From assembly GCF_902686445.1 (NCBI RefSeq), contig NC_062220.1, positions 113,570,643 to 113,634,642 of the forward strand: DNA of 64,000 bases, written 5' to 3'. Below are positions 1 through 64,000 of the stretch, in pieces. The translations under genes and the position numbers were made by a program. Below the pieces are notes generated by a model. It was not told where the DNA came from. It ran no database searches and saw nothing but the letters and a program-made list of their open reading frames with translations. Numbering within the stretch: position 1 is the stretch's first letter; every line of letters starts with the position of its first letter. The DNA comes from Sciurus carolinensis. Taxonomy: Eukaryota; Chordata; Mammalia; Rodentia; Sciuridae.

Positions 1-1443
1 TTTAATAACCAAACCGGAACACATATGGCTTTCCTGAGACTTTATAGAGCATGTATTGTTTGTTATATGAACTTAACCTCCCTTGTTTTCTCATATTAAG
101 AAATACAAATCTACTTTGTCCTAGTGGAGCTATATTGGTCACACAAGCAATTTTGGTTCTGTTTAGTGAGTAAATTCAAGGTTTTCATGACTTCATTTGA
201 GCTTTGTTTATTTCTTATCAGTGATAACAGCCATTTTACTATGTCTAAACATTTCCTTCTTCTTTCACTGTTTTACTAAAGTCTCTCCCACCTCCCCTGG
301 TTCTTAAGAGAACAAAAAATCTGCTTTGATCCTTATGTTTATGGATTCCTTCCATCTTTGAAAGCAAGTGCTAACAGATGGTGGGCACAATGCAGTGTTC
401 TAATGAATACTGTAGGTCTTGGGCTTTAGGCATGTGCAGGGTTGAAATGGGCAAGACTGAGTGGACAAGGTGTGGAACAAGGGAACTTCTGCCCCTGTTC
501 TACCAGAGAAGATCCACTTAGCCCCATTTTATATTTTGAGTTACAATATAAGATCATGTTTATAAAAGGGAAAAGAAAGTTCTTGCTTACCTTAAAAATT
601 TTTTTTAAAAAAGGGCCTAAAAACCATTGCTAGACAGAGGTCATAAAGATAGGGCTAAAGCTTTCTTTACAGTTGCTGGACCTAAACTCTTCAGCCCACA
701 CAGGAAAAAAAAAAAAAAAAAAAAAAAAAGAAAAGGAAAGAAAAACAAATTAACTGTTTTACTAAGTGCGGAGCAAGAATGCAATCTCTCTTTGTCAAAC
801 ACCCCCCACACACACACGCACACACATACCACTCCACAAAATAGGCAAAATTTGGTCATTCCACTTAGGGAAATCTACATTTAAAGTTTAGAGCAACTAT
901 GGTGAGTGGGTTGCTCATTTCCAAAGTAAATAGTAAAATTTTTGTGCCTGAACCAGGCTTTCTCATCTTTAAACTGGGGCCAAATAGCTCATAATTACAT
1001 TTGTCTCTCCTTTTAGGACCATTTCCAGAAAGTATAAAAGGTATTCCCATGTAATAGAGTGACAGGGGTTCTTCACTTTTGTGTAGCCATGGATCTCTAA
1101 AAAATATACTATGGATGTATCAGGCCTTCCACTAAGCCAATCTGTGGACCAAGCTGATGACACTCTGCAAACACTAAAGCATTCACCACATACGTTTTAA
1201 CAAGACATGATTAGGGCAAGGATACCATGGGGTATGGTGGAAAGACCAGGAATGTTAATGCCAGGCAGATGCAAATTGGAGAAGTGGCTCAGCAAAAACA
1301 AACAAAACTAATGGCATATGCCCTTGGAACCTGTCTGTTCATCAGTAAGAGAGGAAACATGATAACCATTTTGCATTGCTCTTCTGTTAGAAACGATTCA
1401 CAGAGACAACGACCTAAGATTCAATACATCATAGATATCAGCC
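1..1443. other. Intergenic sequence, no gene seen
   Basis: I see no exon-like or conserved coding stretch here. The sequence is AT-rich with a poly-A tract at about 704-729 and a short CA-rich tract at about 800-828. The short open frames across these tracts are low-complexity artefacts (runs of Lys or His-Thr). The left edge of the duplicated segment begins at about 1,444. Confidence 0.6.
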
Positions 1444-1943
1444 ATTCAGCCCAGAGTGTGGTGTGGTTCATGGACCTCATGATGACTTGTTTGACCAGTG
1501 GCATAGCCATTGTGGACTGCCATACCTGTGTGCCCACAGCAACTGTCATTCTTGTGCCAATTGTACTTACCATCCTCCACAACAGCAGTGCCTTTGGGGA
1601 CCTAGCCCAGGGTCTTGCACATGTTCGAATGGAGGAATTGAGCTCATCCAGAAGTATTGATTCAATGTGTACCTTCAAAGCCAACCTCCAGTTCTCATTG
1701 TATTGGTTAGACTTGTGCCACCATCAGATAGGGGAAGGACATTGCCCTCCTACTGGTAAATGAGACACAACAGTCTGACTTTTCCAAAAATCTTTAATAA
1801 TGTAACTTCCAAGTGATCCCTCTGTGTCAACATGAGTGCCATGAGGTTAGCTCCATTTTCTACTCATACCCTGGTACATAAAGCTCCCACCTTCAGTGAG
1901 TGGAGGCTAGGGATATGAAGCAAAAGCTTGGCATTGAAACAGT

Positions 1944-2966
<1,023 letters not shown>

Positions 2967-5284
2967 ACCATTGAGACTTGTTACCAGGCCCATGGCTCGG
3001 CAAAGAATGAACTCATCCACTAATCTGTCCACCAATGGGAGTCTTCGGAAGGTCGAAGCTCCATTGTTGCCTAAAGATGATGTCACTGGGTTCTGAGTAC
3101 TGGGAATTCCAGGGGTGGTGCTTGTGGAGTGACTCTGAGTTGATGGAAGGAAGGGACTCCATCTTTGGTGTCTCATGAGCATAGTTGTCTTTCATCAAGT
3201 ACTGGTCCACCCCAGTATTGTCCCAACTTCTTATGGTGAAGTCACAAAGCAGCCACCAGGAAAGGGCCCTCATGAGCTTATATTTATATTGTTGGTTGTT
3301 AGGAAGTCATTTCTGGATATATTTTCCAGCGGAGAGTTAGACAGGGAGCAGAGTGAACACTGGGGAGACCTGCACTCAAGAAATTTCTGACTAAGCTGTC
3401 AGGGAAAACAAACTGTTCAGGGGAACCAAGTAGTCACAACATGCTTCTTTGGCTTCTACAGTATCTCTTTTGCTTCTTCAACAAGGGCTGGCAAAGTGTT
3501 TTCTCAGAATCATCAGGCCCTGTGGGAGCTCTCCCCTATGAGGTCCTGCATCTCCTTCCAGCTTCACTCCCTCCCCATCCTTCATATACCTTTCTCTGCT
3601 TGGTATGCTAGATTCCCCAAAGACCATGTTTATTCACCTATGGAGTTTGGCTTATGCTGCTCCTTCCCTCAGCAGCGCATCTCCCCACATTTCCTCCACT
3701 GAACACCTTCTTATCTTCCCAGTTGGTCAGCCATCCCTACTTTCAGGCATATAGTCACTTCAGTTGATTTCCCAGAACCACATCATCTCCAGTTGGAAGA
3801 GACTTGGACAGTTGTCTAATCACATAGATGCTTGGGTACTAAGGGCAGAACTTCTCTACTCAGCAACCAGTTCCCCAGGGTTCCTTTGATTCAGGGACTT
3901 GCTTACCATCTCCTGATGCAGCATGCTTCATTTATGACCAGTTAAATTAGAAAGCTATTTTCTAATCAAGTCTAGCTCAACCTCCCAGTAGGTTGTACCA
4001 CTGGCCCTGGCTGGTACTATTTAGTTACTCCCATCTTTATCAGTAGCCGGAATGATCCTTTTAAGAATAGACCATGTTACTCAGTTCAAACATACAGTGA
4101 CTTCCCATCTCACTCAGATTGCTTTCCTGCAGGCTGCAGGTGGGTCCTGCAAATGTTTTAGTCTCTCACCCTGTGGACGAGGTGTGCTCTCCCTGTACAG
4201 TGACTGATGAATTTCTATTGTTCTGCTTAGGACCTGTGAAGAAAGGCAAGGGAAGAAGTAGTCAGGTGGCTGCTGTTGTAGTGGTTGCCATTGATCCAAT
4301 GTTTTACCAGTGGACCTCAGATTCCTGCAGGCTGCCTGGGCAGGAGCCAGGGTGTGCACACAGAATATTAGTAAGGGGAACTATGCCTAGTCCCTGGTTC
4401 CCACTTAGGGTCAGAACACACACATTCAGCTCATCAAAGGTTAGGAGATGTGGTTTTGTATTCAAAGTCATCAGAAAAAGATTGACATGAATTACAACTC
4501 CAAACTTTTCAGATCTGAGAATGTTTGACATGCCAGGTGTCATGAGGAATCAGACTTGTGCTCAGAAGTAGTGCAGCAAAGTAAAAGCAAAGTGCTTCTG
4601 CAGAAGGGTGTGCTGCCAAATAAGGTCTGCAGAGCAATCACACCTAGGTAGGTAGTCCACTTGCTTTTATCCCTTATGCAGCTCTGACCCTTGACCTGAC
4701 AGGACAAATTCAGGGGCCAATCTATACAATTGACTAATTGAGATATTTAAAGAAATATACCTTGAGTTGTTCCTCCCTTCCTGTTCTCTTATGGTGGGAA
4801 AGCATTCTTGGGGTGCATGCATTCTGTATACACCTGTTTACCTCTTACTTACCTAAATTCCTCTTTCTTAACAGATTTCTTTCCCTCTCAGACTGATCCC
4901 TTCCCCAACTTGTTTGTCACGAGGATGTTCAGGTGATGGATTTTGGATCATGGGCTCTGGTGCTATTGTGTCACTTTCATTCTGCTATTTGTTCTCTGAC
5001 TGCTTTCTTATATACCAGTATAACACTTAAGACTACATACTGTATTCTGAAAATAGACCACTGGACTTTCTATTTCTCACAAGAAGAACCTGAGAAAAGA
5101 TTTGAACAACTTGATCCTCAATAAGATCAACTTGATCCTAATAAGATCAATATTGCAAGAGCCTGCTGGAAGGGAATCATGGGAAGTCTGACTATGGGGA
5201 AGACAGAAGCTGAGCCTGGTGGGCTGGGATGAGGTATGACTGTGGTCAGGGGATGTAGGTGCACACACAGACATAACTGAACTT

Positions 5285-5395
5285 AAGGATGCTGGTTCCA
5301 CTTGACAGATGAGGAAACTGAGGCACAGGAAAGAACGTGTGTGGCCAAGGCTACCCACCAGTTGACAGAGCCAGGACTAATGATGGATCTTATAT
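5285..5395 (-). repeat. MIR SINE relic
   Basis: Contains 'acagatgaggaaactgaggc' followed by a 'ccaaggctacccacc' type segment, the reverse complement of the MIR core region. The same relic is present in the right duplicate at about 62,238-62,330, so it predates the duplication. Confidence 0.7.
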
Positions 5396-6147
5396 TCTTC
5401 CCACTGTTCTTGAAATTCTTGTGTCCACAGCATCACATCAAAGGAAATGGAAGCAGCGATGCTGGTGTTGCTGGGGAAGTAGTTGAATCTCTTAATAATG
5501 TAAAAGCACACAATTGACTGCAAATGACTGATGACTGTGCACTCAGGTGGGAGGCAAAGTCACAAAGAGGGAGCTGAGGGTGTCACTGGATGCTTCTGTT
5601 GGTGTCCAGGAGTCAAAGTGATCTGGATTCTCTGCCTTGAGCACAATTGTTAATCTACCTTTTTCCTACTCTCTTTCAATATTCACCTTCAATATACCTT
5701 TTTAATATGCTGTATTCATTTAAAAAACATGGTAATGTTTCTATGGGTAAAATTCTAAATAAGATTTTAATCCATATTAAGCCAGTGAAAAATTGAGATT
5801 ATCAAAATCTTTAATTCTATTCATTACTTAAGTAAACTTCAAAGCATCAATTAAAACAAGAAATAAAATATGATGGTGATCCATTGGAAGACGGGTTACT
5901 GCCAAATAAAAATGCTTCCTACACTTCAAAACTGCCAAGAGTAGAATTTAAACTTTTCACCACAAATCAGCAATCATGTGAAGCATAAATATGTTGATCA
6001 CTCTGATTGTAAACATGCATGAAAGTATTGCACCCATCCATATATGCAATTATTATGTCAATTAAAATGGATTTTTGAAATAATTAGTTGGACCAAGAGA
6101 TTCCAAAAAGAATGGCTTAAGTTTAATGAACTCACAAAAAAGTAGTT

Positions 6148-7525
6148 AAAAGAAAGTGCCAATCAAGAGAGAGGAGTTGCCTGTGTTAAAGACATGGTAG
6201 ACATCAAATAGTGTCTGCTGTGTGCTGGAGCTCTCCCACCTGAATGCACTGCGGGATGCTGGCTACACAGTGGCCCTGGCCACAGGGTCATTAGTATTCC
6301 CACTTTGAGTCAGAGAATTGTGGCTGCAGGGGAGAAGTCACTTTAGAGGCTCCCAGAGTGAGCATGACCTTGGAGCTTGAGCCCACATCCCTGCCTGGCA
6401 CAGAGGAGCTGAGAGCCTGTGGCTGCTCTGACCTGAGCTGGGTCAAGGATCAACACAGCAGGGTGAAGGTGTGTGACAGACACTGGAGGACCAGTCTTGG
6501 TCTAGTCCAGTTTTCTAATCCCAATATCCACCAAATCTTGGTTTCTAATCTCACTCTCCAATCACAGGGCCCTTGGAGAAGTGGTCAATTCTAGGGCTGC
6601 AGCAGACAGCATGAGATGGATCTGAGCATTGCATCATGCCAGAAAGTCAGAGAACCTTCAGTCAAGAAAGTTCAGAGCACATGGACAAGTAGGAGCAATT
6701 GGAAGGATGGAATGGAGGATTATGGAATATAACCCAGGTGCAGAAATACATGATTCCATAAATGAGTAAATGAGGCAGAGGAGGCAAACTTTACTTGGAA
6801 AAGATTTTCAATTAAGATATGCAGATACTTCCTCCAAGAAGGGGAGGTCTTGACTGAGGCTGGCAGCCACAGAAGAAATGGGGACAAGTATAGGACACTG
6901 CTTGAGCAAGCCATGAAGGATGACAGCACCAGGCACCTCTGACACCATGAAAGAATTTCTCACACCGCTGGACTGGAGAACATTCCACAGAATACCCAGC
7001 CTACTCCTCAAGGTTATGAAACACAGGGAGAAGTGGGGGTCACAGACCACAGAAGGGAGGACTGGTGACAACCAAATGCAGCTGGAGCCATTGGTGGGAC
7101 TCTGGGACAGGAAGCAGCACTCATGGTAACCAGTAGCATCTGAGTTTCATCTGGTTCTGAATAATAGCAACAAGTCTATATCAGCTCTCAGCTGTGCAAA
7201 TGCCCTGGGGAAGTGAAAGGTGAAGAGAAGGAGCATGTCCTGAGGGCTGTGCAGGGCCTCTGCCTTGTCTTCACAGTCTCAGGATAGCTCATGGCATGTC
7301 ATGACTGCCAAAGCCAGACAGCTATGGCAACTCATCTTAGGGGGGCAGGTAATTTGATAATGGATTTTCCATAAAAAATCCAGAATGCATAGTTTAGTTG
7401 TTGTTTCCATGGGCAAGAATGAGTTTTGAATTATAATGATTCACTAATAAATGCATCAGGTTTTAGTTTAGTATATATTCTATATTTTCACTGAATTCCC
7501 TCAAGTATTAAGGCAAGTATTTTTA
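6148..7525. other. Unique sequence, no gene seen
   Basis: Moderately GC-balanced sequence with short open frames on both strands but no recognisable domain, splice pair or repeat. It begins exactly where homology to the right duplicate stops being testable, because the window ends at 64,000. Confidence 0.5.
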
Positions 7526-7529
7526 TTCA

Positions 7530-7625
7530 TTATTATTATTGAGATCTGTTTTACAGATGAGAAAGCTGAGCTCAGAAAGATTAAGTGGCTTGACCAAGGT
7601 AGCCTAGGACTAAGACTAAACCACC
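7530..7625 (-). repeat. MIR SINE relic
   Basis: 'ttttacagatgagaaagctg' followed by 'ttaagtggcttgaccaaggt' matches the antisense MIR core and tail region. About 95 bp is recognisable. Confidence 0.7.
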
Positions 7626-8016
7626 ACGTCTTGACTTGTAGACAATTAAGAGTCTTCCCATTCTAAAACCAGGAAGATGAAGGGTCCTCAGCACCAAGCC
7701 CTGCTGGCATTGCCGTCCCCCTCCCTCTGTCCTGGACATGCAGCACTGGCACACTCTGCAAGGAGCCTGCGTGTGCACACTCACCGCCTGTGTGCTTCAG
7801 TACTACAGAGGCCTGTTCTGCTTCTTGAGCTGTCATGACATCCCATAGCATAGATGTTCCTTTATTTGTACACCCCACCCCCACCATTGTTGGGTACTTG
7901 GGTGAGCCCAGTATTTAATGATTATAGTGAACCCTTATCATTACATATTTCAGGACCCCCTATGATGCTTTTCATAGAACAGTTTTCTAGAAGCATAACT
8001 ATGGACCTAATAATAA

Positions 8017-8795
8017 GGATATTTAAATATTTTTATTTATTTTTTATTTTTTACAGACTGCATTTGATTCATTGTACACAAATGGGGTACATCATTTCAT
8101 TTCTATGGTTGTGCACAATGTAGAGTCATACCATTCATGTAATCATACATGTACATAGGGTAATGTGTCTCTCATTCCATGATTTTTCATTCCCTACCTC
8201 CCTCTCATTTCCTTCTACATAATCTAAAGTTCCTCCATTCTTCTCTTACTCCCCACACCTTACCCCCATTATATATCATCATCCACTTGTCAGGGAAAAC
8301 ATTTCGCCTTTGGTTTTTTGGGATTGGCTTATTTCACTTAGCATGATATTCTCCAGCTGCATCCATTTGCCTGCAAATGCCATAATTTTATTCTTCTTTA
8401 TGACTGAGTAATATTCCATTGTGTATATATATACCACAGTTTCTTTATCCATTCATCTGTTGAAGGGCATCTTGGTTGGTTCCATGATCTAGCTATTGTG
8501 AATTGAGCTGCTCTAAACATTGATGTGATTGTGTCACTGCAGTATGCTGATTTTAAGTCCTTTGGGTATAAACTGAGGAGTGGGATAACTGGGTCAACAG
8601 GCGGGTCCAGTCCACGTTTTCTGAAGATTCTCCACACTGCTTTCCAGAGTGGCTGCACCAATTTGCAACTCCACCAGCAACGTATGAGTGTGCCTTTTTT
8701 CCCACAGCCACGCCAACATCTGTCATTGTTTGTGTTCTTGATAATCGCCATTCTAGTTGGAATGAGGTGAAATCTTACTAACAAATTATACTTCA
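8017..8795 (-). mobile_element. L1 fragment (ORF2 C-terminus and 3' UTR), antisense
   Basis: Reading the minus strand, the end of L1 ORF2 is recognisable: RCWRGCGKKGTL, CWWSCKLVQPLWKAVWR, IPLLSLYPKDLKS and DEWIKKLWYIYTQWNI. This is the conserved C-terminal region with its cysteine motif. Toward lower coordinates comes the 3' UTR, then a T-rich end at about 8,020-8,055 that corresponds to the poly-A tail. The element is strongly 5' truncated. Its 3' UTR resembles the short L1 insertion at 61,641. The open frame here is an L1 remnant, not a host gene. Confidence 0.9.
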
Positions 8796-8799
8796 AACA

Positions 8800-9690
8800 A
8801 GTTTTGCTAAATGGCTTGTGCCCCAGCAGATTCCAGAGGGACTAATCCCTACTGTGCTGTCAGCGCTTCATATTTAGATTTTCTAATTTTTTTTTTATTT
8901 CTCAGTGGGTAAAAGGATAAACCCCATTTCTGATTTAAATTGATTTTCCTGATTATATGGTTGAGCATATTTTTAAAATGCTTATTAGCCATTAGTATTC
9001 CTTTTATAAAATATTTCTCCTATCCTGTTCTCCTTCTCCCCTGGGCTTTGGATTTTGTGTGATAGCTCTATATCCTAGATATTGATATTTCTGTTGTATA
9101 TATTGCCAGAGAGTTCCCTCTAGTCTTTCGCTCTCATCTTTTAACTTTGTTTGTGGTGTCTTTTGATGTATGGAAGTTTTAAATTTCTATGTAAGTATTC
9201 CTTCTCTTTAATTTTCAAATTATGGAATGTTCTAAATTTATAGGTGAGTATAAAGGAGAATATAAAATCTATATACTCACCAGCAGCTTCATAAAACCTT
9301 TGTATCTTGCCACATTTAATTTTCCCACCAGCTTGTAATTTTTATCTGGTGATTTAGTTTTGCCCTTTTAAAAAATCAATTGAAACGTTTATCGTTTTGC
9401 ATTGAACTGCAGTTGCATTTACTGCCCTGTTCTGCGAACTTCTCTGCTCATCTTTGCTTCTCAGGGTCCACGTCTTCCCTCTGGTTTCATTGTATTTCTA
9501 AATAGGTACATCCTTGATGATGCTTTTAGAGAGAGTCTCTGGATGTTATATTCACTTAGTTTTTTTTTTTTTTATAACTAAAAAGATCTTTATTTTGCCT
9601 TCTTAAACACAGTAGCTGTGGAAGACTGCTAGCTAGCCCTGGTCTTTCTTCTCATGCTCTACTTTAGATCTAGAAATGTCATCAGAAAAG
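8800..9690 (-). repeat. Older L1-like relics
   Basis: Stretches such as 'ggttgagcatatttttaaaatgc' and 'tttgtttgtggtgtcttttg' resemble the antisense 3' part of old L1 elements, but with many substitutions. A T-run lies at about 9,560-9,574. No gene is seen. The boundaries are approximate and part of this stretch is unassigned. Confidence 0.45.
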
Positions 9691-9694
9691 CTCA

Positions 9695-10115
9695 GGTTTT
9701 GAAGACATGAACCCCAAAGCACCAAGGTTCAGAGATGGGGCTTTTAGGCAGTGATTAGGGCTGGAACCTCCCTGTGGATTAATCCATTTGATAGATTAAT
9801 GATTGGAATGGACCACTGGTAGTAACGGTCACATGTGGGTGTGGCTGGAGGAAGCAGGTCCCTGGGGCAGGCATTGGACTGTATCTGTCCCAGGAACCTT
9901 TTCTTGGCTCTCTGCTTCCCAGCTGGGTAGTGAACACTCCTCCATGGTGCCCTTCACCATGATGCCTTATTTTCTGCCTCATTCTGCGCCCTAATAATGG
10001 ACTCTGCTGACCATGGACTGAATCTCTTAAACAGTGGGCCAAAATAAACTCTTCCTCCTCTGAGTTGCTCTTGTCGGGTGTTTTGGTCACAGTGACACAA
10101 AGGTGGTGGACACAA
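9695..10115 (+). mobile_element. MaLR-like solo LTR
   Basis: The pattern is that of a rodent MaLR-type LTR: 'gaccccaaag'-like U3 start, 'tgatgccttattttctgcctc', 'gactgaa', then the polyadenylation signal in 'ccaaaataaactcttcctcc', ending in 'ttttggtcacagtgacacaa'. Open frames crossing it are incidental. Confidence 0.65.
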
Positions 10116-10520
10116 CATCCCCCTAAGAAGGAGAACCACAGTGCTGATTTCATTCGAGAAGGCCCTGTGCTCAGCAGAAAGACCATGCTTTCCAGACTCC
10201 TGGAGCCATGGGTGACCCGTGAGAGGCAAGCAGGAGAACGGGGCTGTGGCCCTCATGGTGAGCTGGGTGAGGCTCAGTCGAGAGGATCACCCTGCTGCCC
10301 TTGCCCTTCTTTCCTTGGACACAGGAGCCTGCAAGGCGAGGAAGCAGGTAGAGTGGAGGCAGGCTCCACCTCAGCCCAGAGCTGGCCTCTGTCACTAGTC
10401 TTTGGTTCTAACAGGCACACTCAGTCTGGGTCGGCATTTATTTTCTTTTCACATGCTGACATGGTTTTCTATTGTCCTTGGACGTCTGTGAGCCAGGTAA
10501 AAGGTTGCTGAGTCTAATGG
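10116..10520. other. No gene recognised
   Basis: GC-richer stretch with overlapping short open frames on both strands and no recognisable protein family. Part may be LTR flank. Confidence 0.35.
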
Positions 10521-10529
10521 TTCTATCTT

Positions 10530-10870
10530 CTTGTCTGGGCCAATTTAAAGATTTCTCCCTGATCCCAGTTATTCCCTAATGTGCCTGTGAGTACATTTAT
10601 TTTTATTTCTTTTGATAGATACTTAGAATTCATTTTCCACTTAAAGACTTGTGTCTTTATCCAGTTTTGGAAAACTTTCTGCAATTGTCTCTTCAAATAC
10701 TGATTCTCTGGCTCTCCTCTCATTTTCACTTTTTCTGGGATTAGATAAATGTTAAGCATTAGATGAGGTTTCTTCCTATCTCTTACCTGTGTTATAAATG
10801 CACACACAAGTGTATATCCATATGCACCCTGGGTTCTGGGTACATTCCCTGGTTTCATTTTCCAGATGAT
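10530..10870. repeat. Probable old L1 relic
   Basis: 'gcaattgtctcttcaaatac' and the following 'tttttctgggattag' resemble old mammalian L1 sequence. Divergence is high and orientation uncertain. Confidence 0.4.
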
Positions 10871-10899
10871 GTAAGTATTATTTCCTTAACAGTGTCCAT

Positions 10900-10990
10900 T
10901 CTAAGAGCAGGGGATATAGCTCAGTGGTAGAACCAACACTTGTCCAGTATGTGTAAGGCCTGGGGTTCAACCCCCAGCACACAAAACCAA
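10900..10990 (+). mobile_element. ID-like tRNA-derived SINE
   Basis: Pol III A-box-like 'tagctcagtggtaga' and B-box-like 'ggttcaacccccagcac' give the tRNA-related head of a rodent ID-type SINE. A short A-rich tail follows. This is a SINE, not a tRNA gene: the cloverleaf is degenerate and it sits in intergenic DNA with A-rich 3' sequence. Confidence 0.85.
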
Positions 10991-11199
10991 AACAAAATGG
11001 CACCTGATTTTATGTTTTTATCAAATATTGACTTTTTAAAATTCAATGATATTTTCCTTTAATTTGTAGGATTTCTAATGGGTTCTCTTTCTTACCTATC
11101 CATATTTCCTTGCTGACTGATATAATAATTTCTTACTCTTTTCAACATGGAAGTTGTGGTTTCCCTTTTCCCAGGAGTGTCCTAGAGATACCATGCTTA

Positions 11200-11326
11200 A
11201 AAGTCTGTCCAACTGGGTGGGACTGGGGGTGTAGTTCAGTGGCTCATAAGCACAAGGCCCCGGGTTCAATCCCCAGCACCACAAGAAAAGAGAAAAGAAG
11301 AAGAAAAAAAAAAAGTCTGTCCAACT
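11200..11326 (+). mobile_element. ID-like SINE with target-site duplication
   Basis: The SINE body (about 11,217-11,310) has 'tgtagttcagtggctc' and 'gggttcaatccccagcacca' as A- and B-box regions, then an A-rich tail. It is flanked by the direct repeat 'aaaagtctgtccaactg' (11,200-11,216 and about 11,310-11,326), the mark of L1-mediated insertion. Confidence 0.92.
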
Positions 11327-11527
11327 GTTGTATAAATTAATTTCAGAGTGAATTTGTGTTGCAGCTGATTTATTGATTGTCTATATTAGCTCCTAACTGA
11401 TTCAAATAAATTGGAACTTTGGTTGGAAGGCTCATTTTGAGGGAAGGTTTTGTTAGTTTTCTTCTGTCTAGCTGCTTGTGTGGTTTCCTGTCTGCCTTGA
11501 GTTATCAGAGAAAGTACATGATGCCAC

Positions 11528-11669
11528 TAAATTTGAATTTCAGCTAAACTACAAATCATCTTTAGTATAAGTATTTCTCACATATTGAATTTAGTATAAG
11601 TATGTCTCACATCATTTTATAGTACTTATACTATAAAATGATTTGTTGTTTATCTGAAATTCAAATTTA
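11528..11669. mobile_element. Palindromic DNA-transposon-like element
   Basis: Two 31-bp arms (11,529-11,559 and 11,638-11,668) are inverted complements with about two mismatches, starting 'aaatttgaatttcag'. Inside is a smaller hairpin ('cattttatagta', 4-base loop, its complement) and two direct copies of 'tttagtataagtat'. The arms are bordered by TA on both sides, consistent with a Tc1/mariner-type TA target. It resembles an old mammalian non-autonomous palindromic repeat; I cannot name the family with certainty. Confidence 0.7.
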
Positions 11670-13145
11670 TATAGTTTACATTTTTATTTGCCAAATCTGG
11701 CCTTCTGATAGCTGACCCTCTAGACTCCTCTCTAGAACCAGATCTTAGAGGGGTTTGAGTCATACTCCCTGCTGATAATTATGTCATCAACAAAACAAGA
11801 CAAAGCAAACCCAAATAAATACAGCAGAGCCAAACAGCTCCTTTTCAGGGCACCAGGGCAAACTCCTGTCACCTGGGCACTGAGAAGTCCCCCTCTGGGG
11901 CAGGAGCTTGCAAAGTAAGCTTGAGGATGGGCCTTGGCCACGGCCTCAGGCAGCACTCTGAGTGGACGCCCCCACGCATGTCCTGTGAGTCCACAGCCCG
12001 GGAAGTATCCAATCTGCTCTGGTCTTGGTCACGACAGATGTTGTGCAGTTGCAGTTTAGAGATGAAAGAGGCCTTGCCAGTCCCCAGAGAGTTTGTTGTC
12101 AAGTCTGAAGTCACACCAAACACAAGAAAAAAGAAGATTTACAAAATAGAAGGAAGTGTCCAAGGCTCCCGGGAGGCTGTTGGGTGACCCCAGGGAGGTG
12201 TTGGGGATGGAGGTCAAGGAACAGTGGTTGATTGTAAGATTGCAAAATGCAAAGTCGCAGAGCTGCGCCTCCTTCTAAGGGCACTCTGCACTCTCCAGCA
12301 GGCTTCCTGGCCTGTCCCAGAGGCAGACCTTGGACACCGTGCATGGAAAGCCATTGGCCAAGATCTTAGCAGAGAAGGAAGGACTCAGCCCTTTGGCCAG
12401 CGATGTTTTTGTTAGTCTGTTTCAATGTCTGTTCCCTGACTTCTTTGGACCCTAGATTAATTCTGGAGGGTTTAGAGTAATTGTGTCACACACTAACTGC
12501 TGCCATGAGATACACCGTGCTGGGATTTGATGGATTCCCTTGAAGAGTGAGTTATATGCTCTGAGAGAGCTGGGTCTTATAAAGTTTTATATCCCTGAAT
12601 TGGAAACAACTGTGTTTCCTCAGAGTAGCAGCGACACTAGTAACTTATTTCTGTCTTCTCGAATATGTGCCAATGAAGCTTACAGCCCCGCTTGCCGTCC
12701 GCCTGGGTTCGGTCTCAGCTTCTCTGGTGCCTTCTCCACATCTGCAGGACTTGGGGGCAGGTAATGGGGTTGAGCCTGCGGACTGCCGTCAGGGAGGATG
12801 GAGATCTCCCTGTGCTGCTGATGCAGAGGGAGCAGTGTTTAAGTGAGATCGCTCTGGGCACTGAACTGGGGGAAAGGGCTCACTGTGCCAGAAACGATGG
12901 GGAAAGCTAACGACTGAGTTTGCGGTTTGAACTGAGAGCAAAGGAGAAATTGAACAGTAGGGATGATGTGCCCCTCCTTCCAAAACCCCTGAGAAAAGCA
13001 ACAGGGAGAATGGAGCCCACAGAGTGCAGACTGCCAATTACCCACACCCTGTCCCCCATGTCAGCAAGTGTGAGCAGGCGGGTCACCGCCTTCACACTGT
13101 CACCTCACACTGTGCTTCTGTGTAATTTTCTATTTCTGTCTGCTC
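11670..13145. other. No gene recognised
   Basis: Mixed-composition sequence with many overlapping short open frames on both strands. None shows a known domain, and frames of similar length occur on the opposite strand at the same places, as expected by chance in GC-balanced DNA. Confidence 0.4.
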
Positions 13146-13149
13146 ACTC

Positions 13150-13340
13150 TCATGTGTGCATTTATGCAGTGTTTGCTGAGAGCCCAATTTGTCTCAAGCA
13201 AGTTCCTGAGCCCTGGGACGCAGTGATGAGCAAGCACCAGTGAAGTCCCCACCTGGACCAAGCTTCCAGTTCATGTTCAGCAGGGGAGGCAGACAGGGAT
13301 CAGTCAACAACCACAGTGACAACCCCAAAGAATCCAGGGC
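13150..13340 (+). repeat. L2 LINE relic
   Basis: The order 'tgctgagagccc', 'gttcctgagccctgggacgcagtgatgagcaa', 'aagtccccacctgga' follows the L2 3' end (in life an 'interrupted growth' of the pattern: size, counts of items carried, then 'present in stock' phrases of the consensus). Strongly diverged, sense orientation. Confidence 0.55.
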
Positions 13341-13789
13341 ATTCTGAAGACATGTTTGGCATGGGAGGGACCAGGAGTTCAGTCTGGGGTAGCAGAGCCA
13401 CCAAAGTCCAGCAAACCATCTCTTCCCCAGGATGTTCCTGGTCCGTGGTCTGATCTCACCGCACGTGAAACCTTTTTCTGTCTTAATCTCTGTTCTCCCA
13501 GTCCTTTCTTTGGAACTCCCAACAAGAGGTTTTCACTTTAAAAAGGAAAAAGTTAAGCCCTGTTCTCAGCTGGGAGAGTTCATCTTACAAAGATGTCTCA
13601 GCAAGAGAAAAAAGAAATACTGTGACTCATTGTGATAGGGAGATATAGTGACAAGAAAGATGTTAACATCTTAATGAGAGCCCTGAGGGGAAATTTGCAT
13701 GAAACACTCTCTTTGTTGCTGAAAAAGAGCCACTGATTTTGTTAAATATTCAGGCTGGCAGTGATTTAGAGTATTTTCCTTATATTCTG

Positions 13790-14049
13790 GGTGACTTTTT
13801 CTTTCCTTGACAGACTCCAAGATGCTCAGTGTTGAAGAGGCTGCCTCCCCTCCCTTGGTTCACCTCCTGGAGGCCCCGCAGAGGACACTGCCTGGTTCCC
13901 TGAAGACCCTGAAGCTTTCTCAAGTTGGGGAGAACCAGAGGAAGGTCCTGCTCCTGGGCCTTGGGACTCAGTAGTCAAGAACCTCTCTGCTGGAGTCTCC
14001 GGATTCCCACTCCCCCTCCGCTTTTTCAACTCCATTAAAAAAAAAAAAA
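13790..14049 (+). other. Possible orphan terminal exon (weak)
   Basis: A good 3' splice acceptor (pyrimidine tract 'tttttctttccttgacag' ending at about 13,813) is followed by a 50-codon open frame from an ATG at 13,822. The stretch ends at 'ccattaaaaaaaaaaaa', an ATTAAA signal running straight into poly-A. It could be the tail of a retroposed transcript or chance. The encoded residues match no family I know. Confidence 0.2.
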
Positions 14050-15540
14050 TTCTCGATTGGTTTTTGAGTCTCTTGAAATTTATCTTTCATTTAAATTGTG
14101 TCCAACATTCTTCACAGATTGTTGCTTGAACTGTCCAGGGACAGGGAGCTCAGCCCCGTCCTGGGGCAGGAAGTGCTGTGTAGGGCTGGAATCTGGCTTC
14201 CATTAGCTTCTTCAGCAGGTCTTAGTCTTTCTCCTGGGATTAATAAAATACCAATTAAATACCAAGGTTTTTTTTTTTTTTTTTTCCAATCACATATCAA
14301 CATTGAGAAGTTTCATTCAGCCCACCACTTCAGCTGGGTTCCTGTGACATCACAAGATGGGACAGACCTCCAACAGGAGACCATTTCTCCATCCCTGGAA
14401 GGCAGAAGCCTCTCTCTTCTTATGCAGAGGCTTCTCCAGAAGGAAAAGCAGAGGCCAGGCCTCTACTGAGCTCTGAGCCAACCACCCCAGGTCAGAAGGC
14501 TTCCCTGCAGTGACACTGGTGGTCTTTAAAGCAATGGCTGAGTTCACAGTCTGCATCCTCAGGGCTGGACTCTGCACCTCAGTGTGGGGACAGGCACTCT
14601 GGGAGGGTTGGGGGAGATGTTTGTATCCTCCTGGGTACATGATACCCAGGAAGGGAATGTTTTTCCAGGATGTAAGGACAGCAGGGTAGCTCTGCTCAGG
14701 GACAAGGACAACTGATCATTGGATAGGAGGATGATGGGGAGGTTCTGCATGGAGCCTAGTCAGGGTTACCGGTCTTGCCCAAAGTCAGGAGGCAGCCCAG
14801 GAGGGCGTAGGGGCCCTGGCTTCCTCTCTGCCTCATTCATCTGCCCACCACAGGAAGCTGCTTGCAAGGCCCTCAGGTCACATACACTGCAGCAGCAGCC
14901 AGCAGTCGAGTGCTGTGGGCCCCCGAGCATTGCTGTGCCACCTGCCACCTTGCTCTGCAGCAGCCCCTGCATATGACCCATGGTGGCAGTCACTAGTCTT
15001 TGCTGATTCTAATGGGGATGACAAAACCAACCAGGTAGCCCTTCTGTGACCCAGTTTTCCAGGTGGGGCATCTATACATAGCCTTCCGGAGCAGCCAGCT
15101 CAGGGCTGTAGCCCTGCCGCTGGGGAGGTAGGAAGCCCAGGCCAAGCAGGACCAGGGAGGAGAGGAGACACGGGTCACAGCACAATACCTGGGGCTGTTT
15201 TACTTCCATCCAGCAGCCACTTCATGTTTCTGCTTGATTCAATACACCATGGCAAGAGTTCAGGGGTCAGAATCTGACCTTCCCTGTCCTACCCTTCCTC
15301 CTCGCTGAAGGAGCCCTGTGTGACTCACAGAGCAGTGCCAAATAAGCAGTGACTCTTGACTCCTGTGCTTTGGGGGACGTTAGACCTGGCAGGACCTTAG
15401 AGGTCCAGGTCTTTTTCTCTTGCATTCCAAGGTCTATGGCTGAGGCCACTATGATAAAAGACCAATTAACTATTTAATGTAAATTTTGTGTGTCACTGGC
15501 ATCTTCAGAAATGAAGACCTAAAGAAACAAATAGGGAAAA
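14050..15540. other. No gene recognised
   Basis: Contains a T-run at about 14,268-14,285 and otherwise unassigned sequence. Several short open frames lie on both strands with no motif that I can tie to a protein family. Confidence 0.4.
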
Positions 15541-15745
15541 CCATGACTTTTTTGATTTTGTTTCCTGTATGGGAACTGGAACCCAAGGGTACTCTACCAC
15601 TAGCTACCTCCCCTGACCTTTTTATTTCTTATGACACAGGGTCTTGCTAAGTTTCTCAAGCTGGCCTCAAGTTTGCAATCCTCCTGCCTCAGCCTCCCGA
15701 GTTTCTGGGGTTATAGGTGTGAGCCACTGCACCTGGATCTAAGTG
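15541..15745 (-). mobile_element. B1-dID SINE (antisense)
   Basis: On the plus strand, a reversed ID-like tRNA part ('ggaacccaagggtactctac') is followed by a reversed B1/7SL part ('ttgcaatcctcctgcctcag', 'ggtgtgagccactgcacc'). Read on the minus strand this is B1 followed by dID, the dimeric SINE typical of squirrels and relatives. It is one of the clues to the host lineage. Confidence 0.85.
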
Positions 15746-15865
15746 TGATGCACAAGTGGACGGATGTGTGGAGAAAGTTGACCAGAGGACAACAGGGCAT
15801 GAGCGAATGGCAATCAACTGGCCCGTTTGTCCAGATTCCTCTTGGCCTCTCTCTGTCTTGGTGAC

Positions 15866-16291
15866 TGTTATGATTTGGATGTGAAGTGTCCCCCAAAGCT
15901 CATGTTTGAGACAATGCAAGAAGGTTCAGAAGAGAAATGATAGCCTTAACCTAGTCAGTGAATGAATCCCTGATGGATTAACTGAGTGGCACCTGGAGGC
16001 AGGAGGGGTGTGGCTGGGGAAAGTGGCTCGCAGGGCATGGCCATGGGGTATATATTTTGTATGTGGAGAGTGGAGTCTCTCTCTCTGCTTCCTGGTCATC
16101 ATGTGAGCCACTTCACTCTGCCACACTCTTCGGCCATGATGTTCTGCCTCACCTTGAGCCCTGAGGAATGGAGCTGTCTTTCTATGGACTAAGGCCTCTG
16201 AAATGGTGAGTCCCCAATAAACTTCCTCCCTACAGTTGTTCTGGTTGTGTTCTTTTGGTCAAAGCAGAGGGACAAAAAGCTGACTAAAACA
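15866..16291 (+). mobile_element. MaLR-like solo LTR
   Basis: It begins TGTTATGATTTGGATG with the characteristic 'tgtcccccaaagctcatg', contains 'ccatgatgttctgcctcacc' and the signal in 'ccccaataaacttcctccc', and ends 'agctgactaaaaca'. Length is 426 bp with TG...CA ends. The reverse-complement relatives at 19,926 and 47,830 belong to the same broad family. Confidence 0.8.
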
Positions 16292-19200
16292 GAAGGTAAA
16301 CTGGTACAGGCAGCTTAAAGGGAGGGTAGGGCTAGGGTGAGGGTCTTCTGACCTACTTCAGAGAGGAAGGCCAGGGAATTACGTTCTGCTTCAGGACGAA
16401 GGGCACAGAAAACCACCACTTCTGATGTGTCCTCAAATGCCAAGGAGCCAGTGTAACCAGTGTGTCCTGAACCCATCACTTGCAGTCTCTTGGATCACTC
16501 ACTCTGAGCAAAGCCAGCAACATCCTGAGGACACTCAAGTGTCCTTAATGGGGAGAGGGTCCAATTGGGGGGACAAGGCCTCCTACCAACAGTGAGTGCC
16601 ATGTGAGGGCACCATCTGAAAGTGGATCTTCCATCCTGAGTCAGACCTTCAGATGGCAGAGCCCAGCTAGCAGTTGGACTGGAGAAGCTGCTCCAAGGCC
16701 TGACACTCCCATATTGGGTGCAAGAGTAAATGTTTATTATTGGTGCAAGCTGCTAAATTGGGAATATTTGATATGCAGCAATAAAGAATGACGAGTGTCA
16801 TTTCATATAATGTGCACACTGACTGACTGAAGGGGCCTCCCAGCTGACTGCTGTCTCTCCCCTGGTTCATTTTCTGAAATTCTTGTACCTGAAGCTCATG
16901 CTCCTCTGGACATCACTTTTCATGAGCGTCACTTTGAAAAGGCTAGTACCTGTGTGTGTGCTTTATTTTAGCCTCAAACTGCAACCAGGGAAGCCTTGAA
17001 TGTACATTGTTCAGAGCCAGCTGAGAGGAGGATGCCCTGGAGAGAGGATTTGTGGGTAAGAAATGCAGTGCTCTATGGCCGTCTGTGAGAAAGGCATGAG
17101 TACAGACTCAGAGTCAGGCAACAAGCCAGAGTTCTGGCTCACCCATGAGCCACAGGTTCGTGGGCAGCCATGGACTCTCAGGAGCTTTAGCTTCCTCATG
17201 AGTACAGTGAGGACAAGAACCCAGTTCCCCTCAGACCCCTTTGCCATCTTTGGTCCCCAAGAGGATAAGCAATCATAACAGATGAGAAACACTTCCTAAG
17301 ACAGAAAGATTTCCACAAAAGCTCGCTTGTTTCACAAAACCCCAGTTTGCCCAAAGTGGGAATAGATGCCTACTTACTAAGCACCTTTCCTATGCATTAT
17401 TGAAAGCAAGGACATACTAAAGAATAAAATGAGTTTCTTATCCTCAAGGGGCTCATGGTACTGGGAGTGATACATATGAAAACAGGCAATTAGTATGAAT
17501 GCTGAAAGTGCTAAGCACAGGTAATTGATTCATTTCTTCATCAAACATTTATCGAGGTCCTTCCCCCACAAGTCAATTGGCTGGATGGCATTGATACAAG
17601 GACAGTGAGTAGGAAGCCTGTTGGGAAGGCTGCCAGCAGGAGGTACCATTGAGCTGATTCACGGAGTCTCGGGAGAAGAGAGTCCCAGGAAGTTTAAGGC
17701 TAAATGTACTACAAGCTGGGGACATGGGGACATAAGGGCATGGGTGGTCACAGGCATGGTGACTTAGGGCCACTTCCTGACCTCTTCACTGACAGAAATT
17801 CTGTGGAGGATAACTGCAGAGTTTGGAGGCTCAACTGATTCGAACCCTGTTTACCCAACACTGCTCTAGGTCAGCAGTGTGCCTGATATTCCAGATGGGG
17901 ATGCCCATCCACTCCCAGTTGCCCATCAGAGTAACCTCAGGCCCTGTGCTCCTGTTCTGCATGTTCACAGGCCCTTTGTACTGTGAGTGACTTCAAGAAA
18001 ACCAACTAACTTAAATATTAGCCCAGCTGGTAATTAGGTTAATTAAGCTAATAACTAGGAGGATGAACTTATTACACAAGAAGTCATCCAAGGTATGCCA
18101 AGGCCAATTAAAATGAAAATGAAAATTAACTGCCGTCTGGGGTTCCTGATATCTCTGACCCTGGTGTTGGCTCAGATCATCCATCCTTGACTGTACGGCG
18201 AGGAACCTGTTCCTTCACACTCACGTCTGCTGCTCAGACCTCACAGCTGCAGAGAGAGAGTTGACCTTGGGGGTCACGTGCCTCTTTTTCTGATGCAGAG
18301 AAATGTCTTTGCCTTCAAATGAACAAAGTAAAAGATCAGCTGATTTCATTTCCTCATAAAGATGGATGATTTCCAAGTGTTGAAACTGAACTAGACTCTT
18401 TAAACCTGTTTCCTTGCAAAGCCCAGGCCTGGCGGTACCTTCTCCCTCGGCTGCTGAACCGGGCCGTGGAGACATGCGAGATGAGCTCCATGTGAATGGG
18501 AATTTAATCTGATTTCCAGGATAATGTATCCCCCAAAGGTGCAGAATCCCCCAAGGAGATAAGCGGGGCTTATTATTCTCTGAGCAGTGTTACGCAGATG
18601 CCCTTGAGGACAAGATGAAGCAGAACACGTCACAAAAATGGTACTGGGGTTGACACCTTTCGCCAGCAAGACTCACTTTTTGAAGGATTTCACTTCTGGG
18701 AAAGGGAGTCCCAGGGTTTTATGTCACTCTGCTTGTCTCTTACACAGGGGTCTCTCTCAGCTTGTGACCTGCTGTGCTCTGAGGCATTTCTACTTAGCAG
18801 AATAAAAGGAAATCTTCATGCTGGCTGGGAGGAAAGCATGTCAGTTTCTTTCTTGGGGTGGGTGCATTTCAGAGAGCATGGGCTTTGCCCCCACTGGGTG
18901 TGGGTGCTGTTTCAGGACCAGATCAGCTTGTCCTATTCCCTCCTTTCTTTGTCAGAGATCCCAGGAACCCTGCTATCTGCTGCAACCAGCCTCTCTGGCT
19001 CCAGGATTCTAGGGTCCCTGGGGAGCATTGGGAAATGTGGTGCTGCCAATCCTGCTTCTGCGCTCCTTTTTGATCTCACAGTGACAAGTACTATGGTTTG
19101 CTTTGGTTTGCCTTTTACTTGGTTTAGTCCTGAGCATTGGCCTTCAGTTTTTATTGCTGGGGGTCTGACTCAATGAAACCCCAAATGCTTGGCACTCTTT

Positions 19201-19925
19201 CTGCTAAGTGATTCATGCAGAATAAGCAGCCTCGCAGCACACGAAGTTGAGACTGTGCCTCTGCAAAATCACATGTCTCCACATGACAGAAGCCTTAGGA
19301 GCTGCTGGTGGATGGAGAAGGGGATGATGTCAGCTTCATAGATGTCAAAGTGCCACTGAGTGAGTGACACTGTACCACAAAGTGTAAATAGGAAATGGGG
19401 ATCTAATTGGTAAGAGCTGACACCAGATCTCCAGCCTGGGGACTCCCCCTGTGTGTCCTCTGCCCTGGAGGCAATGCTCTGGGCCTGCTGGGCAGCGGGT
19501 GAGCCTCAGGCCCCCTGCTTCTGCAGTCAAGCCTTTTACCACAGTGGACAGCCCTGGGTGCATGCTTGTCCTGGGACTTCTTACAAGTATTTAGCCTAAC
19601 TTGACCGAGACACCTGTACTGTAGGAAGAGGAGGGAAAGGTTCATTACCAATCAGGAGATTTTTGTCTGGAAACCTATAATAGGAAACCAACAGGAGCAA
19701 ATGGATGTTATAACACCAGGGGAGGCAGTGGAGGCTGTGGTCGAGGAGTCTGAGCAGGAAGAGAGTTAGTTAAGCATTTAGTAAGTCAAGCGATCAGAAG
19801 CCACTTACAAAGAGGTCACTGAAGGGCATTTTAGGGTTTCAGTCAGAGGCCCTGGAGTACAGTGGCTCATTTTTAGCTACTGGTTAAGGAGGAAGGCGTG
19901 GTAGAACTAGAAATTGAAGGAGCCC
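16292..19925. other. Mostly unassigned sequence with MIR and L2 relics
   Basis: A sense MIR-like relic lies at about 17,090-17,240 ('agcttcctcatgagtacagtgagga'-type core), and an L2-like relic at about 17,350-17,560 ('actaagcacctttcctatgc', 'ctcaaggggctcatggtact'). The rest, including the open frame at 18,721-19,176 on the plus strand, shows no recognisable domain. I do not call a gene here. Confidence 0.45.
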
Positions 19926-20300
19926 TGTTGTGGTCACCTTTTTGCTGCTGTGATTAAATGACCTGATGAGAACGATTTTAGAGGAGAAAAAGCTTATTGG
20001 AGGGCTTGGGGTTTCAGAGGTCTCAGTCCGTAGACAGCCTCTCCATTCCTCAGGGCTTGAGATGAGGCAGAACATCATGGTGGAAGAGTGTGGTGGAGGC
20101 AAGCAGCTCACATGATGCAGGAAGCAGAGAGAGAGTCTCCACTCACCAGATCCAAATATATCCCCCAGGGGCATATTCCCACCCCAGCCACACCCTACCT
20201 GCCTCCAGCTACCACTCAGCCCCAGCACGGATTAATTCACTGAGTGGGTTAAGGTGTCTTAAAACCCAATCATTTCTCCTCCAAACCTGCTTGCTGACGC
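19926..20300 (-). mobile_element. MaLR-like LTR (antisense)
   Basis: Reverse-complement of the LTR type at 15,866: 'ttgctgctgtgattaaatgacctgatgagaac', 'gaggcagaacatcatggtgg', 'ggtggaggcaagcagctcac'. Its right edge is approximate because the U3 side is diverged. Confidence 0.7.
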
Positions 20301-20479
20301 TGCACCAATGTCAATGCACTTTGCCCCACGCCCTAGGACTGAAACCCTACTCCTGACACCGGACTCCCAAAGCATGTGTGCTTTGGACCCTGCAGCCACC
20401 GGAGTCCTAAATGGATGCCAGACAACAACAGTTCATTTTGGTCTGTATCTTTGCTAACAGATATTTTAATTTGCCATCT

Positions 20480-21110
20480 TAGCATTTTAAAAATTGTGGG
20501 TGTTGTGGCTTGAATTTTGGTTTTCCCTTATGACATTTGTGTATGAATGGGTCATTTGAATTCCCTCTACTAAGAAACATTCAAATTTTTTATTTTTTAA
20601 AATTATTTTATGTGCTGATTTGTAAGCATTTTTTTTTTTTAACTTTGAATATCCTTTGGTTATATGTGCTGGAAAAACTCAGATCTTACATTTCTTTTTA
20701 CTCTCTTCATGGGATTTTTTGGTTTACTGAAGTTAACAGTTAAGGGTAATAGAATCTCTCACTTTTTCTATTTATTATTTGTGATTTTTGCATCTCATTT
20801 AAGAGACATAATTTTATTCTGTTGTCATAAAGATACTCTTCTGATTTACCTTTGGGAAATGTATAGTGTGTGTCACACTCTCTTATTTCATTTGTTCTTT
20901 TTAGATATACAGGCAGTAGAACGTACAGTATATAACTTACTCTAATTAGGATTCCATCCTTGTGTTCATACGAGATGTGTAGTTTCACTGGTGGTGTATT
21001 CATACATGAACAGAGGAAAGTTTTGTCTTTTATGTTGACTTTCTTTGATTCATACAGATGAGATTGGGAATATATGTGAGGATCTAGTTTTTTTATGAAA
21101 TATTTGGCTT
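20480..21110 (-). repeat. Old L1 relic (antisense)
   Basis: Segments such as 'tgcatctcatttaagagac' and 'gttgtcataaagatactctt' resemble antisense old L1. The region is AT-rich and forms the left flank of the provirus. Confidence 0.45.
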
Positions 21111-21213
21111 GTTTCATTTATTGTTTTCCACACTGGCATGAATGTAATTGATCATTGATCAGATCCATAACAGAGAAAAGGGAAACAGGAGTCTCCCAGC
21201 AACCCCATCAATA

Positions 21214-21219
21214 ACATGG
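21214..21219. other. Target-site duplication, left (ACATGG)
   Basis: The six bases immediately before the 5' LTR are repeated at 27,662-27,667 immediately after the 3' LTR. Intact duplication shows that the provirus has not recombined with another copy since insertion. Confidence 0.93.
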
Positions 21220-21600
21220 TGTCGGGGTACTGCAGGCCCCCAGCCCTTCGGCGTGGCCAAGATGGCGCCTGGCAAGGTGCCAAGGAAGTGCTGAGAACAA
21301 AACCAGGTACCTCCAGCAGACTAATACTCTCTGCCAACAAGTGGCGTATTTTGAGGAAGTTAATGTGATTGGCCATGGGTCCTCGTGGACACTGCATGAT
21401 TGCTATATCCACACTATTGTGCTCCATTACTGTCCATGCTTTCCCCTCGTGATCTATAAGCTGATTGGTTGTTGTATGTAATGTAAGGCGCTTGCAAGAG
21501 CGGCCCGCCGCTGCTGGCCAGCCAGAAGAAGCAGACTGCAGAAAATAAAGAACTTGCCCTGATCCGGTTTCGTGTTTCTCTGCGGGCAGGGGACGCGATA
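21220..21600 (+). repeat. 5' LTR of the provirus
   Basis: 381 bp from TGTCG to CGATA, an imperfect terminal inverted repeat. It contains a possible YY1-type site 'ccaagatggcgcc' at about 21,257-21,269, reversed CCAAT boxes ('gattgg') at about 21,370 and 21,463, a TATA-like 'tataag' at 21,455-21,460 and the polyadenylation signal AATAAA at 21,544-21,549. It differs from the 3' LTR at one base (G here, A there, near position 21,596, in a CpG context). Confidence 0.95.
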
Positions 21601-21602
21601 GA

Positions 21603-21623
21603 TGGTGCCGAAACACCCGGAAC
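21603..21623 (+). promoter_or_regulatory. Primer binding site, tRNA-Phe-like
   Basis: TGGTGCCGAAACACCCGG begins two bases after the 5' LTR. It matches the complement of the 3' end of tRNA-Phe (TGGTGCCGAAACCCGGGA) except for a small shuffle around the C/G run. Mouse and hamster IAP elements also use tRNA-Phe, which supports the class II assignment. Confidence 0.8.
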
Positions 21624-21721
21624 AAGAAAAAATATAAGGGTAAGTTCACATAAGTTTTCAAATCAAGAAAAATTAGTTTGAGAGTTCAAAAGGTGAGACG
21701 TCTCGAGGTTCGCGGAGCAGC

Positions 21722-22117
21722 GACAATTCATTACAGGAGGTTCCCCAGCAGAGGGACAATTCATTACAGGAGGTTCCCCAGCAGAGGGACAATTCATTAC
21801 AGGAGGTTCCCCAGCAGAGGGACAATTCATTACAGGAGGTTCCCCAGCAGAGGGACAATTCATTACAGGAGGTTCCCCAGCAGAGGGACAATTCATTACA
21901 GGAGGTTCCCCAGCAGAGGGACAATTCATTACAGGAGGTTCCCCAGCAGAGGGACAATTCATTACAGGAGGTTCCCCAGCAGAGGGACAATTCATTACAG
22001 GAGGTTCCCCAGCAGAGGGACAATTCATCACAGGAGGTTCCCCAGCGGAGGGACAATTCATCATAAGAGGTTCCCCAGAGGAGGGACGATTCATCATAAA
22101 AGGTTCCCCGTGGGAGG
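21722..22117 (+). repeat. 33-bp tandem repeat, twelve units, in the leader
   Basis: The unit begins 'gacaattcattacaggagg' and continues 'ttccccagcagagg' (33 bp). Nine units are nearly identical; the last three diverge (catcac/catcat, then GTGGGAGG), and a partial thirteenth begins at 22,118. Because 33 is a multiple of three and the unit lacks stops in several frames, long open frames appear on both strands; these are artefacts. The array sits between the primer site and gag, where packaging, dimerisation and splice-donor signals usually lie. Confidence 0.97.
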
Positions 22118-22250
22118 GACGATTCAAGTGGTACCAAACTGTGTGCGTGTGTGAGTGAGCGTGTGTGCGTGCGCGCGCCTGTCTTTTGTTTGTGTGTTTA
22201 AACTAGTAAACTACCTCGTAGTCGTGGGAACGGATCTGTCTAAGATTAGA

Positions 22251-22490
22251 ATGCAGCGGCCTCTTAGAGAACTTTTAAAAAAAAAAAATCACGGAACACC
22301 ATTGAAGGCAAACACGGCCTTCAAGTTCCTAGATACTGTAGAGAAAGTCTCTCCGTGGTTTTTAGACGAGGGATTATTAAATCTTCCTCAGTGGGAACAG
22401 CTAGGAGAGGATCTGCGTGACGCGGAGAGACGCGAGCCTTTGCCAATGGGAACTCTGGCAATATGGTCACTTGTTAATAATCTTGTTTGA
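22251..22490 (+). pseudogene. Truncated gag start (matrix-like), retroviral
   Basis: An ATG at 22,251 opens 79 codons in the expected place for gag. Recognisable features include a basic LLKKKN segment and the pattern FLDTVEKVSPWF...LPQWEQLGEDL, which resembles the N-terminal matrix region of betaretrovirus/IAP Gag. The frame ends in TGA at 22,488-22,490. Gag-like codons (QILEEIKEE) continue in another frame to about 22,615, indicating a frameshift. Nothing resembling capsid or nucleocapsid follows. An in-frame upstream ATG at 22,155 falls in TG-rich leader and is unlikely to be the start. Confidence 0.7.
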
Positions 22491-22619
22491 TGCAGCAAGG
22501 TAAATCAAAAAACCCTTTTTGGGATTTAAAGGGGCCTTTAGAAGAAGGAAGTCAGATCTTAGAAGAAATTAAAGAGGAACGATCATGTTCTCAGACTTCA
22601 GAAAGAGTGGGAACATAAT

Positions 22620-25530
22620 ATAGTAGCCATAGTCCCCACAAGTATTGGGAGATAATTGTTTCATGATTTTCTGCATTCAAACCTAATCTGATTTCTCAAC
22701 CAGGTAAAAAAAGGGTTAAAAAGTCCTGGGTGATCCTCCCTCCCCCCTGCCTGGCCTTGTCAAAGCCTACAATGGATTATAAATTACAACAGTCTTAGCG
22801 GGAAGGAGGAGGGGTAACCTGAAGAAAAGAAAAAAAAAAGGTGTCCGTTTTAAACTTAACTAACTTATTTTCTAGGATTCTTTGTTTGTTTTGTTTTTCT
22901 TTAATGCTGTATTTTTGAGCTCATAATTTTGATCCTACATACCTAGGTTAATGATTTTTTTCTTTTTGATCAGTTCTATTTTTTATTCAACTGAAGTTTT
23001 TAAACATCTGTTTCATTGCAATGAACATTTACCTATAAAGTTACAAGGCCTTTGATTTTATGTTATCTGTATGTCGTGCTGTCTAATGTCATATTTTGTC
23101 AAAACTGAGCGCTCTTAAAATTAAAATTTAAAAATGGATCCAAATACTTTTATTCACGTGATTTAAAAAGGTTCAATTTATATTGGGTAAACTAATAAAA
23201 GTAAAATATCTTTGAAAATAACTTACAAGTCTCCAGGTGGTCAAACTAATGAAATGTTATTGTTAAACAATGTCTAATATCAATTGCTTCTAGGACTTTT
23301 CTTCAGCAGGAAAGAGGCAACGGATCCTGTTCAGGACACTTGTCTGATATCTTGGTTTTTATAAAATAAATAAATTGGAGTTAACATGTATGGGATTACT
23401 CAAATGTGTTTGTAGAGACGTCTGGTTAATTTACAAAGTTAAAATGCTAATTGTTAAATAACATCAAGTACTTTTAACTTCTTAAATTACATGGGGTATC
23501 ATACTTAAACATTCTTGGTGTTTTCATAGGTTGGTAAATAAAAAGAAAAAGGAAATGTTTCTGAGTAAGAAAGTCTGTGTGTAAGTAAAGGACAAGTTTC
23601 AACAAGTCTCTTAAGTTTTATTCTTTAGAACAATTAGTCTTAAAAATTGGGGTGTATACAATTATGGTTAAACAACTGTTAAAGTATTGTACTGTGTTAC
23701 AGAGTCTAAATTTTTCTTTAAAAACTAAATTTGGTAAGAAAAAAAGGTGTCAAGGTAATTGTGAAATGGTTTCTAGTTGTATATTAAATGTGTTCATATT
23801 TTTCAGGTATACAAGTTTTAAAGCAGAAAATTTATCAAGCTGCTATTCTCCAGATAAACTTGTCTGTAATGGTAATTTTAAGCTTATAAAGAGTAAATTT
23901 CATTGGGGATTAATTTCTATCATTTAGTGTTCTATTAGAGGACCTGTTATCAATAGGATATATATAAAATTGGTTATATTTTACATTGAGATAAAAAATT
24001 TCAAATGTAAATGTATTTCTAAACATTAGAGCCTGACTTGTTTAAAGGTTAATTTTGTGAAACATGAAAATATTTTGCCACTTTGACACACAAAAGGAAA
24101 GTTAAAAGCTCTCTCAGCCTTTCTTTGATTCATGTTTTAGATACAATGTTAAATTGTGTTAATTATAAAGTTTGTATAGACTCAGGAAACAGTATATATA
24201 AACTACTTAATGATATTTAAGGAAGAAGCAAAGATCAACATCAGAATTAGAACACTTAAGATCTATAAAGAGTCACGCCTTACCTGAGATAAGGCTCTCC
24301 CTCTCACCTTACTACATGTTAGAGTGACTCCAAAATAAGTCAGACTTCAGCTTATTTAAAGTTATAATCAAAAGATTGGTTCTTGTTGTAAAATTACTAT
24401 GATCTCAAATAGGAAATATAATGTGGTTCTCAGTCAAAATTCAAGATAGCTATTATACAAGCAGAATATATTTTTACTCTTGCTAATTTCATTTTATAAA
24501 ACTGTTACCTGTTAATGTTTTGCAGAAGTAGCTGCTTCAAGTACATGCAACCTAGGTAACTTATGATAATAAGCCATCACCTATAGAACAGATAGTGGTA
24601 ACTTCCAGAACTAATGCAGACTCCAGTTAGATAAAAGGGTAAATAACTGTAAAGTTATGAACATTAAAGTTAAAGCCCAGTACTCTCACTCTATGACTGG
24701 TAAAACTGGCTTGCTGGATGATTAAGATCAAACTTAGAGATTGGAATTAAATACAGAAGGCAAGATAGGCCAGTATTTGGATCTTTTGCCCTCAGTCAGC
24801 CTGAACCCAGGGAATAAGAGGACTTCTCTAAGGAGTGCTGCAACTCTGGGTCACACAACCTCCTGATCAAGGAGATTGTTGAGACTAGAGGATCCTGGAC
24901 ACCCAGCAAAACAGTAAAAACCAAAATATAGCCATTCTTGGGCATTTAAGAGAAATAATAATTAAATATAACTTAAGATGTACACTTATGTTAGTCCACT
25001 AGAATAAAGACTGGAAGCTACAAATGAAAAAAAGATTCTTCAGCAAATGTGCCTGATAACAATCAAGAGAAACTGCCAGAGTCAGAAGTTTTTAGTCAGT
25101 TTAAGGCCTACAGATCTTCCTAAGCTACACAGGTAGACTTAATCTATGTTTGCTCGTATGATTACCTAGCCCTAAGTAACAGAAATATAGAGCTCTCTAC
25201 TAAACACAGGTTATACCAATAAAGGGATATTTTACACAATCAGATGACTTAAGTAGCTTAACTATATTTTTTGGGATATCTATGACATTAAGAGTTAAAT
25301 GTTGTGTTTACATTCCTGATAACCTGGACTATGTTAAAGTTCCCAAATAAAGGCCTTGTCCTTTCCAGCCTTTGCTAGGTCTAGTTATGGGAACAATTTC
25401 TCAGTTCTTCCACCTCCTGGTGAAAGATTGACTTCTGTCATTTTCATGATACTCAGTGGCATGTTCCAGATGCTGCAACATTTACTTTGTACTAATTTCA
25501 TTTCAGTACTCATGTCTTTTTGTTCTTCTA
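22620..25530 (+). other. Non-coding interior of the provirus
   Basis: About 2.9 kb of AT-rich sequence with stops in all frames, where pro and pol would normally lie. I recognise no DTG/DSG protease motif, YxDD motif or integrase zinc finger. The longest frame (23,652-23,927, 91 codons) shows no family signature. Position and lack of coding content recall the non-coding interiors of VL30 and ETn elements. Near 25,500-25,531 a pyrimidine-rich 'tttttgttcttctatcatag' could be a splice acceptor. Confidence 0.7.
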
Positions 25531-25725
25531 TCATAGAAGCACCCACCCCCAGATGACTTTACAACCTGCTCCTCCCCAACCAGACTTCTACCTCGGACCC
25601 CTCGATTGACCCGATTTTTAAAAAAGGAACTCCAAACTGCTTGCCCCTCACTGCCCCCTTTCAGCTTCGAAGCAGCCAGAACGACCGACGCCCCCTTTTC
25701 CTTGAAGCAGTTGGGAGTTCCTATA

Positions 25726-25880
25726 GCTAAAGCGGGGAATGAAGCCAGAATTAAGGACAGGTAGTTAGTGTAGAAATAGGGAATCGGGTCAATTCGAGGA
25801 AATGAAGCCATGAAGCCATCTGCCTTTACAAATGTCAAGGATCTCCGGAGCCCATTGATTACCAAATTTACCTGCCTATA
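25726..25880 (+). other. Gamma-type polypurine tract plus U3 fragment inside the provirus
   Basis: 'gctaaagcggggaa' (ending 25,739) followed by TGAAGCCAGAATT looks like a gammaretrovirus polypurine tract joined to the first bases of an LTR. The next ~140 bp match the reverse complement of the solo LTR at 36,430-36,966 (shared 'gttagtgtagaaatag', 'atcgggtca', 'cccattgat', 'tttacctgcc'), with a short deletion. The fragment then stops. It is thus U3 sequence of an unrelated LTR family inside this element. Confidence 0.8.
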
Positions 25881-25977
25881 GGGGATGTAGGGTGCGCTCA
25901 CTTCTCGGGACTTTTGAAATATCAGCTTTCTCCCTGCCGGGAGAAGTCTGTATTATTCCCTTTAAACAATCCAAACT

Positions 25978-26085
25978 ATGGTCCTTACTCAACAGTACCA
26001 AATGATTAAACAAACTGATAACCGAGGCAGGATGGACAAATGGATATAAGATTCTATCCATGATAAACAAAAAGGGGGAATAGAG
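25978..26085 (+). pseudogene. Gammaretrovirus-like Env C-terminal scrap and polypurine tract
   Basis: A short frame reads MVLTQQYQMIKQ before running to a stop, recalling the cytoplasmic tail end of gammaretrovirus Env. About 30 bases on, 'aaaaagggggaatag' is a polypurine tract. It lies downstream of the U3 fragment at 25,740, the reverse of normal order, so the gamma-derived pieces are rearranged. Short and diverged; inference. Confidence 0.5.
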
Positions 26086-26239
26086 GAGACCTTCAGGTCC
26101 CCTAAAGATAAACTTTCTCTTTGTCTCTTTGTTTGGGTTTTTTTTTTTTTTTAACTCTGGGTAATAAGGGTAACCCGGTGCTTTACTGGAGCTGCGGCTC
26201 AGTTTGTGTGTTTCCACGGAATAAACTAACTTACAACCT

Positions 26240-26363
26240 CTTTTTAGTCTCTTAGGAGGAACAGTTCAACTATGTAACAAAACAACTGCTTCTCTCAATT
26301 GTACTTCAGATTTGTGCTATCTCTCAATGTTAAAATGCTTCTAGGTTCCTGCTGGCAGACTTA
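26240..26363 (+). pseudogene. Remnant of Env surface subunit
   Basis: Between about 26,250 and 26,345 one frame reads cysteine- and N-glycosylation-rich residues (QLCNKTTASLNCTSDLC), plausible for the C-terminal part of a retroviral surface glycoprotein. It is not in frame with the transmembrane subunit that follows, and a stop intervenes. The rest of the surface subunit is absent. Confidence 0.45.
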
Positions 26364-27116
26364 ATGTGTGTTCCTACCTTCCTACCAGTCCCAGTCTCTG
26401 TTACAGATGATGAATTGCCAGTATTGCTTTCCAGAAATAAGAGGGACTTTGGAATCACCGTAGCAGTCATTACCACCATAGTTGCATCAGCAGCAGCAGT
26501 CGCCGCAGCAGCTGTAGCCTTGACGACATCAGTACAGTCAGCAACTAAGCTTAATGAAGTGGTCCAGCGGACAGCTACTGCTCTGTCTACTCAACAAACA
26601 GTGCATCAACACCTAAAAGCAGGACTACTTTTGGTGAACCAGCGTGTGGACTTACTTCAAGAACAAATGGACCTTTTACAAGAACTGTTAAGCGTGGGGT
26701 GTATTTATCATCTGCCGGGACTGTGCATTACACCTGTAGCTTATCATAATCTTAGTTATGCAGCAAATTTGTCTAAAATCATATCTACTCAGCTACGTGC
26801 CAATTGGTCTTATAAATTTGATAATCTTACTGCCATTCTTAGATCACAAATTGTTAGCCTTAATTCTACTAGAGTTAATGTAGCCCCTATATCTGAAATG
26901 CAAAATTGGTTATCTTCTTCCTTCAGTTTTGTAAAGCAATGGGCAGGAATGGGAGCATTGTGTGTGCTAATGATTATTGCAATTATCTTCCTCACACGCT
27001 TTATCATGCGTATACACCAAGTTCATGCCAGAGATCGCATCATTTTCCATCAAGCCCTGATGGCCTTAGAGGCTGGCAGCTCTCCTCAAGTCTGGCTGAG
27101 CATGCTGGATCGGTAG
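26364..27116 (+). CDS. env: Retroviral Env transmembrane subunit, open frame, no surface subunit
   Basis: 250 codons. A furin-type cleavage motif RNKR lies at about residue 28, followed by an Ala/Val-rich fusion-peptide-like segment, a heptad helical region, a C-X7-C loop (CIYHLPGLC) followed by ITP as in HERV-K/betaretrovirus TM proteins, several N-x-S/T sites, a second helical region, a tryptophan-rich pre-membrane stretch (near MQNWL...FVKQW), a membrane anchor around ALCVLMIIAIIFL, and a short cytoplasmic tail. It lacks the CX6CC of gammaretrovirus TM, so it belongs to the class II lineage. With no receptor-binding subunit and no signal peptide it should not act as a normal envelope. The open frame may simply reflect the element's youth. 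Confidence 0.85.
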   Translation: MCVPTFLPVPVSVTDDELPVLLSRNKRDFGITVAVITTIVASAAAVAAAAVALTTSVQSATKLNEVVQRTATALSTQQTVHQHLKAGLLLVNQRVDLLQEQMDLLQELLSVGCIYHLPGLCITPVAYHNLSYAANLSKIISTQLRANWSYKFDNLTAILRSQIVSLNSTRVNVAPISEMQNWLSSSFSFVKQWAGMGALCVLMIIAIIFLTRFIMRIHQVHARDRIIFHQALMALEAGSSPQVWLSMLDR

Positions 27117-27119
27117 TCA

Positions 27120-27236
27120 ACGACAGGTAAGGAAGGAGGTAACCGCGTACCGACCTAAGACAGGAGCTGTAGCATGCTCTACAGTTATCCGATGACGGGT
27201 AAGGACGATGGTTGACCACTCCGCCTAAGACAGGCA
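27120..27236 (+). promoter_or_regulatory. CTE-like RNA export element
   Basis: Four motifs are arranged symmetrically: gacaggtaagga (27,122-27,133), cctaagacagg (27,154-27,164), gacgggtaagga (27,194-27,205) and cctaagacagg (27,224-27,234). First pairs with fourth and second with third about one centre near 27,178, where CTGTAG/CTACAG closes an apical loop. This is the plan of the constitutive transport element of Mason-Pfizer-type retroviruses, whose two internal loops bind NXF1/TAP to export unspliced RNA. Its place between env and the 3' LTR is also the same. Folding was judged by eye. Confidence 0.8.
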
Positions 27237-27264
27237 CGATCCCAAGCCAGCATTCTTTTAATAA

Positions 27265-27280
27265 ATAAAAAAGGGGGAGC
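27265..27280 (+). promoter_or_regulatory. Polypurine tract
   Basis: 'ataaaaaagggggagc' lies directly before the 3' LTR and would prime plus-strand DNA synthesis. Confidence 0.9.
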
Positions 27281-27661
27281 TGTCGGGGTACTGCAGGCCC
27301 CCAGCCCTTCGGCGTGGCCAAGATGGCGCCTGGCAAGGTGCCAAGGAAGTGCTGAGAACAAAACCAGGTACCTCCAGCAGACTAATACTCTCTGCCAACA
27401 AGTGGCGTATTTTGAGGAAGTTAATGTGATTGGCCATGGGTCCTCGTGGACACTGCATGATTGCTATATCCACACTATTGTGCTCCATTACTGTCCATGC
27501 TTTCCCCTCGTGATCTATAAGCTGATTGGTTGTTGTATGTAATGTAAGGCGCTTGCAAGAGCGGCCCGCCGCTGCTGGCCAGCCAGAAGAAGCAGACTGC
27601 AGAAAATAAAGAACTTGCCCTGATCCGGTTTCGTGTTTCTCTGCGGGCAGGGGACACGATA
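27281..27661 (+). repeat. 3' LTR of the provirus
   Basis: 381 bp, same ends and signals as the 5' LTR, one base different. The target duplication follows at 27,662-27,667. Confidence 0.95.
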
Positions 27662-27667
27662 ACATGG

Positions 27668-28945
27668 GTACCTGAACTTCCTGCTGTTGGTGAATGTAAG
27701 TGCCCTGCACAGGTTCCAGGTGCACCCGTGGCCACCTACCTAAGCCCACTGGGATGGGCACACATTCAGTTGGAGACTGAGAGCTACCCCCTCCACTTCT
27801 GAGTGGGCTGCAGTGCACCCAGGCTCAGTGGAGTGCACCTCAATTTCTGTCCCATGAAGACTGGGTAAGTTTCTGCCCCTGCTCCTGCTGGGCAAACAAA
27901 TGATACCCACTACATGACCTGAGGTGCCCCACAACCAGCTGACCTGTGGATGTTCTCGGCATTGAAATTACAATATGAAATTTGAATATCATTCACCCCA
28001 ACACCCAAATCTCTTTAATATTCAAAAATTTTGAATTCAACAAGATAGTACAAATGGATAATTCCAGACCTGGCCTTGTGTGACGGACGGGTCAGGTAAA
28101 AATGCCAGCATATCAAAAATCATCCTACATATTTAATTTTAGAATGTGCTTGTGGAAACCAGTGGATTCATACCATTGGCTTTACATATGATGAATCTGA
28201 GATTCCAAGAAAGGAGATGATGTAGTTCACACACCACGTAGATACTGAAGCCAGAGTTAGAATTCTGGCTGCTGAGGGTTTCCTCTATTCAATTACATGA
28301 GACCATTCCTTTCCGAAACTGTTTCTCATCCTTCCATTAGAACACAGTCGTCTTTTCACTGGCCCTAAGACAACTGGCTCACAGCACTTTCTGACACATA
28401 ATCATATTTTCTCTTATGATTTAGCTGAGCCTGTCTGACTTGGGACCTCCACTTCCTTTGTAAGCCCCAGGGACCTGAGCCATAGCAATCTTTTGTAATT
28501 CCCCCAGCACAACATCTTGTGTGCAATAAAAATATTTACTTATAATTATTATTAAATAATAAGTCAACTGCAAGTTATACCTCTGAGGAAGCCTTGGAAA
28601 TTGAGCACACAAGTGTACCAATTTTGTAAGGCATAATTTTTATCACAGTATTATCTCAGACAGCAGAAGGAATCTGACTTCACTTTTCTATATACATATG
28701 AGTATCTTAGTGAATCTCAACCACCATTTATATCCACAAGAGTCTTACTAAAAAAAACTAAAAGAAAAATAGCAGAAAGTTCAGTGGAGTAGAGAGGGGA
28801 AGGTAAGTGCAGGACAGAGAAGGAAAGGGAAAGGGGAGTTCTGAGGACTAAATTAGTGCGAATTATATTCCATGCTTTTGTAATTATGTCAAAATAAATC
28901 CTACTGTTGTGTATAAATACAAAGAAACATTTTAAAACACTTTAC
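27668..28945. other. No gene recognised
   Basis: The first 290 bp after the provirus are GC-balanced and unassigned; the rest is AT-rich. A weak MIR-like trace occurs near 28,190-28,280 ('tgaagccagagttagaattctggct'). Confidence 0.4.
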
Positions 28946-28949
28946 CTCA

Positions 28950-29035
28950 GAGCAGTGACTGCATCTGTATGGTAGAGCACATCCTTAGCAGGCAGGAGGC
29001 CTGGGATTCAATTTCAAGCCTGCCCCCTGCCAGTC
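28950..29035 (+). mobile_element. Degenerate ID-like SINE
   Basis: 'ctgtatggtagagcacatcc' and 'gcctgggattcaatttcaagcc' are diverged A- and B-box regions of a tRNA-derived SINE. Confidence 0.5.
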
Positions 29036-29289
29036 CCCACACACATCATGCTTACTGTTCATCCACTCTTACTCATTCCTTTCAAATAGAGTGACTTTTG
29101 TATTTTTCTTTGCTTATTTCAAAGCCTAAACTTTGTATCAAGATACAGAATGGAGGAGTGAGAGTCAACATTCATTTCTCTTTGCTGTGATGTGGAGAAA
29201 ACACCCAGTCCTAATTTGTTAAGTGGGACATTGGCCGTGGGTTTTATTGTGGATAAGTCTTATCAAGCTAAGAAGTATCTCTTTTACTC

Positions 29290-29965
29290 ACAGTGAGACA
29301 GAAGAGAACCAACCACCTTATGTACCACTCTACCCAACTTTGCCAACACCACCCAGTCAACAGGTTGTCCCCCCAGCCCCCTTGTCCTCAGAAGCAACAG
29401 ATGCTGGCTCCTGAACATCAGCTCCTCCTTCCTCCTCAAGTCATCTGTGCCATAGGCTTCCCCAGAACCAGACTCCTCCACGCCTGAGACCAAGATGCAA
29501 AATCACCCAAGACCAGAACCATGACCAAATGAGAGCTCTCCAGATGCCCCTATGAAGGACTAGAGGACTTGCCTTTGTTGATCAGGAGGGAAACGTCCAA
29601 GGGAAAACACAATTTTGTGTACCAGTCTTTCACCAGTACTGATCTGTTGAATTGGAAAAAAATTATATTCCCTCCTACATGAAGAAGCTCCAAGCCATGA
29701 TTGACCTGAGGGAGTCCATTATCCATACCAACCATTGACTGCCTCCAGCTCCTTCTAACTATTTAATAGGGAGGAACACAGATGAGTGACTAAAGCAGGA
29801 TTAAAATGACTAGAGGAACAAGCAGGAACAAGCTCCAGATGCCCATGACAGCATTCAAGCCTATGCCCAGATTCAATTTCTGGACACCGACCCAAGGATC
29901 CCCGAAAAAAGGAAGATCTTCTAAATATAAAAGGATATCAAGGATAAAAGGGGTAATAATTCTGA
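29290..29965 (+). pseudogene. Gammaretrovirus-like gag relic
   Basis: Several frames together resemble gammaretrovirus Gag: PPYVPLYPTLPTPP (p12-like proline-rich segment), then TDLLNWKK and a region like the start of capsid, then EQAPDAHDSIQAYAQIQF and TDPR. Frameshifts and stops (for example after EATDAGS and after NTDE) break it. It is far more decayed than the provirus upstream and belongs to a different retroviral class; no LTR is seen next to it. Confidence 0.65.
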
Positions 29966-32360
29966 CTTAATCTCCCCCACAGTTCTAAAGTTATGTAACA
30001 GAAAGTAAAGGAAAAATGTAATGTGATTATCATGAAAATCATTGCAATTAGGCACCAACTTAGTCCTTAAAATAATTTCTAGAAGCTCAGATACAACTAT
30101 TGAAAAATATAGGGTCATATTCACATTACTTCAGGGAAATAAAAAGAAACGTGTTAATGCAAATTACATGTAAGTTAGAATTGACTTTTCTTATACCTCC
30201 AATTAATACTAGAGGAAAAATTGAAAATAAGGAGTACAGAAGTAGAGATTTCCTGTCAAGCTGCAGGAGGAGAAAGAAAGCATAGACTCTTGTCTGTGGT
30301 TGTTCTCTCTCAAAAATACAGACTGCCAACATAAAGCTTGATGGGCTAGTCATCTAAGTAAACTGCAAATGCTAATATCTTTATAAATAAGCATACCCAC
30401 ATGTAGTATTGTAATTTATCATCATTTCTCCCTTCTTATCAGGAAAGACAAGGGAAAAATTATCCATTGTCTTTCCTTTTGAATAATTACTAGAATTTCT
30501 TTAGAAAATAAAGTAACCAAATAATAGTCCATGTATCTCTAGATACAGATGCATGTTTAGAAATAACATGATAAATTTAAGTATTTCAGGATGGTAATAT
30601 GGTTTCCTTCATATTACTCTCATATAATTTTAACAAAAGAAGCATTAGTTATTCATAATTAGTTATTCATAATTTGAACTTCTTCAAATATTGAATAGTA
30701 ATTTTTATTTAGAATGAGAAAATACAATTTTATACTTTAAACAATTGAGGAAGTAGTTTAGAGAACTTATTTTAATTAAGAAAAGCAATTCATATAAACA
30801 CTTGCCCACAAATAGGAAAAGTACTAGTAGGAAATCAGTGTAAGGTGAAATGTAAACTACAACATGACCTTAGCATGTGTATCCTGCATATATTAAGGAT
30901 GACCTATAAAGTTTTTATTTTTCATTTCATAGGATCCAATTCATGTACATTGATAAAAGGTATTTTCCATTTGAAAGTAAACATCTCCCTTTTCTGGAAT
31001 TTTTATTAAATCCAGAAAACTACAGATTTGATTGAATCAAGCTAAACAACTTCAGTTCACCATGTAGATATGTGTGAAAGCTAATCAGTAGGTTCCAGAA
31101 ATAGCTCATCAGAGATTTGAAAATCTTTGAAATAAGGATTTCATTAATTAAACATTTTTCTCTTAATTATGCTCTTTATTTTAATATTAGAATACTTAGG
31201 ACTTGTAAATATTTGATTAATAATTGGGAATATATTGATGAGTATTACATATTTGCTTCATTATTATGTACAGTATTGTTCAAGTTTTGTGTGTATATTT
31301 TGTATTTTCTTTACCCTCATAATTTTAATGTGGTTTTCTTGAGGATAAATATTAATCCAAATAAAACTTACACATTTCCACAGTACTCATGACAAGACTC
31401 AATATACAATAAAAACAAATGTAGAAGTAACTTTTTATGTCAATTCAAAACAAAAATGCTACTTTCTTTTCTTCTACGCTGAATTTAAAAAACTGCAAAG
31501 GATTGCATTTATGTGTCTAGCTCATAAGTTAAATCTTACCTATGAGATTGAGTTTTTTCATAATTCTGGAAAATTATGACATTTATATTATGAGATTCAT
31601 ATTATGAAAACTACCAAAATTAAATATTTTAAAAATCAATAAAGATTTAACATGAAAGAATAACTACAAAACCATTAGACTTATAAAACTTATTTCTGGT
31701 ACTTACACATGGATCTTCATAAAAATCTTCTAAAGAGTTATATATTAAAAATGCAAACAAAAAAATTAAGGCATTTTAGCAATAACTGATTGCTGCCATC
31801 CCAAATGTCATGATAATCTGAATAAAAGCAATATTCTTTGTAAAAATATACACATATTTTTAATCAAAATAAACACTGGCAAGTAAACCTACTTACAGAT
31901 AAAGGTTTCTCAAAGTGATAACAGCAGTTCTAACAATTAAAAATTTACAAGTATATTTCTGAAAATGTTAGTGGAATAATATCTGTGATTATGTTAAGAA
32001 ATTTGTTGTGGAAACCTTTTAATTATTTATAGTAATTTTTAGATTACTTTTGTTAACCCCAATCATTTTCTTCTGCAAAGGAAAAAATAACTAAACCAAT
32101 AAATGATAGATCAGTCACGACATATCACAGTCAAGGGTAATTCCATGACCACAGCAGGGTGAGCTCACATTGTACCTCAGAGTTGCCTGTGTTCCTAATT
32201 TCTCACTCTGAGACATCAAGTTTACCTACCATGTGACAATTCTACCAATAGACACAGACATGTGGTCTCTTTTTAGAAAGTTTTTCAGAGTTCATGTCAC
32301 TGGTATAACAGCAATGAGATAGCTCTGGACATAAATGAAACAAAAGGCAACTGTGTTCTA
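29966..32360. other. AT-rich intergenic sequence, no gene seen
   Basis: Stop-dense in all frames. No repeat that I can name with confidence; short open frames have compositions expected from AT-rich DNA. Confidence 0.5.
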
Positions 32361-32362
32361 GT

Positions 32363-32635
32363 AGAAATGTTCAACTGTCTTTGGATCTAAGCTTCAAACC
32401 TTTCAATTAATTCCTGAAGAGGTGCTAATGCTTGTTGACCAATCAGATTGAACTCAATGAAAAATAAAATTGTTAAAGAAGCATTGAGTCATGCTTCCTC
32501 TAGCTGTTCACATTAATAAAGCTTATTTTGTAGCATAGAATGAGAAAGGGCCACTTAGAGAACTTACTGGGTAGATACAGAAAACCAAACAAAATATTAA
32601 TTTATTCTTGAAGTGAAGGAGGTAGACTTTCAGGA
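32363..32635 (+). repeat. Unclassified interspersed repeat, copy A
   Basis: About 270 bp that match the reverse complement of 44,742-45,010, with shared landmarks 'caattaattcctgaaga', 'cctctagctgttcacattaa', 'taaagcttattttgta' and 'accaaacaaaatattaattt'. The AATAAA within the 'attaataaagctta' segment suggests an LTR-like or retroposed origin. Family unknown to me. Confidence 0.8.
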
Positions 32636-32639
32636 AAGG

Positions 32640-33490
32640 ATACTACTTCTGAAAAACAAGATTAAACTTTTCTGGAAGTCAGGAAAAACAAGACAATATT
32701 ATCTCTGATTAAAATATTATTTCTATGAAAAATGCATGCTATAAGAAGTAGATTCACTATTTTAGGCACACTCAAGTGTACACCTTTTGAGGTATAATTT
32801 TTAGGTATCCTTTTAATTACTATCTAGACATTTCTTGATAGAGAGCAAAATAGTGCTTATATTGGCTACAATTTTTATTATTCTTTATTTTTTAATATTA
32901 CTACTACTTTTATTTGTCAGTTATTTAGTTCTTTCTAAATTATTGTATGTTGTATTATATCCATCATACTACATAATATAGAAAATAATATAACAACTTC
33001 TATGAGGTTTTATATTAAGTTTTAATTCAGATTATTTATTACAATTTTGAATAATGCATATGTGCTATAGTTGCCTCAATGAATTAAAACACTTTCAATT
33101 AATGAAAATATTTGAAATCTATTTCCTACAAGAAACAAAATACATGTTAAATATTTACTACTTCAGGGCTTTACCAATTCATTCCACTTAGTAAATTATA
33201 AAATAATGACATTGCCATTGTTGTGATTCAATGATTATGTCCCTGGAGTTATCAATGAAGGTTACAAAACAGGCAGCACCAATTGCCAATGAAATTTGGT
33301 GTTTGCATAAGGATCTATACTGAGTCACAGGAGGATCAGGAAAGTCCTTTGTCTGAAATAGCTTACACACTTTCTATCAACACATGCACCTCCCTAAATA
33401 GTGACGAAATAGTGACATTAAAATTTTTGCTTTCTTCTAAATTTGACTTGAATTTGACTGAGTTTAAGCATCACCTCTGTACTCTGCAAT
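32640..33490. other. AT-rich intergenic sequence, no gene seen
   Basis: No recognisable repeat or coding signal before the JUND retrocopy. A short frame at 33,283-33,504 has no family features. Confidence 0.5.
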
Positions 33491-33504
33491 TAGAAAATGA
33501 CTAA

Positions 33505-35108
33505 TAGAGGAGCCGCCGCCAGGGGAGGAGGGGCGCCGCGGACTTGGCTAGCACAGGTGCAGGGTCCCCTGTTGGTGGGGGAGGCAGAGGATGGAAACAA
33601 GTATGCACTGGTCAAGCAGGTGGCGGCGGCGCCAATCTCAGTCCCTCTTGTGCACAGAGGGCAGGCACCCCAAGCGCGGCACCCCACAACGGCCTGCTCT
33701 CGCTGCCCGACCTGGGGCTACTCAAGCTCTCCTCTCCTGGGCACAAGCGTATCGTCCAGTCCATCGGGCTGGTCATCACCACGCCTATAAGCACACAGTT
33801 CCTCTACACCAAGGTGGCGGCCAGCAAGGAGCAGGAGTTCCCCGAGGGCTTTGTCAAAGTCCTGGAGGACTTGTACAAGCAGAACCAGTGTGGGGCGGGT
33901 TCGGCAGCCGCAGGGGGACTCTTGGCATAGCAGCGGGCGCCGCACCCCAGGCGAGCTGGCCTTGGCGCAGGTCTACACGAACCGAAGCAGCTATGCGGCT
34001 GGTGCCAGCGATGCTGGGGGTGCTGCAAAAGTTGCTTTAGCCTCCTAGCCCTTTCCCTTTCCACCGCCGCCGCTGCCCCGCAACACCCGCGCCTGGCTAC
34101 GCTGAAGGAAGAACCACAGACGGTGCCCGACGTGCGTACCAAGATTCTGGAAGAGCCCATCCACATGGGTAGGCAACGTATCAAAGTGTAGAGCTAGGGA
34201 TGGCGGCAACCCAATCCTCGCCTCCAAGTGCTGGAGCGCATCTGGCGCCTGGAGGAGAAAGTGAAGAAATTCAAGAGCCAGAATACCGAGTTGGTGTCCC
34301 CTCAAACCCGCAATCCTGCGCGAGCAGGTGGCGAAGCTCAAGCAGAAAAGTCCTCAGCCACGTCACCCGCGGCTGCCCGCTGCTGCCCAGCTCCAGGTGC
34401 CCGCGTACTGAGCAGGATCATGGGGACGCATGAGCGGCTCCCTCCTCCAGGGGTGGGATCGTGGGGGGAGGGGCGGCCGTGGGCGCCCGAGACTCGGAAA
34501 AGGTGCGGCAGTGGCGAACCCCTCTCCGAGGGTGCCCATGATTTGGAGAGGACGTGGTCGCCAGGAATATTCTCGAGGGTGCCCAGAACTCGGGGAGGGC
34601 GCCCTAGACTTCCACAAGCTGAACCCCTGCTCCTGAGTGCGTGACACCCCCATCCCCTCGCTGCTTATGTCCCAGGGGCGCAGCCGCCCTGTGTTGCCAT
34701 ATCCGCGCGCTTCGATGATCGCCCTTTCGTACACTGTCGCCCTTTGGTACACTGCAGCCCCTTCCTACACACCGCAGCCAAAGGGGGCTGGCTCCTTGGG
34801 GCATAGCCTCCAGCCTGTCTTCTCTTTTACTTCTTTTTGTTGTTGTTGTTTGCCTTTGGAAGAAAGAACAGAGTGTTCGATTCTGCCCTATTTATGTTTC
34901 TACCTGGGAAAAAACAAATGGTTGTGTGTGCGTGTGCTTTCTTGTGTTGGTTTTTTAAAGAACTCGGAAGAAGGGGGAAAAATAGGACTCTTTCCTTCCT
35001 CTCACTACTCCCCTCAGTCCTTGGACACACCCCTGCACTTCTTGTTTGGTTTTTGTTTTGCTAAGAGTCCGCATTCCTGTTTGTAATCCTTCCTTAGCAC
35101 CTCCCAAA
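33505..35108 (+). pseudogene. JUND processed pseudogene
   Basis: A sudden GC-rich, intronless block in AT-rich DNA. In order it shows fragments of the AP-1 subunit Jun[59 protein letters not shown], then EEPQTVPDV, then the leucine-zipper start RLEEKVKKFKSQNTEL. The DNA-binding basic region between them is largely destroyed (a stop follows RQRIKV), and frames shift repeatedly. The N-terminal coding part is poorly preserved. 3' UTR-like sequence runs to about 35,100. No poly-A remains. A possible short target repeat 'gaaaatgac' occurs at about 33,494 and 35,110. Confidence 0.85.
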
Positions 35109-35109
35109 G

Positions 35110-36425
35110 GAAAATGACAATTAATTTGTGTAGTCAGTAATAACAAGGCTAATTTACAGAATACTTATTTGAAAACATTTCTTGAATATCCTATTGAGGT
35201 AACTGTAGAGGACTATTTTTATAATCTAAATTATTATATACATATGTGATGGTAATTCTACCATTAGAATTTTTAATTATTGTAAATACCAAACTTGATA
35301 TATTAAAAAAGCTTAACACAAAGGTAGCAGTCTGTTCAGTTAATTGGATCCTTCTGTGCTAGTAGAACATGATTTGTAAAATATAGCACTAGTCTATTTA
35401 ATATGCATATAGTCTCCCAAATAGTCAACTGCTAGGTAAGTTCAGCTTTAGCTTTGATCACAATTTTCTGTGTGGAACAGACATGTCAGAGGCAGCCAAT
35501 ACTGGGTAAGGAGAAAAGGCAAAGAACATCAGTTAACAGGACTGTTATTCACATCCTCACTAATTCCAGTATAACTGAGAGTGAACTTTAAACACATAGC
35601 TGATAAGTATGAAATGAATGACAGTTAAATATGGATGCTAGAACACAATAAACAGAAGAAAATGTAAACAGTAGAACAATGATTTTAAGAAAGCATTTAA
35701 TTTCAGAAAATGATGCTCTATGTTACATCAAGAACAAATATAAATGTCACCCTATATTATAGCTTATTAGAGAGTCACATAGTAAAATAAATGAATATTA
35801 GTAAATTGTGTGAAAGCCATGAACAATGGCATGATTAATCATAGTTCTCTATCTCAATTGTTATATCTGAGTTAATGACACTTTTATTTATTTTTGGCAG
35901 TAGTGTTATAATAAGTGAATTTAAATATTACAGCTATCTATGATGGTTTTATAATATTTAAATTGTTGAACCAGAGAATCATCCCAAATCTTTCCATTTA
36001 GTCACCCTTTCATTATATGAAAGGCTTCTTACATCAAAAGTAATCTTTAAACTTTAGACATGATTATTAAAATTAACATTGAGCAATGTGTGTTTCAAAT
36101 AAAGATAAAATGCTTGTTATGAATTTATACATATTTTTCCTTTTTGCAGAAAATGCCCAAGATGTGAAATAATTGAAGCCATCAAATTCAGGGCAATCAT
36201 TTTTTTTTAATATTCTAAGCTCATCAACAACTTTAAACCTGGAGGTGGCCGCTTTGACCTCCTAGTAAGTCACTGCTATTTGACCACTTGTACCAATTGT
36301 GATTCAACTATCCCATCATTTTGCACAAATACTCTAGGAAATTTACTCATCATATTAACAAATAAATCTTCTTTGTGAAATTGGTGTCCAATATAACAAA
36401 TGAGTAATAAGCTGAATTATTAATG
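35110..36425. other. AT-rich intergenic sequence, no gene seen
   Basis: No recognisable coding or repeat signal. Stop-dense. Confidence 0.5.
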
Positions 36426-36429
36426 ATAT

Positions 36430-36966
36430 TGATACCGCTTTTTACCCGGTGACGAGTCCTGCTTCCTCAGGTGTTGAAGTATAACGCCGGAGAAGCACGC
36501 CGAGGCAAATGTAGAGTGGAAAATGCAGCTTTATTAAAGAAAAGGAAAAGCAGACTTCTCCCGGGTGGAAGAAGGGGACCCAAAGGCGGAATCCGTGGGA
36601 TGAGCAAATCTCGTTCTTTTTATGGGTTTCATTCTCCCATTCTTTCCCCTTATCTCTTCCCTTCCTGCCTGCGGGATTAGGCCTGGTTTTGAAATGTAAA
36701 AAGCGAAAAGCGGATGGGGCAGAGGGAGGGTCAAGGTGTCTCAGACAGGCAAGGGCCCAGGGGGCATTGATTAGCACCTTCTTGCCTGTAGTCTCTGACA
36801 AGGGCAGGTAAATCTGGTTATCAATGGGTTCTGCAGGTCCTTGACATTCCATTCTCCCATTGCAGTCTCCAACTTCCAGAGGCAGATGACTTGATGGCCT
36901 CTATTTTCTTGATCTGACCCGATTTCCTATTTCTACACTAACTGCCTGTCCCCAATTCTGGCTTCA
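36430..36966 (-). mobile_element. Gamma-type (ERV1) solo LTR, antisense
   Basis: Read on the minus strand it starts TGAAGCCAGAATT and ends GGTATCA (TG...CA, 537 bp). The polyadenylation signal in 'tttaataaagctgc' lies near plus-strand 36,530. It is flanked by ATAT on both sides (36,426-36,429 and 36,967-36,970), a 4-bp target duplication as expected for gammaretrovirus-like integrations, though ATAT is weak evidence in AT-rich DNA. Its U3 start is also found inside the provirus at 25,740-25,880. Confidence 0.75.
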
Positions 36967-37249
36967 ATATGAACTATCCTACATCTAGATATTTATTCTT
37001 TTCTTGAAAAAGTACATCAAACAAAGTAACAGGTTCCAAGAATAAAATAAAAAGTACCTCAAAGGAAAACAGAACACACAAAAAAGAACTGAAGGAATCA
37101 TAATTTGTTGCATAATTATAAATTGCATAACATAGCATTTGATTGGACCCTATTTTTCAAAGAAATCAGTATGCAGGCAGATCTTTGGAAAGCACATCTC
37201 ATACATGTTATGCTTGATCTTACTCTCCCAAGGTCTATATTATCTTTCT

Positions 37250-37385
37250 TTAAAAAAATTGTAGTCGTAGATGGACACAATAACTTATTTCATTTATTTA
37301 TTTTTATGTGGTGCTGACGACTGAACCCAGTATCTCATGTGTGTTAGGTAAATGCTCTACCACAGAGCTTCAGCCTCAGCCCCTA
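37250..37385 (-). mobile_element. ID-like sciurid SINE (antisense)
   Basis: 'tagtcgtagatggacacaat' (reverse of the sciurid SINE tail) is followed by 'gctgacgactgaacccagta' and 'aaatgctctaccacagagct', the reversed B- and A-box regions. Confidence 0.85.
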
Positions 37386-37599
37386 TGATATTGCCTTTTT
37401 AAGGTGGAACTTTTAAATTTCCAAAGATTTCCTTAATGTTTATATTTTGAAATGTAGAAAGGGAGGAGAAAAATAACAAGATTTGGTTAACAAAAATATT
37501 CTGCAGTGCATTTTTCTTATACTACCAATTCCTTTCATTTGGAACAAACTTTGCAATATAAATATAGATATAGATATATACTTTTTAAAACTTAAAAAT

Positions 37600-37677
37600 C
37601 AGGGCTGGGGAGATAGCTCAGCTGGTACAGTGCTTGCCTCGCAAGCACAAGGCCCTGAGTTCGATCCCCAGTACCAC

Positions 37678-37706
<29 letters not shown>
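37600..37706 (+). mobile_element. ID-like SINE with long poly-A
   Basis: 'ggagatagctcagctggtac' and 'gagttcgatccccagtacca' are well-preserved A and B boxes, followed by about 30 A residues. Near-identical flanks 'acttaaaaatca' and 'actgaaaaatca' are a probable target duplication. The long pure A tail suggests a recent insertion. Confidence 0.92.
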
Positions 37707-37708
<2 letters not shown>

Positions 37709-37709
37709 G

Positions 37710-40240
37710 AAAAATCAAATTTAAAATTTAGGATCATTATTACTAAAAAAAAACAGACTTGTTGACTTGTGGATAAAAGATGTGAAAGAGCTGAGATTCT
37801 ATCATAGTTGTTATAAAGGTAATGACTGAAGATTAAGTTTCCTTTATTACATGGATATTTATTTCTCAAGACCTATAAGCCACTTACAAACAATTCTATG
37901 GTTAGGGTTAGGGTTTGTGATGACTATGCACATATGTTCTGTCTGTCACAGGTCAGTCATGCTATAGATCAATGACAGTGCCTGACATTAGTGAAATGGG
38001 AAGATTTTTCTAATTTTCAAACATTAAATATATGGCTTCTTGATGGTAATGAGGAGATACCAAAACACATGACTAGATAAGCCATCTGTAGAAACAGATG
38101 ACTTTATCCATTGTGGAATTAATTATTAGCTACATTAGAGCATAATTTTAAATATATTTAAAATTTAAACTATAAAGTCAATATGGATGACCGCATAAAT
38201 TTCAAAAACTATTCAACAATGTAATTTAAGACCTTTAACTAAGCATTTAATTTAAAAATCTTTACCATAAAGCAAAGTAGAAAGATATTTGTCATAGTCT
38301 AACCATTTGTAGCAAAGTAAAATGACTTTCTCTGCTGGGAAGAAAAAATGATTTCTCTATTCCATGGTTCAAAATGTACATTTCATGAGGCAAGGAGCAA
38401 GTACTTTGAAGTCATTTGAAGAAAACTTTAATTTGTAAGGGAAACAAGCATTTTATTTTATTTTTATGATTTGTCATTCTTAGATGATGAAACCTGATAA
38501 AATCAAGAACAACTTTCAGACATTTAGTTGAGTTTTGCTTCTTTAAGGTCAGAAAAGCCAAATCTGTCTTTTATTTTTTGTATATATCCTGCTTTTGAAT
38601 ACCAGCTTTTAAGCAATTGGCCTGTTAAGAATGGGGTGCTGTACTTAATGAGAAAAAAATTATGGAATAAATAAACAACAACAAAATCCTTATTTATGAA
38701 GTAAATACACATTCTGCTGGCAGGAAGTCATAGATGAAATCTGTATGTGAAAGCCAGGGGGAGTCAAGTTTCCATACAGAAATTTTTCATATTTTATGAC
38801 ACAACTTGTTTCCACCCAATGGTAAAAAGTCTCATCTTTATTGGCAGGTACTATGTGAAGAATAGGAATTTGATAAAGATAAGTGACTCAACTGATTATT
38901 GACTTGTTTTCTCATTCCTACATAATAAATGTCACTTTTTATAGGCAGTAAAACTATAGATTTCAAATCATCTCTATTGTAGGTTGCATAATTTTGGAAT
39001 AAATTGCTACCCTTACTCCTGCAATATTTGCAATTAATGTAGACATTTTAAAACAAGATCCCAAGAACAGTCTCAGGAGAAGTATGACACATTTTTACAG
39101 AAAACACTGGACAGAAAGATTTTGTTCCATTTAGTCTTGGTCTGTTGTTTGTTTTTATTCACCTGTAATTCAGTGGAAAATTTCCTTACTGTCAATATCA
39201 GCAGGAGATTATTTAATTAAACCAGTTTGATGTCTGGCAGAAGCACCATATTTGTGAATACACAAAACGTGATGGAGATGTACTTTTTTGGAACCCAAGT
39301 ATCTGAAACAACATTTTTCCTAGAGAAAGTTGCTTGCATATTTTGTTAGGGGAAAATATAGTAGATATAGATTTCCCACTTGACAAAGAATTTTTAGTGG
39401 AAAGAGTGAGGGGTACTCCATTCTTTTCAGGGGGATAATTTTCTTCTTTATTTCATAGAAATTATTGGCAAGAGTTACAGTTGATCTTTCAGGCTCTAAT
39501 TTCTTAGGAGATGTCAGTGTCTCTCACTGGAACATATCTCTTAAAGAAAGAGACATAGTCTCATTCATTCTTACATTTCTATACCTTAACACAATATATC
39601 TCAAATTTTTGGAGACCAAAAATTAAATTAATCTTGCCTTAAAATGGCACATAAGAAAAGTACAAATATGATGATAAAACGTGAAACTACTCCTTGTGCT
39701 AGTAAAGGGAATTCTAATGGCACATGCGAATTTGTACTACAGTGGTCCTGACAGAAATTCTACCAGTAAGTTGCTATGGTGCCTTTAACGATGAACTTTA
39801 ATCAATAATCTAAATAATAGAATAAGGTTATGGTCAGTGACTTTGGAAATGAATCATCCAGAACACAGAATCATTTCAAAATCAGCAAAATCCAGCACCA
39901 ACTGGCGGCTTCTTCTCACTGACCCTGCCTTCAGGATACATGCCCATCTGAATGGGTGTGTCGCACCACAAGAAAAGCGGGGCCCGCTTTGGTGACTGGA
40001 GAAATCATTCCTAATTTTCAGTGGACTTCCTACCATCCAAGGCTGGTCTCAGGCTAGGCCCACTTTCTACAGTGCCGAATCTACTCAGCCCTGGGACCAG
40101 GCAAGACTCAACCTAGAGCCCCCATACAAAACGGTGTTACTTCTCCTGTACAGCAATCACATCTAGCTGCTTCTCGTCATAGCATTCTCTCTAATAAATA
40201 TCCTTATGATTTTTGAAAAAGGATAGTTGGTATAGGCCAT
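37710..40240. other. Intergenic sequence, no gene seen
   Basis: Mostly AT-rich and unassigned. Between about 39,870 and 40,210 is a GC-richer segment ending near 'ctctctaataaatatcc' that might be an LTR, but I cannot place it. A two-unit 'ttagggttaggg' near 37,903 is too short to be an interstitial telomere. Confidence 0.4.
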
Positions 40241-40399
40241 GATCGTTGCCTTGCTAATTCAAGGACGGAGGTTCATCCGGATCAACACTGTACATAAACC
40301 GATACTGCATTTTACACAAGAAACTGTGCTTCAGGGAGGCGGTGGGCTGCACCGTCCTGTCGTTGGATTTCTTTCCTCTTTCTCTCTTGGCTCCGGCAG

Positions 40400-41060
40400 T
40401 GGCCAGAGCAGCAGCTCAGAATGTCCTGGCCACCCGCTCGGTGCTCCACGTGCCCTGATGGCCCCGCCTGCCAGCCTGCGCCCGCGCCCAACGGCCACAG
40501 TGGGCGCCTGTCGCGAGCGCCTCCTCATAACGGCAGCGAGGGCACCGGGAGCCCAGCCAGGAGCCCAGCCTTACCGTGCCCAGGAGGCCAGCAAGGGAGA
40601 CCCAGGGACGCCACGAAGATGGTTGGCAAGCAGAGGATCCAGCTGGCCAAGAAGCACGGCAAGAACAGGATGTCCTGCAGCGCGGGTGGTCCCAAGACCT
40701 CGCAAAATGTGCCTGAAGGGAAGACGACAGTAAGACCCTGGTTATTGGCTCTTTTCATTTATTTTTCTGTCCGTGGCTCTTCAATTTTCCAGATTATTCA
40801 GAGTGTCAGGAAGGGCATGTGAAGTCACTTACCTTAAGATGTTTCCATTATGTGAATTTTAACTTGAACTCATTCCTGATGTTCTCCTGGTTAAAAACAA
40901 TTTACTGAAGCATCCTGCCTCAAAATGACTTCATATCATCCTTCATGTGTCAGTCCCAGGTTTTTTTCACGAGTCATTCCGGGGTTTCTAGTTAATACCA
41001 CAGTGCCTTGCAAAAAGCACCATATGAATAAAGCAATAAAATTCAATTGTTTATCGTAGT
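40400..41060 (+). pseudogene. SERP1 (RAMP4) retrocopy
   Basis: An intronless GC-rich block in AT-rich DNA: 5' UTR-like sequence, then a SERP1-like coding sequence (40,619-40,822), then AT-rich 3' UTR-like sequence with AATAAA at about 41,027 and 41,034. The true 3' end may lie further right, since SERP1 has a longer 3' UTR; the SINE at 41,826 could then be inserted in it. No convincing poly-A or target duplication was found. Confidence 0.75.
40619..40822 (+). CDS. Intact SERP1-like frame within the retrocopy
   Basis: 67 codons, against 66 residues for SERP1/RAMP4, the small tail-anchored ER protein that associates with the Sec61 translocon. Matching blocks are [13 protein letters not shown] (KQRI signature), [22 protein letters not shown] and [12 protein letters not shown] at the C-terminus. 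The start is the ATG that aligns with the family's own start; a longer upstream frame is 5' UTR read-through. There is an arginine in the membrane segment (near FSVRGSS), unusual for a tail anchor, and changes in the N-terminal half. The frame is open but I see no sign of selection; probably a retropseudogene that has not yet gained a stop. Confidence 0.7.
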
Positions 41061-41825
41061 GGACCCTACTTAATAAAAAGTAAGTTTTTAAAATGTGGTT
41101 ATTGAGACAGAATGATGTATGAGTAATTAGATTAAATCTATGTAGACAGAATCTAGATTTTATTAACCCTAACATGTAATTGTAGTTAGCTTAATTTAAA
41201 ATTTGGAATATTAAGGTTTTTATATAGGTAGGCACTTTAATACTGTCTTGAATTGAAACCACACTCGATTTAGGGTCATGTAACTGTCCTGTAATAAGAT
41301 ACTTATAAATGGACTACAGAACTAGTTTTACCATAACCATTGACACCTGAAATTTTTGAAAAGCTTCTGAATGTATAATATAAGCAGAGATGCTTATATA
41401 TAAGCCACGTCTATTTTAATGATATTATTTCTAATTCTTTTCCTTGAATTTCACATAAGTATAATCTAAAGGCCCATTCTTAGGAAAAAAAAAAAGAAAA
41501 AACTTGGTTGATAATTTTGTAACTTGTTCAGCCACTGAGATTTCACTAAAACTACCATGGTGGAGTGAAGTCACACAAGGTTTATGTCATGTTGATTTCA
41601 TTAGGATATTTTAATATATCAAAGGGGTTTACTATGCTAGACAAAATTTTAGGGAACAATACTACTAGAAATGTGTGCATCAGGACATACCATCACATCT
41701 TGAGTTCAGTGTGCCGTAAGACAGCATAGTCAGCACTTTTAATACCAAAAAAGACACATCAGCTAAAAAGTTACACTGGTTTGAAAATGCTTTTTCAAAC
41801 TAATAATAATTAAAATGCCCCTATG

Positions 41826-41950
41826 GGCCTGAGCTATAGCTCAGTGATAGAGTGCTTGTGTCACATGTGCAAGTTACCGGGTTCGAGCTTCAGCATCACA
41901 TAAAAATAAACATATTGTGTCCATCTACAACTAAAAATTATTTTTTTAAA
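41826..41950 (+). mobile_element. Sciurid ID-like SINE with long tail module
   Basis: 'tatagctcagtgatagagtg' and 'gggttcgagcttcagcatca' are followed by 'aaacatattgtgtccatcta' and 'caactaaaaatta', the 3' module I associate with squirrel-family SINEs. Confidence 0.9.
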
Positions 41951-44740
41951 TGCCCTTATAGGTACTAGATTTATCAGTCTAGAGTGGCATTTGAAATTAA
42001 ATGGATTGGATCAGTCTTTAGTCTCCCCTTGTATAATTTTATAGGTTAGGTTTGATCAGATTTTCTTGTTACCACTAGGAAGGGTGAGGGTGATAAGGCA
42101 GATTTTGGGTTTTTTGGTACTGTTGAAAACTGTAAGTCTTGGCTACACTTAGTCATAACTTGGTGCAAAAAGCCTGAACAGTGTGTGTGTGTGTGTTAAT
42201 GATTAGGTAAAAGGCTGCTTATGTTTGCTTTGTGAATTGCCTCAGAATATCTCTTCTTAAACTGTTTTAACAGGAACAGAAGGGAAATTTGCTACCTAAT
42301 ATATACAGTTTGAACCTCATAGGGGACTTCTGACATACCTTCAAGTAATGAAGAGAGTAAAGGAGAGAGGTGGTTAAGGGTGTCTAGGAACTTAACTGCT
42401 GCAATAGGAAAGGAATTAGCTGACCTTGGACCAGCAGGATTTAAGTTGAACCATTTCCTACTTTTCTCACCCAGTAAATATATCAAGGCCTGTACTTGTT
42501 TCTCTCTTTGAAACAAGTTTTTGTTACCTAATTCTACTTTATTCTAACTTTAAAAATGAAAGTTATTGCTCTAAATTTATAGCAGGTGTCTTGCTCTTTC
42601 TTGAATCAAAGCATTCCATATCAGTCTTGCCTTTGGTTTACTAAAGATAATTGGTTTTAAGATTTTTTTATTTTTTCATGTACAGTGTTTTTAATTTGTT
42701 ACATTGATATAACTGACAACTTTTTCACATATGTATAATTGCATTCCCTTTGTATTTCATGTGTAATTTGCCAATTGATGGCATTTTATATTCAGATTGG
42801 ATTGTGCATATTTAGGTAATGAAAGCTGTATCCATTTGATTTATTGTTTAGATAATATTCCCTGAATATTAAAAGAAGAAATTATGCTTCTCATAAAATT
42901 ATAAAGATATACTTGATGTAGACATGAAGCAGAGAGGAATTCTCCTCCTCTCTTAAGTGACCATGCTGGGATTTTTAAAGTAAAACCAGTTTCTTTGTAT
43001 CTATTTTTCCAGAATAATATGCACCTTTCTTCTACCATTCCATTCATTTTTTAATCACTTTATTAAACTCATAGCTTCACTTTGCTTATTTAAACCACAT
43101 AGACTTTGCAAGGCTTTCTAAATATAGTCATTGACTCATTCAATAGGTCACTCAAAATAAATTGGAAAATAGGCCTAATCACAATTTCAGTAGTTTACAG
43201 TTCACATCCCCAGAGATTGTGGACCATAGATATCCAGTCCCCCAGAAATGTCTTAAGTATTTACCATGTTTGGCAAATGGAAGCAAACCAGCAAATGTGA
43301 CTCTCTTTCACTCTGGTCAAGTATATCCACAAATAATCCTGTAACAATTTTGCATGGAAACACTTTGTTTCATATCTTGTAATTACTTTTTCATTTAACT
43401 TTTTCCATTTTTTAAATTTCATACTTTGAGTGTTCCTCAATCCCTGTTTTTCCTATAGATTGTATAGCTGCTTTTCATGTGTCTCTGAATGTGCTACCAA
43501 TGCTTATTTTTTAATTCACTTAATTTTAAAGAATTGCACTGAATTTATCAAGTATCCTTTAATTTCTTGTTCTTACTCTTCCAGTGTTAAATTTTAAGTA
43601 TCATCTCACTATAGATGATAATCTATTCGTAATCTAAAGAAAGTAATTTCTCTGTGTGTGTGTAGAAACACACACACAGACACACAAGAAAGAATACAAG
43701 ATGCATGCAGTCTAAATGCTTGAATCAATTAATCAGTGGATTTTCTTGTCCAGATGGCAAAATATTTTTAATCCAAGTTTTAAATGTGTAGCGACACAGA
43801 GTATGTAAATTAAAATTTATATCATTTAAACTTTACTGTATAACACAGCAATCTTAAATGTATTCTGCACATTGGAAAATATGTTATTAAAATCAAAATT
43901 TATATAAACTGATGTTTTCATTCCAATATAAAATTTAGGAAAGTAATATGGTATTCTTCATCAATTCTTCACTTTGCTGTTTTACTTAATGGAATAATTA
44001 ATCAAAAAATTTGCTTTTAGTCTACAAAGAAGTCATAGTGTTTTACTATTTTATGTGTTTTGAGATTTTTTTCATTCATAGAAAATAGTCATATGTTACA
44101 AGTAAATACACATTTTAAATCAAATGAAATGTTGAACATAATCACAAGAGCTCAAAAATTAACAGTTATTTAAATGATCAAAGTATTATATTGCTGCATA
44201 CATATATTATTACATATTTTGGATGCAGCCTATACTGTTAATTATAGTTTTTTTGTAGGAAATAGTTTTCACATACTGTGATTAATAGAAAATTTTATAA
44301 TTTATGATGAGACAATTATAGCACAAATGCATTATTCATAATTTAATACATAATCCAAAATAAAGTTTAATGTAAAGCAACACAGACATTTTTGTTATAT
44401 TATTTTCTATACTATGTAGTATGATGGACAATAATTTAGAAAGAAGTCATTAGTGTACTAATTGATAAGGATAAAATTATTGATATTATACAAGATAAAC
44501 AATAAGTATTGCAGTCAATAAGGTTTATTTTGCTTTCTAACAAGACAACTTTGAATACTAATCAAAACGGTACCTAAAAATCATACCTAAAATAAGGGTG
44601 TGCACTTCTGTGTGCCTAAAACAGTAAACCTGTATACTTCTTATACCTTGCATTTTTCATTGAAATAATAGCATTTTAATCAGATGGATAATATTATACC
44701 TTTCTTTTTATTATCCTGTCTTCTTTTTAAAAGTCATTCT
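41951..44740. other. AT-rich intergenic sequence, no gene seen
   Basis: Stop-dense. Includes a short GT tract at about 42,181-42,197 and a perfect TG/CA hairpin at 43,651-43,680. Part of the left side may be SERP1 3' UTR sequence. Confidence 0.45.
43651..43680. repeat. Perfect TG/CA inverted repeat
   Basis: Arm 'tctgtgtgtgtgt', 4-base loop 'agaa', arm 'acacacacacaga'. Thirteen perfect base pairs. Confidence 0.95.
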
Positions 44741-44741
44741 T

Positions 44742-45010
44742 GCAGGCAAGTCTATTTCTACAGTTCAAGAATAAATTAATATTTTGTTTGGTTTTCTGTA
44801 TCCATCCTGTACATTCTCTAAGTGGCCCTTTCTCATTCTAGGTTACAAAATAAGCTTTATTAATGTGAACAGCTAGAGGAAACATAACTCAACACTTCTG
44901 TAAGGATTTTATTTTTTGTTCAGGAGTTCAACCTGATTGATCATTGTGCATTAGCACATCTTCAGGAATTGATTGAGAAGCTTGAGGATTTTGTGCAACT
45001 ATTGAAATTA
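44742..45010 (-). repeat. Unclassified interspersed repeat, copy B
   Basis: Reverse-complement partner of 32,363-32,635; the landmarks appear here as 'taatattttgtttggttttc', 'taagctttattaatgtgaac' and 'aggaattgattgagaagctt'. Confidence 0.8.
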
Positions 45011-45147
45011 ATGAGAATTTCTCTTGTTTCACCTCCTGCCCAACATTTGATAATATCAGTGTTTAGAACTTGAGCTGATCTTAAAAATGAATGATAGTTT
45101 CTCATTGTTAATTTGCAGTTCCCTAATGTTATAGGATCTTGAGCATT

Positions 45148-45497
45148 GCTATGTTTTGCATTTGAAGTTTTCACCAAAGACTCATATGTTAAAAGATTGC
45201 TAGCCAGCCTGTAGGACTTAGGGAGGTGGTAGAATCTTCACGAAGTGAGACCTATTGTCCGTGACCTTTCTTTGCTTCCTAGCCACAGTAGGAGATAAGG
45301 TTTTCTTCAACACAGAAAGCACAGGCTGGCTTCTGCCATGGTGTACTACTGCCTCTCTAGAGGCTCAAAAGCAAGGGGAGGGACAAGTGAACATGGACTG
45401 AAATAACTAAAATCGTGGATCAAAATAAATCTTTCCTCCTTATAAGTTGTTTATCTCAAATATTTTTTCAAAGCAATGGAAAGTTGAACAACACAAG
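45148..45497 (+). mobile_element. MaLR-like solo LTR
   Basis: 'ccaaagactcatatgtt' near the start, 'gtgaacatggactgaaataa', 'tcaaaataaatctttcctcc' as polyadenylation region, and the end 'gcaatggaaagttgaacaac' follow the MaLR-like layout seen at 9,695 and 15,866. Confidence 0.7.
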
Positions 45498-45499
45498 TA

Positions 45500-47825
45500 C
45501 CTTTACATATAGTTATTTGCCATCTCTGTAGATTCTTTGGTGAGATGAGTAATAATGACTTCTTTGCATTAATTTTATGATTTTTTTGTCTTAAGGTACT
45601 TCACTTACTCTGATAGATGTAAATCTCATTACTTTATCATAAGCTTTGATCGTCCACTTAAAATTAAAATAGCAGAAAACTCAAAGCAATATATTTATGA
45701 ATTTTCTAATAAAAATATCTCAGTTACATGCTAGGGTTAACTCTTATAATCTATTAATTGTTTTCAAGTTACAGTGCCACCTTATAGGTTATAATGTAAT
45801 ACAGTCCTTATTTCTGTTTTTTCTAAACATAGATTTCATTTATTTGTTGATTAAATTAGAAATTCAGTTGTGAATGGATTACTTGAAAAGACAAATTCTA
45901 ACTTGGCATGTGCTTTTCTCTTTCAATACCTTAGAGGCAGTTCTTCATAACAGTACTAAATTCTCACCAGCAGCAGAGTTTAAGTGAGAATCATGAGAGC
46001 CATAACTATTGGGCCTAGTCAACATAAAACAGTAACATCTTTTGGAATAATTTGTTTGCAGGTAATCACGGGAGTCAAAAACTACCTTCTGCCTGCATCT
46101 AAAAACCACTCTTAAATTATGCAAGATTTTAGTCTCCTAAACACTGACATCAAAGTAACTGGAAGTGCTGACATTTGACTTTCTAGATAATTATTTCCCC
46201 AAAAGTGTGATGGGTCCCATGATTTTTATCTGTTTTGCTCTGTGACAATTTTAGGGATGCACATCCACTCAGCAATCATGTTGCCTAGTGCTGTCTGCCA
46301 CAGCACAAAGGTAAAGCTATGTTAGAGTACCCAGCATCACACAGTGCAGTGAGGTCTGAGCCCTGAGGAGCATCACGTGGTTTTGCTGTAAACTGATGAC
46401 ATCAGCACTTACTAAGAATCTTCATGGCATTTTTATTCAACCAAACCAGGTTTTCCACACACCAGGGTCATTTATTTTTCTTTTTCCTGAAATGAGACTT
46501 AGAACAGGACAAACTTCAGCCATGTCGTCTTGTCTTCATGACTTAAAAATTAAAAAGTACATGGTGTATCAGATCCCTTTCTTTCTAAAATAGTCCTAGG
46601 CTCCTTAAGCAAATTGTCTTTCTACCTCTTACTTTTTGTCTTAAGAGTGTTGAAAACCTGATGGAGAAAGTAAGCAAACCCTAATCCCTGGTCAATATAG
46701 ACTTTCTCTAACTTGCATAGAAAAAAAAAAAAAAGTCAGAGGCACTAAACTGTGGCTTTACTAGAAAATGTTTTCCATTCATGGTACATGGGCAGTTTGC
46801 ATGATTCACTCTGGCCATTCCCAAAATCAATGGTTATATTTCATCTTTACCTGGACAATTCAATTGTTATACTGACGATGAATAAAATTAAACATTCCCC
46901 AAGTTTAAACACACATTGTCATTTCCCTATTTCAAGAATATTCAGTTTGAAAGAGCTTGGTTAATGCTTTGATATTATTAATGACTGTTTAGAAAGAAAA
47001 TTTTCATACTTCCTTTTAGCCTCAGAGGCCAAGTCACAGATTTGGGCACAGGGACTAACGACCACACCTCCCTCAGACCTTCTTCCCTCATTCTCATTGG
47101 TGAAGGATGGGCCTTACCTCATAACACCATATATGTAACACTTCTTGATCACCTGAAGTCTCATATCCCAAAAGTCAGCGGATGGGCACACTTGGCCAAA
47201 GACCATTCCTCCTGAATTTTATAGCCACACCATTAAGAATGAACGGGAAAAAACAAAAGCCTGCCTCTCCTTGACATACAAAACAACCTATAAGCTCTCC
47301 CTCTCTTGAATTCCACATAACTAATCTCATTAAGTCCATTATTCCTCTCAATATCAGTCAACACCAGAACCTTCAATCTTCTAGGTCAAATGCCATGTCC
47401 TTCACTATTAAATAAATACATCTCAAAACTCAATCAAGGGACTTCATATTTACAAGACATCATCAGAACAAGCTCCTGTATCCTGATCTATTCCTCTAAA
47501 CTTTCTATTATTATTCTTTAGTTAATAAAAGGCTGGCTTACTGCTGCAAACTTGGCTTTCCTTTTCGACTTCTCAAGTGATAGCCTGTTTTTTTCTCCCA
47601 CGTTTCTCATACCACAGACCCTAAAGAGATAAGCACATAGACACTTGTTCCCATTGCCTCTTTTAGATCATTTTTTTTTAAATGCTGGCACCTTCAACTT
47701 TCAATCAAATATTACCTACATCCATCACACACTAATGCTGGTGTGATCCAACAACTGCTTAACTCACCTCATCATTTCTAGTTTTTTTTTAGCTTCTGAT
47801 TCCTGGTTATAGTTTCAAATATTAT
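45500..47825. other. Intergenic sequence, no gene recognised
   Basis: Mostly AT-rich. 46,980-47,640 is somewhat GC-richer, with 'ttagttaataaaaggctggc' near 47,520 that could be an LTR polyadenylation region; I cannot assign it. Confidence 0.4.
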
Positions 47826-47829
47826 GAGT

Positions 47830-48256
47830 TAGTTTAGATTTTGCTTCATTGTGACCAAAACACTTGACAAAAGCAACTTAAAGGAGAAAAGTTTTATATG
47901 GGGCTCAGAGTTACAAAAGTCTCAATCCAGAGATCATCAACTCCATTGCCCTTCCCAAGGTGAGGCAGCACATCCTGGGGAAATGGTCCAGCAGAAGAGA
48001 GCTGCTCAGTTCATGGCAGGGCCAGGAGGCAGATATAGAGAGACTGGGCCAGGGCCTCTAGGGAAAATGCAGCCTTCCAGGGCACACCCCTATGACTCAT
48101 CGCACCCAGTCATGTCCCACCTGCTTATAGTTGGCACACAGTCACTCAAACCAGAATGGACTAGGTTACAGCTCTTATGATCTTACATCTTACCTCTGAC
48201 TATCTCAGCATTAACAGGACCTCTTTGGGGATACCACATGCCCAAACCATAACACT
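47830..48256 (-). mobile_element. MaLR-like LTR (antisense)
   Basis: 'ttgtgaccaaaacacttgac', 'caatccagagatcatcaact', 'gaggcagcacatcctgggg' and the far end 'catgcccaaaccataacac' are the reverse of the MaLR-like LTR plan. It spans close to full length. Confidence 0.75.
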
Positions 48257-49229
48257 ACACATTAATTTTTCATAATTCCTATATACATATAAAGAACAAT
48301 ATGTACATTGTATGTCAAATGCCTTGAATTTTGCATTACAAAATTATTTTCTTTTCTTAGTTTTGCTCGTAACTTACTTTAGCACTCATTCTCAAGTTAT
48401 AACCTACACATTTTAATTTTCAATGTATACTATGTATGCAGTGACTCTGGGAAAAGAAAAAAAAGTCAAGACTTACAGAATTTACTGATTTCCATATTAC
48501 AAATTATCAAGTTATGGTGGGTTTTCAGTTACCCATCATTTTTCAACAGCTCACAAAATTCCTGAAATTTCTTTAACAATTAGCTTTTATATGTCATCTA
48601 GCCTAACTTCTAACCACTCACTCCAGTCTATCTTACTCCCTTTGGTACCCCAATCCCAACAATGTGCTAGGACCAGTACATTTATGTCATGATTATTTTG
48701 CTGTTCTCTATTTTTTAATGTGCATCTTTTAAGTGCCGATTTTTAGTCTCTATTTTTTTAAGAAGTCAGCATTTGACATTTTTAGCTGCTCACTTCCTCT
48801 TGCTTGATACTTTCCCTTCACTAGGCTTTGAGGACAACTTACCTTTCAGTGTTTTTGTTTTATTCTGTTGTTCTTCTTTTCTGCTACACTGGTTTCTCCT
48901 GATCAACTACCTAATTCATCAGGAGAACATGTCGCCTTCTACCAACAAAATGCATTCATAGTCATCTGTATTTATCCCAAACACCGAGTGCTCCAGATCT
49001 GAGGTGTACGTCACATTCTTCCCTGGGGAGGTGTGTTCCCTCATATCCTCATGCTTTATACATTGCCTGATAAATAGCATGTATTCATGAGTGAGTGTAC
49101 AAATAACTAAAAGAGTAATTGTAAAATTAGGTATTCCTACTCACTTGCCTAGAAAGACACATACCATTTTATTAAGTAAATATTTCTATGAAAATAATTG
49201 AACCTGATATTACCATTTTTCCCAGAAAG
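48257..49229. other. AT-rich intergenic sequence, no gene seen
   Basis: No recognisable coding or repeat signal. It abuts the left target duplication of the SGPP1 retrocopy. Confidence 0.5.
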
Positions 49230-52200
49230 TTGATACCTCTTTTCTTTTTTTTACAAGATTGACTTTGATTTTTATTTTAAAATACATTTAGCATAGAACT
49301 GTCAAAGGACCGAAAATAATTAAACTCAAAGAAATGGAATATTTTCAAATACTTTTTAAGTTGGACCTATAAATTAATAGGATAGCATAGACCCCAAAAT
49401 TAATTCATTAACTATACATTTTGAAAGAAAAGCTCTTTTCACATTTTCCAACACACTGTTAAGTTCTAAAGTTCCTTGGTTTCTTTTTAATAAAGAGCCC
49501 ACATTTAGTTGCTTTATTTAAAATTATCAAGTTCTGTTTTGGTAAAAGTTACCATGTTCCTAAATTCTCAATCAGAATTATAAAAATATGAGCTCAAAGT
49601 TATCTGGATTGATATTTCTGGATAATCATATAGATATTACACTAAAATCAGTAATCCCATACCTGATGTTCATTTATATGGAAAGTTCATTCTCTTCTTT
49701 ATGAATATCTTACTACAAATAAAATTATATTAATCTACTTACAATCACACTTGAAAATATAATGCACAGACAAAAAAAATAGTTACATACTATACCCAAA
49801 TTTTCCACTGTGAAAATAATAAAAAGTTGGAAAAATAATAGGATCTAAACAATTAATATTTATTATTTTTAGATTTTATAATTTATCTTAAGTTGTTGAT
49901 AAGTGAGTATTAAAAGTTAACTATTAATTTAAAAGATTGGGAAATCCAATCCTTTCCAAATTTAGAAAAATGGTTTTACATATGAAGCATTTGCACTGTC
50001 CCACCTATAAATTTCAACTATGTTCTGTTCACTGGAAATAGCTACCTGCAGTATAAACAATCAAGACAACAATGTGCAAAAAAAATATCTTCTTCCTATA
50101 AAAGAAAAATCTAAGAAAAATGGAAAATATTTATCCACTTAGCTTTCCAATAAATTAGTGAGAAATTTTAGCCCATTCCACATTTCTTTCTAAATAAAGG
50201 ACTAAAGGATTAAGGGTGGTTTAGTTCAATCCCTGTTAGTTTGACATATATTTTTAAAACAGTTGCCTGATTATAAGTAATTAAGATAGGATCAGTCTTT
50301 TATATCACAGTATACATGGCATTTCTTAATTCAGCAACAGAAAGGCACAATTAGCAAGCAATAAAATTCAGTACCTGAATTATTAAAGTGATGTACAAAA
50401 CAGTTGCAAAAACAATACATTCAACGCAGTGTAGAGAACTTAAAAAAAATAAGGAATCTAAAAAGTAATTTTTCTGAAAATTAGGTCCATTAAGAATGCC
50501 TCCCATGTTCAACATCATGGGTAACATGAAAGGTGATGGCAGTGTAAAAAGAGGCAGTAAATTAATATGTGGTAGCATATGAATTGTGGTATATTAATTA
50601 TGCAGTTCAATTAGGAAATGGCTCCCTAGTAAATAAATGTTAAATATATATGTTAATAACATACTTGTATTAATTTCAAATACACAGGCACAACTGTTTG
50701 CATATTGTTATTGATTTCATAATACACCTCAGTTTAAAAAAACTTAGGTATATTACTTTATATATAACATATTAGATATATAATTGCCTATTATGTACCT
50801 TAATATATACTACATATAACTTGAATCCATAACAGCACAGAACTCACCAAATATTACATGAACATTCTAAATAGATACTTATCATTTTCTCAGTACAGAA
50901 AGAGCTCAGCACACCTAAGACAAAATCTGGATGTGCAATGATAAAAATCACTGACTCTTAAGAATTTACTTAAATAATGATTTAAGTTAAATTCTTACAA
51001 AAGCCTAACTCTGATCTTTTATCTAGAGTATATTTTTAGGTATCAATAACTGATAACCTCTTTCTTATCACAAATATTATGTCCCTATCAAGAGATACCA
51101 ATAAAGAAAAATATGTAGGGAACCAAAAATGTGATGGAGAAACCCACCATTCCATAGGTAATATACCGGTAAGGAAGTTCAACTTCCATGTGCTGTCTTG
51201 CTTTTCCAATATCATCACATGGTATGTTGAAGATTTTACAGGTTAAAGGAATGGCGGTCTTTTTCATTACATCTCTGACGATCAGTACAAATATCATTCC
51301 CATGAGAATCCGCAATATGACTTTTCCAAACAGAGTCACAGTAACGGGGGGCCTAGGTAACGGTAGTATCTCTGAAGAAGGATCTAATAGTAGACCCACG
51401 CTATGAGCAACATGGAATCCACATGCAATTCCAGCACCACTTCCTAGAATCTCAGCTGTGTCTCCATAGGATGTGTTCCAGGTATCAAGAGTGAAAGGAA
51501 AGATCCCTAAAGCTAAATGAAGACCGATGATAATTAGTGGAGCATAGTTATACGTTTGATTGAAGTTGTCAATCAGGTCCACAAATGGATAGGAAACAGC
51601 TAAGATTAAAATGGTATATAGGAATGCAGCAATAATGTCCAGAATGGAGTGCATTCCCAGGTGCATTCTACTTAGGCAAACTAGAGAACACCAGCAGGGA
51701 ATAAGAAGCAGTCCACAAACAGGAGGATACTGCCAGCGGCCATAGGTGAGGAGGACCAGGGAAATGGGGATGGCGGTGCCGGACAGGGCGTGGCTGGAGG
51801 GCATGCTGTACTGGGAGTTGTAGAAGACCTCCAACTTGACACAGGAGGCGAGGAGGGTGGCGGCCAGCGGATGATGTCCTTGGTGCACTGGCCCAGGTAC
51901 ATGACCAGCACCCAGATGATCACCAGCCTGCGACCCAGTAGGGCGTCCAGGTTCCAGATCCAGAAAGGGAAGAACATGATGTAAGAGTCCGTAGCCCAAC
52001 TCGTGCCCAAGCAGAACAGGGAGGAGAGCGGCCAGTTGCTCTCGGGCCAGCTCGCCCTCCTCGCCCGCCAACGAGTTGCGTCACAGGGAGCCCGCGACGA
52101 GGCTGGGCCCAGCTCGCCGCCAGCCAGTTCTGTAAGCCATTAAGGGCGCCGCTGCGTCCGGCTTGACTGAGCGCTGACTGTGGTCGCTCCCTGGCGGCTG

Positions 52201-52476
52201 GGGGACCTTGGTCGCTCGGACTGCAGTCCTTGCCCCCGAGGGGTCTCCCGCTAGCGGCGCCTCAGCCTTCTCATCCTCCCTCTGTTTGGCTGAGCGGTTC
52301 GGTGGCGCCTCCGTCCGCACAGACGCTGGAAACAGGCCACTTTCTGCAGCTCCTGCAGACGGACAGCCTGCCGGTCTGGGTGCTGCCTGAGCGACGAGCT
52401 AACGGGATCTGCAGCTGACTGGCCAGTTGCAGCAGCCCCTGACTCGACGCGCTGAAGTCTTGATGCCTCTTTTCTT
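49230..52476 (-). pseudogene. SGPP1 processed pseudogene, near full length
   Basis: Antisense retrocopy of sphingosine-1-phosphate phosphatase 1. It is flanked by 17-bp direct repeats 'ttgatacctcttttctt' (49,230-49,246) and 'ttgatgcctcttttctt' (52,460-52,476), with a short T-run at 49,247-49,252 as the remains of poly-A. The coding part runs from about 52,390 to 51,088 and the 3' UTR from 51,087 to about 49,253. N-terminal blocks (LRQHPDRQAV, VACFQRLCG, REDEKAEAPLAGDP, PQPPGSD) lie in separate frames; [17 protein letters not shown] and [14 protein letters not shown] are in a second frame; the C-terminal 220 residues are in a third. SMPSSHA and [13 protein letters not shown] preserve the lipid-phosphatase motifs. 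Frameshifts and absence of introns mark it as non-functional. Confidence 0.93.
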
Positions 52477-53225
52477 ATCACATTTTTTTTTCTTTTTAAA
52501 ATAAATCAAAGAGCAGAATTGGTACTCTTCTTGAGAAAAGAGTAATGACTTCTAACATTTTGACACATTTTATGGTCTTGGAATCCATTACTTGAAAAAT
52601 TTTCATTTTTAATTCACCAAGAACTGAGTTATACTATTTTTACCCTCAGTATTATACCTTAATGACTCGTTGCATCCAGTTACTTCATCTCTGAGTGGCT
52701 TTGTCAGGATGGCCTTCTTATAATCTCCCACCCCTTTGTAATTGCAGCTTCTGTGGTTTTGCTCATCAGACCCTCTGCATATAGTTATTTTCTGCTTTCT
52801 CTGCATTAAACTAACCGACATATTTTTCATAATCAAACAATCAAGCAGGACCCCTAAATAAAGGTTTTAATAAATCGGTGTGCCTGCCTCTATTTGAATC
52901 ATTTATTAATGACTGTACTGGATGTCCAGTCACATTATTTAAAACAGAAACTTATTATATTGTGACTGTAGGGTCAAATATTTTGGCTTTGGATTCCTGG
53001 CTTTGAGTTCTAAAGCAAGTAATGCAACTCCATTAATTTACATGCTTTTTTTTTTTCTTTTCTTTTCTTTACTTATTTTTTAATTACTGACACACTTCAA
53101 GTATGCTCATCCTAATATAAAACTGAATGTTCCAGTGTCTTGATTTACTCTACATTTTAAAAGTCCTAATTCTCCTTTTCCCAGCATCTTCATCTCCAGT
53201 ATAGAGATTTCACATTATTTCTCAG
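52477..53225. other. Unassigned sequence, no gene seen
   Basis: The segment 52,610-52,900 with 'aggttttaataaatcggtg' could be LTR-derived but is not identifiable by eye. A pyrimidine-rich tract lies at about 53,047-53,078. Confidence 0.4.
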
Positions 53226-53229
53226 TGAA

Positions 53230-54290
53230 TTTTAGGGTTTTTTAGTATTGCGTTGGTTAATCTATTTTATGGTTTTACTGGTGAACTATAATGGTATATA
53301 ATAATGGGGTTCGTTATTACATATTCATAGTACACATAATATAATTTATTCTTATTCATCTCCCAGTGCTTCCTATTTCTGTCTCAGCTTCCCTTCACTT
53401 ACACCCTTCCTACTACTATTCTGATTTTCTTTCTACTCGATTACATTTTTTAAAAATTTTCATTGTTGCCTTATAATTATACATGAAGGTGGGATTCGTT
53501 TTGCTGCATTTATATACACATATAGAATAATTTGTTGGATTGTATTCTCCAGTTCTTCCTTTTTCTTTCTGATCTTTGATTTACCTTAACCTGTTGTTTC
53601 CTCTACTGATCTCCCTTTTATTTTCTGTTTTTCCATTTTTTTCTCTCTGCTTTTCACATATGAGGGAAAACCTTTGACCCTTGGCTTTCTGAATTGATCT
53701 GCTTCACAGAGCACAATTTTCTCTAGTTCCACTCAATTAATGAAAATTTCATAATTTTGTTCTTCTTCATGACTTGGTACAACTCCATTGCATGTGAATG
53801 TATGTATGCTTGTGAGAAAGTATATCACATTCTTAAAATTCATTCATCTGTTGACAGATGTCTAGGCTGGTTTCATGATTTGACTGTTCTAAATTTCAAA
53901 GCTATAAACATGTGAATGCATATATGTTGCTATAATGTGCTTATTTCTATCATTTTGTATAAATACTGAGGAGTGGAATAGCTGATCAAATGATGACTCC
54001 ATTGTTGCTCCTTTGTAAATTTTAAAAATTTGTTCTTTTTAGAGATACATAACAGTGGAGTTATTTTGGCATTGAGGAATCTCCACACAGCTTGAACTGT
54101 GTACTCATTTGTAGTCATACCAACAATATTTAGGAACACCTTTTATTGCCACATGCTAGCCAATGCTTACTATTAGTTATATTCTTAATGGTTGCTATTC
54201 TAATTGGGGTGAGATGAGATCTCAGTGAAATTATTATTTGCAGTTTTCTGACTGCTAATGAAAATCAGGCCTTGGTTGATTTTAAGTCCC
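53230..54290 (-). mobile_element. Old L1 fragments (antisense)
   Basis: The stretch 'tcattcatctgttgacagat' with 'tctaggctggtttcatgatt', 'tactgaggagtggaatagct' and 'gttgctattctaattggggt' is the antisense ORF2 end/3' UTR of L1, clearly more diverged than the copy at 8,017. Two successive 3' UTR-like starts (about 53,270 and 53,460) suggest two fragments. Confidence 0.8.
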
Positions 54291-57228
54291 TGTTGATTGT
54301 TATGAAAATAGGACATACATGAGAGAATAAATATGAAAATATCAAATGCCCTGTATTTTAGTAGTAATCTCAGAAAATACAGTATTTAAATCTGAATTTG
54401 AGATTTTGATTTTGTATAAAAACCTCTAGAGTTCTAATATCTGGTTGCAAGTTTCTATTAAATGTTCTCCCATGTGAGGTTTATATATTATCATTTCCAA
54501 GTAAATGAATGTCATATAGTTGACACAAATATCAAAATAATTTAATATAAGAACATAAATATATAGAAGGTATGGTTAACTATAGCTGCACATTCAGAGT
54601 AAATTCTAGGTTGATTCTACACAGAGGTGGTGCATATGCCTAATCTCTGATTTGATTTCAGAAGCATCTTTTCATATTTTGTTGAGAATTATATTACCTG
54701 AATTAAGTCATTCTTTCATGTTCTTTCCCTGGATTATAGTTCTGAAAATGTGTAAGTCAAATATCTATACTATATTATAAAATTTAGACCTTTTTCACTT
54801 ATTTATATCCTAGTATAAGTGAAATTTTTAGATACATTTGTTCATAAATTGACCGGATAGATCATAGCCAGAAAGATTGATGAAAGAATATTAACATTTA
54901 CTTTCTACCAGGCTGTTACATGCATTTTATAGATTGTTTAAGAATATTTGTGTGTGTTCTATTTTGTTCACATTTTTAAGACAAAGTAAGACAACATTTC
55001 TTCAAGAAAACTACAAAATCAAGAGATTGAAATTGAATGCCGTATCATTTAAATGCCACATCCACACTTTTTCTCAGCTGTTTCACAAATCAGAATAAAA
55101 TGAGAACTAAATCTATATGAAATAACACCTTTCTTCTCAATTACACTTCCTATTGTGATCATGAATGCTAGAGTGGCAGCACAGAGACTGAAAGCAGACC
55201 CTGTGGGTATCAGAGTTTTCTTAATTATCTTAATTAAAAGACCAAAGAGGTGCAACTGTCTGTAACTACTAACTGTATGAACCTATCTATGTATCTGTCC
55301 ATCTATCTATGCATGCATATATCACATCAAGCAAATTACATAATTTTCTGATATTGTAATATTATTTTATTCAATATTATTTATATTATTTATTCACTAG
55401 TCATGTTATTTTATTTAAAATCATTTGCAGTAATATGGAGAACATTTATTAAAAAGGAACATCTCCAAGAAAGTGAAGCACGCCTCATATCCTTTAGGGG
55501 CAGTTAAACAAGAGAATCTATGGTAAGTCATGAGGCATGAGGGAAAAGGGATTTATTTTGGAGTAATGTCACTTGCACTTGTCATATTTGAGTTTCCTTT
55601 AAAAATAAGAATATGCTGCATTACTTAATGTTGCATGTCCCCACTCTTTTTTTTCATTTTCATGGGGAAAAATATTAAATTGCAGAATCCAGAAGAAAAA
55701 CCAAATCTTTGTTTTCATTACTGAGAAATTAAAATCCAATGATAAGATAATAAGCGTGGGAGTAAATATTCAAGTGGGAGAAAAATAAAAAACAAATCAG
55801 AGAGAAAGCAAAGATAATAAGATAATGTCTTTACTCTGCCATTGATCAATTTCTACCCCTATAACCCCAGATTATTAATGGCAACATTCACTCATGTCAC
55901 AATTGGACAGGGAACTGAAAAGTGTACCTGCAAACATAAGAATTACATGGCTGCTCCAAAGGGGCAATGACACAGTAGTGTCAGGACCACCTATTGGGGC
56001 TCTTCTTTTGATATTATTATGCTTATGTTTTTTAGATAGTTCCATCTTCATCCAGGAAAATTTTCCCCAAGGAATAGATAATAAAATGAATATATCTATC
56101 ACATCAAATAGCATCTACTTTACAAAAATTTTTCCATTGGAGTTTTGTGCCTAACGTACATGTAAAGACTTTGCTTGTTACCAAATGCAAACCTTACTTA
56201 TAGTGATGGAATAATTATTTTGATCTCTTGGCCATGGAGACAACCTTTATACCACCTCTTCATTTTGTATTGTTAAATCATGCTCCCAAACAACCACAGG
56301 CTATGTGGAAAATTATTCAGAGTAGTCAATGATTAACTTTTTAAACCTTAAATCACATTGACATATCACAAAACTAAAAATATGTAAAAGTGGTCAGAAA
56401 TTTATTAACAACCTAGTTGAATGCATATAAGACATGAATTCTAAACAACAAAAAAAAAAATCTGCTTTTTGTCCATGCTGTATTGAGCAATCTAAGAGCT
56501 GTGACTCTCCACGCCAGATGTGGAGACACCTTGGCCCTCACTAACATTTTGTGGTGTACTTAGATAACATCATTGAACAAAAAGGAAAAATCCATTTTGA
56601 AAACTGAGAAGTTCTTCTGGCTTTCTGGGTAGAATATATGAACTCTGGATATGTTTACATGGCCTGTGTTTATCAATTTAATATCAAAATATTAAAGAAC
56701 TCATACCAAGGTAATCTTTCCTCTGCCCTTAGTCTTTATGGGAGTAGCAGTCGCTGATTGCGTACTTCTTTTTCCAGGAAAATTTGATTTTAACATTGAA
56801 GACTCTAATCCCTAAGTGATAAACCAATTCAAAGTTACTCTATGCCTGTAATATTCCATACCAAGAACTTCTGCCATAAATACATAATAATAAAACATGC
56901 ATTTTTATATATGTGACTTCATTTAAAATTCTCTGTCATCTTCCTTCCTTAACTAAGTAAAATTCAATTTGTTTATGTTAAAACTGGTTTCTTTATTTAA
57001 GGTAGGGACTGTCTTGTAAATTCAGTCACCAATAAAATTAAATAGGGTACTTACACTGTATAGAACAATAATTTTCTAAATTAAGAGACTTCATTCCCAT
57101 TATAAGAGAAAGGTAACTAATAATTCCATTTTACTAATCCTTATTAAATATAATCTCTGAAACATATTAGAAAATTCCTGTAATAGAAGCTTTTGAATTA
57201 GATTTATTAAATATTCCCAGGAAATCTT
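54291..57228. other. AT-rich intergenic sequence, no gene seen
   Basis: Stop-dense. The 86-codon frame at 55,894-56,154 has a hydrophobic stretch but a competing frame on the other strand and no recognisable family; I treat it as chance. Confidence 0.5.
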
Positions 57229-57229
57229 T

Positions 57230-57378
57230 CTTTTTTTAATTTATTTTTTAAAATATTTTTTAGAGGTCAATGAACCTTTATTTTTTATTTATTTGTATGT
57301 GATGCTGAGAATCAAACCCAGAGCCTCACACATTAGAGGTAAGTGCTCCACCACTGAGCAACAACCCCAGTCCTTCCT
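57230..57378 (-). mobile_element. ID-like sciurid SINE (antisense)
   Basis: 'tgatgctgagaatcaaaccc' and 'taagtgctccaccactgagc' then 'aacaaccccagtcctt' are reversed B- and A-box regions; T-rich sequence to the left is the reversed tail. Confidence 0.88.
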
Positions 57379-57379
57379 A

Positions 57380-58150
57380 TTTTCTGGTTCACAAACATGT
57401 GTAAATGACTTTAAATGTGTTTTGATTTAATTATGTTATATTTGGCATGAAGTAAAATGCCCAAATCTCATACATTGGCCTTCTGCCTAAAGAAAAATGT
57501 TTTAAATATGAAATTGCTTTGTCAGATAAAAAAGAGAAACACACTGCCTTTCCAAAAATTTGCATGGTAGGCGCTTATTCTAAAGTGCTTGGAATTGTTT
57601 ATAGACAGTAACAAAGATAAGCTATTAGTAATTGATATTACAGTAAGCCATGCAATTTGATTGGGTAGTGATGAAATCAGTGTTGATGAATTATGTTGAA
57701 AACTTTTCATGTTAGAAAAGTCATAGTAAAAATCCCAATGAAATTTATGTTTAGATGACCAGTTAAAGATGTATTGATAAAAAGTATTGACCTTTGGAAA
57801 GAGTGTGCAGTACTAATTGAGGATTCCCTGGAAATAAATCTTCAGTACAGTGTTTTTACAATTTGTTTTTGTCCAGATAAAGATCTTACCTTATTCATTG
57901 ATCACTTGAAATAAAAATAGGTTTTAACCATTTTGGATGAAAATGTAGTAGACTCAGGTGACAATTAAAATATATTTTCATTAAAAAATCTTACAAAAAT
58001 CTCTAAATATTGGGTATGTGTTTATGAAATTTTCCTGTTTTTCTCTTCCTTTATCAAATTGAATATTGGTTGTTAACTTTAAGCCTCTTCTTTTCATAGG
58101 TCTTTAAATTTGAAAAAAGAAAACAAAAATAATTTTGCCTTACAAAAACA
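57380..58150. other. AT-rich intergenic sequence, no gene seen
   Basis: No signal found. It ends at the left boundary of the right duplicate. Confidence 0.5.
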
Positions 58151-58593
58151 TATTCAGCCCACAGTGTGGTATGCTTCATGGGCCTCATGAAGACTTGTTT
58201 GACCAGTGGCATGGCCATTGTGGACTGCCATACCTGTGGCCCTCAGCAACTGTCATTCTTGTGGCAATTGTACTTACCATCCTGCAGAACAGCAGTGCCT
58301 TTGGGGACTTAGCCCATGTTTGGATGGAGGGAATTAAGCTCATCCACAAGTATTGATTCAATGTGTCTCTTCAAACCCAACTTCCAGTTCTCATTGTATT
58401 GGTTAGACTTGTGCCACCATCAACCAGAGGAAGGACATTGCACTCCTAACAGCAAATGAGACACAATAGACTCTGACTTTTCAAAAATCTTACTTAAATA
58501 AGGTAACATCCAACTGGGTCCTCTGTGTCAACATGACTGCCTTCAGCGAGTGGAGGCCACAAATATGAAGCAAAAGCTTGGTATTGAAACAGT

Positions 58594-59712
<1,119 letters not shown>

Positions 59713-61629
59713 ACCATTGAGACTTGTTACCAGGCCCATGGCTCAGCAAAGAATCAATTCCCCCACGAATCTGTCCATCAATCGGTGTCTTCGGAAGGCA
59801 CGAGTCCCATTGTTACCTAAAGATGATGTCACTGGGTTCTGAGCACTGGGAATTCCAGGGGTGGTGCTTGTGGAGTGGCTCTGAGTTGATGGAAGGAAAG
59901 GACTCCATCTTATGGCATCTCATGAGCATAGTTCTCTTGCATCAAATACTGGTCCACCCCAGAATTGTCCCCAGAATTGTCTGTTCCCATCTTCTTATGA
60001 TGAAGTCACAAAACAGCCACCAGGAAAGGGCCCTCATGAGCGTATATTTATATTGTTGGTTGTTAGGAAGCCATTTCTGGATATATTTCCAAGTGGGAAG
60101 TTGGGCAGGGAGCAGAATGAACATTGGGGTGACCTGCACTCAAGAAGTTTCTGACCAAGCTGTCAGGGAAAAAACTGTTGAGGGGAACCAAGGGGTCAAA
60201 ACCTGCTTCTTTGGCTCCTACAGTCTCTCTTTTGCTTCTTCAACAAGGGCTGGCAAAGTGTTTTCTCAGTATCATCAGGCCCTGTGGGAGCTCTCCCCTA
60301 TGAGGTCCTGCATCTCCTTCCAGCTTCATCTCCCTCCCCATCCTTCATATACCTTTCCCTTCTTGGTATGCTAGATTCCCCAAAGACCCTGTTTATTCAC
60401 CTCTGGAGTTTGGCTTATGCTGCTCATTTACTCAGTAGTTCCTCTCCCCACATTTCCACCACTGAACACATCCTTATCTTCCCAGGTGTTCAATGATTCC
60501 TACTGTCTGGAAAATAATTCTCTCAATTGATTTCCCAGAACCACATTATCTCCACTTGGAAGAGACTTGGAGAGTTGTCTAATCACATCAGATGCTTGAG
60601 TACTGAGGGCAGAACTTCCCTACTCAGCAACTAGTCCCCCAGGGTTCCTTTGACTCAGGGACTGCTGACCATCTCCTGAGGCAGCGTGCTTCATTTATGA
60701 CCAGGTCAGTTAGAAAGCCATTTCCTAATCAAGGTTAGCTCAGCCTCTCAGTAGGTTTTACCACTGGTCCTTGTTTGGCCCCTTGGCACTATTCAGTTAC
60801 CCCCATCTTTATCAGTAGTCAGAATGATCCTTTTCAGAATAGATCATGTTACTCTGCTCAAACATACAGTGACTTTCCCTGTCACTCAGATTGCTTTCTG
60901 CAGACTTCAGGTCAGCCCTGGAAATGTCTTAGTCCCTCACACTGGGGACTAGGTGTGCTCTCCCTGTACAGTGACTGGTGAATATTTATTGGTCTGTTTA
61001 GGACCTGTGAAGAAAGGCAAGGGAAGAAGTAGTCAGGTGGCTGCTGTTGCAGTGGTTGCCATTGATCCAATGTTTTACCAGTGGACCTCAGATTCCTGCA
61101 GGCTGCCTGGGCACAAGCCAGGGTGTGACCTCACAGAATATCAGGAAGGGGAGCTGTGCCTGTTCCCTGTTGCTCACTTCTGGTCAGCACACCCACATTC
61201 AGCTCATTAAAGGTTAGGAGCTGTGGTTTTGTATTCACAGTCATCAGAAAAAGAAAGACATGAATTACAACACACAAACATTTCAGATATGAGAATGTTT
61301 GACATGCCAGGTGTCATGAGGAATCAGGCTTGTGCTCAGAAGTAGTTTAGCAAGGCAAAGGCAAAGTACTTCTGCAGAAGGGTGTGCTACCAAATAAGGT
61401 CTGCAGAGCAATCACACCTGGGTGGGCAGTTCACCTGCTTTTATCCCTAATGCAGCTCTGCCCCTTGACCTGACAGGAGGAACTCAGGGGTACAATCTAT
61501 GCAATTAGTTAATTGAGTTATTGAAAGAAATATACCTTTAGTTTTTCCTACCTCCCTCTGTTATCTTGGGGTGGGAAAGTATTCTTGGGGTGCATGCATT
61601 CTGACACCTGTATACCTCTTACTTAGCTA

Positions 61630-61814
61630 AGTTACTCTTTTTATGTATTTTTTTTATTATTGTAAACAAATGGGATACATTTTGTTTCTCTGTACATGGA
61701 ATAAAGGCATACCATTTGTGTAATCATAAATTTACATAGGGTAATGTTGTTTGATTCATTCTGTTATTTTTTCCCTTCCTCCCACCCCTCCCACCCCTCT
61801 TTTAGTTACTCTTT
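61630..61814 (-). mobile_element. Short L1 3' end insertion with target duplication
   Basis: 163 bp of antisense L1 3' UTR (61,641-61,803) with a T-rich start, flanked by 'agttactcttt' at 61,630-61,640 and 61,804-61,814. The left duplicate has a single copy of the target ('aattcctcttt' near 4,856) and no insertion. Its sequence parallels the L1 3' UTR at 8,050-8,210. Confidence 0.93.
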
Positions 61815-62796
61815 CTTAACAGAGAGATTTCTCTCTCTCTCTTGGTCAGACCAATCCCTTCCCCCACCTGTTTTTCAAGGGGATGTACAGGTGATGGATT
61901 TTGGATCTGCCACATCCATGGGCTATGGATCTATTGTGCAACTTTCTATTCTGCTATTCCCCCTCTGGCTGCCTTTCTTATATCTCAATGTAACACTTAA
62001 GGCTAAATACTGTATTCTGAAAATAGACCACTGGACTTTCTATTTCTCACAAGAAGAACCTGAGAAAAGATTTGAACAACTTGATCCTTAATACGAAGTG
62101 AACATTGCAAAAGCCTGCTGGAAGGGAATCATGGGAGTCTGTAGCCAAGACAGAAGCTGAGCCTGGAGGGCTGGGATGAGTTCCAGCTGTGATCACAGGA
62201 TGTAGGTGCACACACAGACATAACTGAACTTAAGGATGCTGGTTCCACTTGACATGAGGAAACTGAGACACAAGAAAGAACGTGTGTGTCCAAGGCTACC
62301 CACCAGTTGTCAGAGCCAGGACTGATGTTGGATCTTGTATTCTTTCCACTGTACTTGCAAGTCATGTGTCCACAGCATCACATCAAAGGAAATGGAAACA
62401 GCAATGCTGGTGTTGCTGGGGAAGTAGCTGAATCTCTTAATAATGTAAAGGAGATAAGTGACTGCAAATGACTGATGACTGTGTACTCAGGGGGGAGGCA
62501 AAACCACAAAGAGGGAGTCGAGGGCCCACTGGATGCTTCTGTTGGTGTTTAGAAAGGCAAACTGATCCAAATTCTCTGTCTTGATGTCAATTCTTTTTCT
62601 AACTTTTTCCTACTCTCCTTCAATATACACCTTCAATATGCCTTTTTAATATGTTCCCTTCACTTAAAAAACAATGTTTCTATGGGTAAAATTCTAAATA
62701 AGATTTTAATTCATTTTAAGGCAGTGAAAAATGAGTTTATCATAAACTTTCATCTATTCATTACTTAACCTCAAAGCATCAATTAAAACAAGAAAT

Positions 62797-63706
62797 GAAG
62801 ATGACAAAAGTTAATCATGTTTAGTCACAATAAAATCCTAATACCTCCTGGGCAACTGCCTCACCCAGATGCACAATGAGGAGCACATAAAATGAAGAAG
62901 CACAATAATTGCAGAGAAAATGTCAGAGGACAAGGACCCAGGTGCAGGCAGCTCCAGAACATCCCAAGTCCTGAGCAGACCCCACTGTGAGAGCTCCACA
63001 GCCATCGTCAGCTTGAGGGGGAATGTTCATGCCCTAATTTATGACTCTGACAAACAAGAGAGCCTGTTGCCTTTCATGCACCCATTGAAACAAGGGGTAC
63101 TTAAAATCCGTACCATGAATCAGTTTCATGGCTGTGCTGAGGTAATCAGAGCCTTTTAATACCTCACCAGGTGTGCTTCTTCCTTCAGATGTGAATCATG
63201 TAATGATCCAGAAGCTCTATTATTGCCTTCAAAGTGACTTGCTATTTTCTGGAAACAGTTGTTTGCTGACCTGTCTTGTCACTGGGGTGAATCTACTGCC
63301 TTCTGCAATCTTTACTCAAAAAGTGATGCATTTTGCACAAGGGGACCAGCTGACTTGCATGCAGCACCAGTGTCTAGAGGTTACACAGGACCATGACTGT
63401 CAACCAGGCCCATGCCACCTCACTCACATAACTTAGGAGAAACTTTAAAAGACTGAGGACTGTAATTTCCAACTTTACCTATCACAAGCCAAGATAGAGA
63501 GAAAGGGGCCCACAGGATGGGTCCCCAGGAAAGGACTGAGCCCTGGTGGAGTTCCAGGCTCACTGCAACAGTAAGTTACATGTGTGTTTATCTCACATGT
63601 GAAATGTAGAGCCGCAAGCTCAAAGGAGAGCAGAACTATGTTCACTAGGGCCGGGTAGTTGTGGAAGAGTGGATCAAATGACCAGCCAAGCTACACCAGA
63701 GGAGCA
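62797..63706. other. About 0.9 kb present only in the right duplicate
   Basis: Between 'attaaaacaagaaat' and 'ggatggtgattcatt' the left copy has only about ten bases where the right copy has about 910. The extra DNA shows no clear LTR ends, poly-A tail or target duplication, so it may be original sequence lost from the left copy. Frames at 62,920-63,159 and 63,173-63,436 have no recognisable domain. Confidence 0.7.
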
Positions 63707-64000
63707 GGATGGTGATTCATTGCAAGAGGGGTAACTTCCAGATAAAAATGCATCCTACACTTCAAAACTGCCAAGAGTAGAATTTAAACTTTTTTACCAC
63801 AAAACAGCAAGTATGTGAAGCATAGATGTGTTGATCACTGTGGTTTAACAATTTCACATTGTAAACATAAATGAAAGTATTGCACCCATCCATGTATGCA
63901 ATTATTATGACAATTGAAATGAATTTTAAAAAATAAATTAGTTGAACAGAGATTCCATAAAGAATATCTTAAATTTAATCAAATCACAAAAAAGTACTTA

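What the first reader, a model, noticed from the sequence alone, without database searches (positions are those of the whole stretch)
21220..27661. Very young, mosaic, apparently non-autonomous class II LTR retrotransposon
Seen: 381-bp LTRs with one difference, intact 6-bp target duplication, primer site and polypurine tract, but no recognisable pro or pol and only a stub of gag. Known: such elements (VL30, ETn) move using proteins of relatives. Inference: this represents a recently mobile non-autonomous family in squirrels, and the locus may be polymorphic for presence.
Basis: partly seen in the sequence, partly recalled or inferred. Interest (0 to 1): 0.85.

Follow-up and report, generated by a model that had tools for sequence, protein, structure and literature searches.

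The report
Young hitch-hiking retroelement family, mosaic core
This stretch belongs to a recently active family of retrovirus-like elements, found at some 325 places in one mammalian genome, that have lost their engine genes, carry borrowed DNA in the middle and are probably copied by proteins of related elements; it is a good new example of a known kind of genomic hitch-hiker.

Summary
In detail: a 6,442-bp element with 381-bp LTRs (one difference), a 6-bp target duplication, a tRNA-Phe-like primer site, a polypurine tract, a gag stub and no recognisable pro or pol. The middle (about 22.6-26.06 kb) is foreign. Segment 25.39-25.88 kb is the 3' end plus U3 start of a class I ERV; the AT-rich part before it is CpG-depleted like the surrounding genome. 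The family is real: a gag/interior junction pattern occurs at 325 places in the window's genome (control 0). Of 20 fetched copies (next most like this one at the 5' end), 19 have the same plan with two LTRs, 17 of 19 with perfect 6-bp duplications. LTR pairs differ at 22 of 7,620 bases, captured interiors by 2.4% on average. So the defective chimera itself was copied repeatedly, most likely in trans by tRNA-Phe-primed, IAP-like class II relatives, which are present with long open gag frames; one lineage shares its TG...TA ends. Polymorphism, the squirrel label, the helper and the source of the AT-rich part remain untested or unsolved. New member of a known kind (ETn; mouse ERV-beta4 Ednrb-s group).

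The parts
21214..21219 (.). left copy of 6-bp target-site duplication ACATGG
21220..21600 (+). 5' LTR, 381 bp, TG...TA ends, CpG o/e 0.60
   Evidence: 40 of 40 scored genome hits (869 first-look candidates) cover LTR, PBS and early leader at 99-100%
21603..21620 (+). tRNA-Phe-like primer binding site; against the canonical site it reads as carrying a 2-nt insertion; the same 18 nt in 20 of 20 fetched copies
21722..22117 (+). 33-bp tandem array in the leader (9 exact units, then 31/33, 28/33, 24/33); 4-17 units by motif count in the 20 fetched copies
22215..22600 (+). gag stub: matrix part (PF02337), then a frame-shifted tail; the initiator codon is lost in this copy (20 of 20 fetched copies keep one)
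22616..25300 (+). captured AT-rich segment without recognised coding sequence (31.5% GC, CpG o/e 0.14), source unknown
25387..25876 (+). captured class I ERV piece, sense orientation: last ~340 bp of an internal region (25387-25723) and start of a U3 (25740-25876)
26065..26114 (+). 50-bp patch 80% identical to a class II relative upstream of its env; class II sequence resumes at or before here
26191..26333 (+). C-terminal remnant of Env SU, frame broken; left edge approximate
26334..27116 (+). open Env TM frame, 260 codons (PF00517)
27264..27280 (+). polypurine tract next to the 3' LTR
   Evidence: sequence
27281..27661 (+). 3' LTR, 381 bp, AATAAA at 27605
27662..27667 (.). right copy of target-site duplication ACATGG

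Best explanation
A young copy of a non-autonomous class II ERV family, IAP-like in its tRNA-Phe-type primer site. The founder arose when most of gag, all of pro-pol (but for a possible 50-bp patch) and most of SU of a class II element were replaced by foreign sequence: an AT-rich stretch followed by the 3' end of a class I ERV in sense orientation, most simply by template switching between co-packaged RNAs during reverse transcription (inferred). The chimera kept what is needed in cis (LTRs, polyadenylation signal, primer site, leader, polypurine tract, LTR ends), and its RNA is packaged, reverse-transcribed and integrated by Gag-Pro-Pol of coding class II relatives (inferred). Shown: shared chimeric structure in 19 of 20 fetched copies, near-identical LTR pairs, separate target duplications, and relatives with open gag frames in the same genome.
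For: Junction pattern at 325 places, reversed control 0. 19 of 20 fetched copies have two LTRs and all seven other segments (94.1-99.6% identical to the window; coverage of single segments down to 66% where deleted); 17 of 19 have perfect 6-bp duplications. LTR-LTR 22/7,620 differences against 2.4% mean interior divergence over 190 pairs: the chimera predates these insertions. Interior indels shared by copies with different duplications show that variants propagate. No pol or protease in the pieces scanned. Relatives with long open gag frames, some with tRNA-Phe primer sites; one lineage has TG...TA ends, a 6-bp duplication, 71% TM and 88% 3'-end identity.
Against: No coding relative with the same LTR was found among 18 gag-bearing loci examined of 150 scored: 11 match the LTR only in blocks (68-92%), and 7 show no LTR match, but those stretches may not reach an LTR. 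So the helper is not identified. The 20 copies were chosen for likeness to this 5' end, which favours young ones. Two of 19 copies lack a clean duplication (L012 next to an N run, L025 mismatched near an N run). Trans-mobilisation was not observed directly.
Confidence: 0.9

Rival explanations
1. Single-locus deletion derivative: one autonomous provirus that lost its core after inserting here.
For: Only the gag start and Env end are recognised.
Against: 325 places carry the junction; 19 of 20 fetched copies have the same plan, 17 with their own perfect duplications.
Confidence: 0.02
2. Nested insertion: a class I element inserted into a class II provirus after integration, followed by deletions.
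For: The interior ends in class I sequence, and a class I provirus nested in another copy of this family does occur (L030/L033).
Against: No further direct repeat pair of 30 bp or more in 20500-28500 besides the LTRs and the leader array; class II sequence is replaced, not interrupted; the same junction recurs at 325 places. An ancient nesting in the founder is not excluded.
Confidence: 0.03
3. The whole foreign interior came as one piece from a non-coding class I element (VL30-like), not from host DNA plus a class I end.
For: The 3' end is class I and sense; another copy (L010) has further AT-rich sequence of the same kind.
Against: The AT-rich part has no significant match to the one class I copy examined (L037), and its CpG o/e 0.14 equals the median of the rest of the window, 0.13. 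Neither excludes an old class I element.
Confidence: 0.45
4. The lone TM frame is kept because a TM protein is useful to the element or host.
For: Open over 260 codons in 16 of 19 fetched copies that have it; two length changes are multiples of three.
Against: In the 18 sequences without length change (L015 and L024 dropped), shared polymorphisms are 13 of 22 non-synonymous against 15.1 expected (p 0.22) and singletons 28 of 40 against 27.5: no constraint detected.
Confidence: 0.07

Closest known systems
Mouse ERV-beta4 non-autonomous group (Ednrb-s element; PMC6466679, passages read)
   Same: Class II LTRs and 5'/3' internal ends, a middle without retroviral homology, presumed trans-mobilisation by coding relatives.
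   Different: 15-20 related sequences in the mouse reference genome against 325 junction places here; here part of the middle is recognisably class I. Relationship by sequence not tested.
Mouse ETn/MusD pair (PMC6466679, PMC7472051; passages)
   Same: Non-autonomous class II element copied by a coding relative.
   Different: ETn/MusD use tRNA-Lys; here the site is tRNA-Phe-like. ETn and MusD share LTRs; no same-LTR partner was found here among 18 loci examined.
Mouse IAP/IAPE (PMC7472051, passages; PMC3197615, listing and abstract start)
   Same: tRNA-Phe primer; altered primer sites also occur in active members; IAPE carries env.
   Different: This family lacks pro-pol and has a foreign core. 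A direct sequence comparison with mouse IAPE was not made.
Gunnison's prairie dog retrovirus (PMC7354474, outline and abstract, part 1 of 2 of Results)
   Same: Betaretrovirus-like, from a squirrel-family host.
   Different: 403-bp LTR bounded by CAAG/CTTG, tRNA-Gln primer, gag, pro, pol and env present. No sequence comparison made.
VL30 (mouse; PMC6466679 passages)
   Same: Non-autonomous, carried by helper proteins.
   Different: VL30 is class I; here gag and env are class II.

Membership tests
Class II (betaretrovirus-like) ERV | Betaretroviral matrix domain | tested here: met
   PF02337 E 2e-13; M-PMV and other matrix structures by sequence, best E 2e-7
Class II (betaretrovirus-like) ERV | 6-bp target duplication | tested here: met
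   Window and 17 of 19 two-LTR copies perfect
Class II (betaretrovirus-like) ERV | Class II pol phylogeny | not testable with these tools
   No pol recognised to place; filed by gag, env and 6-bp duplication only
IAP/IAPE group | tRNA-Phe primer site | tested here: inconclusive
   14 of 18 ungapped, same altered form in 20 of 20 copies; canonical form in relatives L050, L051
IAP/IAPE group | Sequence relationship to mouse IAP/IAPE | not tested
   No mouse IAP or IAPE sequence was compared; the 21 TM relatives include rodent and mustelid proteins at 35-58% identity
Non-autonomous trans-mobilised LTR family (ETn type) | Several independent copies of the same defective structure | tested here: met
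Non-autonomous trans-mobilised LTR family (ETn type) | Cis signals present | tested here: met
   LTRs and primer site in the window and fetched copies; polypurine tract in the window, the 3' end segment holding it in 19 of 20 copies
Non-autonomous trans-mobilised LTR family (ETn type) | Identified helper with matching LTR | tested here: inconclusive
   18 gag-bearing loci examined of 150 scored; LTR block matches in 11, none in 7 that may not reach an LTR; no same LTR
VL30 | Class I gag and LTR | tested here: not met
   Class II gag and env, 6-bp duplications; class I only in the captured piece

The most novel reading that the evidence does not exclude
The altered primer site, the same 18 nt in 20 of 20 fetched copies and the window, persists through many replication rounds because it matches a variant tRNA primer, or because it lets the element escape 3'-tRNA-fragment silencing that restrains relatives with canonical sites; the variable 33-bp leader array lies where packaging signals usually sit and may tune uptake by helper particles. 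The family would be a natural test of primer-site escape in a parasite-helper pair.
Probability: 0.15. Interest if true: 0.7.

Novelty: new member of a known kind. Interest (0 to 1): 0.45.

Why it matters
It is a very young, probably trans-copied family, with its junction at hundreds of places, whose chimeric core mixes class II and class I retroviral sequence. Such a family is a likely source of insertion polymorphism and a natural experiment in what an element needs in cis, and its altered primer site bears on tRNA-fragment control of retroelements. No paper describing it turned up in the listings of the open-access searches made; Repbase and Dfam were not available.

Tried and rejected
Post-insertion deletion and nested insertion at this locus: rejected. 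Selection on the TM frame: no signal. Structure in the leader repeats: no more stable than shuffles (z -0.20, -0.07, -0.30). Rfam: no match at gathering score in 21000-28000. TM structure prediction: low confidence (mean pLDDT 59.3), not used. Viral contigs: no TM or gag relative confirmed and no LTR or repeat pattern; prokaryote contigs: no LTR pattern. Other primer sites inside the interior: none above 30 shuffles for 12 recalled tRNAs. Other copies of the interior in the window: at E<=1e-3 only the 36.8-36.97 kb match; a laxer search was cut in print, and in the part seen the best hit (E 0.004) equals the shuffled control's best. My first LTR-pair count (20 of 7,616, six identical pairs) and duplication count (16 of 19) were mended, because the alignments of L023 and L024 had stopped two bases short. 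The source of the AT-rich part (query L010:2420-2660) and the empty site were asked but did not complete.
Full report
Observation. The element spans 21220-27661. Its 381-bp LTRs (21220-21600, 27281-27661) differ at one base, and ACATGG flanks both sides. The LTRs begin TG and end TA. A tRNA-Phe-like primer site starts at 21603, and a polypurine tract abuts the 3' LTR. The leader holds a 33-bp tandem array: nine exact units, then 31/33, 28/33 and 24/33. A betaretroviral matrix stub follows (PF02337, E 2e-13), with a frame-shifted tail still recognisable as gag against genomic relatives.

No pol. One search lists 51 stop-to-stop pieces of 33 aa or more overlapping 22480-26260, the gag stub among them. 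I scanned 34 of the other 50 against Pfam (25 of 27 plus-strand, 9 of 23 minus-strand). None matched reverse transcriptase, RNase H, integrase or protease at E<=1. The matches that did appear were weak and unrelated (the best TRIF-NTD, E 0.006, below its cut-off). One 50-bp patch (26065-26114) is 80% identical to a class II relative upstream of its env, so a short end of that region may remain.

Mosaic. Segment 25740-25876 matches 36803-36966 on the minus strand (score 159; maximum of 100 shuffles 38). That second place is a solo LTR of a different, abundant young family (of 41 matches reported, 40 are at 98-100% over at least 518 of 520 bp and one at 73%; 3,110 first-look candidates). Beside one of its LTRs lies an MLV-type integrase frame; its primer site equals the recalled tRNA-Gln complement and one provirus shows a 4-bp duplication (letters printed), so it is class I. 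Element 25387-25723 is 72% identical to the last 340 bp of that family's internal region (E 4e-41, one copy). A database protein (P0025) also matches the antisense of 25506-25802 at 63%. The class I piece therefore lies in sense orientation, internal end then U3. The AT-rich part (22640-25300) has no significant match in that class I copy. It has 9 CpG where 65.5 are expected (0.14). The rest of the window has a median of 0.13 (range 0.04-0.62) in 110 stretches; the LTRs have about 0.6, leader plus gag 0.56, env plus 3' end 0.47 and the class I-like part 0.39. This suggests DNA long resident in the genome before capture, whether host DNA or an old element.

Family. The window lies in an unnamed 2.815-Gb assembly. 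All 40 scored hits to LTR plus primer site plus early leader cover 481 of 481 bases at 99-100% (869 first-look candidates). A 36-nt pattern across the gag/interior junction occurs at 325 places with up to 3 mismatches; the reversed control has 0. Of the 20, 19 have two LTRs and every segment; one (L016) has only the 5' part. Length is 5,787-6,725 bp. Perfect 6-bp duplications occur in 17 of 19; the other two are L012 (next to an N run) and L025 (mismatch, near an N run). Two copies (L023, L027) have the same 6-bp duplication but different interior indels. The leader array has 4-17 units by motif count.

Dating. Over 20 LTR pairs, window included, there are 22 differences in 7,620 bases; 15 are CpG-type transitions and 4 pairs are identical. 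At recalled rates of 2.2-4.5e-9 per site per year this is about 0.3-0.7 My. It is probably an overestimate for these copies because of CpG, and it understates the family because of how copies were picked. Captured interiors of 19 copies and the window differ by 2.4% on average (0.4-4.7%, 190 pairs), with shared indels that define at least three groups and one 34-bp indel shared across groups, suggesting recombination. The chimera was thus copied repeatedly after losing its genes.

Helper. Gag_p24 gives 150 scored places out of 4,268 candidates, many with open frames of 500-660 codons. Of 18 such loci examined, 16 show a matrix match by tblastn (8 of 10, 8 of 8, one of these weak at 26%), up to 75% identity. 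Canonical tRNA-Phe sites are seen in L050 and L051 and a near-canonical one in L048. LTR-like blocks (68-92% identity) match in 11 of 18; the other 7 show none, but those stretches may not reach an LTR; none has the same LTR. One lineage (L050/L056) has LTRs starting TGTCGGGG or TGTTGGGG and ending AATA (5') and GATA (3'), and a 6-bp duplication; its env region matches the TM at 71% and its 3' end at 88%. Shared LTR ends make members of such a lineage plausible providers of integrase; this is inference. Both TA and CA ends occur in this family: L023 and L024 each have one LTR of each kind.

TM. The TM frame is open over 260 codons in 16 of the 19 fetched copies that have it and in the window. 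Polymorphism in the 18 sequences without length change shows no constraint, so youth explains it.

Primer site. All 20 fetched copies and the window share TGGTGCCGAAACACCCGG. PMC7472051 (passages) reports that active mouse ETn, MusD, IAPE and IAP elements tolerate 0, 2 or 3 primer-site changes or indels and raises evasion of tRNA fragments. Since reverse transcription tends to rewrite the site from the primer (established knowledge, not tested here), a fixed variant is worth explaining.

Compared with known systems. [quoted passage not shown] It is therefore a new member of a known kind. I found no description of this family in the listings of five searches of the held library.

Not settled: host identity (an ID-like SINE sequence at 37601 and tRNA-like SINE pieces at 37349 and 57340 fit a rodent; the link to squirrels is recalled, not tested), insertional polymorphism, helper identity, and the source of the AT-rich segment.

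Noticed in passing
36430-36966 (minus): Solo LTR (537 bp, 4-bp duplication ATAT, letters) of a very abundant young class I ERV family; 40 of 41 reported matches at 98-100%, 3,110 first-look candidates.
   Followed up: partly
L030 and L033 (G000:C620): A provirus of that class I family sits inside another copy of the family studied here, in its TM region: young-on-young nesting.
   Followed up: partly
G000:C11:19.3-31.2 Mb: 21 of the 100 junction places listed (of 325 counted) lie in this 12-Mb stretch; smaller clusters on C5 and C2. Could be insertion-tolerant or duplicated DNA.
   Followed up: no
21603-21620 and L009-L028: Primer site with the same departure from the tRNA-Phe complement in all 21 copies read, although reverse transcription should rewrite it.
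   Followed up: partly
L023, L024: Each has one LTR ending TA and one ending CA: both termini occur within one family and even one copy.
   Followed up: no
40298-40819 (+): Open frame with a RAMP4 (PF06624) match, E 1e-6, possibly a retrocopy.
   Followed up: no
51091-52080 (-), 58597-59226 (-): PAP2-superfamily and THEG4 frames; probable host genes near the insertion.
   Followed up: no
P0005: An Env-TM relative (47% identity) is filed under a chigger mite (Leptotrombidium deliense) on a 2.6-kb contig; perhaps DNA of the mite's vertebrate host.
   Followed up: no
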